Made by a program: the position numbers and the translations under genes | In this document: positions 1-64,000 of the stretch, piece after piece | How the letters are laid out: each line of letters begins with the position of its first letter | Position numbering within the stretch: the stretch's first letter is position 1 | Assembly (NCBI GenBank): GCA_019358835.1 | Contig: JAHHIH010000006.1 | Coordinates: 1-64,000, forward strand | Length of the DNA: 64,000 bases | Source of the DNA: Tildeniella torsiva UHER 1998/13D | GTDB lineage: Bacteria; Cyanobacteriota; Cyanobacteriia; Phormidesmidales; Phormidesmidaceae | Direction: 5' to 3' | Notes under the pieces: model-generated | Told to the model about the DNA's origin: nothing | What the model saw: the letters and a program-made list of their open reading frames with translations, nothing else | Databases searched by the model: none

Positions 1-618
1 GCTCCGCGTCCAGCCATCATTCTGCTAGATGAACCCTTTAGCAACCTGGATGTGCAGGTGCGCCTGTACCTGCGCCAGGAGGTGCGCGACATTTTGCGCC
101 AGGTGGGGGCATCCTGCGTCTTCGTCACCCACGATCAGGAAGAGGCCCTGGCGCTGGCCGATCGCGTCGCCGTCATGCACCAGGGTCGCCTAGAGCAGAT
201 CGATACCCCAGAGGTGGTCTACGGGCAGCCCGCCTCGCGCTTTGTAGCCGAGTTTGTAACCCAGGCCAACTTTTTGCCAGCCCAGCCCACCTCCGAGGGC
301 TGGCAGACCGAGGTGGGCTGCTTTGGCGCTGACGCCAACGGCCAGGCCACTTCGACTGACCTCATGATGCGCCAGGAGGACATGACCCTGGTGGAAAATG
401 CGACAGGTGCGGTGGTGGTGCGCGATCGCCAGTTTTTAGGCCGGGAGTATAAGTACTGTCTGCAAACCCCGTCCGGGCAGTTGCTCTACGCTCGACTGCC
501 AATCGATAGCGCGATCGCGGTGGGCAGCCGGGTACAGATCGCGGTGCCGTCCCAGCGGTTGCGCCTTTACGCCCCTCGGGAGACCGGAGCGCGCACCCCA
601 GCGGTCAGCTCGCTTTAG
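1..618 (+). CDS. ABC transporter ATP-binding protein, 3' part (CysA/PotA/FbpC type)
   Basis: This is the C-terminal part of an importer ATPase; the reading frame is open from the first base, so the Walker A and signature regions lie outside the window. Visible are the Walker B and D-loop (LLDEPFSNLD, starting near base 22) and the H-loop (FVTHDQEEAL). A C-terminal extension of roughly 120 residues follows, as in the TOBE-type regulatory domains of sulfate, polyamine and ferric-iron importers. It would power uptake at the cytoplasmic face of the plasma membrane. The substrate cannot be told from this fragment; an iron(III) or polyamine type is as likely as sulfate. No partner permease is visible. 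Confidence 0.85.
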   Translation, partial: APRPAIILLDEPFSNLDVQVRLYLRQEVRDILRQVGASCVFVTHDQEEALALADRVAVMHQGRLEQIDTPEVVYGQPASRFVAEFVTQANFLPAQPTSEGWQTEVGCFGADANGQATSTDLMMRQEDMTLVENATGAVVVRDRQFLGREYKYCLQTPSGQLLYARLPIDSAIAVGSRVQIAVPSQRLRLYAPRETGARTPAVSSL

Positions 619-748
619 GCTTTCTCTGCTCCGTAGCGATCGCCCCTATACCCCCCGCCCCAGCGTTTTGCAGTATGGTTACGCTTAGATCCTGGGAGTA
701 GTGCTGCGCTGCTCTAGCCCCTGTTTCATTATTTCAGGTGATTGTTCT

Positions 749-1432
749 ATGAATCGGGTTTTTGAACGTGTTTGCCTCTTGCTGGCTCCCCTGGCGCTGC
801 TAAGCGCCACCCCCGCCCTGGCCGCTGCCCCAGCCATTCCCGAGGTCACAGAGTCACCCGCCCCGACAACCTGGCTAGCCCAGGCGGGCACCATTGAAAC
901 GGTGCTGCTGTTTGAAACTGAATCCATGGCGGTGCGCGTCTATCGCAGCGGCAGCAGTCTGTTCATGAATCTCTACAACAAGGCCACCGATGTCGTAGAC
1001 CTGCGGGCGGCCCCAACCCAGCTCGTGCCCAGCACCCGTGACCAAACAGTCTATAAAGCCGGAGGCGAGGCCGAGCGGTTTGCCCGCATTAACGTGTTAA
1101 ACGAAACCGAACTAGAAATTATTGCCGCCAACGGTAGCGTCGTGCTCAAAGAGCCAGGCTTTAACACCGTGGTTGGGGTGTCCTCAGGCTCTACCGACTT
1201 TCGCGGCAACAACTTTGCCCCCGGCACCCCCGCGATCGTGCTGTCGGCAGAAGCCGCTCGGCTGCGATCGGCCCCGCGTCTGGGCAGCACCATTCTGGGC
1301 ACAGCACCGCGTCGCGCCGTAGTGGAGGTGATCGATCGCGGCGGTAACCCCAACGACGGCTTTATCTGGTACCAGGTGATCTACGAAGGCACCACCGGCT
1401 GGGTGCGGGGCGACCTACTTCAGCCCACCTAG
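749..1432 (+). CDS. Secreted protein with C-terminal bacterial SH3-like domain
   Basis: A 227-residue protein. The ATG at 749 is chosen because an AGGTG ribosome site lies about 10 bases upstream and the product then begins with a signal peptide (hydrophobic run, cleavage likely after PALA), so export is expected. The middle part is not recognised. The last 65 residues or so (AARLRSAPRLGS, then VIYEGTTGWVRGDLL) match the bacterial SH3 (SH3b) pattern, a domain that often binds peptidoglycan peptides. A role at the cell wall is inference. It stands alone between the ABC gene and a convergent MBL hydrolase gene. Confidence 0.7.
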   Translation: MNRVFERVCLLLAPLALLSATPALAAAPAIPEVTESPAPTTWLAQAGTIETVLLFETESMAVRVYRSGSSLFMNLYNKATDVVDLRAAPTQLVPSTRDQTVYKAGGEAERFARINVLNETELEIIAANGSVVLKEPGFNTVVGVSSGSTDFRGNNFAPGTPAIVLSAEAARLRSAPRLGSTILGTAPRRAVVEVIDRGGNPNDGFIWYQVIYEGTTGWVRGDLLQPT

Positions 1433-1457
1433 GCGGTACCCGCGCCTATTCAAAAAT

Positions 1458-1558
1458 GGCGCTGCTGGATACAGGTACGAATCAAACCTGCAACATCTCT
1501 CGTCGGGGCAAACGGTCGTTTGCCCCGACCCAAACTTATGCTTCAATTCAGCAACACC
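1458..1558. repeat. 101-bp palindromic MITE-like repeat, copy 1
   Basis: The element has imperfect terminal inverted repeats (left GGCGCTGCTGGAT, right complement GGTGTTGCTGAAT). Near the middle is a 13-bp perfect inverted repeat (1502-1514 with 1517-1529, 2-base spacer). A second copy of exactly the same length lies at 32690-32790; by eye they agree at about 86 of 101 positions, and one central base pair is changed on both sides. No coding capacity. Its right end overlaps the stop codon of the MBL-fold gene. It may also work as a terminator hairpin. Confidence 0.75.
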
Positions 1559-2468
1559 CAGAAATCAGGTCTAGGGTCATACCCTCGCGCGCCAGGCTGA
1601 CCTGGGCAAAACTGCCCTGCACCTGACGCTCTAGCTGGTCAAGCTGGTCGTCGCTGTGGCAGGGGTTGTGGTGAAACAGCACCAGGTGTTTCACCTGGCT
1701 GGCCCGCGCCACCTCAATCCCCAGATGCCAGGGCGCTAACCCAGAGCCATTGGGGTCTGAGTAGGCCGCATCGGCATAGGTGCCATCAAAAATTAAGACA
1801 TCGGCCCCGCTGGCCAACATCAGCAGATTGGGGTCTACGCTAGTTTGAGTCGGGTCGGTGTCGGTGGCGTAGACCAGCACGCGATCGCCCCAGGTCACCC
1901 GATAGCCCAAAGCGCTGGTGTGGCGATTCAGACTCCAGGGTTCTACCAAGACATCGTCCAGGGCAATGGCATCCCCCGCCGCAATGTTGTGAAAGGTCAT
2001 CGCAGCGGCCATGGTTTGCAGCGGCTTAAAGAAGTTAGGCCGCAGCATTTGCTCCATCAGCCGCTGCTTAATAGAAGCGCCGTTGAGAGCCTGGGCACCG
2101 TAGATATCGAGCTGGGTCGCCGGGGCAAACGCTGGCGAGAAGAAGGGAAACCCCTGAATGCGATCCCAGTGGGTGTGGGTAAAGAACAGGTGGGCGGCCA
2201 CGGGCTGCCCCTGGGCCATGAGGTGGCGACCCAGCATCCACAGGCCAGTGCCGCCGTCAAAAATTAGCCGCTGACCACCCACCTGCACTTCAACACAGGC
2301 CGTGTTGCCGCCGTAGCGCACCGTATCGGCCCCCGGCGATGGAATGTTGCCCCGCACCCCCCAAAAGGTCAGCGTAAAGGCTGGCGATGGAGCAGCGGTT
2401 CCAGGCTGAGCAGCGTCGCCAGCTGGAGTGGTAAAGGGGGCATCGGAAGGACTAGCGATATTGGCCAT
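1548..2468 (-). CDS. MBL-fold metallo-hydrolase
   Basis: A 306-residue metallo-beta-lactamase-fold protein similar to the PhnP/cAMP-phosphodiesterase-like group. Seen: a start-of-fold segment (WGVRGNIPSPG), the FDGGTG strand, and the metal-binding motif H98-T-H100-W-D102-R103. The usual HxHxDH signature has Arg in place of the final His, which may weaken the second metal site or be a subfamily trait. Later ligands appear in FDGTYAD and FHHNPCHSD. Substrate unknown; a phosphodiesterase is the family guess. The last codons and stop come from the inverted repeat at 1458-1558, so the extreme C-terminus was probably rewritten by insertion of that element. Confidence 0.8.
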   Translation of the reverse strand: MANIASPSDAPFTTPAGDAAQPGTAAPSPAFTLTFWGVRGNIPSPGADTVRYGGNTACVEVQVGGQRLIFDGGTGLWMLGRHLMAQGQPVAAHLFFTHTHWDRIQGFPFFSPAFAPATQLDIYGAQALNGASIKQRLMEQMLRPNFFKPLQTMAAAMTFHNIAAGDAIALDDVLVEPWSLNRHTSALGYRVTWGDRVLVYATDTDPTQTSVDPNLLMLASGADVLIFDGTYADAAYSDPNGSGLAPWHLGIEVARASQVKHLVLFHHNPCHSDDQLDQLERQVQGSFAQVSLAREGMTLDLISGCC

Positions 2469-2818
2469 GCAAATTCAACGTTTCACCAAGTTTAGACGGC
2501 GATTCATCGCTCTGCACCCCGACAAGCAAACTTAAAGGGCAGCCTATGGTCACACCGGTAGAGAATTCCTCACAGAAGCTTCAACTAGTTTACTCTCCAG
2601 CTCAAATTTAGTATTCCCCGGCAAATTTCCCTGGCAGTCCGCCCTAGAGCGGACATTCGGCCATTTGACCTAACTTAGAGTGTTCTAACTAAAACTGATC
2701 CAAAATCTCACTGTGACCGACCCAATGGGCCGAGTTAGCGTCCTTGTAACGGATGTTTTTTTAATTGGGATACTTTTAGGCCCCGATCGCAGGCTGACGT
2801 TTCCCCTTTGGCTAGCGA
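2469..2818. other. Intergenic spacer, 350 bp
   Basis: This lies between the start of the MBL-fold gene (minus) and the stop of the sigma-factor gene (minus). I see no RNA gene, convincing ORF or strong hairpin. It presumably holds the promoter of the MBL-fold gene. Confidence 0.4.
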
Positions 2819-3490
2819 TTACGGCAGCGGCTCAGATTCATCGGATTCCTCAGATTCATCGGATTCCTCAGAGCCATCGGAACCATCGGCTGAGGCGCCT
2901 AGTTCGCCGTTGAAAACGTGGTAAGCCTGCCGCAGCCGCTCTAGGGCTCGCTGTCCCCGCTTGCGCAGCGTCGCTAGGGATACCCGCTCTTCACCTGCCG
3001 CCACCAGCCGCGCCTGCACCTCAGGCCAGGTCAGCCCTTCGACAACCTTCCACTGAATCAAGTGGCGATCGCCCGGCGACAGAGCCTCAAGAGCCTGCAA
3101 GACCGAGGCAATGGCCTGGGCGATCGCCGCCTCATCCACGGTGGCCCGGCAATCTTCAGCGTGGGCCTCTTGTTCCATCAGTTCATCAAAGGCGGCAGCC
3201 GAATACCGCTGGCGATCGCGCTTGCACTCGCGAATGATGTTGTAGGCGGTGCGGCGCATCCAGGCCTTGGGCTGGCGAATGTGCTCCTGATTTTGCTGGG
3301 TATACCGCACGCCTCGCAGGTAGGCTTCGACAAAAATATCGATTTCGGTGACGTGGGCTTGCAGGCCAAACTGATAGATAGTGCGCTTGATAAACGCCAG
3401 CAGCGATCGGGCGTGGGGGTTATTGGGTTTCAGCAGCAGCTGCACATCCCGATTGAAATGCTGCGTTTCTGACGGAGGGTGAGAAGGCAT
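2819..3490 (-). CDS. ECF-like sigma-70 family RNA polymerase sigma factor
   Basis: A 223-residue protein with the two-domain layout of small sigma factors. The region-2-like part (about residues 25-95) contains AWMRRTAYNIIRECKRDR. The region-4-like part (about 125-190) contains LSPGDRHLIQWKVVEGLTW followed by a helix-turn-helix ending RKRGQRALERLRQ. It would direct RNA polymerase to a small promoter set. No anti-sigma gene is adjacent. The last 25 residues are an acidic Ser/Asp/Glu tail (SEESDESEESDESE) encoded by short tandem DNA repeats near 2836-2880, unusual for the family. A perfect CRP-type palindrome lies about 105 bp upstream. Confidence 0.75.
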   Translation of the reverse strand: MPSHPPSETQHFNRDVQLLLKPNNPHARSLLAFIKRTIYQFGLQAHVTEIDIFVEAYLRGVRYTQQNQEHIRQPKAWMRRTAYNIIRECKRDRQRYSAAAFDELMEQEAHAEDCRATVDEAAIAQAIASVLQALEALSPGDRHLIQWKVVEGLTWPEVQARLVAAGEERVSLATLRKRGQRALERLRQAYHVFNGELGASADGSDGSEESDESEESDESEPLP

Positions 3491-3594
3491 AACGCTGGGT
3501 AGATGGCCAGTGGTTAAGTTCTAATGTAGCCGCATCAAGTTTTTGTAAAGGTAAGATTTTCTGGCTCAGCCCCGTGATTCTGCGGAGATGGGGT

Positions 3595-3610
3595 TGTGAT
3601 TCTGGTCACA
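3595..3610. promoter_or_regulatory. CRP/SyCRP1-type operator
   Basis: The site reads TGTGATTCTGGTCACA, an exact match to the TGTGA-N6-TCACA consensus of cAMP receptor proteins, and the dyad extends one more base on each side. Its centre is 112 bp before the start of the sigma-factor gene (minus strand); the other neighbour, wecB, ends at 3795. Two similar sites are at 18638 and 34611. Binding is inferred. Confidence 0.6.
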
Positions 3611-3794
3611 AAGCTAGCGCTCAGCATTTTTACCCAAGCAGGCTAATGGTGCAGTCTAAAAGCCCTCGCCCCATCTTCGAGGTGTATAAAAGCTCAGGCT
3701 GGTCTTCCCCTCAAGCCAAAATTTTCTGGAGACTACCGCTTCATTATTAAGCTTTGATGACACTCTGCTGTGGCCGGTTGCTGAACCCAAGCCG

Positions 3795-4928
3795 TCACAA
3801 AGGGGCTGATTTATCTGCCGAAAAATACGCCTTGACGATGGCCAGGATACGATCGGCGGCATGGCCATCACCAAAGGGGTTGACGGCCCGGGCCATCGCT
3901 CCGTAGGCATCTGCATTGGTCAGCAGTTCCAGAGCATGACGGCGAATGGCCTCGGTGCTGGTGCCAATCAGCCGGGCGGTACCGGCTTCGACCGCCTCAG
4001 GGCGCTCGGTGGTATCGCGCAGCACCAGCACTGGCTTGCCCAACCCAGGGGCTTCTTCCTGGAGGCCGCCCGAGTCGGTGAGCAGCAGGTAGCAGCGGCT
4101 CATGGCCCCCACTAGGCGGCGGTAGTCGAGGGGTTCGGTCAGAAAGACGCGGGGATGGTCGCCCAGCAGCTTAGTCAGAGGATCGCGCACCACCGGGTTG
4201 CGGTGCAGGGGCAGCAGCAGGGCGGTGTCGGGCTGGTCGTCGAGCACGGCCAAAAATCCGGCGGCGATGTCACTGAGCGGGTCGCCCCAGTTTTCGCGGC
4301 GGTGTACTGTGGCCAGCAGCACCCGATGCCGATCCCAGTCGAGGCCGTCAATGGGGCAGTCGGGGTTTTGCCCAGCCACGGTGAGCAGCGCATCAATCAC
4401 GGTGTTGCCGGTGTGGTGAATTTCACCCACTACGCCCGCCGCCTTAAGGTGGCCCACGGCGGTGGTGGTAGGGGCAAAGTGCAGCGTGGTGAGCTGAGAG
4501 ATCAGCCGTCTATTGGCTTCTTCGGGGTAGGGGCTGTAGATGTTGTCGGTGCGCAGACCCGCCTCCACATGCCCCACCGGAATTTTTTGGTAGAAGGCGG
4601 CCAGGGCAGCGGCAAACGCGGTGGTGGTATCGCCTTGGACGATCACCAGATCGGGGCGGTGGGCCTGAAAGTGGGCCTCTAGCCCCTGCAAACTGCGGCA
4701 GGTAATGTCGGTGAGGGTCTGCTGCGGCTGCATGATGGCGAGGTCGGCATCGGCGGTGAGGTCAAATAGCGCCATTACCTGGTCAACCATTTCGCGGTGC
4801 TGACCCGTGAGTACCACCTGGGTTTCGGTGTTGGGGTCTTGCTGAAAGACGCGAATTACCGGAGCCAGCTTGATGGCCTCGGGCCGAGTGCCCAAGATGA
4901 TGCACACGCGCAGGAAAGAGTCAGACAT
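3795..4928 (-). CDS. wecB: UDP-N-acetylglucosamine 2-epimerase (non-hydrolysing)
   Basis: A 377-residue enzyme interconverting UDP-GlcNAc and UDP-ManNAc in the cytoplasm, feeding surface polysaccharide synthesis. Family landmarks are in order: GTRPEAIKLAPV near the N-terminus, QGDTTTAFAAA, HVEAGLRT, VHRREN in the middle, and LLTDSGGLQEEAPGLGKPV followed by RDTTERPE near the C-terminus. Length is normal. The start at 4928 (MSDSFLRV) is preferred over an in-frame upstream codon because it sits just before the conserved first strand. No other polysaccharide genes are adjacent. Confidence 0.93.
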   Translation of the reverse strand: MSDSFLRVCIILGTRPEAIKLAPVIRVFQQDPNTETQVVLTGQHREMVDQVMALFDLTADADLAIMQPQQTLTDITCRSLQGLEAHFQAHRPDLVIVQGDTTTAFAAALAAFYQKIPVGHVEAGLRTDNIYSPYPEEANRRLISQLTTLHFAPTTTAVGHLKAAGVVGEIHHTGNTVIDALLTVAGQNPDCPIDGLDWDRHRVLLATVHRRENWGDPLSDIAAGFLAVLDDQPDTALLLPLHRNPVVRDPLTKLLGDHPRVFLTEPLDYRRLVGAMSRCYLLLTDSGGLQEEAPGLGKPVLVLRDTTERPEAVEAGTARLIGTSTEAIRRHALELLTNADAYGAMARAVNPFGDGHAADRILAIVKAYFSADKSAPL

Positions 4929-5127
4929 GGGGCCGCCGAAATAAACGCTATAGGGACAGATCTTTGGGCATAGTGCCATAGGGCGCACGCCTAAGCGTAT
5001 TCCATCTCAAAAAACTGTCTTTTTTATGGACGCGACTTTGTCTGCTGAGGCGATCGCAGCAAAATCCCGCCTTGGGATTTCGCGGGAACAGGCCAAAAGC
5101 GACACCTAATAGTCCCATGGCGGTTCA

Positions 5128-5158
5128 CCCCCAGAGGCTGCGGCGCAGCCTCTGGGGG
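5128..5158. repeat. 31-bp near-perfect palindrome
   Basis: Two 15-base arms (CCCCCAGAGGCTGCG and its complement) are separated by a single G. It lies in the spacer between two divergent genes, wecB and the CRR6 gene, about 80 bp before the latter. No T-run follows on either strand, so it is not a typical terminator; it could extrude as a cruciform or bind a dimeric regulator. Confidence 0.7.
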
Positions 5159-5236
5159 TCTAGAAATTGGGTTTAGTGCAGGGCCACCCTCTGCGACAAT
5201 AGGCGTTATCGCCCGTTACCTTGCTCTAGCTGCTCC

Positions 5237-5713
5237 ATGGCCCAAACCATTACCCTGAACGAGTCTCACCTGCAAACGCTCGATCTGACACCCGCGCGCG
5301 CGGTGATTGAGCCCCTGCTAGCCGAGGGTAAGCTGGCCCCTGGCGAGATTGGGCTCCAGTTTGTGGTTGACATCAGCCGCGACCCCGCCGACCCCCGCGA
5401 GCTGTCAGAACTGCCGGAGGTACGGCTGTGGTTTATTCGTCTAGACACTTGCTACCCCTGGCTGCCGCTGATTTTAGACTGGGAGGCGGGGGAGCTAGGG
5501 CGCTACGCCGCCATGCTGGTGCCCCACCAGTTCAGCCCTACCGAGGGCATTCGCTACAACCCCGAGGGGTTAGAAATCTTTATGATGGCGAAAATTTTTG
5601 TCATTGCTGCCTGGCTGAAGGGACAGGGCATTAGCCAGTACACGCGGCTGAAGTTTATGACCCAAATGCTAGGTTACGAAATCGACGACGGGTTATTTCA
5701 GCTATTAGGATAG
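5237..5713 (+). CDS. CRR6 family NDH-1 (NdhI) maturation factor, DUF1817
   Basis: A 158-residue soluble protein recognised as the CRR6/DUF1817 family, with the conserved features FVVDISRDPADPRELSE, WFIRLDTCYPWLPLILDW, and HQFSPTEGIRYNPEGLEIF. In chloroplasts CRR6 is needed to assemble the NdhI-containing arm of the photosynthetic NDH complex; the cyanobacterial protein is thought to act likewise. Length is typical. No ndh genes lie nearby and it appears monocistronic. Confidence 0.85.
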   Translation: MAQTITLNESHLQTLDLTPARAVIEPLLAEGKLAPGEIGLQFVVDISRDPADPRELSELPEVRLWFIRLDTCYPWLPLILDWEAGELGRYAAMLVPHQFSPTEGIRYNPEGLEIFMMAKIFVIAAWLKGQGISQYTRLKFMTQMLGYEIDDGLFQLLG

Positions 5714-6602
5714 TCAGATAACTTCAACTTTTACCAGTCAATGATCACTTTGAATTGCGTTAAGAATCAATCCAATCGCATAATTTCTAGCGCCACTCTA
5801 AATTAACACTGCCTGGACGTACTTTAGAGCAACTTGGTGTATTCAGAGACTTGCCTTCTAATTCACCATACACAGCAGATTGAAGCTGAGGCGCCACTCC
5901 TTAAAGTGGTGCAGAAAACTTTTTGAGTCTTATGATGGACGGCCAGACGGTCAAACTAGCGGCTGAAACCCGCTGCCTTCGTTCAATCTCCAATCGGCTG
6001 TCTCGGCAAGACGCCTTGATTTACAAGGGTTTCAGGAGTTTTCTGCGCCACCAAGAACCACCAGCCCCTCTACGGCGCAATTTTAGAATCTCAGGTTGAC
6101 TCAGCTCCGGTTCTCACCTAAAGCTTTGCGCTCGTCTACCCGCAGCGCCATCCGGAAATATTTCCGAGGAATTTGAAATTTTCACACAGAAACTTCTCAA
6201 GTAATCTCACTTAAAACTGTTGAAACCCTTTTAACTCAAGGTTTCAGTAGTTGAGCTTCAAGGCAGGCTGAGTAAAATTTTAGGCAGAGCGTTGATTTGC
6301 CCATGACTGGGGATTAATCTCAGGGAAGTTACAGTTTTGCGCGTCTACTCATTCTATCCGAGCTCCACTGTTTAGATACTCTAAAGCGTTGATAGGCAAC
6401 GATTGGAAGACCTTAAACAGTTAGAGCTTCAAAATAGACTGTATCTTAATGAATCTTGAAGCAGCCATAAATCAGGGGAATTGAGGGAAAGATTTTTTAA
6501 TAAAACCGCTCCCTCATTTTGAATCAAGATCGCTACCAGCAGGTCATCTACCCGTATTACAGTTTCTAAGTTTTACACAATTGTAGTTTGCGGGTTTTAT
6601 CC
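5714..6602. other. Long AT-richer intergenic region, 889 bp
   Basis: No convincing ORF or RNA gene is seen. The composition is clearly less GC-rich than the neighbours and continues so into the metalloprotease gene. It contains the 146-bp inverted-repeat element listed separately. I looked for RNase P or tmRNA signatures and found none. It may be a decayed insertion. Confidence 0.5.
5906..6051. repeat. 146-bp element bounded by 15-bp inverted repeats
   Basis: The left end GTGGTGCAGAAAACT (5906-5920) matches the complement of the right end (6037-6051) at 14 of 15 bases. The interior has no coding frame. The layout suggests a small non-autonomous transposon or the remnant of one. No second copy was noticed in this window. 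Confidence 0.5.
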
Positions 6603-7400
6603 ATGACAACACTCAAGTTATTTCCCTCTAATTCGCTTAGGTCTTTTGCTGCAAGTTCGATCGCCGTCGTAGGAGTTTGGGCGATCGCAGCTCCTGGTCA
6701 TGCCATAACCATCGACAAAGTAGTTACCGTTCAGCCAATTCAAGTTTGTAGTGATGCTGGCGATGATTGTGCGAATGTCAATCAGACATTGTTTGCGGCA
6801 GAGACCAATAAGATTTGGGCACAGGCAGGGATCACCTTTAATTTCCTAAACTTTACCCAGTTCAACAGCACATTTTTTCAAACGAATGTTGACGATGATA
6901 ACGCTGACGATAGCCTGACCAACCTATTTGACAGTGGGAGTGCAAATCCTGATGATACAGTGATCAGCATGTGGTTTATCAAGCAATTTGATAGCTTAGA
7001 CACATTTGGAGTCGCTTTCCTTAACAGTAACCGTTTAGCGATCGCCGATAACGTTTTTAGCTTCAACTTTGGCAATGGGCGACTTGATACAATTGCCCAT
7101 GAAATTGGTCATACGTTCGGGCTCGACCACAATACGTTTGGCACTGATGACGACATCACCAACAACTTGATGACCAGTGGTGGTACCCGGCTTGTGCCAG
7201 ACACGATAGGTGATATTACCCCAGATGGTGCAAATCTCGACCAATTAAATCAACTTCAAATTGATCAGGCAAGAAATAGTCCAACCGCAAAAGCAGTGCC
7301 CACTCCTTCTTTAGTGTTTGGGCTAGCCGGTATGGGTCTCGCATCATTGCGAAAAAACCGCAAGGAAAAAAAGGAGAGGGCACTGAGCGAACTGGCCTAA
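6603..7400 (+). CDS. Secreted metzincin-type metalloprotease with possible PEP-CTERM anchor
   Basis: A 265-residue protein. The catalytic zinc motif H166-E-I-G-H170-TFGLD-H176 is the HExxHxxGxxH signature of metzincins (matrixin-like). A signal peptide is present (about residues 1-35, ending near APGHA). The C-terminus carries PTPSLVFGLAGMGLASL followed by a lysine/arginine cluster, a PEP-CTERM-like sorting tail with Pro-Thr-Pro rather than Pro-Glu-Pro, implying exosortase processing at the cell surface. ATG 6603 is preferred over an upstream TTG. Base composition is AT-richer than the neighbourhood, suggesting acquisition. Substrate unknown. Confidence 0.75.
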   Translation: MTTLKLFPSNSLRSFAASSIAVVGVWAIAAPGHAITIDKVVTVQPIQVCSDAGDDCANVNQTLFAAETNKIWAQAGITFNFLNFTQFNSTFFQTNVDDDNADDSLTNLFDSGSANPDDTVISMWFIKQFDSLDTFGVAFLNSNRLAIADNVFSFNFGNGRLDTIAHEIGHTFGLDHNTFGTDDDITNNLMTSGGTRLVPDTIGDITPDGANLDQLNQLQIDQARNSPTAKAVPTPSLVFGLAGMGLASLRKNRKEKKERALSELA

Positions 7401-7515
7401 TGTAGGCAAACACAATTGAGGGGTTAGGGGGTTGAGATCTCCGGCTTGGGGCTTTGCTCCAAGCCCCCTCTTAAAAGCTGTCGGGAAAGATATAATCCCA
7501 CTTTGGGGGAAAATT

Positions 7516-8187
7516 ATGCCCAAGCCACTCTCTTCACTAGCGCTCTCTGGCCGATTGAAATGGCTAACAATATTTTGCACGTTGTTTGGGGTACTGATTA
7601 CTGTTTCGTTCCTAACGGATTATTGGGGCCAGATAAGCGCATCAAAGATTCTTCATTCTGATTCCACGGCTCAGCCCATGCTTAATGTCAAACAAGTCTC
7701 TACTGCCGATCGCATTTCCCTTCCACCCGTACGAGGGGAGTTTAGTTCTCCCAATCAGCGTTATGTCCTCGTGCTTTCAACACCCGATGATTGGCAGTCT
7801 AAACACGCAATCGCCGAACTTTTTGAGCAGGAGGGCACCCAACGAAATTTGCTCTGGAGCAGAAGTCTTGCTCATGAGTACGGACCACGTTATGCGATCG
7901 TTGGCTCACAGGGCAATGTATTACTCTTAGACGAATGGATTAATGTCAAAAGCCGATTTGCGGTTGTTGTCCTCAGTCGAGAAAATCAACCTTTAGCCCA
8001 GTACGACCTAGACACCATACAGGAAGTTTTGGCTGTGCCAATGTCGGAGGTTGTACAGCGCGCAACCCGAGGCTGGTGGATAACCTCACCTCCCACCCTA
8101 AACAGTAGCGGTGATCAAGCCTTTATAGAAACTGCCGGTAAGCATCTGGTTGTCGATCTCCAGACTGGCAGTCTTAGCGTAGATTGA
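7516..8187 (+). CDS. Membrane-anchored protein of unknown function
   Basis: A 223-residue protein not recognised. The ATG at 7516 follows a GGGGG ribosome site. One hydrophobic segment near residues 17-35 (WLTIFCTLFGVLITVSFL) would anchor or export it; the rest looks like a globular domain outside the membrane. It lies about 115 bp after the metalloprotease gene on the same strand and shares its lower GC. An imperfect hairpin (near 7443-7463, GCTTGGGGC with GCTCCAAGC) separates the two but has no T-run. Confidence 0.55.
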   Translation: MPKPLSSLALSGRLKWLTIFCTLFGVLITVSFLTDYWGQISASKILHSDSTAQPMLNVKQVSTADRISLPPVRGEFSSPNQRYVLVLSTPDDWQSKHAIAELFEQEGTQRNLLWSRSLAHEYGPRYAIVGSQGNVLLLDEWINVKSRFAVVVLSRENQPLAQYDLDTIQEVLAVPMSEVVQRATRGWWITSPPTLNSSGDQAFIETAGKHLVVDLQTGSLSVD

Positions 8188-8382
8188 GGATGTTAATTTT
8201 GGGTTCAGAACTGATGCGAGAGGCTGGCCAGTAAATTCCTTGCCTAAGTAGGCGGCGCACAGCAGAACAACAAACCTAATCTGGCATTGAGTTACACTTC
8301 GTCTTAGAAATCTTACTTAAAGTCCCCGCTTGGCAAAACTAGCCAACAGCAACACAAACAAGACCCAATTACCAAGATCCAA

Positions 8383-9114
8383 TTACGCAGAGAACTCCGT
8401 GGGGGCCGATCGCTTGGTTTCGTAGTAGCGACAGGCAAAGTAGCCCACGCTATAAATCAGCGTTGCATCGGAGGCGACGCCCAGCACTGCGCCCAGGCCG
8501 GGAATCAGCTCAGCGATACTCAAACCCGATTTGACCATGCCCGCTGTGGTGGAGGACAGCAGCCAGATGGCCAGCACCTCGCCACGGCGATCGTGGTCGG
8601 TGGGCGAGTAGCCGTAGATGGTGGCGATGCGGTAAATCATGTTGGCCTGGAGGGCGGCGATCGCACCAATATCCACCAGGGTCAGCGCAAAGGCTACCGG
8701 GGGCGCAAAGTTGGTGGCCAAGCCAATGCCTGCGGCCTTGAGGGCGGTTTCGGCCATCACCCGCTGGGCCAGGGCGCGTTTATCATCTTGGGGATACTGC
8801 TGGCGGAGTTCGGCCACCTGCGATCGCACCTCTCCCACATTCACCTGGCCCAGGGCTGCTAACAACCACCGCATCCCCGGCAGGGCAGTGGCAAACCGAA
8901 TAAACGGCCAATTGGCAATCGGGCCAACCACATTGCCCACCGTAGCGGTCAACGGTTCAAAAAAAGGCTGAAACCGCGACACCACAGAGTTGCCAGTGCT
9001 CGCGGTAGCGTTGTCGAGCACGGCCACAACCGCCTGCATCACCTGGGTCACCGCCTGAAAGGTATCGTGGGTTTGGTCGTTTGGGTCAGCGCTGGGGGGT
9101 GGGGTCGTCGTCAC
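8383..9114 (-). CDS. EcsC-like membrane-associated protein
   Basis: A 243-residue protein resembling the EcsC/DUF697-like group. The first 80 residues are polar to amphipathic. Then come hydrophobic helices (GIGLATNFAPPVAFALTLVD, a stretch around AIWLLSSTTAGM, and a glycine-rich LIPGLGAVLGVASDATL near the C-terminus). Function of the family is not established beyond membrane association. It seems to be a single-gene unit. Assignment is by overall character rather than a diagnostic motif. Confidence 0.5.
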   Translation of the reverse strand: MTTTPPPSADPNDQTHDTFQAVTQVMQAVVAVLDNATASTGNSVVSRFQPFFEPLTATVGNVVGPIANWPFIRFATALPGMRWLLAALGQVNVGEVRSQVAELRQQYPQDDKRALAQRVMAETALKAAGIGLATNFAPPVAFALTLVDIGAIAALQANMIYRIATIYGYSPTDHDRRGEVLAIWLLSSTTAGMVKSGLSIAELIPGLGAVLGVASDATLIYSVGYFACRYYETKRSAPTEFSA

Positions 9115-9196
9115 GGAAAGTCGCCTCTGGGTCGCGTAGTGTCATATCACTTTGATAGCTGATTCTACAGAGACGCTGCATCCATCCTAAGCAGGG

Positions 9197-10057
9197 TCAA
9201 GGGGAGGTGATGAGCAGCTCGTTAATTTTGCCCCGCCGCCCAGCGCGGGAGTTTATCGCCCGCGCCGCCAGAATTGGGTGCATTGTAAACCCCTGATACA
9301 GCTCGCGAACAAACTCACAGTCAGAGTTTGACAACATCACCCGCTGCCCCCGCGCCGCCAGCGTGCGAAACACCGTTGCCAGGCGCTCTTGGTCGGCTGC
9401 GGTAAAGCCATAGCGGCTATAGCCCGTAAAGCTGCTGGTAGCGCTGAGGGGGTGGTAGGGCGGGTCAAAGTAGACAAAGTCGTCGGGAGCTAGAGCTTGC
9501 TCTAGCAGCATTTCAAACGAGAACGTCTGAATTTCAGCAGTTTGCAATGCCGCCGAAGCCGCCCGCAGTAGGGATGGATCGCAGATAGCAGGGTTTTTGT
9601 ACTTGCCCACCGGCACATTGAAGTGACCCTGGGAATTTTCGCGGTAGAGACCGTTGTAGCAGGTCTTGTTGAGGTAAATCAGGCGAGCGGCGCGCTCCAC
9701 GGGCGATCGCAGCGCTTGCCGCTGGCGCACCTGGTAGTAGTAGTCGGGGTTGTGGCGGCGCTGGTGATCCCACAGGTGGCGAATCAGCGTTTCGACCTGG
9801 TCGCGCACGCAGCAGTAAACGTTCACCAGCTCGGGGTTAATATCCCCCAGCACGGCCCGCCGCGATCGCCCCGCCAAGTGAAAGAACATCGCCCCGCCGC
9901 CCAAAAACGGCTCGTAGTAGGTGTCGATGGCCGCGGGCAAAAACGGCTCGTACTGGCTGAGCAAACGCCCTTTGCCCCCCGCCCATTTGAGAAAAGGGCG
10001 GGGGTGTAACGTCGGGGGTGCAGAGAAGGCAACTGTCACAAAACTGCCTAAGATCAA
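9197..10057 (-). CDS. dam: DNA adenine methylase, D12/Dam class
   Basis: A 286-residue N6-adenine methyltransferase. The AdoMet-binding motif is PFLKWAGGKGRLL (residues 21-33) with YYEPFLGGGAMFFHL after it, and the catalytic motif is D198-P-P-Y201. NKTCYNGLYRENSQGHFNVP is characteristic of the Dam family. Dam enzymes methylate A in GATC, which is the core of the HIP1 octamer GCGATCGC seen throughout this window. No restriction endonuclease gene is adjacent, so it looks like an orphan methylase. Target specificity is inferred from the family. Confidence 0.88.
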   Translation of the reverse strand: MILGSFVTVAFSAPPTLHPRPFLKWAGGKGRLLSQYEPFLPAAIDTYYEPFLGGGAMFFHLAGRSRRAVLGDINPELVNVYCCVRDQVETLIRHLWDHQRRHNPDYYYQVRQRQALRSPVERAARLIYLNKTCYNGLYRENSQGHFNVPVGKYKNPAICDPSLLRAASAALQTAEIQTFSFEMLLEQALAPDDFVYFDPPYHPLSATSSFTGYSRYGFTAADQERLATVFRTLAARGQRVMLSNSDCEFVRELYQGFTMHPILAARAINSRAGRRGKINELLITSP

Positions 10058-10130
10058 ATGTACTTGTTTAAAGAATGCCCCAACTATAGCAAAGCCTGGC
10101 CAGGGCTACACCCTTTTATCGTGGGTTAGG

Positions 10131-10211
10131 ATGGAAAACGAGTTAAATTCAGAGTCAGTGCGCTGGGCTTTACGCGCATTGGCCCCTAAAGCCCCCGGTC
10201 TGCCGCCATGA
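10131..10211 (+). CDS. Possible 26-aa upstream peptide coupled to DUF751
   Basis: ATG at 10131 follows a GGTTAGG sequence and reads MENELNSESVRWALRALAPK before ending at a TGA that overlaps the ATG of the DUF751 gene (ATGA at 10208-10211). This overlap is what translational coupling looks like. The peptide is not recognised and might be only a chance frame; conservation across relatives would decide. Confidence 0.35.
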   Translation: MENELNSESVRWALRALAPKAPGLPP

Positions 10212-10405
10212 AAGATTTTTTCGACAACATCTCTCGCTATCCGCGCTACTTTATTTCCTTCACCCTGGGGGTATTTTTTAACGCCGCCCAGCCCCTCGTG
10301 CCCCTGCTGAAGCGGCCCACTACGGCGATCGCGCTCGTCGGTGCCGCAGTGGCCGGCTTTTTGTTTCTCACCTTTACCCTGCGGGCAATGCTGGGCCTAG
10401 GTTAA
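10208..10405 (+). CDS. DUF751 (Ycf33-like) small membrane protein
   Basis: A 65-residue protein with the start MKDFFDNISRYPRYF and two hydrophobic stretches (FISFTLGVFFNAAQPLV and TAIALVGAAVAGFLFLTF), the pattern of the DUF751/Ycf33 family of cyanobacteria and plastids. It probably sits in the thylakoid or plasma membrane; function unknown. It is followed after 27 bases by rbfA and then a GH3 gene, apparently one transcription unit. Confidence 0.8.
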   Translation: MKDFFDNISRYPRYFISFTLGVFFNAAQPLVPLLKRPTTAIALVGAAVAGFLFLTFTLRAMLGLG

Positions 10406-10432
10406 TGCCATTACCTTCAGGAGTACAGACCG

Positions 10433-10885
10433 ATGCCAAATAATCGTCGCGTAGAGCGGGTGGCTTCTCTGATCAAACGAGAAATCAGCCAGATGATGAT
10501 GCTCGACATCAAAGATGACCGCGTGGGGGCCGGCATGGTCAGCGTTACCGATGTCGATGTGTCGGGTGACCTGCAGCACGCCAAAGTGTTTGTCAGCATC
10601 TACGGCACCCCCGAAGCCAAAGCCGAAACCATGGAGGGCCTCCACGCCGCCACGGGCTTTGTGCGCAGCGAACTGGGCCAGCGGCTGCGGTTGCGACGCA
10701 CCCCCGAAATCATCTTTAAAGAAGATGTGGGTATGGAGCGCGGCACCAATGTGTTGAACTTGATCAACCAGCTCAGCCAAGAGCGGGCCGAAAAGGGCCT
10801 GACCGACGAATATTTTGAGCATGATGGGGTCACCCCCAAGGCCGCTACCTCCGATGAACCTATCCTCGGAGATGAGGAAGAGTGA
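10433..10885 (+). CDS. rbfA: Ribosome-binding factor A
   Basis: A 150-residue 30S maturation factor that binds the 16S rRNA 5' helix region and is important at low temperature. The family pattern is clear: [19 protein letters not shown] at the N-terminus, [19 protein letters not shown], and [18 protein letters not shown] with the type-II KH-like fold. The C-terminal 25 residues are acidic and less conserved. A GGAG ribosome site precedes the start. Its stop overlaps the GTG start of the next gene by four bases. Confidence 0.93.
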
Positions 10886-12588
10886 ACCGGGCGACAGTCA
10901 ACGACTGGCCCGCTGGGGTAAATACCTCGGCCCGGCTGCCCGATCCTGAGAGTTTATCCCTGGCAAAACAAGTGGCTCAAATGGTGGTGGTGCGGGCGTC
11001 AGGCCACCTGTTTGACCACGAAATTCGCTACCCCGATTGGGAAGCCGACTACGCCACCCTCACACGCTACGTTGAAGAACTGGGCGTGGGCGGGGTGATT
11101 TTGCTGGGGGGCAGCGCTGCCGAAGTGGGGCTCAAAACCCAGGCACTTCAGAGTCAGGCCCGCATTCCGCTGCTGATTGCCGCCGATGTGGAAGAGGGGG
11201 TGGGGCAGCGATTTAGCGGGGCCACCTGGTTTCCGCCGCCGATGGCGCTGTCGGCGGTGGCCGATCGCAACCCCACCGCTGCCCTGGCCTACGCTGAGGC
11301 CTTTGGGGCCGCCACTGCCGCTGAGGCGCTGGCGATTGGCCTCAACTGGGTGCTGGCCCCGGTTGTGGATGTCAACAACAATCCTGCCAACCCGGTGATC
11401 AATGTGCGGGCCTTTGGCGATGGGCTAGAGCGAGTTAGCGCCCTGACCCAAGCCTTTATTCGCGGAGTGCAGACCCAGCCGGTGCTCACCACTGCCAAGC
11501 ATTTCCCTGGCCACGGCGACACCGCCACCGATTCTCACCTCGATCTGCCGGTGCTGCCCCACAGCAGCGATCGCCTCAACGAGCTAGAGCTGGCACCGTT
11601 TCGAGCTGCGATCGCCGCCGGGGTAGACAGCATCATGACGGCCCATCTCAAAATTCCGGCGCTGGACGCCCGCCTACCCGCCACTCTCTCGCCCGCCACC
11701 CTCACCAGTCTGCTGCGCCAGGAGATGGGTTTTGACGGACTGATTGTGACCGATGCGCTGATTATGGGGGCGATCGCCAACACCTACGGCCCCTACGAAG
11801 CAGCGGTACTGGCCGTGGAAGCCGGAGCCGACGTGCTGCTCATGCCCAGTGACCCCGAGGGAACGATCGTAGCGGTAGTAGAAGCCGTGAATCGAGGCCG
11901 CATTGCCCCAGCGCGCATCACAGCCAGCGTAGAGCGTCTCTGGCGGGCCAAGCAAAAGGCCGCTCCGGCCCTGCTGCCCGACGGGGCTGGCCACGCCTGG
12001 GAGCACATGCCGCCGCCCCCAGTGAACTTAGCCGCCGTGGCTCAGCCCGCCACCCGCCAGCTCGCCGCCGACATCCTCAACGCATCGATGACGGTGCAAG
12101 GGCAGATCACTCCCGCCACCGCCGCCACCCCTGGCCACAACATGGTGATCGTCGATGATGCGATCGGCTGCCGGTTTTTAGAGCGCACGGCGGCGGCCCT
12201 CACCCGGCCCCATCGTCACCATTACCACCTCAAGCTGGTCGATACCCAAGGTTGCCAGCAGTGGCCCCAGGGCAACGGCAGCGGATCGGCTGAGCCTGAT
12301 CTGCGGCCCAGCCTGGTGCAGATTTTTGTGCGGGGCAACCCCTTTCGCGGCTCGGTCCAGCTCCTACAGCTGGCGACAGCCTGGCTAGAGACGTTGCGAT
12401 CAACCCAGCTACTGCGCGGCGTTGTGGTCTACGGTAGCCCCTACGCCCTAGAGCAGCTGCGACCCTACCTAGAGCAGGTGCCCCACGGGTTTACCTACGG
12501 ACAAATGCCCCTGGCCCAGAGCTTGATTTTGCCCGCCCTGCTGCCCGAGCCGTTGGCAACATCTGTCAGCCAAGAGTTTACCGACTAG
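10882..12588 (+). CDS. Glycoside hydrolase family 3 protein (beta-N-acetylhexosaminidase type)
   Basis: A 568-residue protein with a GTG start inside a GTGA overlap with rbfA, so it is likely co-translated. The N-terminal 350 residues form the GH3 barrel: [20 protein letters not shown], and the NagZ-type signature [18 protein letters not shown], whose His-Asp dyad supplies the acid/base; [11 protein letters not shown] contains the expected nucleophile Asp. Expected activity is release of terminal N-acetylglucosamine, as in muropeptide recycling. The C-terminal 200 residues are less conserved. No signal peptide is seen, so it is probably cytoplasmic. Confidence 0.88.
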
Positions 12589-12861
12589 CTTAAAGAGCGA
12601 AAAGAGAAGAAAGAAGAGGGAAGAGCGAACAAGACTAGATCAGTAGGACTTGCACCAATTAGGCACTGGCAGCAGGTTTTCGTTCTTCAATCTTCAATCT
12701 TCGATCTTCGCTTCTTATCTTTTATCGCTGCGCCCCCGCCGCCATTGCTCAGCCAACGTAAAGGCTCGTATCGAATTTTTATAGTTTTGTTGCTCTGTAT
12801 TGAGCAAGCTTGTGTATTTACACGATGCTGAATGTGTCGCTTGCCACCTTTTGGTAAAGTC

Positions 12862-13308
12862 ATGTTCTCTGAGCTATCCCTGGCACCGCGCTATTGCCTC
12901 GATGACGAATCTCCCTGGCTCAAGGGCATTGACCCCCTGCACCGCTACTGGATCTGCGTCAACGGCGACCCGCGATCGCTGCGAGTGCTGCCGGGATTAG
13001 CAGCCCAAAGCGAAGCGGCTTTTAAGCAGGCCATTCGCAGCTTTAGAAGCCTGGGGATTGGTCAAGAGCTGACCCTGCCCGCTGGCATGAGCGAGCGCCT
13101 CACGATTCACTGCGTGGCCGAGAACTGCTATGCGATCGCCGACTGTTCGACCGGGGCCGAGGTGTGGCACCTATTCGACACCGAATCGCTCGAATCGCTG
13201 CTGTTGACGGCCCACCCCGACTGGCAATGTGCGCCTCAGCATTTGAATCTAGGGCGATCGCTGCTCACTGCCGCCTGGGGGCAGCCTTCAGTACCCAGAG
13301 CTGCCTAG
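12862..13308 (+). CDS. Hypothetical protein
   Basis: A 148-residue soluble protein, not recognised. ATG 12862 (MFSELSLAPRYCLDDESPW) is preferred over an upstream codon that would add ten unlike residues. The sequence contains PLHRYWICVNGDPRSLRVLPGL and three scattered Cys in its second half, with no signal or membrane segment. It converges with the OCP-like gene, ending 10 bases from that stop. Codon use matches the neighbours, so it is probably a native cyanobacterial gene. Confidence 0.6.
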   Translation: MFSELSLAPRYCLDDESPWLKGIDPLHRYWICVNGDPRSLRVLPGLAAQSEAAFKQAIRSFRSLGIGQELTLPAGMSERLTIHCVAENCYAIADCSTGAEVWHLFDTESLESLLLTAHPDWQCAPQHLNLGRSLLTAAWGQPSVPRAA

Positions 13309-13318
13309 AGCATTGGCC

Positions 13319-13729
13319 CTAGCCGCGATCGAGCTGCATTAGCTCTTGCAGCGACGCCACCAGCTTAATCTCAGCCGACTGAATGGTATCCGCCGCCGTC
13401 AGCGCAAACGTCCAGCGCACGCTGACAGTGAACAGTAGCGTCTTAACCCGACCTTTGACCACCACGCGACGGATGCCGTCAGAGGCCATATCATCGCTCT
13501 CCACTTCGACCGGCTTGGCCCGCATGGATACAGCCTCGGCTTGCAGATAGGTGTAAACGGCCTCGGGCCCCACGATGGGTTCTTCAAAGGGAGCCAGCAG
13601 AACGCCATCGGCCTCAAACAGCGCGGCCACAGCGCGGTAGTCTTCGGCGTTGAAACCTGCAAAGTAGCCATCAACGGCAGAGGAAACCGTCTTTAGAGCC
13701 AAGGGCGCTTCAGCGGTGCGAGTTGCCAT
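13319..13729 (-). CDS. Orange carotenoid protein C-terminal domain homologue (CTDH, NTF2-like)
   Basis: A 136-residue NTF2-like protein that aligns by eye with the C-terminal domain of the orange carotenoid protein: ADGVLLAPFEEPIVGPEAV matches the OCP block with PF-x-x-PIVG, and the end VASLQELMQL matches LLASPKELL. Positions equivalent to the two carotenoid-keto hydrogen-bond donors are kept (Tyr22 in GYF, Trp106 in VRWTF). CTDH proteins carry ketocarotenoids and hand them to helical carotenoid proteins. No cysteine is present, unlike the cysteine-containing CTDH type. The second of two close ATGs is chosen because GGAGG lies 6 bases upstream. No HCP, OCP or FRP gene is nearby. Confidence 0.82.
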   Translation of the reverse strand: MATRTAEAPLALKTVSSAVDGYFAGFNAEDYRAVAALFEADGVLLAPFEEPIVGPEAVYTYLQAEAVSMRAKPVEVESDDMASDGIRRVVVKGRVKTLLFTVSVRWTFALTAADTIQSAEIKLVASLQELMQLDRG

Positions 13730-13924
13730 GGTCATCCTCCAGAGATGAATGGTTTTAAGATACGGGGTCAAATCTGGTAGAGCGTCTATCCCTTGACAGA
13801 GGAAATAAAGATTGAGTTCCCTGGAGCACTCTGCGATCGCCCGCAAACGAACGTTCTAAGCGAAAATAGGGGGGCTAATTTGCCGATCTGTCCCTTACAC
13901 CCAAGCTCAGCCGTGACCCAAGCC

Positions 13925-14983
13925 ATGCCCGTTGCCACCGCTCAAGACTGGTCAGCCCTCTTACAACACCTCATTCTGGGAGAATCGCTCAGCCAGGACG
14001 AGGCCGAAACTCTAATGCGCGGCTGGCTCAGCGAAGAGATTCCCGAAGTGGTGTCGGGTGGGCTGCTGGCGGTGCTCCAGGCCAAGGGTGTCTCCGCCAA
14101 TGAGCTGGCAGGCATGGCGCGGGTGCTCCAGGGGCAATCCCTCGGCGGCGAAGGCAAAATTCACCATCCCACCCCCTGCATCGACACCTGCGGCACCGGG
14201 GGCGACGGGGCTCACACGTTTAACATTTCCACCTGTGTGGCCTTCGTTGCGGCGGCGGCGGGGGTGCGGGTGGCCAAGCACGGCAACCGCTCCGCCTCTA
14301 GCAAGGTGGGGTCTGCCGACGTGCTCGAAGCCCTGGGTGTCAACCTGGAAGCCGACCCTGAGCGGGTGAAAGCCGCGCTGGATGAGGTGGGCGTGACGTT
14401 TCTGTTCGCCCGAGGCTGGCACCCGGCCATGAAAGCGGTGGCCCCCCTGCGCAGCGCCCTCAAGGTGCGCACCGTGTTTAACCTGCTGGGGCCGTTGGTA
14501 AATCCGTTGCAGCCCACCGGGCAAGTAATTGGGGTTTATGACTCAGCGGTGGTGCCCGCCATGGCCGAAGCGCTCAATCAGCTGGGCATTCCCCAGGCGA
14601 TCGTGCTCCACGGTCGCGAGCGGTTGGATGAGGCCGGGCTGGGCGACAAAACCGATGTGTCGGTAGTTGAGAATGGCCAGGTTACTAGCGCGGTGATCGA
14701 TCCCCAAGCGCTGGGGCTGGCGGCGGCTCCCCTCAGCGCCCTGCGCGGCGGTGAAGTGGCGGAAAACGTGGCGATTATGACGGCAATTCTTCAGGGCAAG
14801 GGCACCCAAGCCCAGCGAGATGTGGTGGCCTTGAACGCGGCCCTAGCACTAAAAGTGGGCGAAAAGGTAAAAGGTGAATCGTTAGAAGACTCCATTGCCG
14901 AAGGCATTACTCTGGCCCAAGACATTCTCGCCAGCGGGGCCGCCTGGGAAAAGCTGCAAGCCCTGGTGACGTTCCTCGCTTAA
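13925..14983 (+). CDS. trpD: Anthranilate phosphoribosyltransferase
   Basis: A 352-residue enzyme of tryptophan synthesis joining anthranilate to PRPP. Diagnostic motifs are [15 protein letters not shown] (PRPP-binding), [21 protein letters not shown], and [19 protein letters not shown]. Length from ATG 13925 is normal; a GTG four codons upstream is an alternative start. It stands alone without other trp genes, as is usual in cyanobacteria. No attenuator-like leader is evident upstream, in contrast with the DAHP synthase gene at 24778. Confidence 0.94.
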
Positions 14984-15024
14984 GGTTTCTGCTGGGCTTC
15001 GACTCCGTTCAGTCAACAGAGCCG

Positions 15025-15228
15025 TCAGCCGTCGGGGAATTGCCAGCAGGGGATGTGCTCAACCCGGTGACTGCCGCAGGTGCAGACCAGATTCTTATCG
15101 TCGGAGGCCATCCAGGTTTCGTCGCAGTCGCGGCAGTGGCAGAGAATGTTGTTCAAATTGGCTTGGGCCAGGCCAAAGCGCCAGCGCTCTAGCTCATCGG
15201 GGGTGAAGTGGGAGGGGGAGTCGGGCAT
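15025..15228 (-). CDS. Small zinc-ribbon-like protein
   Basis: A 67-residue protein with two Cys pairs (CHCRDC and CTCGSH, plus a later PCW) that could bind one zinc ion, after a helical N-terminus (FTPDELERWRFGLAQANLNN). No further domain is seen. It may bind nucleic acid or protein; this is inference. Located just downstream of the rhomboid gene on the same strand (58 bp), possibly in the same transcript. Confidence 0.6.
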   Translation of the reverse strand: MPDSPSHFTPDELERWRFGLAQANLNNILCHCRDCDETWMASDDKNLVCTCGSHRVEHIPCWQFPDG

Positions 15229-15285
15229 GGGGCGAAAGAAAGAAAAGGGAAGAACGAAGAAGGCAGAGCCAGCTTTTGGCGATCG

Positions 15286-15918
15286 CTAAAAGCCTGAGTT
15301 GTACCGCACCCACTCCAGCATGATGTTTAGCTTGCGGGCGACGATCGCACCCGCCAAAAACCCCATGCCGTGGCCCACCCACGACTTGCCCCGCTGGAGC
15401 GGCAGCAGACCCCACAGGGCGCTGCCGTAGAGCAGGCCGACCACTACGGCGGCGGCGATCGCCCCCGGACTTCTTTCAAAATATCCCCGTAGCAGCAGAT
15501 AGCCGAGGTAGCCAAACACCACACCGCTGGCCCCCAGGTGGCGAGTGCCGGGGCGGCCCAATAGCCAAATGCCCACGCCGCTGAACACCCAGCAGAACAC
15601 CGTCACCAGCACCAACACTTCTAGCCCTTGCAGCAAGATCACGCTGCCCAAAATAACCAGCGGGCCAGAGTTGGCGGCCAGGTGGCCAAAGTTGCCGTGG
15701 AGTAGGGGAGCTACCGCAATCCCCGGCAGCCCGTCTAGATTGCGGGGGGCAATGCTGAGTTTGTTAAGCACTCGCCGCCCAGTGATAAAATCCACCACGG
15801 CCAGCATCCACATCAGCGCCAGCAGATAGGCCAGCAGCGAGATTCCCTGGCGAAAGCCGTCGGGTAAAACAATTTGGTCGAAGGAAAACAAGGCGATCGC
15901 AGCCGCAACTAAACTCAC
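15286..15918 (-). CDS. Rhomboid-family intramembrane protein
   Basis: A 210-residue polytopic membrane protein with six or so hydrophobic segments. Rhomboid features: HGNFGHLAANS in the second membrane segment, GASGVVFGYLGY holding the catalytic Ser of the GxSG motif, and WVGHGMGFLAG holding the partner His. It should therefore be an active serine protease cleaving within membranes. The GTG at 15918 lies 5 bases after the stop of the nnr gene, suggesting one transcript; the frame is open further upstream, so the start is not certain. Confidence 0.75.
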   Translation of the reverse strand: MSLVAAAIALFSFDQIVLPDGFRQGISLLAYLLALMWMLAVVDFITGRRVLNKLSIAPRNLDGLPGIAVAPLLHGNFGHLAANSGPLVILGSVILLQGLEVLVLVTVFCWVFSGVGIWLLGRPGTRHLGASGVVFGYLGYLLLRGYFERSPGAIAAAVVVGLLYGSALWGLLPLQRGKSWVGHGMGFLAGAIVARKLNIMLEWVRYNSGF

Positions 15919-15923
15919 GCCCC

Positions 15924-17480
15924 TCAGGCTAGCACCTGGGCCAGCACCGGGTTCAAATATTGGACTAACTGGGTGCCATCGACCCCCAGCTCCGTGCGAT
16001 CGCGGGCCGCCGCGCGAGCCCCCTGGCCGTGCCACCAGGCTCCGACCAGGGCCGCATTCAAGGCAGAATCCAGCGAATTATTGGGGTCTGAAGCCAGGGT
16101 CTGGGCCAGCAGACCGCCAATTAAACCGGTTAACACATCGCCGCTGCCGCCCCGCGCCAGGGCCGGGGTGCTTTCGGGCACATACCAGAGGGTGCCGTCG
16201 GGGTGGGCGATCGCCGTACAGGCTCCCTTTAACAGCACCACCGCGCCACTTTGGGCAGCAGCCTGCTGTGCCGGTGCGCCGCCGTCTTCGGAGTTCTCTA
16301 GCTGTTCAGGAAACAGCCGCTTAAACTCGCCCCGGTGGGGCGTTAGCACCGTGGGTGCCTGCCGCTGGGTAAGGGTTTCAATCGTGCCTAGATCAGCCAA
16401 GACATTGAGGCCATCGGCATCGAGCAACAGAGGCGTCGGGCTTTGTAAAACCGCCTGGACTGGCTCGATGGCCTGGCGGCTCAGCCCCGGCCCGCAGGCG
16501 ATCGCGCTGTAGCGGCTCAGGTCTACGCTGTCGGGCAGATGGGCGATCGCACCTTCTGCGGTTTCTGGACAACCCACCACCAGCGCTTCCGGAATTTGAG
16601 CCACCACCATCAGCCGCAGCGACTCAGGCACCGCCAGGGTGAGCATGCCCACCCCGCTGGCCCTGGCCCCCAACGCTGTTAGCAATGCCGCCCCGGCGTA
16701 GGGCCGCGACCCCGCCACCAGCAGCAAATGCCCCACCAGGTATTTATGGGTATTGGCCTGGCGCGGCAGGGGCAGTTTTTCGCGGATGGTCGCCAGGGTG
16801 GCCCACCGCACCGAAGGGACGTTCTCCAACCCGGCCGCTATGGTCTGCGGGGGCATATCAAAACCGATCAAATGGGGCTGCCCCAGGTAGGCCAGCGCTT
16901 CCTCCTGGCAAAAGGCTCGCTTCCACAGGCCCAGGCAGAGGGTATGAGTGGCCTGCACTGCGATACCTAACACCTCGCCAGTATCGGTGTGCAACCCCGA
17001 GGGCAGGTCAATGCTGACCACCGGACGATTTGCCGCATTGATCGCCGCGATTACGTCGGCCATAGCGCCTTCAACCGAGCGCTCTAGGCCAAAACCAAAC
17101 AGTCCATCAATGAGCACATCCCAGGGCTCTAGCGTTTCCACCGCCTTGACCACTGGAATGCCCAGATACTCTATAAACCGCAGGTGGTCAGCGGTCAGCG
17201 GCTTCAGGCGATCGGCAGGGCTGCACACCTGCACCCCATAGCCTTGCGCCGCCAACTCCCGAGCTACCACCAAGGCATCGCCGCCGTTGTGCCCTGGCCC
17301 CGCTACCACAGCGATGCAAGGATAGCGCTGAAGCGGAAACTGACCCACCACCCAGGCGGCAATGCGGCCCGCCACCTTTTCCATCAGCGCGGCCACGGGC
17401 AGACCGGCCTCAAACAGGCAGCCTTCAATGGCCCGCATTTGCGCGGCGGTGACGATGCGATCGCGAAATTCACAGCTCAT
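15924..17480 (-). CDS. nnr: Bifunctional NAD(P)H-hydrate epimerase / ADP-dependent dehydratase
   Basis: A 518-residue fusion that repairs damaged NAD(P)H hydrates in the cytoplasm. The N-terminal half is the YjeF_N epimerase (MRAIEGCLFEAGLP, VVAGPGHNGGDALVVAREL, DGLFGFGLER, SIDLPSGLHTDTGEV). The C-terminal half is the YjeF_C/CARKD dehydratase (HKYLVGHLLLVAGSRPYAGAALL, ACGPGLSR, LLDADGLNVL, LTPHRGEFKRLF, GSGDVLTGLIGGLLAQ). ATG 17480 is preferred to a TTG six codons upstream. A 13-bp hairpin sits just before the start. Confidence 0.93.
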   Translation of the reverse strand: MSCEFRDRIVTAAQMRAIEGCLFEAGLPVAALMEKVAGRIAAWVVGQFPLQRYPCIAVVAGPGHNGGDALVVARELAAQGYGVQVCSPADRLKPLTADHLRFIEYLGIPVVKAVETLEPWDVLIDGLFGFGLERSVEGAMADVIAAINAANRPVVSIDLPSGLHTDTGEVLGIAVQATHTLCLGLWKRAFCQEEALAYLGQPHLIGFDMPPQTIAAGLENVPSVRWATLATIREKLPLPRQANTHKYLVGHLLLVAGSRPYAGAALLTALGARASGVGMLTLAVPESLRLMVVAQIPEALVVGCPETAEGAIAHLPDSVDLSRYSAIACGPGLSRQAIEPVQAVLQSPTPLLLDADGLNVLADLGTIETLTQRQAPTVLTPHRGEFKRLFPEQLENSEDGGAPAQQAAAQSGAVVLLKGACTAIAHPDGTLWYVPESTPALARGGSGDVLTGLIGGLLAQTLASDPNNSLDSALNAALVGAWWHGQGARAAARDRTELGVDGTQLVQYLNPVLAQVLA

Positions 17481-17554
17481 GGGCTTATCACCAAACAATA
17501 GGCGACGGACTTTTAATACAATCCGTCGCCTATTGATCCTATGGGTTTATCACC
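17479..17554. repeat. Inverted repeat framed by short direct repeats upstream of nnr
   Basis: AATAGGCGACGGA (17497-17509) is repeated inverted at 17522-17534 (13 of 13) with a 12-base loop. Outside are near-identical 14-base direct repeats ATGGGCTTATCACC (17479) and ATGGGTTTATCACC (17541). The hairpin ends about 16 bases before the nnr start codon on the minus strand, between it and the upstream gene's stop. It could be a terminator, a translation-control hairpin, or a tiny insertion with target duplication. Confidence 0.6.
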
Positions 17555-17562
17555 CAGCGGAT

Positions 17563-18477
17563 CTATCGCGAAAAGAAAACCCGGCTGTTGCCCAGGCCCG
17601 ACTGGTGGTAGAAATCGTTCCAACGGTTGGCTAAACCGCGATCGGCAAAGGGGCCAACCGCGACGTGGGGGCCACGTGGTTCGGTGCGCTGCTGCACGCG
17701 ATCTGGGGGAGTTCCAAGCTGAATGACCTGACTGCTCAGAGTGCCCAAGTTTGAAGCATCCGTGGGAATAACCACGTAGTAGGGCGCATTAACCGACTCG
17801 GTCATGGGCGGAGCCGCTGTCGGCGGAGCCACTATGGCACCAGCAGGGGGCGCGGTCGGCACTGCATAGTTAAGCTCTTGACCAAACTCCACATTGCCTG
17901 GGGTCGGAGGCACCTGGGCCACACCCGGCGGCAGCGCTGGCACAGGCACAGCCGCTACCGGAGCCTGGGGAAACGCCGCATCGGGCAGGGGAGGCAGGTC
18001 GCCGTTAGAGGCATACACATTATTGGGCAGCGCAGCCGTCTGAGAATAGTAAGGCACAGCCGCCGCCACCTGGGCCATCTCGGCCCTGACCCCCAGGGCA
18101 CCGAGGTCAGTGATGCGCTGCTGGGCATTGCCGGTCATATTGAACCGCCCGGCCTGAATCACCGATCGCCCCTGAAAGCTAGTGCGAAAAGCCGTGGGCT
18201 CAACCTGGCGCACCTGGCTCAGGGTAGCCTCGCTGGTGTCGCTAACGTAAATCAGATACTGCTGGCCGCTAGTGGGCACCTGCTGAGGCAAAGCTGCTCC
18301 AGGCACGGGCATAGCCCCAGCGGGTAGGGGCGGCACAACCTCATAGCCCTGGGCCATGCCCTGGGGCGCTGTGCTGAGTATCGAAGTGGCGGCGATCGCG
18401 ATCGCCACCGACATTTTTAGAGACAGCCCGCGCCCGCAGCTACCCCATAATCCCAACAAACTATTTTGCATTGCCAT
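17563..18477 (-). CDS. Secreted proline-rich protein, possibly with SPOR-like repeats
   Basis: A 304-residue exported protein. The start ATG 18477 has AGGAG five bases upstream. A signal peptide follows (SVAIAIAATSILSTAPQGMAQ). Two similar 75-residue modules (one containing QQYLIYVSDTSEATLSQVRQVEP, the other PYYVVIPTDASNLGTLSSQVIQLG, each ending in a glycine/arginine segment) flank a Pro/Ala-rich linker. The modules resemble the SPOR fold in pattern (short strand, helix, GPF at the end), suggesting peptidoglycan or envelope binding; the assignment is tentative. Confidence 0.6.
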   Translation of the reverse strand: MAMQNSLLGLWGSCGRGLSLKMSVAIAIAATSILSTAPQGMAQGYEVVPPLPAGAMPVPGAALPQQVPTSGQQYLIYVSDTSEATLSQVRQVEPTAFRTSFQGRSVIQAGRFNMTGNAQQRITDLGALGVRAEMAQVAAAVPYYSQTAALPNNVYASNGDLPPLPDAAFPQAPVAAVPVPALPPGVAQVPPTPGNVEFGQELNYAVPTAPPAGAIVAPPTAAPPMTESVNAPYYVVIPTDASNLGTLSSQVIQLGTPPDRVQQRTEPRGPHVAVGPFADRGLANRWNDFYHQSGLGNSRVFFSR

Positions 18478-18637
18478 CACGACTCCTGCCCATTACTCGT
18501 ATGGTGAACCGGTAGACGGTCAAGCATCAACGACTTTTTGCCCGTCCTCTATATGCCTTGAGGATGTTAGCGCAGATCTTAGAAACCGCATCGTTCTTGC
18601 CCAAACTTTTGGCTAGCGCAGACTACATTCCCGCTTC

Positions 18638-18653
18638 GGTGATCTAGATCACC
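18638..18653. promoter_or_regulatory. CRP/SyCRP1-type operator
   Basis: GGTGATCTAGATCACC is a perfect 16-bp palindrome containing the ideal CRP core GTGATCTAGATCAC. Its centre lies about 107 bp before the ATG of the 36-aa gene at 18753 and about 168 bp before the divergent gene starting at 18477. Nearby at 18663-18674 is a second short dyad (GGTGACATCACC) of different spacing. Confidence 0.6.
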
Positions 18654-18752
18654 TATTACAGGCGGTGACATCACCGGAGAAGAGGCCTGTAAGTCACCCG
18701 TGAACAATGTGTCATTTCTTACCATGGAGGCAACTCTGCAACAGTAAGCGCT

Positions 18753-18863
18753 ATGGCTAATCCCTGCAGCAAACCCCTCAAAAACAATCCGTTTACCACC
18801 CAGCGCGATCCACACACGGGGGAATGGCAGGTGGTAAAGACTCACCCCAGGAGTCGTCGATAA
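18753..18863 (+). CDS. Small conserved-looking protein, 36 aa
   Basis: ATG at 18753, TAA at 18861-18863. The product begins MANPCSKPLKNNPFTTQRDP and continues HTGEWQVVKTHPRSRR. The pattern NPFxxxRDPxTGxWxVV looks like a structured short motif rather than random sequence. The gene lies about 100 bp downstream of a CRP-type palindrome. Function unknown. No strong ribosome site is visible. Confidence 0.5.
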   Translation: MANPCSKPLKNNPFTTQRDPHTGEWQVVKTHPRSRR

Positions 18864-19053
18864 TTCCTGGGGATGACCATAGCCAGCATTCTGATCAGAC
18901 CACTGTACCTGGTCAGACTCATCCCTCTGGCTTTCGTCAGACAGCTGCGATCGAGCAAGAAGTCAGTCTTCAAACCGCTTTAACCAGAGCCAGGGGCGCT
19001 GGGCTATAGTGTGGTCTCATTCCGTCTGTAGCGGAACGCATTCACCCACTACC

Positions 19054-20001
19054 ATGCGCCAACTTTATCCCCCTATTGAGCCTTACCATGCCGAATACCT
19101 GGCGGTATCAGACCAGCATCGGCTTTACGTAGAGCAGGTAGGCAACCCCGAGGGTAAACCCGTGGTGTTTTTGCACGGTGGGCCTGGGGGTGGCAGCAAC
19201 CCCACCTATCGCCAGTTTTTTGATCCCGATCGTTGGCGCATTGTCATCTTTGATCAGCGGGGCTGCGGCAAAAGTTTGCCCCATGCCGACCTAGAAGACA
19301 ACACCACCTGGGCCTTGGTCAGCGATATCGAAACCATTCGCACACACCTGGGCATCGAAAGCTGGACGGTGTTTGGCGGCAGCTGGGGCAGCACCCTGGC
19401 CCTGGCCTACGCGCAAACCCACCCCGATCGCTGCCAGGGGCTAATCTTGCGCGGCATTTTTACCCTGCGTCAGCGAGAAATTAGCTGGTTTTATCAGGAA
19501 GGGGCCAGCTACCTTTACCCCGACGCCTGGGAGCAATACCTCGCCCCCATCCCCGAAGCCGAGCGCAATGACTTGGTCAAGGCCTACTATCGCCGCCTCA
19601 CCAGCGACAATCTTGAAGAACGGCTCGCCGCCGCCCGCGCCTGGGCCGTGTGGGAAGCCAGCACCAGCAAGCTCGTACAGGACCCCGGTCTGCTGCACCA
19701 CTTCAGCGAAGACGAGTTCGCCGTCGCTTTTACCCGCATCGAGTGTCACTACTTTATCAACAAGGGATTTTTCGACACCGACGACCACATCCTCAGCCAC
19801 GTCCATCGCATTCGCCACATTCCTGGCGTGATTGTGCAGGGCCGCTACGATGTGGTCTGCCCCGCCACCACCGCCTGGGAACTCCACCGCGCCTGGCCCG
19901 AAGCCCAGTTTGTCATGGTGCAGGATGCGGGGCATTCGGCCATGGAGCCGGGTGTTGCCAGTGCGCTGATTGAGGCGACAGATGAGTTTGCTCGCAGGTA
20001 G
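19054..20001 (+). CDS. pip: Proline iminopeptidase (alpha/beta hydrolase)
   Basis: A 315-residue peptidase of family S33 releasing N-terminal proline. Motifs: VVFLHGGPGGGSNPTYRQFFDP (oxyanion-hole HGGPGGG), FDQRGCGKS, GGSWGSTLALAYAQTHP with the nucleophile Ser, and the C-terminal DAGHSAMEPG holding the catalytic His; the acid Asp is in GRYDVVCP. ATG 19054 gives the standard N-terminus MRQLYPPIEPYH. Cytoplasmic; monocistronic. Confidence 0.92.
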   Translation: MRQLYPPIEPYHAEYLAVSDQHRLYVEQVGNPEGKPVVFLHGGPGGGSNPTYRQFFDPDRWRIVIFDQRGCGKSLPHADLEDNTTWALVSDIETIRTHLGIESWTVFGGSWGSTLALAYAQTHPDRCQGLILRGIFTLRQREISWFYQEGASYLYPDAWEQYLAPIPEAERNDLVKAYYRRLTSDNLEERLAAARAWAVWEASTSKLVQDPGLLHHFSEDEFAVAFTRIECHYFINKGFFDTDDHILSHVHRIRHIPGVIVQGRYDVVCPATTAWELHRAWPEAQFVMVQDAGHSAMEPGVASALIEATDEFARR

Positions 20002-20031
20002 AGATGAGGGGATGAATGCAAAATTCAAAAT

Positions 20032-20095
20032 TGAGAATTCAAAATTTTGTTCGCGCAGCGTCTTCGGAGGAGAAATTTTGAACTTTGAACTTTAC
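20032..20095. repeat. AAAATTC-rich intergenic repeat with hairpin
   Basis: Iterated AATTCAAAATT-like words with an inverted repeat TTCAAAATTT (20038-20047) and AAATTTTGAA (20073-20082). The loop contains CGCGCAGCGTCTTCGGAGGA, a word type common in interspersed cyanobacterial palindromes. It lies between two convergent genes and is far more AT-rich than its surroundings. A C-rich tract (CACCCCCTCCACTCCCC) follows. Confidence 0.5.
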
Positions 20096-20125
20096 ACCTC
20101 CGCTTTCCTCACCCCCTCCACTCCC

Positions 20126-20611
20126 CTACCCCAATACCCGCCGCGCAATCCAACGCTGCACGCTCCACAGCCCCCCCGCGACCATGGCCCCCAGCCATAG
20201 GCCTCGCCCCAGCTGAGTTTGCCCGTCGAGCAAGCACCAGCCACCAAGGACAGCGAAGCCCAGAGTGCTGCTCGCTACGGTGGTTAGCATGGCCTGCAAG
20301 GCGTCGTGAGTAGCAACGACCTGGGCCGCCAGATTTTCGGCAGGGGCGCTGGCGGCTAAGGCTTTCGAGGCGGCCTGAAATGATTCGTAGCTGGCGGCTT
20401 CGACTTGATAGTAGGTACCCAATTCATCATCCCGCAGGGCGGAGACGGTGTAGAGGCCAAACTGCTTGGCCTGGGCGATCGCATCGCGAATTTGCCGCCG
20501 GGTGGCGATTGGCCCCAGAGCCTCAAACACCGACTGGCGGTAGACCCCGGTTTTGGCCATGGTCAGCACGCGATCGGTGAGGTCTAGGGTAGAAGGAGAG
20601 ACGGCATTCAC
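20126..20611 (-). CDS. Protein of unknown function with C-terminal membrane segments
   Basis: A 161-residue protein. The N-terminal 100 residues look helical and soluble (winged-helix-like text ATRRQIRDAIAQAKQFGLYTV). The last 45 contain two likely membrane helices (LTTVASSTLGFAVLGGWCL and GLWLGAMVAGGLWSV) ending in a basic tail. Not recognised. Convergent with pip; its promoter region holds a hairpin repeat also found at 60586. Confidence 0.5.
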   Translation of the reverse strand: MNAVSPSTLDLTDRVLTMAKTGVYRQSVFEALGPIATRRQIRDAIAQAKQFGLYTVSALRDDELGTYYQVEAASYESFQAASKALAASAPAENLAAQVVATHDALQAMLTTVASSTLGFAVLGGWCLLDGQTQLGRGLWLGAMVAGGLWSVQRWIARRVLG

Positions 20612-20636
20612 AGGCTTTATCTACTGTTGAGCGGGC

Positions 20637-20680
20637 GGGGGCGATGGCCCAGTGGGCCGGTCTTCAACCAACGCAGAACT
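20637..20680. repeat. Hairpin repeat GGGCGATGGCCC..GGGCCGGTCTT, copy 1
   Basis: About 43 bp that match a segment at 60586-60630 with roughly five in six bases identical and one gap. Both hold the dyad GGCCC..GGGCC. Each copy lies just upstream of a minus-strand gene start (here 20611). Confidence 0.45.
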
Positions 20681-20850
20681 TGTACTACTTGATAGTACGA
20701 AAAACCGGCGATTAAAACACTCTTTAGGTGGGCACACTGTTTATTAAGAGGAGGTTAAAATAGTTGCTATCTTGACCCAATCTTCACGAAGCTTGGTCGC
20801 GCACTGACTTCTCTGCGATCGCGACATTGACAATACCCACAAGGATATCT

Positions 20851-21948
20851 ATGGCAACGGCACAGCAACCTCCCAGGCTGGATAAACTGGCCCACGGGGC
20901 GATCGCTAAATACCTGAAGCAGATTGCCGCCTACAAAAAGCCAGTGCTGGCCGACAATGACCCCGAAAATCTGCACCAGATGCGCGTTGGGCTGCGGCGA
21001 CTGCGCACGGCTGTGCAGGTGTTTGACGCGGGCATCGATCTACCCAAAGCCGGGCAAGAGCCTAAAATTGCGGCGGTAGGGCGCAAACTTGGCAAACTGC
21101 GCGATCTAGATGTTGTTGGCATGACGTTGCGCGATCGCTACGCCCCCGACCTGCCCGATACTGAACAGCAGTGTTTAGACGTTGTATTGCAATATCTCGC
21201 CCAGCAGCGGCACAAAACCCTTAGGCAGGTTAAAAAGTTGCTCAAGGGCAAGCGCTACGACAAACTTCAGCAATCTCTGACCGAGTGGGTCGCTAAGCCG
21301 GATTATGCAGCGATCGCCCCCCTAACTGCCCACCAGGTGATCCCCGACTTGGTGCTGCCCTTGGTCAGTCAGCTCTGGCTACACCCCGGTTGGCTAGTGG
21401 GCACCAAAACTACCCGCAGCGGCCTGACCGTTAACCCTCGTATTAGTCAATCTGCCACCGATGCGCTAATTGCTGATCAGGGGCCGGTGCTCCACAGTCT
21501 GCGCAAACAAGTAAAGCGAGTGCGCTATCAGCTGCGCCTAGTGTCCAACCTCTACCCCAGCACCCTCGATGACGACATTGAGCGCCTCAGTGCCATGCAA
21601 GACACCCTGGGCGATCTACAAGACAGCACGGTTTTAGAAGCGTTCCTTGGCAACGTATTGCCCGACGCCAAGGCCCACATGCCTACTCTATTTGCCCTAC
21701 TAGCCGATCGCCGCCACCGTGCTTGGCAACAGTGGCAAATGCACCAGCAGCACTATTTAGACCAGGCCCAGCGACAGCATCTGCGGTTAGCCATCCTCAA
21801 CCCGGCGAATCCTGCCCCTGAACAAAAGAAAACTGTGGAAGCTGTGGCAGCGACCAAGTCCAAGCACAGCAGTGCAGCTAAGGTCGCTAGCCCTAAAGTC
21901 ACGACACAAAAGTCAGCGTCTGTACTAGAGAACCCCAGTGCGGAGTAG
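20851..21948 (+). CDS. CHAD domain protein
   Basis: A 365-residue protein of the conserved-histidine alpha-helical domain family, which binds inorganic polyphosphate. Key text: ENLHQMRVGLRRLRTAVQVF (first His helix), GRKLGKLRDLDVVGMTLRDRY, then LHSLRKQVKRVRYQLRLVSNLY and a final helix LGDLQDSTVLEAFL. The lysine-rich C-terminal 50 residues (EQKKTVEAVAATKSKHSSAAK) are low-complexity. ATG 20851 is chosen for the AAGGA site upstream. Not fused to a CYTH domain here. Confidence 0.85.
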   Translation: MATAQQPPRLDKLAHGAIAKYLKQIAAYKKPVLADNDPENLHQMRVGLRRLRTAVQVFDAGIDLPKAGQEPKIAAVGRKLGKLRDLDVVGMTLRDRYAPDLPDTEQQCLDVVLQYLAQQRHKTLRQVKKLLKGKRYDKLQQSLTEWVAKPDYAAIAPLTAHQVIPDLVLPLVSQLWLHPGWLVGTKTTRSGLTVNPRISQSATDALIADQGPVLHSLRKQVKRVRYQLRLVSNLYPSTLDDDIERLSAMQDTLGDLQDSTVLEAFLGNVLPDAKAHMPTLFALLADRRHRAWQQWQMHQQHYLDQAQRQHLRLAILNPANPAPEQKKTVEAVAATKSKHSSAAKVASPKVTTQKSASVLENPSAE

Positions 21949-21975
21949 AGACATCCTGCGGTGAATCGCCCCTAA

Positions 21976-22650
21976 CTACCCACCGATTCCCATCATCCCG
22001 TAGGCTAATGCCGCACTCCCCAGCGGCACCGTTAGGTTGTCGAGGCCACAGAACGACAGAGTTTCTAGCAGGGTGGCGGCGATCGCCACTACCACCGCCG
22101 TGCTCCACACCGCCCCCGTGAACCCCGCCGTCAACCCCAGCACCAGCGAAACCACAACAAAGCTAGCCAGGGCCATGGTCAGGCTACCCTCCCAGCTCTT
22201 CTGGTTGCCAAAAATTTTGTAGGGATGGCGGCCAAAATTTTGCCCCACCAGGGCCGCCATCCCATCGCCCCAGGTCATCACCAAAATGCCGAGGGCGGCA
22301 TACTGCGGCAGGCCCAAGGGCCAGAAGACCGCCGTCAGTAACCCAATACTGACAGCGTAAAAAAACGTACCCAGACTGTGGCGTCCCACACCGTTAATCC
22401 CCGGCAAAATCGGCAGCCGGTACGACAGTAGCGCGACACCACTAAACACGACCGAGGCTGCTATGCCCATCCAGGCGGGGGTACGCAGCCACCAGGCCAG
22501 CAAAATCACGTGACCGGCCCCAATATGGACGATCTTGCGGGTAATTTCGGTGTCGAGGTTGGCGGTGCGGCGCAGCCCTTCGGCCACTCCCCCAACGACC
22601 GCCAACCAGGCGGCCACCAGTCCAATTTGCCCAAGCGCAGTAGCCATCAT
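21976..22650 (-). CDS. Phytol kinase / dolichol-kinase-like CTP-dependent kinase
   Basis: A 224-residue polytopic membrane protein of the VTE5/dolichol kinase family. The signature ITRKIVHIGAGHVILLAWW at the N-terminus, VGRHSLGTFFYAVSIG in the middle and WGDGMAALVGQNFGRH..KSWEGSL are typical for cyanobacterial phytol kinases, which phosphorylate phytol released from chlorophyll so that it can be recycled to tocopherol or chlorophyll. Seven or so hydrophobic segments. Activity is inferred from the family. Confidence 0.85.
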   Translation of the reverse strand: MMATALGQIGLVAAWLAVVGGVAEGLRRTANLDTEITRKIVHIGAGHVILLAWWLRTPAWMGIAASVVFSGVALLSYRLPILPGINGVGRHSLGTFFYAVSIGLLTAVFWPLGLPQYAALGILVMTWGDGMAALVGQNFGRHPYKIFGNQKSWEGSLTMALASFVVVSLVLGLTAGFTGAVWSTAVVVAIAATLLETLSFCGLDNLTVPLGSAALAYGMMGIGG

Positions 22651-22708
22651 GGCGGGGGAAGCAAGTATAGTGGTGTGGGACTTCTAGACCTTACTACACC
22701 AACTTCCT

Positions 22709-23452
22709 ATGGATACCACCTATATGGATAAACCCTATAAGCGTGTGCTGCTAAAACTTAGCGGTGAAGCCCTCATGGGCGACATGGACTACGGCATTGA
22801 TCCTAACGTGGTAGAAACCATCGCGGCGGAGATTGCCGAGGTGATTAAAGAAGAGATTGAGATCGCCGTGGTGGTAGGCGCTGGCAATATTTTTCGCGGC
22901 ATCAAGGGTTCGGCAGCGGGGATGGATCGGGCCACCGCCGACTACATCGGCATGATCGCCACTGTAATGAATGCCATGACCCTGCAAGACTCGCTGGAGC
23001 GCATGGGGGTGCCGACCCGAGTGCAGACGGCGATCGCCATGCAGGAGGTCGCCGAGCCCTACATTCGCCGCCGCGCCATTCGCCACCTGGAGAAAAACCG
23101 GGTGGTTATTTTTGGGGCGGGCTCCGGCAACCCGTTCTTTACCACCGATACCACCGCCGCGCTGCGGGCGGCGGAGATCAACGCCGAGGTGGTGTTCAAA
23201 GCGACCAAGGTTGACGGCGTCTACGATTCTGATCCTAAAATTAATCCTAACGCCAAGCGCTTTCGCACCCTCACCTACGGGTATGTGCTGCAGAACGATC
23301 TAAAAGTGATGGACAGCACCGCGATCGCCCTCTGTAAGGACAACAACATCCCTATCATGGTATTTGACCTGTCGGTGCCGGGAAACATCAAGCGGGCGCT
23401 GATGGGCGAATCTATTGGCACGATTGTAAGAGAGGACTGTGATGTCAGTTGA
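22709..23452 (+). CDS. pyrH: Uridylate kinase
   Basis: A 247-residue bacterial UMP kinase, hexameric, making UDP. Motifs: [71 protein letters not shown], and [14 protein letters not shown]. The start could be 22709 or the ATG five codons later (22724). Directly followed by frr with an 11-base overlap, the common pyrH-frr pair. Confidence 0.95.
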
Positions 23453-24002
23453 CGATATTTTGCTCGAAACCGAAGACCAGATGCAGAAGTCTATCGAGGC
23501 GACCCAGCGCAACTTCAACACTATTCGCACGGGGCGTGCAAATTCCTCGCTGCTCGATCGCATCGAGATCGACTACTACGGCGCTCAGACTCCCCTCAAG
23601 CAGATGGCCAACGTCTCCATCCCCGACTCCACCACGCTGATGATTCAGCCCTACGACGCCAGCAGCCTAACCACCATCGAAAAGGCGATCTCGATGTCTG
23701 ACGTGGGTCTCACCCCCAACAACGACGGTCGGGTGATTCGCCTCAACATTCCGCCGTTGACCAGCGAGCGGCGCAAAGAGTTTGTCAAAACAGCGGGCAA
23801 AGTGGCCGAAGAAGGCCGTGTATCGATTCGCAACCAGCGTCGCAACGGCATCGACGCGGTTAAAAAGCTAGAGAAGGCCAGCGACATCTCCGAAGACGAG
23901 TCGCGCGATGCCCAGGATGAGATTCAGAAGCTCACCGACAAGTACATCGCCAAGCTCGACGAATCCCTAGCCGCCAAAGAGAAAGATATTATGACCGTGT
24001 GA
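23442..24002 (+). CDS. frr: Ribosome recycling factor
   Basis: A 186-residue factor that, with EF-G, splits the post-termination ribosome. Standard sequence: [66 protein letters not shown], and the C-terminal [26 protein letters not shown] 23442 has GAGG six bases upstream, inside the end of pyrH, so the two genes are translated in close linkage. Confidence 0.96.
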
Positions 24003-24011
24003 GATGCCGGA

Positions 24012-24039
24012 GTAGAGACGTGGTTGATCGCGTCTCTAC
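24012..24039. terminator. Palindrome GTAGAGACG..CGTCTCTAC after frr
   Basis: A 9-bp perfect stem (24012-24020 with 24031-24039) starts 10 bases after the frr stop. TAGAGACG-type dyads of this kind are frequent in cyanobacterial spacers. It lies between convergent genes (frr and the 52-aa gene) and could end transcription of either, though the T-run is weak. Confidence 0.5.
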
Positions 24040-24048
24040 AAAGTATTT

Positions 24049-24207
24049 CTAGGCCGCGCATTTCGGTCTGACAAAGTAGGCAAAGTGCATTGGGTAGCCC
24101 TCGGCATAGAGCTTATCGACTTGGTTTTGGGCAATGGCCTGGCTTTGAAATACGTCTAGGACGGTTTCTCGACCGTTGGCATAGCGAACGCAGAGTTCCC
24201 AAATCAT
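24049..24207 (-). CDS. Small protein of 52 aa
   Basis: Minus-strand gene with ATG at 24207 and TAG at 24051-24049. The product starts MIWELCVRYANGRETVLDVF and ends GYPMHFAYFVRPKCAA. It has a regular alternation of hydrophobic strands and a helix (SQAIAQNQVDKLYAEG) as expected of a small folded alpha/beta domain. Codon use matches the genome. Function unknown. Confidence 0.6.
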   Translation of the reverse strand: MIWELCVRYANGRETVLDVFQSQAIAQNQVDKLYAEGYPMHFAYFVRPKCAA

Positions 24208-24400
24208 GGTGATGTACCTAATGGTGTCTAGGGCGGCGGTGGTGACAGTTAGGAGCCTAGCTTTACGATGGCTTCATACAGGCCAAGTGTCTTCATCCTA
24301 GGTTTATCGATTGGAGATGTACTCCGAGAAATCCACGAACTTAGACCAGTGATCTGCCGGAGACTATGGGCTGGGGTAGAGCTAAATTCCCTTACCCCGG

Positions 24401-24429
24401 TTGACGCTCCCTGGCAGCCCTGTTAGATT
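24401..24429 (+). promoter_or_regulatory. Sigma-70 promoter of the DAHP synthase leader
   Basis: TTGACG (24401-24406), 17 bases, TAGATT (24424-24429) with a TG two bases before the -10. Transcription would start near 24436, about 22 bases before the first leader peptide codon and about 340 bases before the enzyme's start codon. Confidence 0.6.
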
Positions 24430-24457
24430 GCAGATACGTTTCAGTTCATCCGCAGCA

Positions 24458-24517
24458 ATGACCGCATCCGTAAGAGCATTTTATTTTTGGTGGCAGCCGT
24501 CGGTTCACAGGTCGTGA
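24458..24517 (+). CDS. Leader peptide 1 (aromatic-rich) of DAHP synthase attenuator
   Basis: A 19-codon ORF, MTASVRAFYFWWQPSVHRS, with the run Phe-Tyr-Phe-Trp-Trp in codons 8-12 (24479-24493). Stalling of the ribosome there would leave free the distal codons (24501-24511), which form the 5' arm of the antiterminator. This is the arrangement of classical trp/phe leader peptides. The ribosome site is weak. Function is inferred from architecture. Confidence 0.7.
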   Translation: MTASVRAFYFWWQPSVHRS

Positions 24518-24548
24518 GCAACTTTTGTGTTGCCAACCTTGTGAACCG
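24501..24548 (+). promoter_or_regulatory. Antiterminator 1
   Basis: CGGTTCACAGG (24501-24511) pairs with 24538-24548 over 11 bp with one G-T wobble. The enclosed segment holds a small hairpin, GCAAC (24518-24522) with GTTGC (24529-24533). The 3' arm shares bases 24544-24548 with the 5' arm of terminator 1, so the two structures exclude each other. The 5' arm lies in leader codons after the aromatic run. Confidence 0.7.
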
Positions 24549-24579
24549 CAGAGCTTACCCTCTGCGGTTTTGTTTTTTG
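24544..24579 (+). terminator. Rho-independent terminator 1 (attenuator)
   Basis: AACCGCAGAG (24544-24553) pairs perfectly with CTCTGCGGTT (24560-24569), loop CTTACC, and the RNA continues through a U-rich tract (TTTTGTTTTTTG). It would end transcription 200 bases before the DAHP synthase gene when leader peptide 1 is translated without pause. Confidence 0.8.
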
Positions 24580-24612
24580 TTTGATTTGTTAGCCCTTATC
24601 GCTTTAGCAGCT

Positions 24613-24678
24613 ATGCAGACTTTTACAACCAATTGGTACTACGGATTTTTTTACGCCACCGGGTCAGGCTTGTGGTGA
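24613..24678 (+). CDS. Leader peptide 2 (aromatic-rich) of DAHP synthase attenuator
   Basis: A 21-codon ORF containing the run NWYYGFFY (24631-24654) and a final Trp before TGA at 24676-24678. The 5' arm of antiterminator 2 (24659-24668) lies in the following codons. All three aromatic amino acids are represented. No clear ribosome site precedes it. A longer in-frame ORF reaching back to 24487 crosses leader 1 in another frame and is rejected. Confidence 0.68.
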   Translation: MQTFTTNWYYGFFYATGSGLW

Positions 24679-24709
24679 TAGGTTCTCCTATGCCCTTTAC
24701 CTGACCCGG
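24659..24709 (+). promoter_or_regulatory. Antiterminator 2
   Basis: CCGGGTCAGG (24659-24668) pairs perfectly over 10 bp with CCTGACCCGG (24700-24709). A small hairpin ATAGG-TTCT-CCTAT (24678-24691) sits inside, just as in antiterminator 1. The 3' arm shares bases 24706-24709 with the 5' arm of terminator 2. Confidence 0.7.
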
Positions 24710-24731
24710 AGCCACAAGCTTCGGTTTTTTT
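24706..24731 (+). terminator. Rho-independent terminator 2 (attenuator)
   Basis: CCGGAGC (24706-24712) pairs with GCTTCGG (24718-24724; one G-T wobble), loop CACAA, followed by seven T (24725-24731). It is the second stop signal before the DAHP synthase gene, 46 bases upstream of its ATG. Confidence 0.78.
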
Positions 24732-24777
24732 GTTTTCTGCTGCGATCGCCCCGTTCTTTACATTGAATCCTCCAACC

Positions 24778-25671
24778 ATGAAAGACGCTGTTTTGACCCG
24801 TAAATCTAGCCCAGAACACCGCTCCGTGGTGGCTCTCACCGACACCGTCGCCATTGGTGGCGACACCCTGCTGATTGTGGGCGGCCCCTGCGCCGTCGAA
24901 AGCGCCGAGCAAATGGAGCAGGTGGCCCGCCATCTGGCCCTTACCCCCGTGCAGGCGCTACGGGGCGGGGTCTTCAAGCCGCGCACGTCGCCCTACGCCT
25001 TCCAGGGCATGGGGGAGGCCGGACTGCGGATTTTGGACGACGTTCGGCAGCGGTTTCAGATGCCGGTGATCTCTGAGGTGATGGCGATCGATCAAATTCC
25101 CTCGATGGTGACCCAGGTGGATGTGTTGCAGGTGGGCAGCCGCAACATGCAAAATTTCGATTTGCTCAAAGCCCTGGGCCGCATCGACAGGCCGGTGCTG
25201 CTCAAGCGGGGGCTGGCCGCCACCCTCGAAGAATTTGTGATGGCGGCGGAATACATTCTCAGCCACGGCAACCCCAACGTAATTCTCTGCGAGCGGGGCA
25301 TTCGCAGCTTTGATACCTACACCCGTAATGTGCTGGATCTGGGGGCGGTGGTGGCGCTTAAACAAATTACCCACCTGCCGGTGATGGTGGACCCCAGCCA
25401 CGCCGCTGGCAAGCGCGAGCTGGTGCCCGATCTGGCGCGGGCGGCGATCGCCGCTGGGGCCGACGGACTGATCGTCGAGTGCCACCCGGTGCCTGATGAA
25501 TCTGTCTCAGATGCACGCCAAGCCCTTACCCTAGAAGAGATGGCTATGCTGGCCCACAGTCTCGACCCCTTAGCAACAGCTCTGGGTCGTCGCTTGGCTA
25601 GATCAGTGGTCACTGGCACCGCTCTGAAGTCATCAAATCAGCCTCTGGAGAGCCCTGTGCTAGCCGCCTAA
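24778..25671 (+). CDS. 3-deoxy-7-phosphoheptulonate (DAHP) synthase, type I-beta, core only
   Basis: A 297-residue first enzyme of the shikimate pathway, joining PEP and erythrose-4-phosphate. Motifs: LLIVGGPCAVES (metal Cys), LRGGVFKPRTSPYAFQGMGE, LQVGSRNMQNFDLLKALG, RPVLLKRGLAAT, ILCERGIRSFDTYTRN, and MVDPSHAAGKRELV. The protein goes almost straight into the barrel and lacks the ferredoxin-like or chorismate-mutase-like N-terminal domain that makes many type I-beta enzymes feedback-sensitive. Expression seems to be governed by the two attenuators upstream. ATG 24778 is chosen because upstream codons run into the terminator T-run. Symbols aroF/aroG/aroA are used variously for this family. 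Confidence 0.93.
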   Translation: MKDAVLTRKSSPEHRSVVALTDTVAIGGDTLLIVGGPCAVESAEQMEQVARHLALTPVQALRGGVFKPRTSPYAFQGMGEAGLRILDDVRQRFQMPVISEVMAIDQIPSMVTQVDVLQVGSRNMQNFDLLKALGRIDRPVLLKRGLAATLEEFVMAAEYILSHGNPNVILCERGIRSFDTYTRNVLDLGAVVALKQITHLPVMVDPSHAAGKRELVPDLARAAIAAGADGLIVECHPVPDESVSDARQALTLEEMAMLAHSLDPLATALGRRLARSVVTGTALKSSNQPLESPVLAA

Positions 25672-25776
25672 AGCAGCCTCATCAGCATTCACAATGGGTG
25701 CTATTAGCAAAGACCGCTGTCATAACGCTTCATAGTTTGTTACAACATTAGGGGAATTAGGTTGGTAATAACCTCT

Positions 25777-26571
25777 ATGTTTGGTGGCTTTACCGGGTTT
25801 CAGTCCAAAGGATCCAATGACTTTGGCGAACGGATGATTAACTCTGTGGCTACCCAGTCGCTGCGTCACCTGTTTAGCCGCAGCGATGCTGTGGAAGTGG
25901 CCGTGCGCTGCTCTCCCTCTAGCAAGCTCCTTCAGGGCACCATTGACAGCTTCCGCATGGAAGGGAAGGGTCTCGTTATTCGCAAAGAATTTGAGGCCGC
26001 CGAGATGATGTTTGAGACCGATGCGGTGTCGATCGACGTTGGGTCGGCGATCAGCGGCAAAATTCGCCTGCGCCAGCCCACCCAGGCGGTGGCCCAGGTA
26101 ACGCTCAACGAAGACGCCATCAACCGCGCCTTTGAGGCCGAACTGGTGCGCCAGCACCTCGAAGGGGTCACCGACGAGGCGGTCACCTCCCTTTCGGGGG
26201 GCGACCCCGTCACCTTTCGAGATATCAACATCACGCTGCTGCCCGACCAGCTGGTCAAAATTACGGCCAAGACCGACTTGCCTAACCACCAAGACGTGCC
26301 CATTCAAATGTCGGCCCAGGTGACGGTCGAAAAGCGGCGGCGGATTATTTTTGCCAACGCCGAATTTCTGTCTGAGGGCATTCCCGACGCCCTGACCTCA
26401 ATTTCGGAGACCCTGACCAAGGGCTTTGCGGAGGTGCTCAACCGCATGGTTGACCTAGAGCGTTTTAACCTTGATGGGGTGCTGCTGCGGGTCAACCGCC
26501 TAGAGACCCAGGGTAAACAGCTGGTGTTTAGCGGCTACGCCCAGATTGAGCATTTCCCCGGCACGATATAG
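25777..26571 (+). CDS. DUF2993 family protein
   Basis: A 264-residue protein of the LmeA-like DUF2993 family, common in cyanobacteria and actinobacteria. ATG 25777 (MFGGFTGFQ) is preferred over an upstream GTG. Text such as LRHLFSRSDAVEVAVRCSPSSKLLQGTIDSF, VALLRL-like strand repeats, and LNRMVDLERFNLDGVLLRVNRLE near the end is characteristic: a long beta-strand-rich fold. No signal peptide or membrane segment is clear. Biochemical function in cyanobacteria is unknown; lipid binding is a family guess. Confidence 0.75.
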   Translation: MFGGFTGFQSKGSNDFGERMINSVATQSLRHLFSRSDAVEVAVRCSPSSKLLQGTIDSFRMEGKGLVIRKEFEAAEMMFETDAVSIDVGSAISGKIRLRQPTQAVAQVTLNEDAINRAFEAELVRQHLEGVTDEAVTSLSGGDPVTFRDINITLLPDQLVKITAKTDLPNHQDVPIQMSAQVTVEKRRRIIFANAEFLSEGIPDALTSISETLTKGFAEVLNRMVDLERFNLDGVLLRVNRLETQGKQLVFSGYAQIEHFPGTI

Positions 26572-26748
26572 TAACCTTCCCCTGAACGGAGTAGAAGGGG
26601 AGCGATATAGGGCAGTGAAACATTCAAACGTTTCCAGGGTTTCTCAATGTTAACTGACGGGACTAACGGTTATGCCCTCAAGCCCACAGGCCGTAAACCT
26701 CGACTGGCCAGTATCATAGTTGGGTTCTTGGGTTAGGACATCTGCGCT

Positions 26749-27408
26749 ATGGGCAACTGGTTTACAGCGGGGGGCGTGGTCATGTGGCCGCTGCTCCTGT
26801 TTTCCCTCACAACGCTGACCCTGGCCGTAGAGCGCGGTTGGTTTTGGCTGCAAATTGGCCGTCAGCAGCGGGGTCTAGTGCCCCAGGTGCTCAACACCTT
26901 TAACCAAAACCCTCAGCGGGCGATCGCCAAACTCAAGCAGCACCAGCAGTTGCCCATTGCCCGCATTTTTCTGGCCGCCCTCACCCTGGGCGACGCCACC
27001 CCCGAAGAATTTCGCCTGGCCCTAGAGAGCGCCGCCCAGGCCGAACTGCCAGTGCTGAAGCGATTTCAAACCCTGTTTGAAACGGTGGTTGGTGTTGCAC
27101 CACTGCTGGGGCTGCTGGGCACAGTGCTGGGGCTAATGCAGACCTTTTCGACCCTGCGATTGGGCGATACCGGTGGCCCGGCGGCTAGCGGCGTGACTGC
27201 TGGGGTGAGCGAAGCCCTGATTTCGACGGCGGCGGGGCTGGTGGTGGCCCTGGTGGCCCTGCTGCTGACCAACCTATTTCAGGGGCTGTACCGCCGCCAG
27301 CGGGCCTTCATTCTAGAGGCGGGGGGCAAGCTGGAGATTCTCTACCGCCGCGCCCAGCGCCAGGGGACGGTTAGCTCTAGCGTCTTTTTGCCGGGGAGCC
27401 TGCCGTGA
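26749..27408 (+). CDS. MotA/TolQ/ExbB proton channel family protein
   Basis: A 219-residue inner-membrane protein with three hydrophobic segments: near residues 8-25 (GVVMWPLLLFSLTTLTLA), about 115-135 (VVGVAPLLGLLGTVLGLMQTF), and about 160-180 (STAAGLVVALVALLLTNLF). The conserved loops PLLGLLGTV and EALISTAAGLVVA are family marks. Such proteins pair with ExbD/TolR to couple proton flow to envelope work, but no exbD follows; the next gene is an FAD enzyme overlapping by four bases. Confidence 0.85.
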   Translation: MGNWFTAGGVVMWPLLLFSLTTLTLAVERGWFWLQIGRQQRGLVPQVLNTFNQNPQRAIAKLKQHQQLPIARIFLAALTLGDATPEEFRLALESAAQAELPVLKRFQTLFETVVGVAPLLGLLGTVLGLMQTFSTLRLGDTGGPAASGVTAGVSEALISTAAGLVVALVALLLTNLFQGLYRRQRAFILEAGGKLEILYRRAQRQGTVSSSVFLPGSLP

Positions 27409-28688
27409 GGGGCGACGATTTTGGGAGGTCGGGCGCAGCCCAGCGGGCGACGGTGATTGTGGTAGGGGCCGGGGCAGCGGGCCTGTTTGGGGCGATCGCC
27501 TGCGCCGAAGCCAACCCTGGTCAATCTATCCACATCTTTGAGGCCGGGCGCGAGCCCCTGGCCAAAGTGAGAATTTCGGGCGGCGGGCGCTGCAATGTCA
27601 CCCACGCCTGCTTTGACCCGGCGGCGCTGGTTACCCACTATCCCAGGGGCGATCGCGCCCTGCGCGGCCCCTTTAGCCGCTTTCAGCCCCGTGATACGGT
27701 GGCCTGGTTTGAGCAGCGGGGGGTGCGGCTCAAAACCGAGGCCGATGGCCGCATGTTTCCCACCACCGACGACTCGGGCACCATTGTTGACTGTCTGCTG
27801 GGGGAAGCCCGGAGATTGGGCATTCAGATCCACACCAGCCAGGCGATCGCCCAAATTCACCACGACGACGAGGGCTTTTGGCTAACGACCCGCGCCGGAG
27901 CTGAGTGGCACTGCGATCGCCTGCTGTTGGCCACCGGCAGCAGCCCCGGCGGCTATCGCCTGGCCCTCAAGCTGGGTCACGACCTGGTGCCGCCCGTACC
28001 GTCCCTGTTTACCTTCAACATCCCTGACCCGGCCCTGCACGACCTGGCGGGGGTTTCAGTCGAGACCGTCCACCTCAGCCTGGCGCTGGAAGATTCCCCT
28101 GCGCTCACCCAAAACGGGCCACTACTGATTACCCACTGGGGGTTGAGCGGCCCAGCAGTGCTCAAGCTCTCGGCCTACGGGGCGGTGGGGCTGCACAGCC
28201 AGCGCTATCGGGCAACGCTGACCGTGAACTGGCTACCGGCCCTCAAGCAAGACCAGGTGCGGCAAAAGCTAACCAGCCTCAAGCAAGATCAGGGCAAGCG
28301 ACAAGTGGCGGCGTTTTCACCGTTTCCAGAACTGTCGCGGCGGCTGTGGCAGTATTTGGTTCAGCACCGGGCCCAGGTGAGCACCCAGCTAAACTGGGCC
28401 GATCTGTCTAAGGGGCAGGTGCAAGCACTGGTGACGGAGCTGACTCGGGGAGACTATGCGATCGCAGGCAAAGGCGTCTTCAAAGATGAATTTGTCACCT
28501 GCGGCGGCATTCCCCTGCCCGAGGTCAACTTCAAAACCCTGGAGAGCCGCCGCTGCCCAGGGCTCTACCTGGCAGGCGAAATTCTCAATATCGACGGCAT
28601 CACGGGCGGGTTCAACTTTCAAAACGCCTGGACTACGGGCTGGCTAGCGGGGCAAGCCATGGCCACAGCCTTGGCGACTACAGCATAA
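27405..28688 (+). CDS. NAD(P)/FAD-dependent oxidoreductase, HI0933/YhiN (BaiN) family
   Basis: A 427-residue flavoprotein. FAD-binding Rossmann motif VIVVGAGAAGLFGAIACAEA, then EAGREPLAKVRISGGGRCNVTH, the family hallmark; DGRMFPTTDDSGTIVDCLL; LLLATGSSPGG; and the C-terminal FVTCGGIPLPEVNFKTLESR..LYLAGEILNIDGITGGFNFQNAW. Reductase function with unknown natural substrate. GTG start inside a GTGA overlap with the ExbB-like gene implies a two-gene operon, an odd functional pairing. Confidence 0.9.
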   Translation: MRGDDFGRSGAAQRATVIVVGAGAAGLFGAIACAEANPGQSIHIFEAGREPLAKVRISGGGRCNVTHACFDPAALVTHYPRGDRALRGPFSRFQPRDTVAWFEQRGVRLKTEADGRMFPTTDDSGTIVDCLLGEARRLGIQIHTSQAIAQIHHDDEGFWLTTRAGAEWHCDRLLLATGSSPGGYRLALKLGHDLVPPVPSLFTFNIPDPALHDLAGVSVETVHLSLALEDSPALTQNGPLLITHWGLSGPAVLKLSAYGAVGLHSQRYRATLTVNWLPALKQDQVRQKLTSLKQDQGKRQVAAFSPFPELSRRLWQYLVQHRAQVSTQLNWADLSKGQVQALVTELTRGDYAIAGKGVFKDEFVTCGGIPLPEVNFKTLESRRCPGLYLAGEILNIDGITGGFNFQNAWTTGWLAGQAMATALATTA

Positions 28689-28728
28689 GCCTCTACTCCA
28701 TCCGCCAGGTTTGAGGGCTGAACCCTGA

Positions 28729-29103
28729 TCACCCCGCGTAGGCAATGGTGCTGAGTAGCGCAATATCTGACCGACGAGAATCGAGCCGGGTATGCTGCAC
28801 CACGATTGGTATATCTGACTCAATCGTACTGGCGTATTCAGTGCCTCGGGGGACGGGCTCGGGATCGCGCAGATGGTCGAACCGCACATGGTTGGTGCGA
28901 CGGGCCGCAACGGTGATGTGATAGGGGCCAACGGGTTCGCGATCGCTAAAGTACAGCGTGATTTTCACCTGGGCATCCTGGTCGGAGGTGTTGAGCAGGC
29001 AGGCGGTTTCGTGGCTGACCAACTCTGGCGATCGCTCGGTGTCATCGGGGGGAATGTAGCCTTCTGCGATCGCCCAGTAGGTTTTGCCGATGGGGGGTGC
29101 CAT
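28729..29103 (-). CDS. Anabaena sensory rhodopsin transducer (ASRT) family protein
   Basis: A 124-residue soluble protein matching ASRT through its length: GKTYWAIAEGYIPP at the N-terminus, SHETACLLNTSDQDAQVKIT, FSDREPVGPYHITVAARRTNHVRF, and IPIVVQHTRLDSRRSDIALL near the end. In Nostoc sp. PCC 7120 ASRT is a tetrameric beta-sandwich that interacts with sensory rhodopsin and has been linked to regulation of pigment genes. No rhodopsin gene lies in this window, so the copy is an orphan; the family also occurs without rhodopsins, and a carbohydrate- or DNA-binding role has been suggested. Confidence 0.88.
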   Translation of the reverse strand: MAPPIGKTYWAIAEGYIPPDDTERSPELVSHETACLLNTSDQDAQVKITLYFSDREPVGPYHITVAARRTNHVRFDHLRDPEPVPRGTEYASTIESDIPIVVQHTRLDSRRSDIALLSTIAYAG

Positions 29104-29577
29104 AGTGAGGGCTTCTGTAGTTCAGTTACTTGGTTTGCTCATCAGGAGCTTAGCCAGTTTGCCCAACCTACGCGTCTATCGCGGGAACCACGTTCTGGTT
29201 TTGTAGGTGATAGTGACACCTGCGGACAGCGTCAAGATTTTCGAGTTCTGCATAGCCATCGTTCTGTCAGAAAGATTTAACGGTAAAGAATTCTGGTACA
29301 GACGCTCGGCATCAACCATAGAGTGAGAGCACGCGGATAAAGGCGCGATCGCACCCTATGACGGAGAGATAGTTATACTGAATTTTCCTCTCTTTAATCG
29401 TTACCCACAAAGCAATCAGACAGCCGATTTTCCATTTAATCACCATTTTAAGGGGATTAAACCGAGAGATTTCCGCCCAATCCACTCTATAAGGATAGTG
29501 AGTAGACATTTTTCTTTACAAACAAATTAGGTGCATTCGCATACGCACAAGCTACCTTACCAACGAAGTCTAACTAA
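29104..29577. other. Intergenic region, 474 bp
   Basis: Between divergent genes (ASRT-like, minus, and MdaB-like, plus). The composition is lower in GC from about 29280 on. A 65-codon minus-strand ORF (29312-29509) has no recognisable features and a residue mix unlike local proteins; I do not call it. No RNA or strong hairpin seen. Confidence 0.4.
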
Positions 29578-30168
29578 ATGAATATACTCATCATTAACAC
29601 CCACCTTAAGTATGCCGGATGGTCGGAGGGCAAGCTCAACCTTGCCTTCATGGATCTCGCTAAAACCTTTTTTTTGGAGCGTGGACACGAGGTTGTCGAG
29701 ACATTCGTCGAGCGAGGCTATAACCCCGAAGAAGAGGTGGAGAAACACCTGGCGAGCGAGCGAGTCATCCTTCAGATGCCAGTGAATTGGTTCGGTGCAC
29801 CGTGGATTTATAAGAAATATGTGGATGAGGTCTTCAATATCGGTCTCGGCAACAAAACCTTGCTCGATGGCGACGGTCGCACAAGGAACGATCCAAGCCA
29901 GCAGTATGGCACAGGCGGCAAAATGCTGGGCAAGAAGTTTATGGTTTCTGCCACTTGGAATGCGCCGCTAGAAGCCTTCAACAACCCTGACAGTATATTA
30001 TTCGGCGGCAAGGGGCGGGACGATTTGTTCCTTAACATCACGTCCAACTACAAATTCTGCGGCTACGATATTCTCCCAGATTTCGGGGTATTCGATATCT
30101 TCAAGAACCCCGACATTGCGCTCGCGCTCGAAGAATACAAACGGCATTTGGAAAAGCACTGCCTGTGA
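29578..30168 (+). CDS. NAD(P)H quinone oxidoreductase, MdaB-like flavodoxin fold
   Basis: A 196-residue flavoprotein with the modulator-of-drug-activity-B pattern: ILIINTHLKYAGWSEGKLNLAF, VILQMPVNWFGAPWIYKKYVDEVFN, and GKKFMVSATWNAPLEAF. These enzymes make two-electron reductions of quinones and protect from oxidative stress. GC and codon use are lower than in neighbours and the sequence looks proteobacterial, so lateral acquisition is plausible. Likely monocistronic. Confidence 0.85.
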   Translation: MNILIINTHLKYAGWSEGKLNLAFMDLAKTFFLERGHEVVETFVERGYNPEEEVEKHLASERVILQMPVNWFGAPWIYKKYVDEVFNIGLGNKTLLDGDGRTRNDPSQQYGTGGKMLGKKFMVSATWNAPLEAFNNPDSILFGGKGRDDLFLNITSNYKFCGYDILPDFGVFDIFKNPDIALALEEYKRHLEKHCL

Positions 30169-30264
30169 GTTTTATGGTCGCTGTCAATAAACTTGGATCG
30201 GCAGATAAAATTTTCTGAGGCGGAACTCAGTAAGAGTTCTTGGCAGCATCGCCTGCGCCAAAAT

Positions 30265-30873
30265 TTATCTTCGACCTGCTTTTGGGTAGAGCCAAAACTC
30301 TAGGCCTTTGCTGAGCCAAGGCATCACCGGATAGGTCAGCAACGCCGAGACAAAAATCACCGAGATAAATAGACTCAGCAACGGTGGTAGCCCGCCGAGC
30401 AGTGGCCCTAGCAATGCATTGGCCAGCAAAATCAGCGGATAGACCGCCAACACCCCCAGCACCACCTGTTTGTAGTAGGGTGGCGGCGGCAGAGGGTCGC
30501 GTCCCCTAGAGCGAGCCTGGGGCAGGGTAAACCACAGCTCCAGACCATTGGGTAAATGCTGCTGCGATCGCGCCGCAATCAGCCCGTAGGACTGATCCAT
30601 CCATTCGCGATAGATGGGTGATATCAGCCAAGATCGCAGGCGATCGTAGCTCTCAAACTTGACGATCACCACGTACTCAGGGTGGTCATGGTCGCGGGGG
30701 CGAATCACCTCAACTCCCAAAAAGCCCTCAAACTGCCTGGCATCGTGGTTGATGCCCTTCGTCCAGGCTTCGTAGGCGGTCACTTTGCTCGGTTCAACTA
30801 CCTCTGAAATGACCAGAGTGATTGGGCCAGATGGTGTTTGGGGCTGTTCCATGGGGCGCGGCAGATGATTCAC
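30265..30873 (-). CDS. ABM-domain (antibiotic biosynthesis monooxygenase-like) membrane protein
   Basis: A 202-residue protein. Residues 17-110 form a dimeric alpha/beta-barrel ABM module (LVISEVVEPSKVTAYEAWTKGI, FEGFLGVEVIRPRD, YVVIVKFESYDRLRSWLISP). Residues 140-195 hold two likely membrane helices (VVLGVLAVYPLILLANALLG and LLSLFISVIFVSALLTYPV). The ABM fold binds haem or small aromatics in some families; substrate here unknown. Its ATG overlaps the stop of the upstream glycosidase-like gene by four bases (ATGA), so the two are coupled. Confidence 0.75.
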   Translation of the reverse strand: MNHLPRPMEQPQTPSGPITLVISEVVEPSKVTAYEAWTKGINHDARQFEGFLGVEVIRPRDHDHPEYVVIVKFESYDRLRSWLISPIYREWMDQSYGLIAARSQQHLPNGLELWFTLPQARSRGRDPLPPPPYYKQVVLGVLAVYPLILLANALLGPLLGGLPPLLSLFISVIFVSALLTYPVMPWLSKGLEFWLYPKAGRR

Positions 30874-32417
30874 TGTAGCGAACAGAACTTTCTCACGCGA
30901 TCGAACTCGGGGTCTTGCCAGGAGTAGGCAAAGTGGCTCACCGAGGTAATTTCAGGGTTCGATCGCCGCAGGGCTTCCATCTGGGTTTCGAGCGCCGGGC
31001 GGTTGTAGGTCGCCTGGCCCCAAATCCCCGCCAATGCCGGGGTCACCGTGGGAGAGGTGCCGCTGGGTATCATTGTCTGCACCCGGCGCACTCCGTCTAA
31101 AATGCAGCCCGTGTGGCCGCACACCGCGTAGGCCATCGGGTGCCAGGTCATCCAGGTGGGGAAGCGCTCCCAATATTGCAGGCGCGAGTCATAGCCGCCA
31201 GTACCCACCGTTTGGTTGCCCTCCGGGAAAAACACCGCTCCGGCTTGAATGCCGCTGCGCTGCACCTGTTCCCCAGCCACCTTGACAAAATCAACCACCC
31301 CTTGCACCGCATGGGCCACACTCAACTGCCATAGTTCGGCGTTCAGCCGGGGTCGCAGACTGGCTGGGGTGGGCGGCGCTTGTCCCGCTTGCAGCGGCGG
31401 GGATGGGGTGCGGCTCTGCCACAGCGGTTCTGCCTCGTTGGGGTAGAGATCGCGCACTTCTTGGATGTCGCGATCGACCAGATTCCCTCGGCTAATGTAG
31501 CGACGGATCAGCTCTTGCCCCTGCTGGTTTACCGCCCGGCGAAACAGCGCATCGCGCGAGGCCTGGCCGTAAATCCACAGGTCGTCAACGCTGTCGGCCA
31601 CGGAGTTGGCACCAACGCCGCGAGGGTAGCGCACATAGTCGAACAGCACGCCATCGGGCTGTCGCCGTAGGATTGCCCCCAGCAGACGGCTGTAGTCAGC
31701 CTGGGCCTGAGAATTGTAGGGATCGACAAAGACTTCGTCGGGGTTGCTAGAGTCTCCAGCCTTGGCGTAGGTATAGGTGGTTTGACCGCGACCATTGAGG
31801 GCCAGCACCTGCTCGCGATCGCTGCGCAACCCGTAGGAATAGCCAAAATTGAGGGCAAACATCCAGGCATCCACCCGCAGGCCACGCTGGCGACCTTTTT
31901 CGATCGATTCGGCTAGCAGATCGCGGCGCTCGTAGCCCGGGGCCTGCACCACCGAGGGCCACACGGTAGGGTTATCGCCCTGGGGCAGCAGCACCTGGCC
32001 CCCGTAGAAGGCTTCCACGTAGACCTCGTTGTAGCCGAGATTCACCATGCGATCGAACAGCGCATCGAGAATGCCGGGTTGCAGATCGCAGGGATAAAGT
32101 CGCACCCACACCGCCTGGCGCTGGGGCCAAGTGCGGCTGCGGCACTGGCGCAGGTCTTCAGTGTGCTGACGCACCATCGCCTGGTACTGCTGCTGGGCCG
32201 CGCCATCGCCCTCCAGGGCGGCCTTGCGCAGATTTTCTTTGGCCAGGGCGGCCTCCTGGGTCACCTGGCAGTAGGCATTGAGCGCCATCGCTGGTTTCGT
32301 AGCGATACCCGGCAGCACTCCTAGACCAGCCGCTAGGGCTAAGCTCGACACCAGCAGCGGCTTGGTCAATCGCTGCAACGAACCACGGAGCCGAGCTGTA
32401 ACAGAATGACTGGCCAT
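30870..32417 (-). CDS. Secreted family-10 glycosylhydrolase-like protein (DUF187/GHL10)
   Basis: A 515-residue exported protein; ATG 32417 (MASHSVTARL) gives a signal peptide ending near KPAMALNAYC. The barrel-like region contains RLYPCDLQPGILDALFDRMVNLGYNEVYVEAFYGGQVLLP, RGLRVDAWMFALNFGYSYG, FVDPYNSQAQADYSRLLGAILRRQPDGVLFDYVRYPRG, as in the GHL10 family of predicted glycosidases. The acidic catalytic residue is probably in the FDYVRYP block. A role in cell-wall or exopolysaccharide turnover is inferred. Confidence 0.75.
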   Translation of the reverse strand: MASHSVTARLRGSLQRLTKPLLVSSLALAAGLGVLPGIATKPAMALNAYCQVTQEAALAKENLRKAALEGDGAAQQQYQAMVRQHTEDLRQCRSRTWPQRQAVWVRLYPCDLQPGILDALFDRMVNLGYNEVYVEAFYGGQVLLPQGDNPTVWPSVVQAPGYERRDLLAESIEKGRQRGLRVDAWMFALNFGYSYGLRSDREQVLALNGRGQTTYTYAKAGDSSNPDEVFVDPYNSQAQADYSRLLGAILRRQPDGVLFDYVRYPRGVGANSVADSVDDLWIYGQASRDALFRRAVNQQGQELIRRYISRGNLVDRDIQEVRDLYPNEAEPLWQSRTPSPPLQAGQAPPTPASLRPRLNAELWQLSVAHAVQGVVDFVKVAGEQVQRSGIQAGAVFFPEGNQTVGTGGYDSRLQYWERFPTWMTWHPMAYAVCGHTGCILDGVRRVQTMIPSGTSPTVTPALAGIWGQATYNRPALETQMEALRRSNPEITSVSHFAYSWQDPEFDRVRKFCSLQ

Positions 32418-32689
32418 AGGTGCGACAAAGAAGGAGTTGTACCGAAGGCTAAAGTAGCGTTTAAAGCACAAACGCAGCCGTAACGAGTAGTCAGTTTAGA
32501 GCAGTGCCCTAGGGTGGCCCTGAAGCCAGCCATAATAGCGAAATTGACCCAGCTTATCACTAGTTGTAGCGAAGAGCCGAGGTAGAGACACTAGATTAGT
32601 TGACTCAGCCACCCAGCAGGCGGCATGGGAGTTCTCTCCCCCATGACATCCATGGCCACAGAGCCGCAGACAGCAGCCGTTTACGTTTC
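32418..32689. other. Intergenic spacer
   Basis: Upstream region of the GHL10-like gene, ending at the second 101-bp repeat. No ORF, RNA or strong hairpin seen besides the repeat listed next. Confidence 0.35.
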
Positions 32690-32790
32690 GGCGTTGCTGA
32701 ATACCGGTATGAATCAAAACTGCAACGTCTCTCATAGGGGCAAACGGCTGTTTACCCCTACCCAAATTTATGTTTCAGTTCAGCAACACC
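32690..32790. repeat. 101-bp palindromic MITE-like repeat, copy 2
   Basis: Same length and layout as 1458-1558, with termini GGCGTTGCTGAAT and (complement) GGTGTTGCTGAAC and a central dyad TAGGGG (32735-32740) with CCCCTA (32755-32760). Its right end abuts the stop codon of the 122-aa gene. In both copies the same end faces the 3' end of a minus-strand gene. Confidence 0.75.
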
Positions 32791-33158
32791 TACTTCTCTT
32801 CCCCCGGAAACTGATCGTCCTCAAGCAGCATCACCCTCGGCGGAAAGAGAGTATCCAAATCCAAATCGGGTAGATTGGCCAGCAGCGCCTGGAGCTTCAT
32901 TCGCTGAATGTAGGGCCAGCCGCCGTTGACTTCAATATTTCTCAGCAGCGAGTAGAGGTGTTGGCGGTTATCGGGCAGTGCCTCATAGAAGAGCGTTTCG
33001 CAAATGTCGCGGTGGCACTGCTCTAGCAGCCGCAACAGCGCCAGCAAATCGGTACTGTTGCCCTTGCGACCCAGGGCGGCCTGATCGATCAGGTTAGACA
33101 GTTGGTTTAAATCGTTGGGTAGACTGTCGCTGCGATCGCCGGGCGGGTAGTCAGTCAT
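32790..33158 (-). CDS. Hypothetical protein, 122 aa
   Basis: A soluble, mainly helical protein (LNQLSNLIDQAALGRKGNSTDLLALLRLLEQCHRDICETLFYEALPDNR..LYSLLRNIEVNGGWPYIQRMKLQALLANL). Not recognised. ATG 33158 (MTDYPPGDRSD) is preferred; the ORF extends upstream but with unlike residues. The C-terminus is acidic (LLEDDQFPGEEK). It ends exactly where the palindromic repeat begins. Confidence 0.6.
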   Translation of the reverse strand: MTDYPPGDRSDSLPNDLNQLSNLIDQAALGRKGNSTDLLALLRLLEQCHRDICETLFYEALPDNRQHLYSLLRNIEVNGGWPYIQRMKLQALLANLPDLDLDTLFPPRVMLLEDDQFPGEEK

Positions 33159-33544
33159 GGCTCTAGCTAGGAATTTTGTTAGATAGCTTAACGTTAGCGG
33201 CTGGGCCGTCAGGACCTCTATCAGACTGTGTAAAGCTCTGATGTGCCTTAACTCTGAAACCCTTAGCCCCACTGGGTTTACCCCAAGATACCAGCACCTC
33301 GGCAGCACAGGCCCGATATTCTAGGAAAGAGTCCCAGAGCCATGTAGAATGCTTACTTGAGGCTTTACTGGCTGAGGGCAGGCCCAGCGTTGTTGCCGGG
33401 CTAGCGAGCACGCTAACTAGGTGGTTCGCCATGGTTTCGCGCCAGGGCTATCTGGCCGGTGCCATAGCAGCCCAGAGCCGACGGCTGTCGCATTATTTGA
33501 GTAGTTTGACAGCGCCTTTTACATACTAAATTTTGAGGTAGACC
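33159..33544. other. Divergent promoter region, 386 bp, upstream of psbO
   Basis: Lies between the 122-aa gene (minus) and psbO (plus). A TTGAGT / TACATA pair 17 bases apart around 33498-33526 is a plausible psbO promoter. No ORF or RNA gene seen. Confidence 0.35.
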
Positions 33545-34369
33545 ATGAGGTATCGCGCCCTCTTAGTTGCGTTCTTGGCCATCTGCCTGAGTGTACTGAC
33601 AGCCTGTAGCAAAGCGCCCAGTGCCAGCAGTAGTGTGCCGCTAACCTATGACCAAATTCGTAATACTGGCCTGGCCAACAAGTGCCCCCAGCTTTCTGAG
33701 ATGACCCGAGGCAGCATTGCCCTAGAAAGTGGCAAAACCTATCAACTGGTAGGCATGTGCATTGAGCCCACCGCCTACTTTGTTAAAGAAGAAGCCTCCA
33801 AGCGCCAAGAGGCCACCTACGTGCCCGGTAAGGTGCTGACTCGCTACACCTCGAGCCTAGACCAGGTGCGCGGCGACCTAACCGTGCAATCTGATGGCAG
33901 TCTGCTGTTCTCTGAGACCGGCGGCATGGATTTCCAGGCGATCACTGTGCAGCTTCCCGGTGGTCAGCAAGAGCCTTTCTTGTTCACCGTCAAAGGGCTA
34001 TCTGCTCAGTCGCAGCCGGGCCAAAATGCTCTGAACAGCTCCATCGACTTTGAGGGCGACTATAAAGTACCCTCCTACCGCACCTCTAACTTCCTCGACC
34101 CCAAAGGTCGCGGTCTGGCCACTGGCTATGACAGCGCCGTAGCTCTACCCGGCAGCGGCGACAGCGAAGAGTATGAAAAGGAAAACGTGAAGTCCTTTGA
34201 CATCGGTCAGGGCCATATGTCCCTGCGGGTGTCTAAAATCGACAGTGCCACTGGCGAAGTTGCCGGCACCTTTGAAGCAGAGCAACCCTCTGATACCGAC
34301 ATGGGTACCGCTAAGCCGGTAGACATTAAAGTGCAGGGCGTTTTCTACGCTCGCCTTGAAGAGGCCTAG
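33545..34369 (+). CDS. psbO: Photosystem II manganese-stabilising protein PsbO
   Basis: A 274-residue extrinsic PSII subunit on the lumenal side that stabilises the Mn4CaO5 cluster. Recognised by LTYDQIRNTGLANKCPQLSE (with the first disulfide Cys), MCIEPTAYFVKEE (second Cys), and DFEGDYKVPSYRTSNFLDPKGRGL. The N-terminal signal ends LTACSKAP, a lipobox-like sequence, so the protein may be lipid-anchored rather than free. Strong downstream terminator; monocistronic. Confidence 0.97.
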   Translation: MRYRALLVAFLAICLSVLTACSKAPSASSSVPLTYDQIRNTGLANKCPQLSEMTRGSIALESGKTYQLVGMCIEPTAYFVKEEASKRQEATYVPGKVLTRYTSSLDQVRGDLTVQSDGSLLFSETGGMDFQAITVQLPGGQQEPFLFTVKGLSAQSQPGQNALNSSIDFEGDYKVPSYRTSNFLDPKGRGLATGYDSAVALPGSGDSEEYEKENVKSFDIGQGHMSLRVSKIDSATGEVAGTFEAEQPSDTDMGTAKPVDIKVQGVFYARLEEA

Positions 34370-34406
34370 GCGTCTTTAAGCTAAACCCCTAACAATTTCA
34401 AACCTC

Positions 34407-34434
34407 AGGAAGGAGCAATGCTCCTTCCTTTTTT
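34407..34434 (+). terminator. Rho-independent terminator of psbO
   Basis: AGGAAGGAGC (34407-34416) pairs with GCTCCTTCCT (34420-34429) across a 3-base loop and runs into TTTTTT. It is 37 bases after the psbO stop. Confidence 0.85.
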
Positions 34435-34610
34435 ATTTCTTTGGTTTGTCCGTATATCCCTGGGTTTATGGCACTTTTTGCCTGAGTTGAGCAGCACCTG
34501 CCGATGACCCGCATCAGTAAACCCACAGGGCTCCACAACAATCTGATCTGAGGCATTTCTGAGGCATTACAGCGGTGGATGCGTTGGAACATCTAGCCAC
34601 AGCAAGCAAG

Positions 34611-34626
34611 CCTGATCTAGATCACA
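34611..34626. promoter_or_regulatory. CRP/SyCRP1-type operator, one half imperfect
   Basis: CCTGATCTAGATCACA contains a perfect 12-bp dyad TGATCTAGATCA and an exact right half-site TCACA; the left half is CCTGA instead of TGTGA. Its centre is about 105 bp before the ATG at 34724, the same spacing as the other two sites. Confidence 0.5.
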
Positions 34627-34723
34627 CCCTCACCTTACCAACATCACCCTAGCCAGGGGGGGCTATCACCACGGGCATCGGCCTTTAGAGGGATATTACT
34701 TATGTCGCTTGAAAACCCCCGTC

Positions 34724-35218
34724 ATGGCCCCTTCCCCCGCTCTTGCCGCTCAATCCGAATCTCCCATCTGGGGCGATCGCGTCCAAACCAGCCTATACCG
34801 CTTGGCCACTGCTGCCGCTGCGGTGATTGGGCTCTCGGCCATGGCCAGTGGCGCATCGGGCAGCACCCCAGGCATCCCCAACGGCACCTATCTCTACGGT
34901 GAGTCGCCGGTTGCCGATACCGTAGGGGCCGTCTACTTTGTGTTTGAAGCCCAGGAAGGCCGCCTGAATGGGGCTATCTATCAGCCCTCGTCGTCCTTTG
35001 ACTGTGTGCGCGGCACGGTGGGCGAGGGTGCCCTTGACCTGGTGATTACCGACGCCTACGACCAGAGCGAGTCGAGTTATTCGGTAGCGATGGTGGCCGA
35101 CACCACTATCGCCAGCAGCAGCGGCGGGGCTGGGGTAACTGAGCTAGAGGGCATGTATGCGATCGCCACCCTCTCGGAGCTAGATCAGCAACTGCTGGCC
35201 ACCTGCAATGCCCGCTAG
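34724..35218 (+). CDS. Small exported protein of unknown function
   Basis: A 164-residue protein. A hydrophobic segment near residues 27-45 (LYRLATAAAAVIGLSAMASG) looks like a late signal peptide or anchor. After it comes a beta-rich domain (GTYLYGESPVADTVGAVYFVF, LNGAIYQPSSSFDCVRGTV) with two cysteines that could pair. Not recognised. The start is uncertain: ATG 34724 lacks a ribosome site, while a TTG at 34709 lies in frame, and an ATG at 34702 with an AGAGGG site is in another frame. Confidence 0.55.
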   Translation: MAPSPALAAQSESPIWGDRVQTSLYRLATAAAAVIGLSAMASGASGSTPGIPNGTYLYGESPVADTVGAVYFVFEAQEGRLNGAIYQPSSSFDCVRGTVGEGALDLVITDAYDQSESSYSVAMVADTTIASSSGGAGVTELEGMYAIATLSELDQQLLATCNAR

Positions 35219-35268
35219 GCCTGAGGTCAGACGGATCAGACCCGAATACTGGAGTGGACTACCAAGAT

Positions 35269-35303
35269 CTGTTTGGCATCGCCGTATCGGCGATACCAAA
35301 CAG
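35269..35303. repeat. 35-bp hairpin downstream of the exported-protein gene
   Basis: CTGTTTGG-c-ATCGCC pairs with GGCGAT-a-CCAAACAG around a GTATC loop: 14 pairs and one mismatch. No T-run follows. It marks the boundary where GC content falls toward the OLD-family gene. The remaining spacer to 35540 is AT-rich with no ORF that I accept. Confidence 0.5.
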
Positions 35304-35540
35304 CCGCACCATTATTCTTGGCCGCTGGGTTGACCGTGTCTACGGAACACAGCTCTTTTGCCAGAGGACAGATTGACCTCAGCAGAATTTTGCAATCTAA
35401 AGTTGAAATTAGATTAAGTGCTTGAATAAGGAATTCAAAAACATTTAACAAGATCAAATAGGGGCATAAGGTATCTTGACGAATATCTGCTATGTTGCCC
35501 ATAAAACTATTATCTATTTAGAGCTGCTAGTCGGCACACT

Positions 35541-37412
35541 ATGAAGAATACCAAGTTGATTAAAGAAATAGAGATAAAATATTTTCGTTCTATATACCGT
35601 GAAACAATCAAGCAAGATCAAAGCTTCTGTGTGATTACTGGCTCTAACGATGCAGGAAAATCAAATATTCTTAAGGCATTAAATCTCTTCTTTACAGGAT
35701 CAACAGATATATCTAGACCCTTCGACTTCGATGAAAATTTCAATCATCAGCGAAAAGAAGAAATTAAGAAGCAGATAAAAACAAAGCAATTTATAGAAAT
35801 CAAGCTAACGTTTAATACAGAGTCGCTTTATCCAACAACGCTGCCCGACAGTTTCTGGGTTAGAAGGAAATGGTTCATCAATAGCAGCCAGCCTTTGGAA
35901 GATGACAATCTCGAGAAATTAATTGCATCAAATAAATTAAACACTGATTTGTATAAAGCACGTAGAAGCAAGAGCGCATTGCTCAATAAAATCAAGTTTA
36001 CTTATATACCTGCAATTAAAGATAGAGTTACGTTTCAGGAAGTTCTTGCTAGTCTCCAGACTAACTTATTAATATATTCATCGCCCGACTTTACAGATGC
36101 ACTTCGGAGCTTAAACGCTAATCTTGGGTTTCAGGTAGAAGAGCTGCAAATAGACTTCAAAAGCTCAACAAATATACCTATTCGACTTGAATTACCTTCA
36201 GAGCCAATTGACCTATTTCAGTCAGTTAGAGTTCAAACTGGAGGTATAGGAGGGGAGGGTGACTTTCCGATTACATTAGACCATAGAGGCGATGGTGTTC
36301 GAATTCGCTTCATTCCTGCTATTTTGAACTATATTGCCAAAAATTCTAAGCAGCATCACATATGGGGCTTTGAAGAACCAGAGAATTCCATGGAATTCAA
36401 AAGAGCCTTTGAACTCTTCGAGAAGTGCAAAAGTGAATACTCCGGCAATGCTCAGATTTTTGTAACATCTCATTCCCCTGCTTTTATTGATTTAAAGGAT
36501 GAATCTCCATCCCTTATTTTTGTGAATAGAGTGGATGGCATCACAAAAATTACGAATGTTCATAAGCAAAAGGTTCAAGGCACTCTTGAGAAGGATCCTG
36601 CTATAATTCTTGCCGAAGAACTTGGTCATATAGCACTGCTCTCAGATATGCATGTGAAGATGAGCGAAGCAATAGATAATGCTCGCGAGTCATATCAGAG
36701 AACAGAATTAATTTACCAAGAGTTAAAAACATCGCAGTATCCAGTGGTTTTAACTGAAGGAAAAACTGATGTAACCATATTAAATGAAGCTTGGAAGCGA
36801 ATTCACAAAGAAAACTCTATCCCATTCGCGATGAAGTCATGTAACACACTGCCAGAGGAACATGGAGGTTCTGCGGCAGGAGCCGACACTCTCAAAACTG
36901 TTCTAACTGGCACTTTGCCAGATTCTTCTTACGTAACGGTAGGGATTTTTGACCGAGACAAAAAAGGCTTCAAAGCATTCGAACTGGACAGGAATTTTAG
37001 TACTGAGAGTACACCAGGTGGGTTTGAGTATAAAGTTCACAAGAACCGTAAAGCGTTTGCTTTTTTACTGCCAATTCCTGCTGGCAAAGAGGAGTTCGCC
37101 AAGGATCAAAATCTGTCCATCGAAATGATGTTTCCGCCAGAAATCCTAGAGAACGAGGAATACTTTGAGAAATTAGATATTTACATGAAAACTAATGATG
37201 GCGTTGACGTAGGGAAAACTAAGGCTGATAAGCCTCATTTGATTAAAATCAAGGATAACAAGAAAGTGGAATTTTCCGAAAGTTTAGTCCCGAAGATGGA
37301 TGATTGTATGTTCTACAACTTTAAACCTCTGTTTGATATCATTTTTCATATCGTCAATACGAATGAGCAGTCTGATATCAGCTCTACGGAGAAGATAAGT
37401 TGTGAAAAGTAG
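35541..37412 (+). CDS. OLD-family ATP-dependent endonuclease (AAA ATPase + TOPRIM)
   Basis: A 623-residue protein. The ABC-type ATPase core has Walker A G34-SNDAGKS41 and a Walker B region HIWGFEEPEN near residue 278, followed by the H-loop-like TSHSPAF. The TOPRIM nuclease part starts near residue 402 (VVLTEGKTD, E406 and D410) with the second acidic set GIFDRDKKG near 470. OLD proteins are nucleases, many of them in anti-phage systems (e.g. GajA). The gene is strongly AT-rich in a GC-rich region, stands between photosynthesis genes without recombinase or partner, and ends at a bidirectional terminator. Acquired defence gene is the best reading; single-gene OLD is alternative to a Gabija-type pair because no helicase follows. 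Confidence 0.85.
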   Translation: MKNTKLIKEIEIKYFRSIYRETIKQDQSFCVITGSNDAGKSNILKALNLFFTGSTDISRPFDFDENFNHQRKEEIKKQIKTKQFIEIKLTFNTESLYPTTLPDSFWVRRKWFINSSQPLEDDNLEKLIASNKLNTDLYKARRSKSALLNKIKFTYIPAIKDRVTFQEVLASLQTNLLIYSSPDFTDALRSLNANLGFQVEELQIDFKSSTNIPIRLELPSEPIDLFQSVRVQTGGIGGEGDFPITLDHRGDGVRIRFIPAILNYIAKNSKQHHIWGFEEPENSMEFKRAFELFEKCKSEYSGNAQIFVTSHSPAFIDLKDESPSLIFVNRVDGITKITNVHKQKVQGTLEKDPAIILAEELGHIALLSDMHVKMSEAIDNARESYQRTELIYQELKTSQYPVVLTEGKTDVTILNEAWKRIHKENSIPFAMKSCNTLPEEHGGSAAGADTLKTVLTGTLPDSSYVTVGIFDRDKKGFKAFELDRNFSTESTPGGFEYKVHKNRKAFAFLLPIPAGKEEFAKDQNLSIEMMFPPEILENEEYFEKLDIYMKTNDGVDVGKTKADKPHLIKIKDNKKVEFSESLVPKMDDCMFYNFKPLFDIIFHIVNTNEQSDISSTEKISCEK

Positions 37413-37433
37413 TAAAGCTAGCGTGATAAGCAA

Positions 37434-37465
37434 AAAAAGCGGCGAGGAAATCCTCACCGCTTTTT
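37434..37465. terminator. Bidirectional terminator between the OLD gene and rbcS
   Basis: AAAAAGCGG-c-GAGGA pairs with TCCTC-a-CCGCTTTTT around an AA loop (14 pairs, one mismatch). The A-run and T-run make it work for both converging transcripts: the OLD-family gene (plus) and the RuBisCO operon (minus). Confidence 0.85.
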
Positions 37466-37496
37466 GTCTCATTGTCTAACCCCTTATAGGTAGACC

Positions 37497-37844
37497 TTAG
37501 TAACGGTAGCCGCTGCTGGTAGCACCGGGCTTGTGCACGATGAAGCTAGCGATCTGGCACTGCTTGACGTTGTCAAAGCCCACTACGCGGATGTAGCAGT
37601 TGGAGTACTCAGAACGGCAGGCCTGCACTTCGCTCAGCACTTCTTGGGTAGAAGTGGCGTTGAACAGGGGCAGCTTCCACATGGTCCAGTAGTACTCCTC
37701 GGGGTTCGAGGCTTCGTTGAACTCAATGGCGGGGAAATAGCCCTGCTTGAGAATGTAGGCAATTTGCCGCTCGATCTGGGCATCTGTCAGAGGGGGCAGG
37801 TAAGACATCGTTTCAAAACGACGCTCTTTGGGCAGAGTTTTCAT
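37497..37844 (-). CDS. rbcS: RuBisCO small subunit
   Basis: A 115-residue small subunit of form IB RuBisCO. Recognised by [47 protein letters not shown], and [26 protein letters not shown]. It caps the L8 core and is required for full activity. Third gene of rbcL-rbcX-rbcS, 81 bases after rbcX. Confidence 0.98.
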
Positions 37845-37925
37845 AGATCCTCGTTAGGTTAACTAGGGTGCGATCGGCTGACGCCGTGAACTAAACAAAT
37901 GAGCAACAGAGTTGAGACTAATCGC

Positions 37926-38354
37926 CTAATCAGGAGAGGGGTCAGCATCAGCCGCAGATTCTTGCGGGACATCGGTGCCCTCAACAAATTCTGAATCGAC
38001 GGTGTGTTCGGCATCTCCGAGCTGAGTCAGGCGCTCTAAATGCTGGCGGCGGTGTTCCATATTGGCCTGCTGGATGCTAGTGACAACCATCTCGGGCAAA
38101 AACTCGCAGATACCCTCTGCAATGTGCTGCCGCACAGTCATCACTCGAATCGCCAGGTCTGGGCTCTCGGTGAGTAGGGCACTCAGGTAGGCTTCGCCAT
38201 CCTGAAGCGCTTCTTTAGTTGAGAACCCGTTCAGCCAATAGGCGCGGGCGGGGTTGGTTTCCTTGAGCTGATTCAGTACTGTTTTCACAGCCTGAAACGT
38301 CAGGTAGCTAGTGAGCACCTTAGCGGTCTCTTTAGCCGATTGCTTAAGGTCCAT
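37926..38354 (-). CDS. rbcX: RuBisCO assembly chaperone RbcX
   Basis: A 142-residue homodimeric chaperone that binds the C-terminal tail of RbcL during assembly of the L8 core. Typical text: KETAKVLTSYLTFQAVKTVLNQLKETNPARAYWLNGFS and LSALLTESPDLAIRVMTVRQHIAEGICEFLPEMV. The C-terminal 25 residues are acidic and poorly conserved. Lies between rbcL and rbcS, the usual cyanobacterial order, with about 190 bp to rbcL. Confidence 0.95.
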   Translation of the reverse strand: MDLKQSAKETAKVLTSYLTFQAVKTVLNQLKETNPARAYWLNGFSTKEALQDGEAYLSALLTESPDLAIRVMTVRQHIAEGICEFLPEMVVTSIQQANMEHRRQHLERLTQLGDAEHTVDSEFVEGTDVPQESAADADPSPD

Positions 38355-38545
38355 CGGTGTCTCTCGAACGATTGACGTAGACCCCGCCAGTCGGGCGGTT
38401 GGTAGCCCTGATCTAAGCCCGAATAGTTGTCAGATTCGGTAACTTGCGCAGCATTCCCAAAGAATTTTGAGACCCTGCAAATCGGTGGACTGACCAACGC
38501 GCCCTAAGTCGCCGCCCAGCGGATACCGCAGTACCCGCTAGCCAT

Positions 38546-39976
38546 TTAGATGGTGTCAACGGTGTCGAACTCGAACTTGATTTCCTTCCACAGTTCGCAG
38601 GCGGCAGCCAGTTCGGGCGACCACTTGCAGGCTTCGCGGATGATGTCGCCACCTTCGCGGGCCAGGTCGCGGCCTTCGTTACGGGCCTGAACGCAGGCTT
38701 CGAGGGCCACGCGGTTAGCGGTAGCACCGGGCGCGTTACCCCAGGGGTGGCCTAGAGTACCACCACCAAACTGCAGCACGGAGTCATCGCCGAAGATTTC
38801 TACCAGCGCGGGCATGTGCCACACGTGGATACCACCGGAGGCTACGGCCATGACGCCGCCCATGGAAGCCCAGTCTTGGGTGAAGTAGATACCGCGAGAC
38901 TTGTCTTGCTCGATATAGTTTTCGCGCAGCAGGTCAACGAAGCCCAGAGTACCGGCGCGATCGCCCTCCAGTTTGCCCACAACGGTACCGGTGTGGATGT
39001 GGTCACCACCGGACATGCGCAGACACTTGGCCAGCACGCGGAAGTGGATACCGTGGTTCTTCTGGCGGTCGATTACCGCGTGCATGGCGCGGTGAATGTG
39101 CAGCAGCACACCGTTGTCGCGGCACCAGTGAGCCAGGCTGGTGTTGGCGGTAAAGCCGCCGGTCAAGAAGTCGTGCATGATGATGGGCATGTCGAGTTCT
39201 TTGGCGTACTCGGCCCGCTTGATCATCTCTTCGCAGGTGGCAGCGGTGACGTTCAGGTAGTGACCCTTGATCTCACCGGTTTCAGCCTGGGACTTGTGGA
39301 TGGCGTCAGCCACAAACAGGAAGCGATCGCGCCAGCGCTGGAAGGGCTGGGAGTTGATGTTCTCGTCGTCTTTGGTGAAGTCGAGACCACCGCGCAGGCA
39401 CTCGTACACGGCGCGGCCGTAGTTCTTCGCCGACAGACCGAGCTTGGGCTTGATGGTGCAGCCCAGCAGGGGACGACCGTACTTGTTGAGGCGATCGCGC
39501 TCTACCTGGATACCGTGGGGAGGCCCCTGAAAGGTCTTCAGGTAAGCCACGGGGATCCGCAGGTCTTCGAGACGCAGGGCGCGTAGGGCTTTGAAACCAA
39601 ACACGTTGCCCACCAGGGAGGTCAGCAGGTTGGTAACCGAGCCTTCCTCAAACAGGTCGAGGGGGTAAGCCACGTAGCAGATGTACTGGTTGTCTTCGCC
39701 GGGTACGGGCTCGATGTCGTAGCAGCGACCCTTGTACCGATCCATGTCGGTGAGCAGGTCGGTCCACACCGTGGTCCAGGTACCGGTGGAAGATTCAGCG
39801 GCCACAGCAGCGGCGCACTCTTCGGGCGGCACACCGGGCTGGGGAGTCATCCGGAACGCCGCCAGGATGTCGGTATCCTTGGGCGTGTAGTCCGGAGTGT
39901 AGTAGGTCAGTTTGTAGTCCTTAACCCCGGCGCTATAGCCAGCTTTTGATTGAGTCGTTGTCTGAGAGTAAGACAT
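38546..39976 (-). CDS. rbcL: RuBisCO large subunit (form IB)
   Basis: A 476-residue catalytic subunit fixing CO2 onto ribulose-1,5-bisphosphate, in carboxysomes. Seen: [25 protein letters not shown] at the N-terminus, the activation lysine block [17 protein letters not shown] (carbamylated Lys in DFTKDDE), [10 protein letters not shown], loop 6 VGKLEGDR, and the C-terminal [20 protein letters not shown] good ribosome site (GGAAGGGAG) precedes the ATG. First gene of the operon. Confidence 0.99.
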
Positions 39977-40468
39977 GTCTCCCTTCCTGTGAATCTAAGA
40001 AATCCCTCAAGCGAACCCCTGTAGCCCAGCCGCACACAAAACAGCCTCCTCGTTGAAGGAAGCCTCTGCTCAGCCCAAGCCCCGGTCAGTCCACGCAAAT
40101 TTGAGACGAGTAAAAATACCAAAGCACCGTCAAAACGGCTGCCCTGCAAGCGCTTTTAGTATTTTTAATTACCGTATGGTTAGCATACTATCAGCGATTG
40201 GATAAGTTTAATTTTGAAAGATCTGTATACATTCATAACTAAAGATTATGAATCAAGATGAAACAAGGTGTGGGTTTCTCAAGTTCCTTGAAGCAGGCCG
40301 TGTTCTATGACCAAGGGATGCTGATCACTAAATTCAGCCCAGAGACGCCACCCCCAGCAATTGTCGATATACTGTAACGCTTGAGGTGCCCTAAAGCCTT
40401 GAAGGGCAACCTGTCAGGGCAATCCATTAGGGGCTGTTACACACCACCGCAAACCGTGGGGAGAGAAT
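39977..40468. promoter_or_regulatory. Divergent regulatory region of rbcL, 492 bp
   Basis: Between rbcL (minus) and the beta-propeller gene (plus). It contains an AT-rich core (about 40150-40310) likely to hold the RuBisCO promoter and LysR-type (CcmR/RbcR-like) binding sites, though I cannot point to one with confidence. No ORF that I accept. Confidence 0.45.
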
Positions 40469-41491
40469 ATGTTAAGCCTGCTGGTTCTATCGTCGCTAAC
40501 GTTGTCACCGGGGAGTCTTTACCCCCTATCCCCTACCCCCGACAACGCCTCACCCTTCACCCTTGATACCCGCTACCCCAGTGCGATCGCCCAGGCACCC
40601 CTCACCAGCGACTACAGAGTAACGGCCCTACAGCCCGACTTTACCGGCGACCTCTGGGTTGGCTCCTGGGCAGGTCTCTCTCGCATTAACCCCGAGACCG
40701 GGCAGGTTCTTCAACGGGTCAGAATGCCCAGCCGCACCCTAGAATCGCTAGCCCAAGACCGGGTCGGACGCATCTGGGTAGGCACCTTTGATGGTCTGGT
40801 GCGGGTTGACCCACGTACCAACGTCATCACCGCCCAAAATTTCACCCTGCCCTCCAACCGGGTGCTGTCGCTGCTGGTAGACAGTCGCGGCTTTCTCTGG
40901 GCGGGCACCGATCGCGGCCTAGTCATGATTAGCCCCGATCGCGGCCTGCTGATGACCACCGTGCAGCGGTTGCCGGGGGTGAGCGCCAACGCCCTCGCCC
41001 TCGATGGGCGCAACAACCTCTGGGTTGGCACCCTTAGCGGTCTAGTACAGATCAACACGGCCAATGCCTTCCCCATTCGCGAAGTCGGCGACCTGCCCGG
41101 CGGCGCGGTGCAGTCGCTCACCCTCGGCCCCGAAGGCAATCTGTGGGTCGGCACGGCCAGCAGTCTCTTGGTCGTAGACCCGGTGCGGTCTGAACTGGTG
41201 CGATCGGTAGGGACAATGCGCGATCGCAACGTCCAATCCACTGAGTTTGACAGCGCTGGCAATCTTTGGGTTGGCACTACCACGGGGCTGTTTAAGATCA
41301 AGCCCGACAGCGGTGAACTGCTAGGTCAGGTGCCCTCCTTGCCCTCCGGGCGCATTCTCTCGCTGTCGCCCAATACGGGCAACAAGATTTGGGTTGGCAC
41401 CAGCGAAGGGTTGGGCTGGGTCAGCCTCACCACAGGCGAAGGTAACCCCCACTGGGGTCTGGTTAGCCCCACCGTGGTGCAGACGCGCTAG
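40469..41491 (+). CDS. Secreted two-component-regulator-type beta-propeller protein
   Basis: A 340-residue protein with six or seven repeats of about 42 residues of the form NLWVGTxxGLxxI (GDLWVGSWAGLSRI, GRIWVGTFDGLVRV, GFLWAGTDRGLVMI, NNLWVGTLSGLVQI, GNLWVGTASSLLVV, GNLWVGTTTGLFKI, NKIWVGTSEGLGWV), the reg_prop propeller seen in hybrid sensor kinases. Here it has no kinase attached. The N-terminus is hydrophobic and would export it. A GGGGAGAG ribosome site lies before ATG 40469. Probably a periplasmic binding or scaffold protein. Confidence 0.8.
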   Translation: MLSLLVLSSLTLSPGSLYPLSPTPDNASPFTLDTRYPSAIAQAPLTSDYRVTALQPDFTGDLWVGSWAGLSRINPETGQVLQRVRMPSRTLESLAQDRVGRIWVGTFDGLVRVDPRTNVITAQNFTLPSNRVLSLLVDSRGFLWAGTDRGLVMISPDRGLLMTTVQRLPGVSANALALDGRNNLWVGTLSGLVQINTANAFPIREVGDLPGGAVQSLTLGPEGNLWVGTASSLLVVDPVRSELVRSVGTMRDRNVQSTEFDSAGNLWVGTTTGLFKIKPDSGELLGQVPSLPSGRILSLSPNTGNKIWVGTSEGLGWVSLTTGEGNPHWGLVSPTVVQTR

Positions 41492-42024
41492 ATTCGCGTT
41501 TCCAAGTACTGCCCAATCATGATCTCTTCCCCAGCGCGAGAAATCACCGTCTGGCGGGTGCGGTAGCGCTGACCAATCAGCCGCAGTTCCTCTTCAAATG
41601 AAGAATCGTTGTACTGGGTTTTGAGCACCAGGGTGCGGCTGTCGTTGAAGTGGTACTGGGCGGTAACGGGCTTATGGGTGGCAAAGCCGCGATCGCGGTA
41701 CAACGTCGTCCCCCGCACCCCAAAAATAGTGCTGCCTGCCACCGGCTTTTTGCCGGTGCCCACGTACTCGCTTTCCCAGGTAACGGTGGTGCCGCAGATC
41801 AGCGGCTGTTGAGCATCGAGCTGGTGCAAATCGGCGAGCTCCAACAGCTGAGCGGCACCGGCTTCTAAAAACTCAATGGTGATCTGGCTGACCACTTCCT
41901 GGGTTTCGCCGCTCTTGAGGGTGTAGTAGCGACGCTCCGATCGCCAATCTCCGGCGGTTTCTTGAAAAAAGGCCTGCACCAGAGGCTCAGCCAAAAGGCG
42001 GGCAGCTTCAGAGGAGAACGGCAT
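41488..42024 (-). CDS. Phycobiliprotein lyase, CpcS/CpeS family (a)
   Basis: A 178-residue lipocalin-fold lyase that attaches phycocyanobilin to Cys84-type sites of phycobiliproteins. Seen: LVQAFFQETAGDWRSERRYYTLKSG (the FFxxSxGxWxSxR pattern), QYHFNDSRTLVLKTQYNDSSFEEELRLIGQRYRTRQTV, and ISRAGEEIMIGQYLETRI. Divergent from a second lyase of the same family at 42319, which suggests they act as a CpcS/CpcU-like heterodimer. Its stop overlaps the preceding propeller gene's end by four bases on the opposite strand. Confidence 0.88.
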   Translation of the reverse strand: MPFSSEAARLLAEPLVQAFFQETAGDWRSERRYYTLKSGETQEVVSQITIEFLEAGAAQLLELADLHQLDAQQPLICGTTVTWESEYVGTGKKPVAGSTIFGVRGTTLYRDRGFATHKPVTAQYHFNDSRTLVLKTQYNDSSFEEELRLIGQRYRTRQTVISRAGEEIMIGQYLETRI

Positions 42025-42318
42025 AATCAGTCATCCAGGCGAAGGGTACGACGTATCAGAAGTCAATTTGGAAAAACAGAATTGTTAGACTTCTTAACTT
42101 TGTTGTTTCATCATAGTGGGCAAGAATGGGGCCGACAATGACCCAGCCGGGTAATTTAGCCAAACTTGTCGCCTATCCTACGCAGTCTTGAGGAAGATTC
42201 TGTAAGCATTAATACTTAACGCCGAGACATCCTGAGAGCAGGGCTATCGGTAGTTGATAAGCGCCTTCGCAAACCCTGTTACCGTAGGAGGTAACGCACA
42301 TCCCCTGGGGCTAACGCA

Positions 42319-42876
42319 ATGGATTTAGCCGACATCACCTACTTTTTCGACTGCTGCATCGGTCAATGGTCGATCGAGCGCACCTACCACTACATTGCCC
42401 AGCAAGAGGTGGAGCGATCGCACACCGACTTTCGCGTCGATGGCATCACCCCCGAGCTGCGGCGCAAGGTGCTGGCCGACAACGGCTACGACCCCGTAGA
42501 CAACATCGACCAGCTGCCCGGCTTTCAGCTCGCCTTCCACACCATCTCTGACAAGGGCGAAGAAGTTTCCCAAGAGCTGCGAGCCCTGTTCGTGCCCAAG
42601 CAGCAAACGGGGACTGTTCTAGCCGGGGACTATTTGCGCGATCGCGCCTACGAAGAAGACCGCCCAATCATCTCCACCTTCACCTACGACCAGAGCAACC
42701 GCGAACTGCTCATGACCACCCCCTACACCCGCGTCGTCTCCGTCGATTCCATTCTGCTGGCCAACCCCAACACCCGCATTCGCCGCATTCTCAACTACCA
42801 CCGCCCCGCTGAGGGAGAGCCGCTAGATAACTTGGCGCTGGTGGGGTTTGGGGTGGAGCAGAAGGTGGATGGGTAA
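42319..42876 (+). CDS. Phycobiliprotein lyase, CpcS/CpeS family (b)
   Basis: A 185-residue member of the same lyase family: ITYFFDCCIGQWSIERTYHYI (FFxxxxGxWxxxRTxHY), QELRALFVPKQQ, YLRDRAYEEDRPIISTFTYDQSNRELLMTTPYTRVVSVDSILLANPNTRIRRILNY. It is more diverged than the partner gene and has a Cys pair (CC) in the first helix. A heterodimer partner, or a lyase for a different bilin or subunit, are both possible. The nearest AGGAGG is 26 bases upstream, so the ribosome site is unclear. Confidence 0.82.
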   Translation: MDLADITYFFDCCIGQWSIERTYHYIAQQEVERSHTDFRVDGITPELRRKVLADNGYDPVDNIDQLPGFQLAFHTISDKGEEVSQELRALFVPKQQTGTVLAGDYLRDRAYEEDRPIISTFTYDQSNRELLMTTPYTRVVSVDSILLANPNTRIRRILNYHRPAEGEPLDNLALVGFGVEQKVDG

Positions 42877-42955
42877 GGGGTAGGGAGTGGGTGGGTGAGT
42901 GAGGAAGGTGAGGTGGTGAGTGAGGAAGATGAGGGAGAGAGCCTAGAGGGTGAAT
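42871..42955 (+). repeat. G-rich tract with G-quadruplex motif after the lyase gene
   Basis: GGG-TAA-GGGG-TA-GGG-AGT-GGG-T-GGG (42871-42895) fits the four-tract quadruplex rule and includes the stop codon of the lyase gene. Purine-rich GTGAG/GAGGAAG repeats follow. Similar G-rich runs end the genes at 57089 and 61407. Confidence 0.55.
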
Positions 42956-43022
42956 GTTCCCTACAGGCCAATTTGCAGAACATAGGTTTAAACCGATGAT
43001 CGGTTAGTCCTTTCCGTGAGGT

Positions 43023-43169
43023 CAAGGACGACGGAACGTCCTTGTCGATGGGGGTCTGGGGCCAGCGAAATGGCCCCGGCAGCAGATCTGGTTTTCAGCT
43101 CAGATTGTGCGCCGCAACACCCAAGCCCCGAGTCAGACCCTAAATGGTGCATTGCTTCGCGAATGCACC
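43023..43169. repeat. Two intergenic hairpins before rpmG
   Basis: CAAGGACG (43023-43030) pairs with CGTCCTTG (43037-43044). GGTGCATT (43146-43153) pairs with AATGCACC (43162-43169); the latter, with TTCGCGA in the loop and CCTACG after it, is a word type common in cyanobacterial spacers. The rest of the 42956-43293 spacer holds nothing I can name except the presumed rpmG promoter. Confidence 0.55.
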
Positions 43170-43293
43170 CTACGGCGTTTAACGCTGTTTAACCAACGGT
43201 TTTACAAAATCAAATTTGGCAGATCTGAGCAGCCTGTGAAATAATGAAAGACTGTGTATTATTTTTGCCCGCCCTATTTTCAGGTAAACCGTC

Positions 43294-43482
43294 ATGGCTA
43301 AAGGCGTCCGCCTCGTCATAACCCTAGAGTGCACCGAGTGCCGAACCAACCCGGATAAGCGCTCCAACGGTGTATCTCGCTACACCACCCAAAAAAACCG
43401 TCGTAACACGACCAACCGCATCGAACTCAAAAAGTTCTGCACCCACTGCAACAAGCACACCATCCACAAAGAAATCAAGTAA
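43294..43482 (+). CDS. rpmG: 50S ribosomal protein L33
   Basis: A 62-residue ribosomal protein with the pattern [46 protein letters not shown]. Two CxxC pairs (CTEC and CTHC) are intact, so it is the zinc-binding form. Co-transcribed with rpsR, 9 bases downstream. Confidence 0.97.
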
Positions 43483-43491
43483 CGAGCACCC

Positions 43492-43707
43492 ATGGCCTAT
43501 TTTCGTCGTCGAGTATCTCCAATCAAGCCCGAAGACCCGATCGACTACAAAGACGTCGATCTGCTTCGTAAGTTCATCACCGAGCGCGGCAAGATTTTGC
43601 CCCGCCGCATCACTGGCTTGACCGCTAAACAACAGCGGGCACTCACCACTGCCATCAAGCGGGCGCGGATTATCGCCCTGCTGCCCTATGTGAATGGGGA
43701 AGGCTAG
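43492..43707 (+). CDS. rpsR: 30S ribosomal protein S18
   Basis: A 71-residue small-subunit protein: [65 protein letters not shown]. Standard cyanobacterial length. It follows rpmG and precedes an RNase R-type gene by 35 bases, a conserved order in cyanobacteria. Confidence 0.97.
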
Positions 43708-43742
43708 GCTAGGCTAGGGATGGCGATCGCTAGGGTGTTGGC

Positions 43743-45785
43743 TTGGTTGACAAAGGAACGCTAGTCGAATTTAAGCACCAGGGGCAGCCCCGTCTTGGGG
43801 TAGTAGACCGGCCCGAGGGCAAAAAAAACTGGGTGGTGATCGACGAGCGGGGCCAAGCCCACACCCTGCACTCCCGCGACCTCACCTATGAGGTTAGCGG
43901 CAACACCTATAAACCCACCGACATTGCCCCCTTCGCGGCCGAGGCTGGGTCATACATCGATCCGTCCAGCTTAGAGATCGCCTGGGAGTTTTTCACCGAA
44001 GCCGGGGAGTCTGCCGACCCGGCCAATTTGGCAGAGCTACTATTTTCTGACCAAAGCCCCACCTTTTGCTACGCGGCCCACCGACTGCTGGTGGAAGACA
44101 AGATTTTCTTTAAGCAGAAGGGCGATCGCTACGAACCCCGCCCCGCTGCCCAAGTTGACGAACTGCGGCTGCAACTCGAGCGTGAGGCCCAGCGCCAGCA
44201 CGAGTGGGAATCGTTTATCACCAAAGCCCGTCAGGCCATGGCCGGGGAGCCGGTTGGGTGGGAAAAGAGCGATCGCCCCCGCCTCGAAATCCTGGAGCGA
44301 CTAGCTCTGCTTGGCGACGAGTCAAGCCAGCGCCCCCAGGCCGTAGAAATTCTTAACGCCCTAGGTACTACCCCAACAGCAGCAGGTGCATTTGATACCC
44401 TAGTGGCACTGGGGCTATGGAGCATCCACGAAAATCTGGCCCTCAGGCGCAGCCAAGTTCCCGGTCACTTCTCTGAGGAAACCCTTGCCATGGCGCAGCA
44501 GCGTCTCCAGTCTCCGCAGCCTGACCCCGATGCCCACCGGGTAGACCTCACCCACCTCAAGGCCTACACCGTAGACGACGCCAGCACCCAAGAAATCGAC
44601 GACGGCCTGAGCCTAGAGAGCCTAGACGACGGTACCCAGCGCCTGTGGATTCACATTGCCGACCCCACCCGCTGGCTCATGCCCGGCGATGATTTAGATC
44701 TTGAGGCCCGCCGCCGCTGCACAACAATCTATCTGCCCACCGGCATGATTCCCATGTTCCCTATGGAGTTGGCTACGGGGGCCATGAGCTTAATTCAGGG
44801 GCAAACCTGCTGTGCCCTCAGTTTTGGCATCACCCTTACCGCTGACGGCGATATTCAAGACTATCAAATTCACCCCACCCTGATTCGCCCCACCTACCGC
44901 CTCACCTACGACGATGTCGATGAAATGCTAGAGCTGGGCATTACCGCCGAGCCTGAGATCCAAGGGCTGGCCCAGTGGGCCAAGGTGCGCGGCCAGTGGC
45001 GGCTCACCCAAGGGGCAATCAGCATCAACATGCCCGAGTCAAGTATCAAAGTATCTGAGGCCGAAGACGACATTGTCATCGAAGTCCTCAACGACTCTAC
45101 AGCCCGGCAAATGGTGGCCGAGATGATGATTTTGGCGGGTGAAGTAGCTGCCCGCTACGGGCAAACCCACGCCCTCGCCATTCCCTTTCGCAGCCAGCCC
45201 CAGCCCGAGCTACCCTCCGACGAAGAGCTGATTTCGCTGCCCACAGGCTGGGTGCGCGACTCGGCCATTCGCCGCTGCATGACCCGCAGCGAAGTGGGCA
45301 TCACCCCCAGCCGCCACGCCACCCTGGGGCTAGACAGCTACAGCCAGGTCACTTCCCCTATCCGTCGCTACCTCGATCTGGTGACCCACTTTCAGCTCAA
45401 AGCCCATCTGCGGGGCGAGCCGCTGCCGTTTTCGTCTACCGAAGTGACCGAATTGGCCATTGGCGCTAGCTCTGCCGCCTACGAGGCCACCCTGGTCGAG
45501 CGCCAGACTAAGCGCTACTGGGCTCTAGAATACCTGCGTCGCCACCAAGACCAACCCTGGGATGTGATGCTGCTGCGCTGGCTGCGCGAAGACGAAGGAC
45601 TAGGGTTAATTATGGTAGAAGATTTGGGCCTGGAGTTGGCCATGCGTTTTAACCGAGCCGTGGCTCTAGGAGAGCAGTTTCAGGTGCGGGTCAGCCATGC
45701 TAGCCCTCGCCAAGACGTGATTCGCTTTGAAGAAGTCGCGCCAGAGATTGAAGAAGCACCTACGTCAGCGATGACGGCTATCTAA
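43743..45785 (+). CDS. Ribonuclease R/II family exoribonuclease (RNB domain)
   Basis: A 680-residue 3'-5' exoribonuclease. A short N-terminal OB-like part (GTLVEFKHQGQPRLGVVDRPEGKKNWVVIDERGQAHTL) is followed by the RNB domain from about residue 265: VDDASTQEIDDGLSLE supplies the acidic magnesium ligands, and then IHIADPTRWLMPGDDLDLEARRR, MFPMELATGAMSL, and YSQVTSPIRRYLDLVTHFQLKA. A C-terminal S1-like end is present. Start is TTG 43743; upstream is a stop at 43731 and no in-frame ATG, so TTG is well supported. It probably takes part in RNA turnover in an operon with rpmG-rpsR. Confidence 0.92.
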   Translation: MVDKGTLVEFKHQGQPRLGVVDRPEGKKNWVVIDERGQAHTLHSRDLTYEVSGNTYKPTDIAPFAAEAGSYIDPSSLEIAWEFFTEAGESADPANLAELLFSDQSPTFCYAAHRLLVEDKIFFKQKGDRYEPRPAAQVDELRLQLEREAQRQHEWESFITKARQAMAGEPVGWEKSDRPRLEILERLALLGDESSQRPQAVEILNALGTTPTAAGAFDTLVALGLWSIHENLALRRSQVPGHFSEETLAMAQQRLQSPQPDPDAHRVDLTHLKAYTVDDASTQEIDDGLSLESLDDGTQRLWIHIADPTRWLMPGDDLDLEARRRCTTIYLPTGMIPMFPMELATGAMSLIQGQTCCALSFGITLTADGDIQDYQIHPTLIRPTYRLTYDDVDEMLELGITAEPEIQGLAQWAKVRGQWRLTQGAISINMPESSIKVSEAEDDIVIEVLNDSTARQMVAEMMILAGEVAARYGQTHALAIPFRSQPQPELPSDEELISLPTGWVRDSAIRRCMTRSEVGITPSRHATLGLDSYSQVTSPIRRYLDLVTHFQLKAHLRGEPLPFSSTEVTELAIGASSAAYEATLVERQTKRYWALEYLRRHQDQPWDVMLLRWLREDEGLGLIMVEDLGLELAMRFNRAVALGEQFQVRVSHASPRQDVIRFEEVAPEIEEAPTSAMTAI

Positions 45786-45916
45786 GGGCTTTTCCATAGC
45801 AGCTCAGTATAAATTGTTCATTAACTCACTTAATTTGAGCGGAAGGACTGTTCTCCCAGTGGGCACTCTTGGCCATAGCGCCCTGCGCTAACCCAACGTG
45901 CATTGAGGACACCCCT

Positions 45917-47293
45917 GTGTTTAAGAGTTTTCGCCCGCGATCGCCTCAGTCTCATACCGCTCAACCCAATTCAGCTCGACCAGAACGCTTGTCAGTGCTA
46001 GCCGCATGGGGAATGGCGCTGGCGATCGCGGCCCTCAGCGCCCTGCCCGCCAGCGCCCAAACCCTCAGCGAAAAGGTGCTGGCGATGGAGCAGGGGCTAG
46101 AGGAAGACTTTGCCGAATATTTTGGTGGCGAGCCGATGGCCGTCACCCAGGGGCCTAACGAAATCGCCGCTACCCTGGCCCGCATGGGAGCCGAAACCGG
46201 CACCAACCCCGCCGTCATCTGGGTGATTCCTCGGGGTGACCACCTGCATTTGGTGCTGCTGACTGCCCAGGGCCAGCCCATTGTGCGCGATCTCTACGAC
46301 GTGCCCGACGACCTCCTGCGCGCGACGGTCAACGATTTCATGATTGAGACCAGCAGCGTAGTGCCCCGGCGCAATCGTCCCGCCGCCCAAAAACTCCACG
46401 AGTGGATTATTGAGCCCTACGAAGCCGAGTTTTTAGCGGCGCAGGGCATCGACACCCTGCTGTTTTGTCTCGGTGGCGGCGTGCGCGGCGTGCCCCTGGC
46501 CGCCCTCCACGACGGCGAGCAATTCTTGATTGAGAAGTACAGCCTCACCCGAATTCCAGCCTTTAACCTGATTCAGACCGACTACACGCCCCTACGCCCC
46601 GGCAATATTCTGGCCATGGGAGCCTCAGAGTTTGACACCCAGGAGCCACTGCCAGCGGTGCCTACCGAACTCTCCAGTATTTTGTCAGAGCTGCGCGGTA
46701 CCCGGCCCGAGGGGGAGAATTGGCAGGGGCGATCGTTCCTCAACCAAGGGTTTACCTTGCCCAACCTGCGACTGTGGCTGCGGGCCCAATCGCCCACCGT
46801 GGTACACCTGGCCACCCATGCGGTGTTTGAGCCCGGCGACCCCAGCAACTCCTACATTCAGCTGTGGGATAGCCAGCTCAGCCTAGACGACATGCGCCAG
46901 ATGAACTGGAACTCGCCCTCCCTAGAGCTGCTGGTGCTGAGTGCCTGCCGCACCGCCGTAGGCGACGATGAAGCGGAGCTGGGCTTTGCGGGGCTGGCCC
47001 TGCAATCGGGGGTGAAGTCGGCCCTGGCCAGCCTGTGGAATGTGGATGACGCGGGCACTCTGGCCTTGATGAATGAGTTCTACAGCCACCTGGGGCAAAC
47101 GACTACGAAGAGCGAAGCTCTGCGCCAGGCCCAGCTCGCCATGCTGCGGGGAGAAGCCCGGTTTGAGGGTGACCAACTGCTGCTGCCGCGAGGTGCGGTA
47201 ACAGTACCGAGTGATTTACAGACCAGCGCTGGAGCCGATTTGTCCTCTCCCTACTATTGGGCTGGGTTCAGTTTGATCAGCAGCCCGTGGTAG
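45917..47293 (+). CDS. Exported CHAT-domain (caspase-like) protease-type protein
   Basis: A 458-residue protein. GTG 45917 is chosen because GAGGA lies 7 bases upstream; a TTG at 45869 is in frame but lacks a site. A signal peptide follows (LAAWGMALAIAALSALPASAQ). The CHAT domain fills the C-terminal 300 residues: LLFCLGGGVRGVPLAALHDG, the catalytic His in VVHLATHAVF, the catalytic Cys in LLVLSACRTAVGD, and SALASLWNVDDAGT. No TPR repeats, unusually simple. Followed by a DUF928 gene and a CHASE2 gene, a set often found together in cyanobacteria. An extracytoplasmic protease role is inferred. Confidence 0.85.
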   Translation: MFKSFRPRSPQSHTAQPNSARPERLSVLAAWGMALAIAALSALPASAQTLSEKVLAMEQGLEEDFAEYFGGEPMAVTQGPNEIAATLARMGAETGTNPAVIWVIPRGDHLHLVLLTAQGQPIVRDLYDVPDDLLRATVNDFMIETSSVVPRRNRPAAQKLHEWIIEPYEAEFLAAQGIDTLLFCLGGGVRGVPLAALHDGEQFLIEKYSLTRIPAFNLIQTDYTPLRPGNILAMGASEFDTQEPLPAVPTELSSILSELRGTRPEGENWQGRSFLNQGFTLPNLRLWLRAQSPTVVHLATHAVFEPGDPSNSYIQLWDSQLSLDDMRQMNWNSPSLELLVLSACRTAVGDDEAELGFAGLALQSGVKSALASLWNVDDAGTLALMNEFYSHLGQTTTKSEALRQAQLAMLRGEARFEGDQLLLPRGAVTVPSDLQTSAGADLSSPYYWAGFSLISSPW

Positions 47294-47455
47294 ATCCGAT
47301 TGGCCTGAGCCGAGCAACTTGATTGGAGCTTAATCAGCATTTACCAAAACTTAAAGCCCTCAGATCTGTCCCCGGTAAGATCACGGTTCTTTCCCCCATC
47401 AGACATTACTACCTTGAAGAAGACAGTTACTAGACTAAATCAGAGTTTTCTCACC

Positions 47456-48130
47456 ATGGGCACCGTCACTCAATCAAGATTTTTGCTGGCCCTGGCTATG
47501 GCGCTGGGACTGGCGGCATTGGTGGGTTCAGAGCCAGGGTTGGCGCAGTCTAGCGGCGGCGATCGCGGCGCATTTCCGGGCCGTCGGGTGGGGGGCGGCA
47601 CCCGTGGCAACTGTGCCATTGACAGCCGGTCTCTGGCAGCGCTAAACCCCGCCAGCAACCTGGGGGTGACCGCCAGCGATCGCCCCTCCCTTTACTTTTC
47701 GGTACCGACAGCCGCGACCCCCTACCACGGCCAGTTTATTCTCCACGATGCCGACGAAAATCGGCTGTACGAGACCACCCTGGTGGCCGGTGCTGAGCCC
47801 CTCGTTGGGGTACACCTACCTGCTAACTTGGTTAACTCCGACCAGGATTACCACTGGTACTTTGTGGTTGCCTGCAACCCCCGCGATCTCTCCCAGAATG
47901 TGGTGCTAGAGGGCTGGCTGCGCCGGGTACCCCTCACCACCGCGCCAGCCGATACGGCCCTGGTCGAAACTCAGCTCGACTTAGTCGAGACCTATCAGGC
48001 CCAAGGGCTCTGGAGTGATGCGATCGCGCTGCTGGTAGAGCTACGTCAGGCCCATCCCGACAACGCACTGGTTCAGGCTCAGTGGAATCGTCTGCTAGAA
48101 ACCCTCGATCTCGCTACTGTTGTGCAGTAA
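47456..48130 (+). CDS. DUF928 exported protein
   Basis: A 224-residue protein with signal peptide (FLLALAMALGLAALVGSEPGLAQ), a Gly-rich segment (GRRVGGGTRGNC), and the DUF928 beta-rich body (SLYFSVPTAATPYHGQFILHDADENRLYETTL, QDYHWYFVVACNPRDLSQNVVLEGWLRRV), ending in a helical hairpin. An alternative TTG start at 47414 would add 14 residues. Family function unknown, but it typically neighbours CHAT and CHASE2 genes, as here. Confidence 0.85.
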   Translation: MGTVTQSRFLLALAMALGLAALVGSEPGLAQSSGGDRGAFPGRRVGGGTRGNCAIDSRSLAALNPASNLGVTASDRPSLYFSVPTAATPYHGQFILHDADENRLYETTLVAGAEPLVGVHLPANLVNSDQDYHWYFVVACNPRDLSQNVVLEGWLRRVPLTTAPADTALVETQLDLVETYQAQGLWSDAIALLVELRQAHPDNALVQAQWNRLLETLDLATVVQ

Positions 48131-48139
48131 TCACCGGCC

Positions 48140-50716
48140 ATGGAGTTCTTTCGCCGATGGCCAATGCTCTTTCCCATACCCAATCGCCTGCGCATAGCGG
48201 GACGATCAATCCTGTTGACCAGCGTCTTAACGTCAATACTGCTGCTGGGTCTACAGTCTCTGGGCTGGCTAGAACCGCTGGAACTTAAAGTCTTTGACCA
48301 ATTTATGCAGCGGCGGGTTGACCTCGCTGCCGACAACAGACTGCTGATCGTCGGTGTCAGCGAAGCCGATCTACGCCGCTACGGCTGGCCCCTGAGTGAT
48401 CAGGTTTTGGCTGAGGGGTTGACCCAAATTCAGAAGCATGACCCACGGGTCATCGGCCTCGATCTCTACCGAGATTTAACCCATTCTCCTGGAGAACAGG
48501 CGCTAGCATCGGCGCTTCAGGCCGATAACCTAGTCGCCATCACCAACATTATTGGCGATGTTGCTGCGCCGCCAGGAGTTCCGCCGGAGCGTATTGGCTT
48601 CAATGACTTTGTCCTTGACCCAGACGGGGTGTTGAGGCGCAGCTTATTGTTTGTAGCTGGGGATGATCAGGCGTACTATTCTTTTGCTCTGCGGGTCAGC
48701 CTACGCTATCTGGCCACCGTTGGCAAAAAGTTTCGCTACGATTCCCAGGCTCTGTGGCTAGGACAAATGCCGATTTTGCCCCTGGAGACCTATCACGGGG
48801 GCTACCAGCGGGCTGACACGCGCGGCTATCAAACGCTACTGAACTATCGCAGCCGCTACAGCCCAGCTCCTACAGTGTCCTGGAGCGAGCTTATGGCAGG
48901 GCAGGTAGACCCCGATCAAATTCGCGATCGCATTGTGGTCATAGGCTCCCTCGCCCCCAGCCTCAGAGACATGCTGTACACCCCTTACAGCAACGACAAA
49001 GACATGCTGTATGCCCCCTACAGCAACGATATCGAAACCTTTAATGCCCCTGGCGTTATCATCCATGCCCACATCATCAGCCACCTGCTCGATATCGCTC
49101 AGCACCAGCGCTCGACCTTTAGCTTTTGGCCTCGATGGGGAGAGGGGCTGTGGCTATGGGGCTGGGCCATAGTCGGGGGGATTTTAGCTTGGCAGTTTGG
49201 CCATCCTTTAGGGCTTGGTCTCGGGAGTCTGACAGCCCTGGGGCTACTTTATTCTCTGGGCTGGGGGCTCTTTCTCCACACGGTTTGGATTCCGGTGTTA
49301 GAACCCTCGGTGGGGTTTTCCCTGGCCCTGGCAGTGACTATGGCCCATCGGCTCTTCTATACCTACAGCCGCGATCTGCCCACGGGGCTGCTCAATCGCC
49401 AGGCCTGGCTCAATCACCTGAATCAACACCTGTCGCCCCTGGCCGGGCGGCAGCACCTCAGCCCACCGGGCATTATGGTGGTGGGGTTTGACCGTTTTAA
49501 GCAGGTGAATGTCAGTCTGGGGCAGGCCACGGGCGATCGCTTGCTGCTGCTAATGGTTAAGCGCCTGCGACGGGTGATTCCCCGCACGGCCCAGCTGGGT
49601 CGGGTCAACGGCGATGACTTTGCCCTGGCCCTGCGGCAAAGCGATCAGGAGTTTCTGACCAATCTAGCCAATGCCATCCAGCAGGCGCTGGGAGAGCCCT
49701 TTAGCCTAAATAACCAAGACATTGCCATGACCGCCAGCATCGGGATTGTAGTACCTCAACCCCAGCAGGCTCACACCGCTGAGAACCTGCTGCGCGATGC
49801 TCAAACCGCCATGTATCGCGCCCAGCGCTCTGGCCAAACCCGCTACCAGGTGTTTGCGGCCAGCATGGCCACGGCCGCCGACCAGTTCACACTGGAAACC
49901 GAGATGCGCCACGGCATCGCCCACGAAGAGTTTGTGCTCTACTACCAGCCCATTGTTGACCTCGAAAGGGGGGATGTGGCCGGGTTTGAGGCCCTGATCC
50001 GCTGGCAGCATCCCCGCCAGGGGTTTGTGTCTCCCATGCGGTTTATTCCACTGGCAGAAGAGACGGGGCTGATTTTGCCCCTGGGCGAGTGGATCTGCCG
50101 CACTGCCTGCTGCCAGGCCCGTCAGTGGCAAGAAGATTTCCCTAACCACCCCTTGATGGTCAGCGTCAACCTATCGGGGCGACAGTTTGAACAGCCCCAT
50201 CTAGCCGACCAGCTGGGGCAAATTTTGCGGGAGACCAACCTCGACGGCCGCCGCCTCAAGCTTGAAATTACCGAGAGCATGGTCATGGGGGATGTTGAGA
50301 CCGCCATCGACCTAATGCTGGGGCTCAAAGCCCTGGGCTGCAAACTGGGGATGGACGACTTTGGCACCGGCTACTCATCGCTGAGTTACCTGCGACGATT
50401 CCCCATCGACACCCTAAAGGTCGATCAGTCTTTCATTCGCAATATGGGAGACAGCCGCGAAGACCACGAGATTGTGCGCACCATTATTGGTCTAGGCCAC
50501 ACCCTGGGGATGGACTTGATTGCCGAAGGCATTGAGACCCAGGAGCAGGCGGCAGCACTGCGATCGCTGGGCTGTGAGTTTGGCCAGGGCTACTACTGGG
50601 CCAAGCCCATGCCTGCGGCCGAGGCTTCGGCGCTGCTCAGCGCCAGCCCGCTACCGCCAGGAAGCCGAGACCTCATGCACGGAGTCGGCGATCGCCCCAT
50701 CCTCCACCAGCCTTAG
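48140..50716 (+). CDS. CHASE2 sensor with degenerate GGDEF and intact EAL domain
   Basis: An 858-residue membrane signalling protein. An N-terminal membrane helix (LTSVLTSILLLGLQSLGW) is followed by the extracytoplasmic CHASE2 domain (residues 45-320), then three membrane helices, then GGDEF (about 410-570) with RVNGDDF in place of GGDEF, and EAL (about 580-840) with E617-A-L, KLEITESM, DDFGTGYSSLSYL, LKVDQSFI and AEGIETQEQ all kept. So it is probably a cyclic-di-GMP phosphodiesterase, with the GGDEF domain regulatory. A 33-bp unit is duplicated at 48968-49033 within CHASE2. It lies 9 bases after the DUF928 gene, so it is cotranscribed. Its 3' end overlaps the MFS gene. Confidence 0.9.
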   Translation: MEFFRRWPMLFPIPNRLRIAGRSILLTSVLTSILLLGLQSLGWLEPLELKVFDQFMQRRVDLAADNRLLIVGVSEADLRRYGWPLSDQVLAEGLTQIQKHDPRVIGLDLYRDLTHSPGEQALASALQADNLVAITNIIGDVAAPPGVPPERIGFNDFVLDPDGVLRRSLLFVAGDDQAYYSFALRVSLRYLATVGKKFRYDSQALWLGQMPILPLETYHGGYQRADTRGYQTLLNYRSRYSPAPTVSWSELMAGQVDPDQIRDRIVVIGSLAPSLRDMLYTPYSNDKDMLYAPYSNDIETFNAPGVIIHAHIISHLLDIAQHQRSTFSFWPRWGEGLWLWGWAIVGGILAWQFGHPLGLGLGSLTALGLLYSLGWGLFLHTVWIPVLEPSVGFSLALAVTMAHRLFYTYSRDLPTGLLNRQAWLNHLNQHLSPLAGRQHLSPPGIMVVGFDRFKQVNVSLGQATGDRLLLLMVKRLRRVIPRTAQLGRVNGDDFALALRQSDQEFLTNLANAIQQALGEPFSLNNQDIAMTASIGIVVPQPQQAHTAENLLRDAQTAMYRAQRSGQTRYQVFAASMATAADQFTLETEMRHGIAHEEFVLYYQPIVDLERGDVAGFEALIRWQHPRQGFVSPMRFIPLAEETGLILPLGEWICRTACCQARQWQEDFPNHPLMVSVNLSGRQFEQPHLADQLGQILRETNLDGRRLKLEITESMVMGDVETAIDLMLGLKALGCKLGMDDFGTGYSSLSYLRRFPIDTLKVDQSFIRNMGDSREDHEIVRTIIGLGHTLGMDLIAEGIETQEQAAALRSLGCEFGQGYYWAKPMPAAEASALLSASPLPPGSRDLMHGVGDRPILHQP

Positions 50717-52144
50717 CGGGTCTACTGCCTGGCGATAGGCCCACGTCACCAGGGACGCCATGACGCACAACCCCGCCAACAGCCCTAGGGTTGGAGCCAG
50801 CCCCAAAGCCTGCTGTAGAACCGGCAGCCCAAAGGTGCCTAATACCGCCCCAGCTTTGGCGATGGCCGCCGCTAACCCGGCCCCACTCGCTCGAATCGCA
50901 GCCGGAAACACGGCCCCCGACAGGAGAAAAGTGGTGGCATTGGGGCCGGCATTCATCAACAGGTTAAACAGTAGAAAGCCGCCAAAAATCAACCCCATTG
51001 CCGCGCGGCTCTCGGCTGGCAGCCCTGCCGAAGCCGCCAGCAGCCCTAGCCCTAGGGCCATACCTAAAAAACCAACGATTTGCAGTGCGATCGGCCCCAG
51101 CCGCTTCACCAGCAGCACCGCCAGAACAAAGCCGAGGATTAAGAAGACATCGACTAGAGCCGAGCCCTTAGCTGAGGCCAGGGTTTGCGCCACCAGATCC
51201 GACGATCCGCTAAACACCAAAACGCCCAAAATAACCGGGGTAAAAATGCCCACGCCGTAGGTGGCAATATCCTGCAAGAACCAGGGCACCGCAGCCAGCA
51301 GCGTCTGACGGCGATAGATCGGCGCAAACAGGTCTCGATAGCGCAGCTTAGGGTGGTTGTCTGGTGACATGGGATCGGGCTCTAGGGTAATGGGCTCCCC
51401 CAACAGCTCAGAGGCTATGGCAGATGCCCCTTCATAGTCGCCCTGGGCCAGCAGGTAAGCGGGGCTTTCAAAGGAGACCGCCAGACGGGCTAGCGCGACC
51501 CCCAGCGCTAGAACCACCCCCACCCCAAGCATCCAGCGCCAGGCATAGTGAATCGCTATCTGCTCGTCGCCGGGATAGCCCACCGAAAATCCGTACAGAA
51601 TGGCGACGCCTACCAGCGCCCCCAGCAGCGCCCCCACGGCCTGAAACGAGAACGCGCCAATAACTAGCCGATCGCGGTGGCGCGTGGGCACATTTTCGAC
51701 GATGTAAGCCACGCTGATGGGATAGTCGGCCCCGATCGCCACCCCAACCAATACCCGAAAGACCAGTAGCGACGACAGGTTCCAGGCCAGGGCTGTGCCA
51801 GCGGTAGCCACCACAAATAGAATGACATCGGCAATCAGCATGGGTTGGCGGCCCAGCTTATCGGTGAGCGGGCCGAGGAATAGCGAGCCCAGCAGGGAAC
51901 CAGCGATCGCCGCCGCCGCCACAGCCCCAACCGCCGCTGGCCCCAGGTCTAAGTCACGCTGCAAAAACGGTAGGGCAACTCCAATAATAAAAAAGTCAAA
52001 CCCGTCTAGGGCAATTAAGCTGGCGGCCAACAGCCAAAGTCGCACCATCGGGCGCGTGATCGCAGCGCCGTCAAGACGCTGCTGAAAGGCCGGGGGCAGA
52101 GCAGTTGTGGTCATAGCGAAGGATTCATTTGCCTGGTTTACCAT
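50651..52144 (-). CDS. MFS transporter
   Basis: A 497-residue secondary transporter with twelve hydrophobic segments. Major facilitator marks: FLGPLTDKLGRQPML between helices 2 and 3, and FRVLVGVAIGADYPISVAYIVENVPTRHRDR between 4 and 5; the GxDYP motif is typical of phosphate or sugar symporter relatives. Substrate is not determinable. The start could be ATG 52144 (MVNQANESFAM) or 52114 (MTTTALPP). Convergent with the CHASE2 gene and overlapping it by 66 bases. Confidence 0.85.
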   Translation of the reverse strand: MVNQANESFAMTTTALPPAFQQRLDGAAITRPMVRLWLLAASLIALDGFDFFIIGVALPFLQRDLDLGPAAVGAVAAAAIAGSLLGSLFLGPLTDKLGRQPMLIADVILFVVATAGTALAWNLSSLLVFRVLVGVAIGADYPISVAYIVENVPTRHRDRLVIGAFSFQAVGALLGALVGVAILYGFSVGYPGDEQIAIHYAWRWMLGVGVVLALGVALARLAVSFESPAYLLAQGDYEGASAIASELLGEPITLEPDPMSPDNHPKLRYRDLFAPIYRRQTLLAAVPWFLQDIATYGVGIFTPVILGVLVFSGSSDLVAQTLASAKGSALVDVFLILGFVLAVLLVKRLGPIALQIVGFLGMALGLGLLAASAGLPAESRAAMGLIFGGFLLFNLLMNAGPNATTFLLSGAVFPAAIRASGAGLAAAIAKAGAVLGTFGLPVLQQALGLAPTLGLLAGLCVMASLVTWAYRQAVDPLRLVEDGAIADSVHEVSASWR

Positions 52145-52249
52145 ACCAACCTGGGGAAAGACCGGGGTGCTGCGGCGCTGTATTGCTAGCATCAGACTGA
52201 GGCTGATGGAGTCTGCTATGCCTAACAGGATATTTTGGAAGGCATTGCT

Positions 52250-53278
52250 ATGGCCCATCAACAGACCTACCCAAGGGGATGCACTTTTACCGAATCAGAC
52301 TGGGATGCGCTTTACCCGTTCTGGTATCCCATTGCCTTTAGCCGCGATGTGGGCGATCGCCCCGTCACCGCTACCCTGCTCGATCAGCGGCTGGTAATTT
52401 GGCGCACGGCTGGCGGTCTTTCGGTGGCCAACGATATTTGCCTGCACCGAGGCATTCCCCTCAGTATGGGCTGGGTAGCGGGCGACCATCTGGTTTGCAA
52501 GTACCACGGCTTCCACTACGCTGCCGATGGTCAGTGCGTCAAGGTGCCCGCGAACCCAGAGGCCAGCATTCCCAAAAAACTGTGCCTTAAAACCTACCCA
52601 GCCAAAGAAGCCTATGGCCTGATCTGGACGACCCTCAGCGGCAGTGACCAATACCCCCTACCCGAGTTGCCCGAGTGGAATGACCCCGACTATCAGCAAA
52701 TTTTGCCCGATACTGTAGACCTAGAGGCAGCGGCAGGCCGACAGATCGAAGGTTTTTTGGATGTAGCTCATTTCGCCTGGGTGCATACCGACACCTTCGG
52801 CGATATCAACAATCCAGTGGTGCCGCGCTATGAGGTTAACCCGACTGAGCACGGCCTGCGGGCAGAGTATCTCAGCAGCGTGAGCAATTTCCCAAAAGCC
52901 ATGCAAGACCGCGCGCCGGCAGACTTTCAGTGGCTGCGGGTGTTTGAGGTGTTCCTACCGTTTACGGCCCGGCTGACGGTGCACTTTCCAGGAGAGGGGC
53001 GGCTGTGTATTCTCAATGCGGCGAGCCCAATCTCGGCTCGTAAGACTCGGGTGTTTGTGCCCATCTGCCGCAATTTTGATAAGGATATGCCCCTAGAACC
53101 CGTGTACGAATTTAACTACCAGGTGTTTGAGGAAGATAAGCAGGTGGTAGAAGCCCAATACCCCGAAGATTTGCCGCTCGATATGTCAGCAGAATCGCAC
53201 ATTGGGGCCGATAAAACTTCGATTACCTACCGCCGGGGGCTGCGATCGCTCGGCCTAGGGGCAACCTATACCGCTTGA
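52250..53278 (+). CDS. Rieske non-haem iron oxygenase (aromatic-ring-hydroxylating type)
   Basis: A 342-residue oxygenase alpha subunit. The [2Fe-2S] Rieske motif is CLHRG..CKYHGF (about residues 65-88), and the mononuclear iron motif is DVAHFAWVH (about 173-181). The relatives include cyanobacterial PaO/vanillate demethylase-type enzymes working on pigments or aromatic acids; substrate unknown. ATG 52250 has GGAAGG upstream. No reductase or small subunit is adjacent. Confidence 0.85.
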   Translation: MAHQQTYPRGCTFTESDWDALYPFWYPIAFSRDVGDRPVTATLLDQRLVIWRTAGGLSVANDICLHRGIPLSMGWVAGDHLVCKYHGFHYAADGQCVKVPANPEASIPKKLCLKTYPAKEAYGLIWTTLSGSDQYPLPELPEWNDPDYQQILPDTVDLEAAAGRQIEGFLDVAHFAWVHTDTFGDINNPVVPRYEVNPTEHGLRAEYLSSVSNFPKAMQDRAPADFQWLRVFEVFLPFTARLTVHFPGEGRLCILNAASPISARKTRVFVPICRNFDKDMPLEPVYEFNYQVFEEDKQVVEAQYPEDLPLDMSAESHIGADKTSITYRRGLRSLGLGATYTA

Positions 53279-53395
53279 AGCGCAGCAGATCTGGGGATCA
53301 GCCCAAACAACTCAGCTCAGCCCTCGATTACTCGGGGCTGAGCTGAGTTCAAACTTGCTATAGAACAACTTAGCCGGTCTGGCTATCCCAAAACC

Positions 53396-53719
53396 CTAGG
53401 AGGCCATGGCAATTTCCACCATTTCCTGAAGCTTGCCGTTTTGGTACAGCTCAATGAGAATGTCGGAACCGCCAACAAATTCACCATTGACGTACACCTG
53501 GGGAATGGTGGGCCAGTTGGAGTACTCTTTGATGCCTTGGCGAATATCTGCATCGGCCAGCACGTCAACGGTCTCAAAGGGCACTCCCAGAACGTTGAGA
53601 ATCTGCACGACGTTGTTGGAGAACCCGCACTGGGGCATGAGCTTGTTGCCCTTCATAAACACCATGATGGTGTTGTTTTGCACCAGCTGATCGAGTCTTT
53701 CTTTAGTTGCCGAATCCAT
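53396..53719 (-). CDS. grxD: Monothiol glutaredoxin Grx4 family
   Basis: A 107-residue CGFS-type glutaredoxin: [58 protein letters not shown]. The CGFS motif with adjacent glutathione-binding residues supports [2Fe-2S] binding and iron-sulfur transfer. Next to a BolA gene (57 bp upstream on the same strand), its known partner in iron sensing and Fe-S delivery. Confidence 0.95.
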
Positions 53720-53775
53720 AGCGTTGATACCCTTGCAGAACAGAACAAACGGTTAAGACAAAGCGAGGCCCAGGG

Positions 53776-54030
53776 TCAGGCGCTTTGAGCGGCCCAATCT
53801 TCTGGGGTATAGGTCTTTAAGGCTAACGCATGGATAGCCTCGGAGGACATGGCTTCGCGCACTGCCCCGTACACCAGTTGGTGCTGCTGCACCAGGCTGC
53901 GCCCCGCAAACTGCGATGAAACCACAACCACCTGGTAATGGTCACCGCCACCGGTCAAATCTTGCACCTGCACATCGGCATCGGGAAGGCCAGCTTTGAT
54001 CATGGTGCTAACCTGGTCGGGAGTAATCAT
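53776..54030 (-). CDS. BolA family protein
   Basis: An 84-residue BolA-fold protein. Text: [57 protein letters not shown]. His residues in GGGDHYQ and QQHQLVY are the [2Fe-2S]-ligand candidates in Grx-BolA complexes. ATG 54030 is chosen because AAGGAAAC lies just upstream. It forms a two-gene unit with the monothiol glutaredoxin. Confidence 0.93.
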
Positions 54031-54166
54031 GGACAGTTTCCTTGGGGGATAGATGGCTGGGGTACTCAAATCCCCTGAGACCATATTGCCAGGAGCAGTC
54101 TCCAGTCGTTAACCGGGTGCATGGAATCTAGCCATAGCTGACTGAGAAAGATGGAGGGGCGATCGC

Positions 54167-54781
54167 TTATTCAGTCGGCGCAGCTGGCTCGACTGCCTCA
54201 GCTGGCTCAGCCGGTTCGACTGGGGTGGCAGCCGCCCGGCCATTGTAGGGTTCATCGACAAAGCCCAGCTCAAACAGCTGTTGATAGGCCCGCTGGCCCA
54301 GATCGCGGGTGGGCTGCTGGCTGCGGAGAATTTCCATCAGCAGGGGCACCGCCTCACTGGCCTGATTTTGCGAACGATAGACCAGCGCCAGCTGGTAAGA
54401 AGCCTGATCGCGCAGCTGAGCAGTTTCAAGCGCTTTTTCTCGGTTGCTGCGGTTGATCTGGGTGTCAACGCCGACAAACATCTGGGCCAGCTCTTGGTAG
54501 TAGGTTGAGATCTGGTTGAAGCTATCCTTTGCCGCCTTGAGCTTTTCTTCCGCGAGGGGGTAGTTTTGGTCGGCGATCGCGGCACTGGCCTCAGCCATCA
54601 ACTGCTGCCCCGAGGCAATGCTGAGAGAGCTACTAGCCTGGTTCAGCGGTCGCACCGGGTCAGAGCCACTACCCTCCTGGGCCAGGGCCACCCCAGATCC
54701 CCCTGCAACCAGGGCAATAGATAGGGCGGCGGCGGCACAACCGCCCCAAGACTGACGCAGAAAACGGGTAAAGACGACCAT
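54167..54781 (-). CDS. Exported helical protein of unknown function
   Basis: A 204-residue protein. ATG 54781 (MVVFTRFLRQSWGG) gives a signal peptide ending GVALAQEG. The rest is helical, resembling TPR-like repeats (LMAEASAAIADQNYPLAEEKLKAAKDSF, AQLRDQASYQLALVYRSQNQASEAVPLLMEIL). The C-terminal 30 residues are Pro/Glu/Ala-rich (VEPAEPAEAVEPAAP). Not recognised; a periplasmic scaffold is plausible. Confidence 0.6.
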   Translation of the reverse strand: MVVFTRFLRQSWGGCAAAALSIALVAGGSGVALAQEGSGSDPVRPLNQASSSLSIASGQQLMAEASAAIADQNYPLAEEKLKAAKDSFNQISTYYQELAQMFVGVDTQINRSNREKALETAQLRDQASYQLALVYRSQNQASEAVPLLMEILRSQQPTRDLGQRAYQQLFELGFVDEPYNGRAAATPVEPAEPAEAVEPAAPTE

Positions 54782-54983
54782 AGAGTAAAACGCCGTGAGG
54801 GACAACAAAGCAGTGAGGGACAATTAAACAGAAAATCACTGGGGTATCTTATCATCTCGGTATGGCGCAGTACCGATTTCCAACCCAGTCAGGCAACTGT
54901 CCTAGGGTATATCGGGTTAACACCATAGCCATGTCACAGACTACTCCAGTGGCAAAAAGTTCCCGCCGGGGGCCAACTCATCA

Positions 54984-57089
54984 ATGACCGCCTTTCCCTC
55001 CGATGCTCGTTTGCCCAACGGTCCCCGCAGCAATTTTCGAGGAGAAATCTTGCAGCGCGGCGGCGAAGAGCTGCTGCTCGAAAAAGTGCCCGCCCGCTTC
55101 ACCACTCGGCTCACGGCAGCTTCGGCCTTAGCACCACTGCAACAGCGCCTGAATCCTCTTGCTGTGCGCCCAGTGGCCGGAGGGCAGCTGGTAGAGTGGC
55201 AGATGGCCGAAAACAGTTTGGAAGCAGCGCTAACCACGGCCCGCCAAGACCCGACGGTGCGCTTTGCCAGTCACGTTTACCGCTTGGTCGATAGCCCTCA
55301 AACCTGGGTCTATCTCACCGCCCAGCTCACGGTGCAGTTTGCCCCCGACACGACCAAGGACACAATTGACGCTCTTCTGGGAAGCCTGGGCATTGCCATC
55401 GAAAACCCGCTAGAGGGCATGCCCAAAACCTTTGTGGTGCGGGTTACCCCAGCGGCGATCGAAAATCCGATCAAAATTGCCAACCGACTGATGGCCCTGG
55501 AGATGGTGCTGGCGGCAGAACCTAATTTGGCCATCGAAACCGGCAGCCTCTACCGCCCCACGGACGATCGCTATCCCCAGCAGTGGCACCTGTTTCACAA
55601 CGGTGGCCCCAGCTTAGTGCCAGGGTCGCACATTTCAGCGGAAGCGGCTTGGGATATTACCCGAGGATCTAGGTCGGTGGTGATTGCCGTCAGCGACGAC
55701 GGGTTTGACCTCAACCATCCCGATCTCCAGGGGATGGGCAAGCTGGTGGCACCGTTAGATCTGCGCGATAAAGACGCCCTGCCCCTGCCCGCCAAGCAGG
55801 ATGAAAACCACGGCACCGCTGTCGCCGGGCTGGCCATTGGCGAAGAAAATACCACGGGCATCGTCGGAGTGGCTCCCGGCTGTGCCTTTTTACCGATTCG
55901 CACCACCGGCTTTATCGACGACGGGGCGATCGAGCAGCTGTTTGACGAGGCGGTGCGCCGGGGAGCCGCCGTGATCGTCTGTAGCTGGTCACCGGCGGCG
56001 AACTACTTTCCCCTTACCCTGCGGCAGACCAATGCGCTGACCCGAGCCGCCACCACCGGGCGCAACGGCAAAGGCTGCGTCATTGTCTTTTCAGCGGGCA
56101 ACGCCAACCGCCCCGTCAGCGGCACCATCAACGAAACCCAGTGGCCCAAAAACGCGCTCAGCGGCCCCACCCGGTGGCTGAGCGGGTTTGCCATTCACCC
56201 CGATGTGATAGCGGTGTCGGCCTCGACCAGTCTGGGCACCAAGGCCGCCTATAGCAACTGGGGCGAACACATCGCCGTGGCGGCCCCCAGCAATAACGCG
56301 CCGCCCAATATGGCTCTGCCCCAGGTGGGTAATGTGCCCACTGGACCGCCGCTGACCCAGTACCAGCCGGGGCGGGGGATGGTGACGAGCGATCGCACCC
56401 AGGCCGCAGGCTACTCCGGCGAAGACTACACCAACACCTTTGGCGGCACCTCTAGCTCCTGCCCGGTGGTGGCGGGGGTGGCGGGGCTGATGCTCTCGGT
56501 TAACCCCAGCCTGACGGCCCGGCAGGTGCGCGAAATTTTGCAGGCCACCGCCGACAAAATTGTCGATCGCACCCCCGACCCCCAGCTCGGCCTTCAACAC
56601 GGCACCTACAACGCCAGTGGCCACTCCCAGTGGTTTGGCTACGGCAAGGTCGATGCGGCGGCGGCGGTGCGCGAGGCCCAGCGGCGGGCCTTTGTGGGGC
56701 GACAGCTAGGGCGGGTAGTGCAGCAGCAAAACCAGGCTGCCCAGGGCATACCCGACAATCGACCGGGTGGAGTAGAGAGCAACGTGGCTGTGGCTACCAC
56801 CGGCATCGTCACCGACGTGCAGGTCGAGGTCAGCCTTGACCATCCGTTTTTGGGAGACATCAGCCTGACCCTGATTGCCCCCAACGGCACTACAGTCCTT
56901 ATTCAGGGCCGCACTTTAGGACGCCAAACAGAACTGCGCACCACCTACACGCTGCAAACAACGCCTGTGCTATTACGGCTTTTAGGCCAGCCAGCCCAAG
57001 GATCTTGGCGTCTGCGGGCGATAGATCATGTTCCCGGTGCAACGGGCCAGCTTTTGATCTGGGGACTGACACTGGGGGTGAGTGGGTAA
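54984..57089 (+). CDS. Subtilisin-like serine protease (S8) with C-terminal P-like domain
   Basis: A 701-residue protease. The catalytic Asp is in VVIAVSDDGFDLNHPDLQG (about residue 240), the His in DENHGTAVAGLAIG (about 275), and the Ser in GGTSSSCPVVAGVAG (about 495). The region before the protease (residues 1-200) is a propeptide-like alpha/beta part. The C-terminus (VAVATTGIVTDVQVEVSLDHPFLGDISLTLIAPNGT) fits the proprotein-convertase P domain. No signal peptide is visible, so secretion route or intracellular role is unclear. Confidence 0.9.
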   Translation: MTAFPSDARLPNGPRSNFRGEILQRGGEELLLEKVPARFTTRLTAASALAPLQQRLNPLAVRPVAGGQLVEWQMAENSLEAALTTARQDPTVRFASHVYRLVDSPQTWVYLTAQLTVQFAPDTTKDTIDALLGSLGIAIENPLEGMPKTFVVRVTPAAIENPIKIANRLMALEMVLAAEPNLAIETGSLYRPTDDRYPQQWHLFHNGGPSLVPGSHISAEAAWDITRGSRSVVIAVSDDGFDLNHPDLQGMGKLVAPLDLRDKDALPLPAKQDENHGTAVAGLAIGEENTTGIVGVAPGCAFLPIRTTGFIDDGAIEQLFDEAVRRGAAVIVCSWSPAANYFPLTLRQTNALTRAATTGRNGKGCVIVFSAGNANRPVSGTINETQWPKNALSGPTRWLSGFAIHPDVIAVSASTSLGTKAAYSNWGEHIAVAAPSNNAPPNMALPQVGNVPTGPPLTQYQPGRGMVTSDRTQAAGYSGEDYTNTFGGTSSSCPVVAGVAGLMLSVNPSLTARQVREILQATADKIVDRTPDPQLGLQHGTYNASGHSQWFGYGKVDAAAAVREAQRRAFVGRQLGRVVQQQNQAAQGIPDNRPGGVESNVAVATTGIVTDVQVEVSLDHPFLGDISLTLIAPNGTTVLIQGRTLGRQTELRTTYTLQTTPVLLRLLGQPAQGSWRLRAIDHVPGATGQLLIWGLTLGVSG

Positions 57090-57151
57090 GAGAGTAGATG
57101 GATAGATGGGTTGGCAAATTTGAACAGTGGCGATCGCCTTACCCCGTTCTG

Positions 57152-58003
57152 TTAGTGCTTAACCAGCACATAGTCCTGCAAGAACTGACGCAGCCGTTGC
57201 TCAAACTCATCGCCCGCCCAGTCAGGCAGGTCGTTGTGGTCGGCATTGGGCACCAGCCACAGGGATTTTGGGCCACCCGTAGTTTGGTAAAGCGCCTCGC
57301 TCATCACCGCTGGTACTGAGGCATCCGCCAAGCCGTGGAGATAGAGGGTGGGCACCTTGAGGCGGTTGACCTTGGCGATCGACTCAAACCGCTGAGTAAG
57401 CAACTGCCGCACTGGAAACCAGCGATTGTACTGCGAGAGGGTCGCCATATCAGACATGGAGGTGAACGACGCTTCGACCACCAGCCCTGCCAGATTCGGC
57501 ACATGTCTAGCCAGCTCAATGCCGATCGCGCCGCCGAGGGAATGACCGTAGACCACCAAATGTTGAGGCATGACACCCTTCTTAACCTGCAAAAACCGCC
57601 AGGCCGCTAGAGCGTCTTCGTATAGCCTCTGCTCGGTGGGGAAGGGGCCAGAACTCTGGCCATAGCCACGGTAATCGATGGTCAGCACAGAGGCCCCTAG
57701 CGATCGCAGCTGCAGCGCCTTGCCCAAATTGCTAGAAACATTCCCAGCATTGCCGTGGAGATACAAAATGGTGAGATCATTACCGGGATTAGCTGGCAGC
57801 CACCAGCCGTGCAGCTGCCCCGCCCCATCCGTCGGCATCCAAACATCTTCGTAGGCTACGCCAAACGCATCCGGAGTCACGCCCATAGCCGGACAGGGCA
57901 GATACATCAGCCGCCGCTGGGCAAACCACAGCCAGCTACATAGCGAAAGATAGATGACCCCTGCAATGCCCAGAACACCGAAGAGAAGTTTGACAATGGG
58001 CAT
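57152..58003 (-). CDS. Membrane-anchored alpha/beta hydrolase
   Basis: A 283-residue hydrolase of the BEM46/serine aminopeptidase-like type. An N-terminal membrane helix (VKLLFGVLGIAGVIYLSLCSWLWF) anchors it. Catalytic elements: ILYLHGNAGNVSSN (oxyanion), VVYGHSLGGAIG with nucleophile Ser, LHGLADASVPAVMS with Asp, and PNADHNDLP with His. Substrate unknown. Convergent with the subtilase gene. Confidence 0.83.
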   Translation of the reverse strand: MPIVKLLFGVLGIAGVIYLSLCSWLWFAQRRLMYLPCPAMGVTPDAFGVAYEDVWMPTDGAGQLHGWWLPANPGNDLTILYLHGNAGNVSSNLGKALQLRSLGASVLTIDYRGYGQSSGPFPTEQRLYEDALAAWRFLQVKKGVMPQHLVVYGHSLGGAIGIELARHVPNLAGLVVEASFTSMSDMATLSQYNRWFPVRQLLTQRFESIAKVNRLKVPTLYLHGLADASVPAVMSEALYQTTGGPKSLWLVPNADHNDLPDWAGDEFEQRLRQFLQDYVLVKH

Positions 58004-58141
58004 GGAAAGAAGGGAAGTAGGTGAGTAAGCGAGTGGGTGTTGAGAACCAGTGACGGTTGACAGAACTTTGCCCTTTGCTTGCTGCCTATTATGGGGTATT
58101 TGCCCCGCTTCCCCATACTCCCCTGTGCCGATTTTTCATCT

Positions 58142-59584
58142 CTAGGGCACCCGATTGTGCCACTCTGTGGCCTGCTCGTAGGCATAGCCCACCTCAAACA
58201 GCAGGTCTTCGCACAGGGCATTGCCAATCAGCTGTAGCCCAATGGGCAGCCCCTGGTCATCGAAACCACAGGGCAGGCTCAGCCCCGGCAGCCCCGCCAG
58301 GTTCACCGGAATCGTCATCAAGTCCGACAGATACATGCTGAGAGGGTCATCTACCTTTTCGCCCGCTTTGAAAGCGGTAGTGGGGGCCGTGGGGCACACC
58401 AGCACATCCACCTGGCCAAAGGCAGCCTCAAAGTCTTGCTTAATCAGGGTGCGCACCTTTTGGGCCTTCAGGTAGTAAGCGTCGTAGTAGCCCGCCGAGA
58501 GGGCATAGGTGCCAATCATAATGCGCCGCTTCACCTCGGCACCAAAGCCCTCAGCACGGGTTTTGGTGTACATCGACATCAGGCTGTCATTGTTATTGCG
58601 AACACCGTACTTAACGCCGTCGTAGCGGGCAAGGTTTGAGGATGCTTCTGAGGGCGCGATGATGTAATAGGTGGGCAGCCCGTAGGGGAAGCGGGGGCAG
58701 GAGATCTCTTGAATCTCAGCTCCCAGCTCCTTGAGCTGCTGGATGGCTTTCTCGGTAGCCGTTCTAACGGCGGGATCAATGCCCTCGGCGGCAAAGGTTT
58801 CGGTGATGATGCCGACCTTGCGGCCCTTGAGATCAGTTTTGAGATACTGGGTGTAGTCAGGCACCTTCACATCCAGACTGGTGGAGTCTTTGGGATCGTG
58901 GCCGGCAATGCCCTGGAGCAGCAGCGCCGCATCTTCCACCGTGCGGGCTAGGGGGCCAATTTGATCGAGCGACGAGGCGTAGGCCACCAGGCCAAAGCGC
59001 GAGACCAACCCATAGGTGGGCTTTAGCCCAACTACGCCGCAAAACGAGGCAGGCTGACGAATAGAACCTCCCGTGTCTGATCCCAGCGCCACAGCGCATT
59101 CCCCAGCGGCCACGGCGGCGGCAGAGCCACCCGAGGAGCCGCCCGGCACCCGAGTCACATCCCAGGGGTTACCGGTGATCTGGTAGGCGGAGTTTTCGGT
59201 GGAGCTGCCCATGGCAAACTCATCAAGGTTGGTTTTGCCCAGGGCGATCGCCCCAGCATCCCGCAGTTTCCCAGTCACTGTTGACTCGTAGGGCGGCACA
59301 AAGTTTTCGAGAATTTTCGACCCGCAGGTGGTGCGTACCCCCTGGGTGCAGAGGTTGTCCTTCAGGGCAATGGGAATACCGGTCAGCGGGCCAATGTCTT
59401 CCCCAGCGGCAATACGGTCGTCCACCTGGGCCGCCTGGGCCAGGGCTTGGTCACCCGTCACGGTCAGGTAGCTGCGGATTTGGGGTTCCAGGGCTGCAAT
59501 TTGGTCGAGGTAGCTCTGAGTAATCTCCACCGCAGAGCGTTCTTTGCTGACCAACTGTTGATGCAGAGCGCGGATGACAGACAT
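58142..59584 (-). CDS. gatA: Glutamyl-tRNA(Gln) amidotransferase subunit A
   Basis: A 480-residue amidase subunit producing ammonia from glutamine for conversion of Glu-tRNA(Gln). Ser-cisSer-Lys triad: Lys in [14 protein letters not shown], the two Ser in [18 protein letters not shown] and [29 protein letters not shown] 59584 has AAGGAG five bases upstream. The window has no gatB or gatC. Confidence 0.96.
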
Positions 59585-59740
59585 GGGACTCCTTAAAACT
59601 GATCCGGGGTGACTAAGGGTAACGGGCACCAAGGTATCAGTATAGGAAGGATGGGGCGCGAAACGCCGTTTTTAGTTGAGCAGGTTGGCAGAGGATCCAA
59701 GGTCTGTAGTTGACCAAAATGGCCGAGACGGGGCAAACAA

Positions 59741-59771
59741 AAGTCCCGGAACCCATTCGGCTCCGGGACTT
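59741..59771 (-). terminator. Rho-independent terminator of the Bax-inhibitor family gene
   Basis: Read on the minus strand, AAGTCCCGGA pairs with TCCGGGACTT over 10 bp (loop of 11) and runs into TTGTTTG. It begins 34 bases after the stop of the gene at 59805. Confidence 0.8.
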
Positions 59772-59804
59772 CGGTTCACTAGGGAGGTAAACCCTATCAG
59801 CGTA

Positions 59805-60530
59805 CTAGTCGCGGTTGATGGCGATCAGCAGACGCAGAATGAAGACAAACAGGTTGATGTAGGTGAGGTACATCGACAGTGCCGCCGATAGGTACTGCTC
59901 ATCTTTGTAGGTGCGAGGCAGAATGAAGAAATCGACCACTGAAGCGCCGCAGAACACCAGTACGCCAAAGGCCGAAATGGCGATGTCGAGAAACTGGGGA
60001 ATGGGGCCGCCAAACAAGGAGAAGACAAACTGACCCACTACCGCAATCAGGATGGCGACCACACCAATGCCGATGGTTTTAGTGAGGGCAAAGCCGTCTT
60101 CTTCTGACAGGTTAGAGCCAATCTGGCGAGCCGCAATGAAGACGATGCCGCAGGACAGCGCCGCAAAGCCAATGCCGGTGACACCAACTCCAGACGTACC
60201 CAGGGCCACGGCCAGCAGACCGCTGAGGGTGTAGCCCGTCAGCAAGCTATAGGTAGCAAGCAGAGGTAGAGCAGTGCCGTTGTTGCCCTTCGAGGCGACG
60301 TTCATCGCCACAAAGAAAAGCACAATCTGGGCAATGAATGCCACCCAGAAAGTGGGCATAAAGATGGCCGGGTTGCTGGCCATCACGCTCAGGCCGCCAA
60401 AGGAACCCAGAGCGGTCAAGATCAGCCCGCCGCCGACATAGGGCAGGGCATTCTTAATAACGTTGGGGCCAACCAGGGTTTGCCCTTTGGCCTTGCTAAT
60501 CGCTTCACGAAAGTTGCTGGTATTACTCAA
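59805..60530 (-). CDS. Bax inhibitor-1/YccA family membrane protein
   Basis: A 241-residue protein with seven hydrophobic segments. The BI-1 family features are LILTALGSFGGL, TGYTLSGLLAV, and near the end DIAISAFGVLVFCGASVVDFFILPR..YLTYINLFVFILRLL. Some bacterial members are calcium-leak channels. Monocistronic with a good terminator; a hairpin repeat (60586) lies upstream. Confidence 0.88.
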   Translation of the reverse strand: MSNTSNFREAISKAKGQTLVGPNVIKNALPYVGGGLILTALGSFGGLSVMASNPAIFMPTFWVAFIAQIVLFFVAMNVASKGNNGTALPLLATYSLLTGYTLSGLLAVALGTSGVGVTGIGFAALSCGIVFIAARQIGSNLSEEDGFALTKTIGIGVVAILIAVVGQFVFSLFGGPIPQFLDIAISAFGVLVFCGASVVDFFILPRTYKDEQYLSAALSMYLTYINLFVFILRLLIAINRD

Positions 60531-60585
60531 AGCCCTATCCTCTACGACGAAATAGATTTGGCAAAATAGATTTAGGTGCCCAGGT

Positions 60586-60630
60586 CAGGGCGATGGCCCT
60601 CCTGGGCCGGTCTTTGACCATCGCACAAGC
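60586..60630. repeat. Hairpin repeat GGGCGATGGCCC..GGGCCGGTCTT, copy 2
   Basis: About 45 bp that align with 20637-20680. The dyad GGCCC..GGGCC is kept while flanks differ slightly. It lies 55 bases upstream of a minus-strand start, as copy 1 does. The remaining spacer to 60849 shows nothing else. Confidence 0.45.
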
Positions 60631-60849
60631 TGAATCAGAGTTCAGAGCTAGCTTAGCCGCTAAGTTTGGGCAAACCGTTTTTCCTTATCTAAATTTTAGT
60701 CAACTTTACTGAATTGGGTGAGCAGCCCTGAGGTGTGGATATCTACCCGCCGATAGGCCGCCAGTTGGCCAAGAGTCACAGGTTTCTCTAGATTGAGAAT
60801 AGGGGCAACTACCATCGGGTTGGGGATCGCGAGTTTAAGGAGTGGCGGG

Positions 60850-61407
60850 ATGGTGGTTGGGGCAGATAGAAGTAAGTATTCTGGTGAACCGGAGGCAAAG
60901 ACCGTACCGGGAAAATCGACCCGGCGCTGGGGTTGGCTCCTCTGGGGTGTAGCTGTGGCGATCGCCCTACCCTGCGCCCCGATCGCCCAGGCCCAGGAGG
61001 GCACCACCACTGAGCCAGACCGCGTCATTCGCTCGAACCGACGGGTGATTATTCGACAATCGCCCAACATTTTTCGCCAGCCGTCGATCATTATTCTGCC
61101 CTATCCCCGCCCCGAGCCCGAGAGCGAGCAGGTCAGGATCGAGTTCGATGCCCAAGGCGACGAATGGGGTGCAGTTTACCTCAACGACCGCCTGGTGTAT
61201 CGCCCCCACAACTTCGATCGCCAGGAAACTCTCTACCTGCCCCCTGGCGGCTATCGGCTCGAAATTACCGGCGTGGTGCGCTCCGATGTCTGGGCCAGCG
61301 GCTACCTCGACCTGGGCCTCGACAGCTCGCGGCTGGTAGTGATCCGCTTTTCTAAGACCGAGGGCGTTGCGGTGTCGGGCAGCCCCTACGTGTGGATTCC
61401 GGATTAA
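60850..61407 (+). CDS. Exported protein of unknown function
   Basis: A 185-residue protein. ATG 60850 has AAGGAG seven bases upstream. A hydrophobic segment near residues 30-48 (WGWLLWGVAVAIALPCAPIAQAQ) acts as a signal peptide. The mature part has a basic stretch (RSNRRVIIRQSPNIFRQPS) then a beta-rich domain with WGAVYLNDRLVYRPHNFDRQETLYLPPGGYRLEITG, reminiscent of PEGA-type surface domains. Not firmly recognised. It ends in a G-rich tract. Confidence 0.6.
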   Translation: MVVGADRSKYSGEPEAKTVPGKSTRRWGWLLWGVAVAIALPCAPIAQAQEGTTTEPDRVIRSNRRVIIRQSPNIFRQPSIIILPYPRPEPESEQVRIEFDAQGDEWGAVYLNDRLVYRPHNFDRQETLYLPPGGYRLEITGVVRSDVWASGYLDLGLDSSRLVVIRFSKTEGVAVSGSPYVWIPD

Positions 61408-61475
61408 GGGTGAAGGGTAGGGGGTGAGGGGTAAAGAAAGAGCCTACCCCCTACTCCCCACTCCCCACTCCCTCA
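61405..61475. repeat. G-rich/C-rich convergent tract, quadruplex-capable on both strands
   Basis: GGG-TGAA-GGG-TA-GGGGG-TGA-GGGG on the plus strand directly after a stop codon, then CCCCCTACTCCCCACTCCCC, whose complement is also a four-tract motif, directly before the pgi stop on the minus strand. The two halves can also pair (TAGGGGGT with ACCCCCTA). Likely a bidirectional transcription end. Confidence 0.55.
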
Positions 61476-63062
61476 CCGCAAGGCCGCAATCTTGATCGCA
61501 TCGGGATGTCCGGGGTTGCCCTGGATGACCAGGCTGCGCTGGTTGGTGTGGAGGTGGCGGGCGATCGCATAGATCGTCTCCACTTGGTCAGGCGCTCCCG
61601 CCGCGGCAGCCAGTTCACTTAGGGTCAACGGCCCTGAGCTTTGGGCCAGGGCGTTGACTATGGCATGTTGCAGATCCAGCACTCCAGCGGCGGCCAGTTT
61701 GCCCGCCTCAACCCCTGGCTGGTGGTAAGCGTTGATATTCACCAGCGACGCGTAGAAGCCCACCGCCCGCTCGTACAACGCGATCATGGCCCCTACGGTG
61801 TGGGCATTGACCTCAGGAATGGTCAAGGTGATGGACTGGCGCTGGTTTTCGTAGAGGGCTTTGCGGGTGCCCTGCAAAAAGCCAAACAGAAAATCGCCGC
61901 TGGTGGCACCGGGCTCCATCTCCACCGAATCGCCAGCTCGGTCTTTCAGTACTTCAATGAAGGTGACGAAGAAGCTGGCCACGCCCTCGCGCAGCTGCTG
62001 CACGTAGGCATGCTGGTCGGTAGAGCCTTTGTTGCCATAGACAGCAATGCCCTGGTAGACCAGGTTGCCGTCTAGGTCTTTTTCCTTACCTAGCGATTCC
62101 ATCACCAGTTGCTGTAGATAGCGGCTAAACAGCAGCAGGCTGTCTTTGTAAGGCAGCACCACCATATCTTTTTCGCCTTTGCCGTTGCCCGCGTAATACC
62201 AGGCCAGAGCGATTAGGGCGGCGGGGTTGCGGCGCAGATCAGGCACGCGGGTGGCCGCATCCATCTCGCGTGCACCGCCAAGAATGGAGCGAATGCTGAT
62301 GTTTTGCAGGGCAGCGGGCAGCAGCCCCACCGCCGATAGCTCAGAGGTGCGGCCTCCCACCCAGTCACGCATGGGGAACGTGGCTAGCCAGCCTTCGCTG
62401 AGGGCCTGGTTTTCGAGCTTGCTGCCTCGCCCGGTGATGGCGACGGCCTGCTTGGGAAAGTTCAGCCCCCGCTGCTCAAAGCGGGTGCGCACTTCGACCA
62501 TGCCGTTGCGGGTTTCGGCGGTGCCCCCCGACTTAGAGGTGACGATCACCAGGGTGGTAGGCAGTTTGTCTTCGAGTCGGGCCAGGATGCGATCGATGCC
62601 CTCGGGGTCGGTATTGTCGATGAAGTGAATCGCCAGGGGCGGAAAGTCAGGCCCTAGGGCCTGGGCTACAAACTGCGGCCCCAAAGCCGAGCCACCAATG
62701 CCAATGGAGAGGACCTCGGTGAAACGTTCCTGACCAGGGGGATAAATGCCGCCCGTGCGCACCTGGCTGGCAAACTGCTCAATGCTGGTCAACGTGTCGA
62801 GAATATCTTGTTTGAGCTCGGGGGTGGGGGCTAGGTCGGCATCGCGCAGCCAATAGTGGCCAACCATGCGGTCTTCATCGGGGTTGGCGATCGCTCCAGC
62901 TTCCAGCGCGGCCATATCGGCAAAAGCTTTCGCAAAGCGGGGCTGCATCTCGGCGACAAAGGCATCGTCAAACCCCATGCGGCTGACATCTAGGTAAAAG
63001 CCCAGACCTTCGTGGTAGTAGAGCCAGTCTTTATAGCGTTGCCAAAGGGCGGCTGCGTCCAT
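61473..63062 (-). CDS. pgi: Glucose-6-phosphate isomerase
   Basis: A 529-residue phosphoglucose isomerase interconverting glucose-6-P and fructose-6-P in glycolysis and the oxidative pentose phosphate cycle. Seen: [37 protein letters not shown] (sugar phosphate site), [38 protein letters not shown]. Length normal for cyanobacterial enzymes. Single gene. Confidence 0.97.
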
Positions 63063-63207
63063 CCTGTCACTCCTCGGTCTAAACCGTATTCACTAACGTC
63101 CTGAGGTGCAGTTTAGGATAGGACGGCCACCGCCACCAAAAGGGTGGCTAAACATACAGCTCGGTCTCGACAAGGAACCATGAAGGCGATCGCCCTATCC
63201 ATCCCCC

Positions 63208-63579
63208 CTAAGCTGCTGCCTTGGCCGCCCGCAGCCGGGTCGAGAGGCTGCGAATCACCTCCAGGGCAAACAGCGGTGTCTCTTGCACCAAAAACTTAAA
63301 GTGAGCCTCATCGACCAAAGCTAGGCGGCAGTCGGTCTTCGCCACCGCCGTAGAGGCCCGCACATGGGGAATTTGCACCAGCGCCCCTTCACCAAACACG
63401 TCGCCAGCAGAGATCGTTTCAAACACGCGGCCATTGACCCACAGATCGACCTCTCCTTGAATGACGCCGTACATACAATTGCCTAGGGCACCCACCTCAA
63501 AAATCGTATCCCCAGCCTGAAAGTCTTGATGGCTCGGGGTCGTCATCAACAGCTCAACAACTTGAATCGGTTTCAGCAT
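63208..63579 (-). CDS. Cyclic nucleotide-binding (cNMP/CRP-like) domain protein
   Basis: A 123-residue single-domain protein. The cNMP fold is visible: HQDFQAGDTIFEVGALGNCMYGVIQGEVDLWVNGRVFETISAGDVFGEGALVQIPHVRASTAVAKTDC, with the phosphate-binding cassette FGEGALV..VRAST holding an Arg at the expected place. No DNA-binding domain follows, so it may act as a sensor partner or be a cNMP-binding scaffold. Upstream ORFs are not accepted. Confidence 0.85.
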   Translation of the reverse strand: MLKPIQVVELLMTTPSHQDFQAGDTIFEVGALGNCMYGVIQGEVDLWVNGRVFETISAGDVFGEGALVQIPHVRASTAVAKTDCRLALVDEAHFKFLVQETPLFALEVIRSLSTRLRAAKAAA

Positions 63580-63833
63580 GGGTTCGCTTCGCTCCTAGGG
63601 GTTGTTCTCAAATCAATGCCTCTGCTCTCGCTCTGGATGGGTTCTACCAGGGCGCAGCGGTTTCCCATGGCTGCCGCAATTCTATAGCCCGGTCGTCTTT
63701 GGGAGGTTAACCGCACTTTAAGTCTCTGTTTTTGCCGTCTCAGGATTCCGAACAGAATAAAGCCTTTGAAACGCTGATATTGTTTTAGTCGCATACCATA
63801 TGGTCTTAAATTAAATATAAGGATTGAGGAGAC

Positions 63834-64000
63834 ATGGCTAACAGACAAACTCGAGATCGGGCGGTGAATTCCGCAGGCGGCTTCGCGAGAGACTTTAAGG
63901 AGTTTCTCATGCGCGGCAATGTCATTGACCTAGCTGTCGCTGTGATCATCGGCGCAGCTTTCAATGCTGTGGTCACCTCGTTTATCGGAGATATCATCAC
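63834..64000 (+). CDS. mscL: Large-conductance mechanosensitive channel, 5' part
   Basis: The N-terminal 55 codons of MscL, cut by the window end. After a short N-terminal extension ([20 protein letters not shown]) comes the diagnostic [17 protein letters not shown] and the first membrane helix [18 protein letters not shown], which lines the pore. It releases osmolytes during hypo-osmotic shock. AGGAG lies just upstream of the ATG. Confidence 0.93.

Follow-up and report, generated by a model that had tools for sequence, protein, structure and literature searches.

Results

The window analysed here is a stretch of 64,000 nucleotides from the filamentous cyanobacterium Tildeniella torsiva UHER 1998/13D (GenBank assembly GCA_019358835.1, contig JAHHIH010000006.1, positions 1 to 64,000). 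Within it, Pfam identifies a three-gene unit on the + strand, encoding in order a CHAT protein, a DUF928 protein, and a CHASE2-GGDEF-EAL membrane protein. An earlier note, made from the letters of this DNA, had placed three genes head to tail with the last two 9 bases apart, and both the Pfam assignments and the coordinates bear it out. The same holds for its description of an exported caspase-like protein followed by an exported DUF928 protein, insofar as both domains are real and both N-termini resemble signal peptides, as judged by hydropathy and inspection without a dedicated predictor.

The CHAT gene (45917..47293, + strand, GTG start) encodes 458 amino acids with a strong match to PF12770 (E=1.2e-64, 219 bits against a curated cut-off of 24). 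No other Pfam family is found in it at E 0.01 or better, LapG-family proteases included, and it is without recognised TPR repeats, whereas TPR or two-partner-secretion (TPS) exoprotein domains occur in 25 of the 33 CHAT ORFs found across the loci retrieved. Its N-terminus (45917..46057) has positive residues, a hydrophobic core, and ASA before QT, so that the protein is apparently exported. The His of VVHLATHA (codon 46817..46819) and the Cys of LVLSACRT (codon 46946..46948), which we take to be the active-site pair, are putative catalytic residues and are invariant in 6/6 aligned sequences. Of 34 CHATs scanned with a simple pattern, 27 show both residues, the window's included, and the remaining seven, some of them fragments, miss one of the two.

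The second gene, DUF928 (47456..48130, + strand), carries a domain of unknown function by name. It matches PF06051 (E=3e-43, 148.2 bits against a curated cut-off of 26), with a weak C-terminal TPR beside it. The reading frame is open from a TTG at 47414, but ATG 47456 is the more likely start, being the start in three relatives and alignable in most in the intergenic alignment; this places DUF928 about 160 bases from the CHAT gene. The protein is apparently exported and has two Cys conserved in an alignment of 24. Fold comparisons with a model of moderate quality (pLDDT 67) suggest an Ig/FN3-like sandwich with C-terminal TPR-like helices. The C-terminal domain of MtxA came up as a match (Z 8.8, rmsd 5.0 over 146 residues), but its score does not exceed those of unrelated entries, and we treat it as no more than a lead. 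One cyanobacterial genome holds up to 20 DUF928 copies; the named DUF928 loci searched for in genome contigs were just five, all close relatives. PDB sequence searches returned no homologue for CHAT, DUF928, or the CHASE2 part.

The third gene (48140..50716, + strand) encodes 858 amino acids with CHASE2 (PF05226, E=2.1e-65, 221.3 bits against a curated cut-off of 26.3), GGDEF (PF00990, E=4.1e-30), and EAL (PF00563, E=6.6e-80) domains, of which the first and last had been recognised earlier and GGDEF overlooked. Typical CHASE2 topology has one helix before the sensor part and three after it, and hydropathy gives one hydrophobic segment at the N-terminus (residues 24-42) and three toward the C-terminus (343-402), with number and places varying among orthologs. 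A structure model for CHASE2 was discarded (pLDDT 41). The EAL motif (49988..49996) and the DDFGTG, KVDQSF, and AEGIE signatures, which mark EAL-type c-di-GMP phosphodiesterases, are retained in all seven copies of the triad in the genus; the domain looks active and would lower c-di-GMP. The GGDEF site (49607..49621) reads NGDDF, not the GG(D/E)EF of active diguanylate cyclases; it is degenerate in all seven copies (NGDDF, NGDDL, SSDDL, SGDDF, NSDDF, or NCEDF) and probably regulatory.

The DUF928 stop (48130) and the CHASE2 start (48140) are separated by 9 bases in 6/6 genomes, the window and five relatives. Because this spacer (48131..48139) is in frame, we considered programmed readthrough, which finds no support: the DUF928 gene ends in TAA or TAG, and the spacer keeps its length but not its sequence. 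Given the 9-base gap here and some 160 bases after CHAT, DUF928 and CHASE2 probably form one operon, with CHAT a possible member. A scan for promoters and terminators gave sites no more numerous than in shuffles and within the shuffle spread, and the intergenic alignment, viewed by eye, showed no clear promoter or terminator. All three genes are under purifying selection, with dN/dS over six genomes of 0.085 for CHAT, the lowest of the whole genes, 0.112 for DUF928, 0.124 for the CHASE2 part, 0.066 for EAL, and 0.174 for GGDEF.

To place the unit in context, we compared neighbourhoods across cyanobacteria. Among 80 DUF928 loci, hand-picked from a larger list of mostly high-scoring places and often including more than one from a genome, CHASE2 lies within ~7 kb in 64 against 1.7 expected from a density null, free CHAT in 33 against 3.0 (an ~11-fold excess), and both in 30 against 0.07. 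The CHAT expectation is too high insofar as genome counts include fused CHATs and the local profile found free ones only, and too low insofar as the counts for 10/61 genomes come from 32 scored out of more candidates; doubling it still leaves 33 against 6. With one locus per genome, CHASE2 is found in 48/60, CHAT in 25/60, and both in 22/60. Within these limits a chance cluster is rejected by the density null, and the frequent clustering that had been proposed for these families is confirmed; co-occurrence no better than chance, set in advance as the outcome against the idea, is far exceeded.

The pairing is tightest between DUF928 and CHASE2, which lie within 600 bases in 59 loci, on the same strand in 54 of these and with a gap below 50 bases in 33. 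In the stretches fetched, CHASE2 is missing from 16/80 loci and free CHAT from 47/80, and CHAT is therefore not essential to the module: its core is DUF928-CHASE2, with CHAT optional. In the genome of the window, a single DUF928 gene compares with six CHASE2 and seven CHAT genes, and five of the CHASE2 genes are without a DUF928 neighbour; both sets of counts weigh against the sensing cassette proposed below.

Distances of the 59 paired sequences are strongly correlated (r 0.74; the highest of 2000 permutations was 0.15), as is partly expected of linked genes. CHASE2 outputs are diverse, with GGDEF or GGDEF-EAL in 14 of 67 ORFs, nucleotide cyclase in 13, histidine kinase in four, and N-terminal CHAT in 22; in fusions with at least 300 amino acids ahead of CHASE2, the His and Cys patterns are present in 19/19. 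Output type requires 10 changes on either the DUF928 or the CHASE2 tree against ~33 when shuffled. If only well-supported branches are counted, each output type needs no more than one or two changes, making repeated swapping of outputs likely rather than proven. Across 26 genomes of the window's genus, the same seven hold all three genes and 19 hold none, a distribution requiring six changes on the RNase tree. The RNase and MFS genes adjoin in 5/17 triad-less genomes whose site was fetched. Because the three genes are adjacent, a single event could have gained or lost them as a block.

Discussion

We propose, with a probability of roughly 45%, that the locus is a reduced, c-di-GMP-linked envelope-sensing cassette. 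DUF928 would be a dedicated extracytoplasmic partner, in direct contact with the CHASE2 receptor encoded by the next gene. Upstream, an exported CHAT cysteine protease may make, free, or remove what DUF928 and CHASE2 recognise, whether this is a peptide, a protein of the envelope, or DUF928. The resulting state would pass via the transmembrane part of CHASE2 to an exchangeable output. In the window this output pairs a GGDEF that is degenerate and probably regulatory with an EAL whose motifs are intact, and the EAL would reduce c-di-GMP. The recognised outputs are mostly signalling enzymes, which favours the outside-in direction. The earlier reading of the locus as an envelope-sensing protease circuit is partly supported: apparently exported CHAT and DUF928 proteins beside a membrane sensor with signalling-enzyme outputs fit it, while CHAT belongs to 33/80 loci only, and c-di-GMP is one output of CHASE2 among several, including cyclase, histidine kinase, and N-terminal CHAT.

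A possible though less probable explanation is that DUF928 and CHASE2-EAL form the working unit as a two-gene sensor and that the adjacent CHAT serves separately in surface processing or envelope stress. The unequal spacing at the locus and the minority of loci with free CHAT are consistent with this, as is the orientation of CHAT, which lies within 600 bases of DUF928 in 23 loci and on the opposite strand in six of them. However, the excess of CHAT over expectation, its presence or absence together with the pair in the genus, and its low dN/dS argue for a closer tie.

The cassette could also be one of a family of protease-gated surface receptors, which we regard as unlikely. Exported CHAT would cleave a surface or self-secreted protein, and DUF928 would bind the product and present it to CHASE2, with different copies reporting to c-di-GMP, cyclic nucleotide, phosphorelay, or cytoplasmic CHAT; the substrate would be TPS exoproteins in many strains and another envelope protein where, as in the window organism, no TPS exoprotein match is seen. 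If true, bacteria would have here a counterpart to protease-activated receptors. Slightly less probable still is an inside-out circuit of the LapD/LapG kind, in which c-di-GMP on GGDEF or EAL would act through the CHASE2 ectodomain and DUF928 on CHAT, which would cut a surface protein. LapD and LapG are a membrane GGDEF-EAL protein and a cysteine protease, and an apparently exported caspase-like protein beside a transmembrane GGDEF-EAL protein recalls them. The neighbourhoods add to the likeness, with TPS exoprotein domains in 18/80 DUF928 loci against 1.5 expected, TPS or ShlB genes in 26/80, a TPS domain in 4/33 CHATs themselves, and two to five TPS matches each in 5/7 triad genomes. Yet the window genome and one relative, G136, hold the triad with no genome-wide TPS exoprotein match, and for the window organism a TPS-adhesin substrate is accordingly set aside. 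The EAL signatures of LapD, moreover, are not intact whereas those here are, other CHASE2 outputs are cyclases and kinases, and the match to the NCBIfam LapD equivalog reaches 133.7 bits where the cut-off is 1020. A cell-death or immunity circuit, with CHAT as an executioner-type protease and CHASE2 as its trigger or brake, is improbable: CHAT-CHASE2 proteins with DUF1822 nearby (18/22 loci with N-terminal CHAT) resemble systems in passages of PMC8195603, but the window CHAT looks exported, PADLOC gives only a weak partial match to BovA (28 bits), and window ORFs show no DUF1822, TPS, or ShlB match, DUF1822 having been sought in ORFs of at least 80 amino acids with a profile built up from a single locus.

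Returning to the envelope-sensing cassette, its clustering ties CHAT, DUF928, and CHASE2 together and leads us to propose that many CHASE2 receptors have DUF928 as their missing partner outside the cytoplasm. CHASE2 ligands are described as unknown in a passage of PMC10581220, and with a DUF928 partner the search for them could be put to the test using just two small, soluble proteins. The recurrence of related units in many cyanobacteria, with varying signalling outputs, suggests that surface conditions are reported by a widespread but so far unstudied route, one that would link caspase-like proteins to second-messenger signalling there. The earlier note had held the function of such gene sets to be undescribed, and in agreement we found no description of a CHAT-DUF928-CHASE2 unit in the open-access literature searched; a CHASE2-DUF928 neighbourhood is mentioned for one Nostoc genome in a passage of PMC5587647. 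Literature searches of broader aim yielded no study of an exported CHAT protein.

Several known systems share parts of this architecture. HetF of Anabaena, in passages of PMC8406250, is a CHAT protein and putative protease that depends on its active site in vivo; it belongs to the divisome and combines CHAT with transmembrane and TPR parts, whereas the window CHAT is small and apparently exported. CHASE2 proteins acting on c-di-GMP from the membrane include Dgc2 of Leptolyngbya boryana, which suppresses motility and biofilm formation, and Alr1219 of Anabaena. Both are presented as diguanylate cyclases in parts of PMC10581220 and PMC13075795, while in the window protein EAL looks active and GGDEF is degenerate; the terms DUF928 and CHAT are absent from the Dgc2 paper. 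The caspase systems in passages of PMC8195603, whose C-terminus varies and may be, for example, CHASE2, an ECF sigma factor, or DUF1822, join a caspase-like domain to CHASE2 in one system, much as relatives of the cassette have CHAT-CHASE2 with DUF1822. The window differs from what is described there in its separate, apparently exported CHAT, in lacking a detected DUF1822, and in having DUF928, a term absent from that paper. Finally, the gammaproteobacterial systems LapD/LapG and BpfD/BpfG, the latter described in PMC4523816, likewise encode an exported cysteine protease close to a GGDEF-EAL protein of the membrane that has a domain outside the cytoplasm, with a link to surface proteins. The window unit has CHAT in place of the LapG family, CHASE2 in place of the LapD periplasmic domain, intact EAL motifs, and an additional partner in DUF928, and its relatives carry other outputs.

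Results

In the window, genes for a CHAT protein (45917-47293), a DUF928 protein (ending at 48130) and a CHASE2-GGDEF-EAL protein (48140-50716) follow one another on the forward strand, as the earlier note described, except that its domain list overlooked the GGDEF domain. Translation of DUF928 probably begins at ATG 47456, judging from the same start in three relatives, and the N-termini of CHAT and DUF928 are both signal-peptide-like by hydropathy and inspection. The intergenic stretch before DUF928 (47294-47455) is partially conserved in most orthologs and could contain a promoter or leader. A 33-base tandem duplication (48967-49029) lengthens the CHASE2 ectodomain, close to its end, by 11 residues, which are missing in four of five orthologs, the fifth having three residues there. 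A few genes downstream lies an S8 subtilase that carries a proprotein convertase P-domain (54984-57089), and the surroundings also include a 340-aa Reg_prop propeller-repeat protein with a hydrophobic-looking N-terminus and no attached kinase (40469-41491).

To address clustering, which the earlier note had proposed for cyanobacteria, we searched 80 stretches around DUF928 genes with profiles grown from the window proteins. These loci, selected rather than random, came from 60 genomes and usually spanned ~14.5 kb, less at contig ends. The proposal is borne out: 64 loci have CHASE2, 33 have a free CHAT and 30 combine the two, against chance expectations of 1.7, 3.0 and 0.07 calculated from each genome's own CHASE2 and CHAT gene numbers (the latter being at-least values in ten genomes). 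With a single locus per genome, the counts are 48, 25 and 22 of 60, and outside the window's genus CHASE2 is found in 34 and CHAT in 15 of 46 genomes. DUF928 and CHASE2 lie at most 600 bases apart in 59 loci, on the same strand in 54 of these and with a gap below 50 bases in 33; CHASE2 is absent from 16 of the 80 stretches fetched. Where CHAT lies within 600 bases of DUF928, it shares its strand in 17 cases and is opposite in six. From spacing, strand and neighborhood counts, DUF928-CHASE2 looks like an operonic core with CHAT as a frequent third member. The main skeptical alternative is that DUF928-CHASE2 alone is the unit, CHAT merely adjoining it.

Within the genus, orthologs of all three genes occur in the same 7 of 26 genomes (identity at least 83% for CHAT, 80% for DUF928 and 72% for the CHASE2 part), the other 19 having no match above 48%, 38% and 46%, respectively; six of the 26 genomes have completeness below 90% or contamination above 5%. 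A tree built from the flanking RNase of 24 of the genomes, leaving out a genome that gave no match and another in which the gene is split, requires six changes in the presence of the triad, all forced by well-supported branches, and presence clusters no more than with shuffled labels. The RNase adjoins an MFS gene in five of the 17 triad-less genomes whose site was retrieved, and other genes or a contig end in the rest. Because block deletion or recombination can explain such joint changes, they support a unit but fall short of proving interaction. The RNase II gene of one genome, G137, is matched in two separate pieces (C9:5984-8022), which may reflect sequencing error or decay. The window genome comprises 5.8 Mb in 48 contigs. 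The locus also occurs in five named relatives, of which two are Nodosilinea, one is a strain classified as Leptolyngbya and two are entered as filamentous cyanobacterium. Sampling across the phylum found DUF928 itself in 37 of 117 genomes, and 45 of 57 relatives have it as well; copy number reaches 20.

Values of dN/dS, partly saturated at a dS of about 0.8 to 1.1, are 0.085 for CHAT, 0.112 for DUF928, 0.124 for the CHASE2 part, 0.174 for GGDEF, 0.066 for EAL and 0.058 for the RNase. The CHAT His and Cys do not vary among six sequences, and the EAL signatures are intact while the GGDEF motif is drifting.

The 67 CHASE2 open reading frames in the loci carry an N-terminal CHAT-like domain (22), GGDEF or GGDEF-EAL (14), a nucleotide cyclase (13), a histidine kinase (four) or no recognized output (14, including fragments and frames cut by contig ends). 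His and Cys patterns are kept in all 19 CHAT-CHASE2 proteins with at least 300 aa before CHASE2. N-terminal CHAT-CHASE2 fusions are present in 18 of 18 loci with DUF1822, and strings of DUF1822, CHAT-CHASE2 and DUF928 occur in L079, L087, L103, L115, L118 and other loci. Since two of the 14 c-di-GMP-type proteins are GGDEF-only with GGEEF, the direction of the c-di-GMP effect may differ from locus to locus. For 59 CHASE2-DUF928 pairs, distances correlate with an r of 0.74 (highest of 2000 permutations, 0.15), and output type requires 10 changes on the trees (~33 with shuffled labels), well-supported branches alone forcing only one or two changes per output type. The pairs seem to have been long inherited together, with linkage accounting for part of the correlation, as the two genes are neighbors.

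For CHAT, DUF928 and the CHASE2 part alike, sequence search found no homologue of known structure. In the DUF928 model (six sequences; pLDDT 67, pTM 0.63), three helices come after a beta sandwich. Foldseek ranks a phage baseplate protein, the Nir2 C-terminal domain and Amuc_1438 first for this model, and the matches that follow include FN3 and Ig-like domains (query-normalized TM-score below 0.4); VIA-align also returned FN3 and Ig-like matches at a modest Z of about 8. C67 and C154, numbered from the TTG start and at least 90% conserved in 24 sequences, could form a disulphide.

Of the 80 loci, 18 contain two-partner secretion (TPS) exoprotein domains (1.5 expected), 12 contain ShlB transporters, and 26 contain at least one of the two. 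Among 33 free CHATs, four have a TPS domain and 22 TPR repeats, one having both, and a hydrophobic segment begins within the first 45 residues in 23 of 34 CHATs, the window's included. These TPS domains and N-terminal segments suggest that CHATs of other loci are probably extracytoplasmic or secreted. In locus L063, a CHAT-TPS secretion domain fusion (7641-10118, forward strand) lies between DUF928 and CHASE2-GGDEF-EAL and is a caspase-like protein apparently exported by TPS. TPS matches number two to five in five of the triad genomes and none in the window genome or in G136, another triad holder; the absence of matches from its genome makes a TPS partner improbable for the window organism.

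Discussion

In the open-access literature searched, we found no description of this cassette, including combinations with CHASE2, TPS or DUF1822, no paper naming both DUF928 and the CHAT domain, and a single paper naming DUF928 (PMC5587647), which mentions a CHASE2-DUF928 neighborhood in a Nostoc genome and a response of Synechocystis Sll1891 to acid stress. A term search of a census of c-di-GMP sensors (PMC8846402) gave no mention of CHASE2.

Outside-in signaling best accounts for outputs that are signaling enzymes and that come with a single recurring, apparently exported partner. DUF928 would bind CHASE2 or its ligand, CHAT would edit the signal, and c-di-GMP would be lowered by the EAL output. 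The main mechanistic rival to outside-in signaling is control in the opposite direction, from the inside out, resembling that of LapD/LapG.
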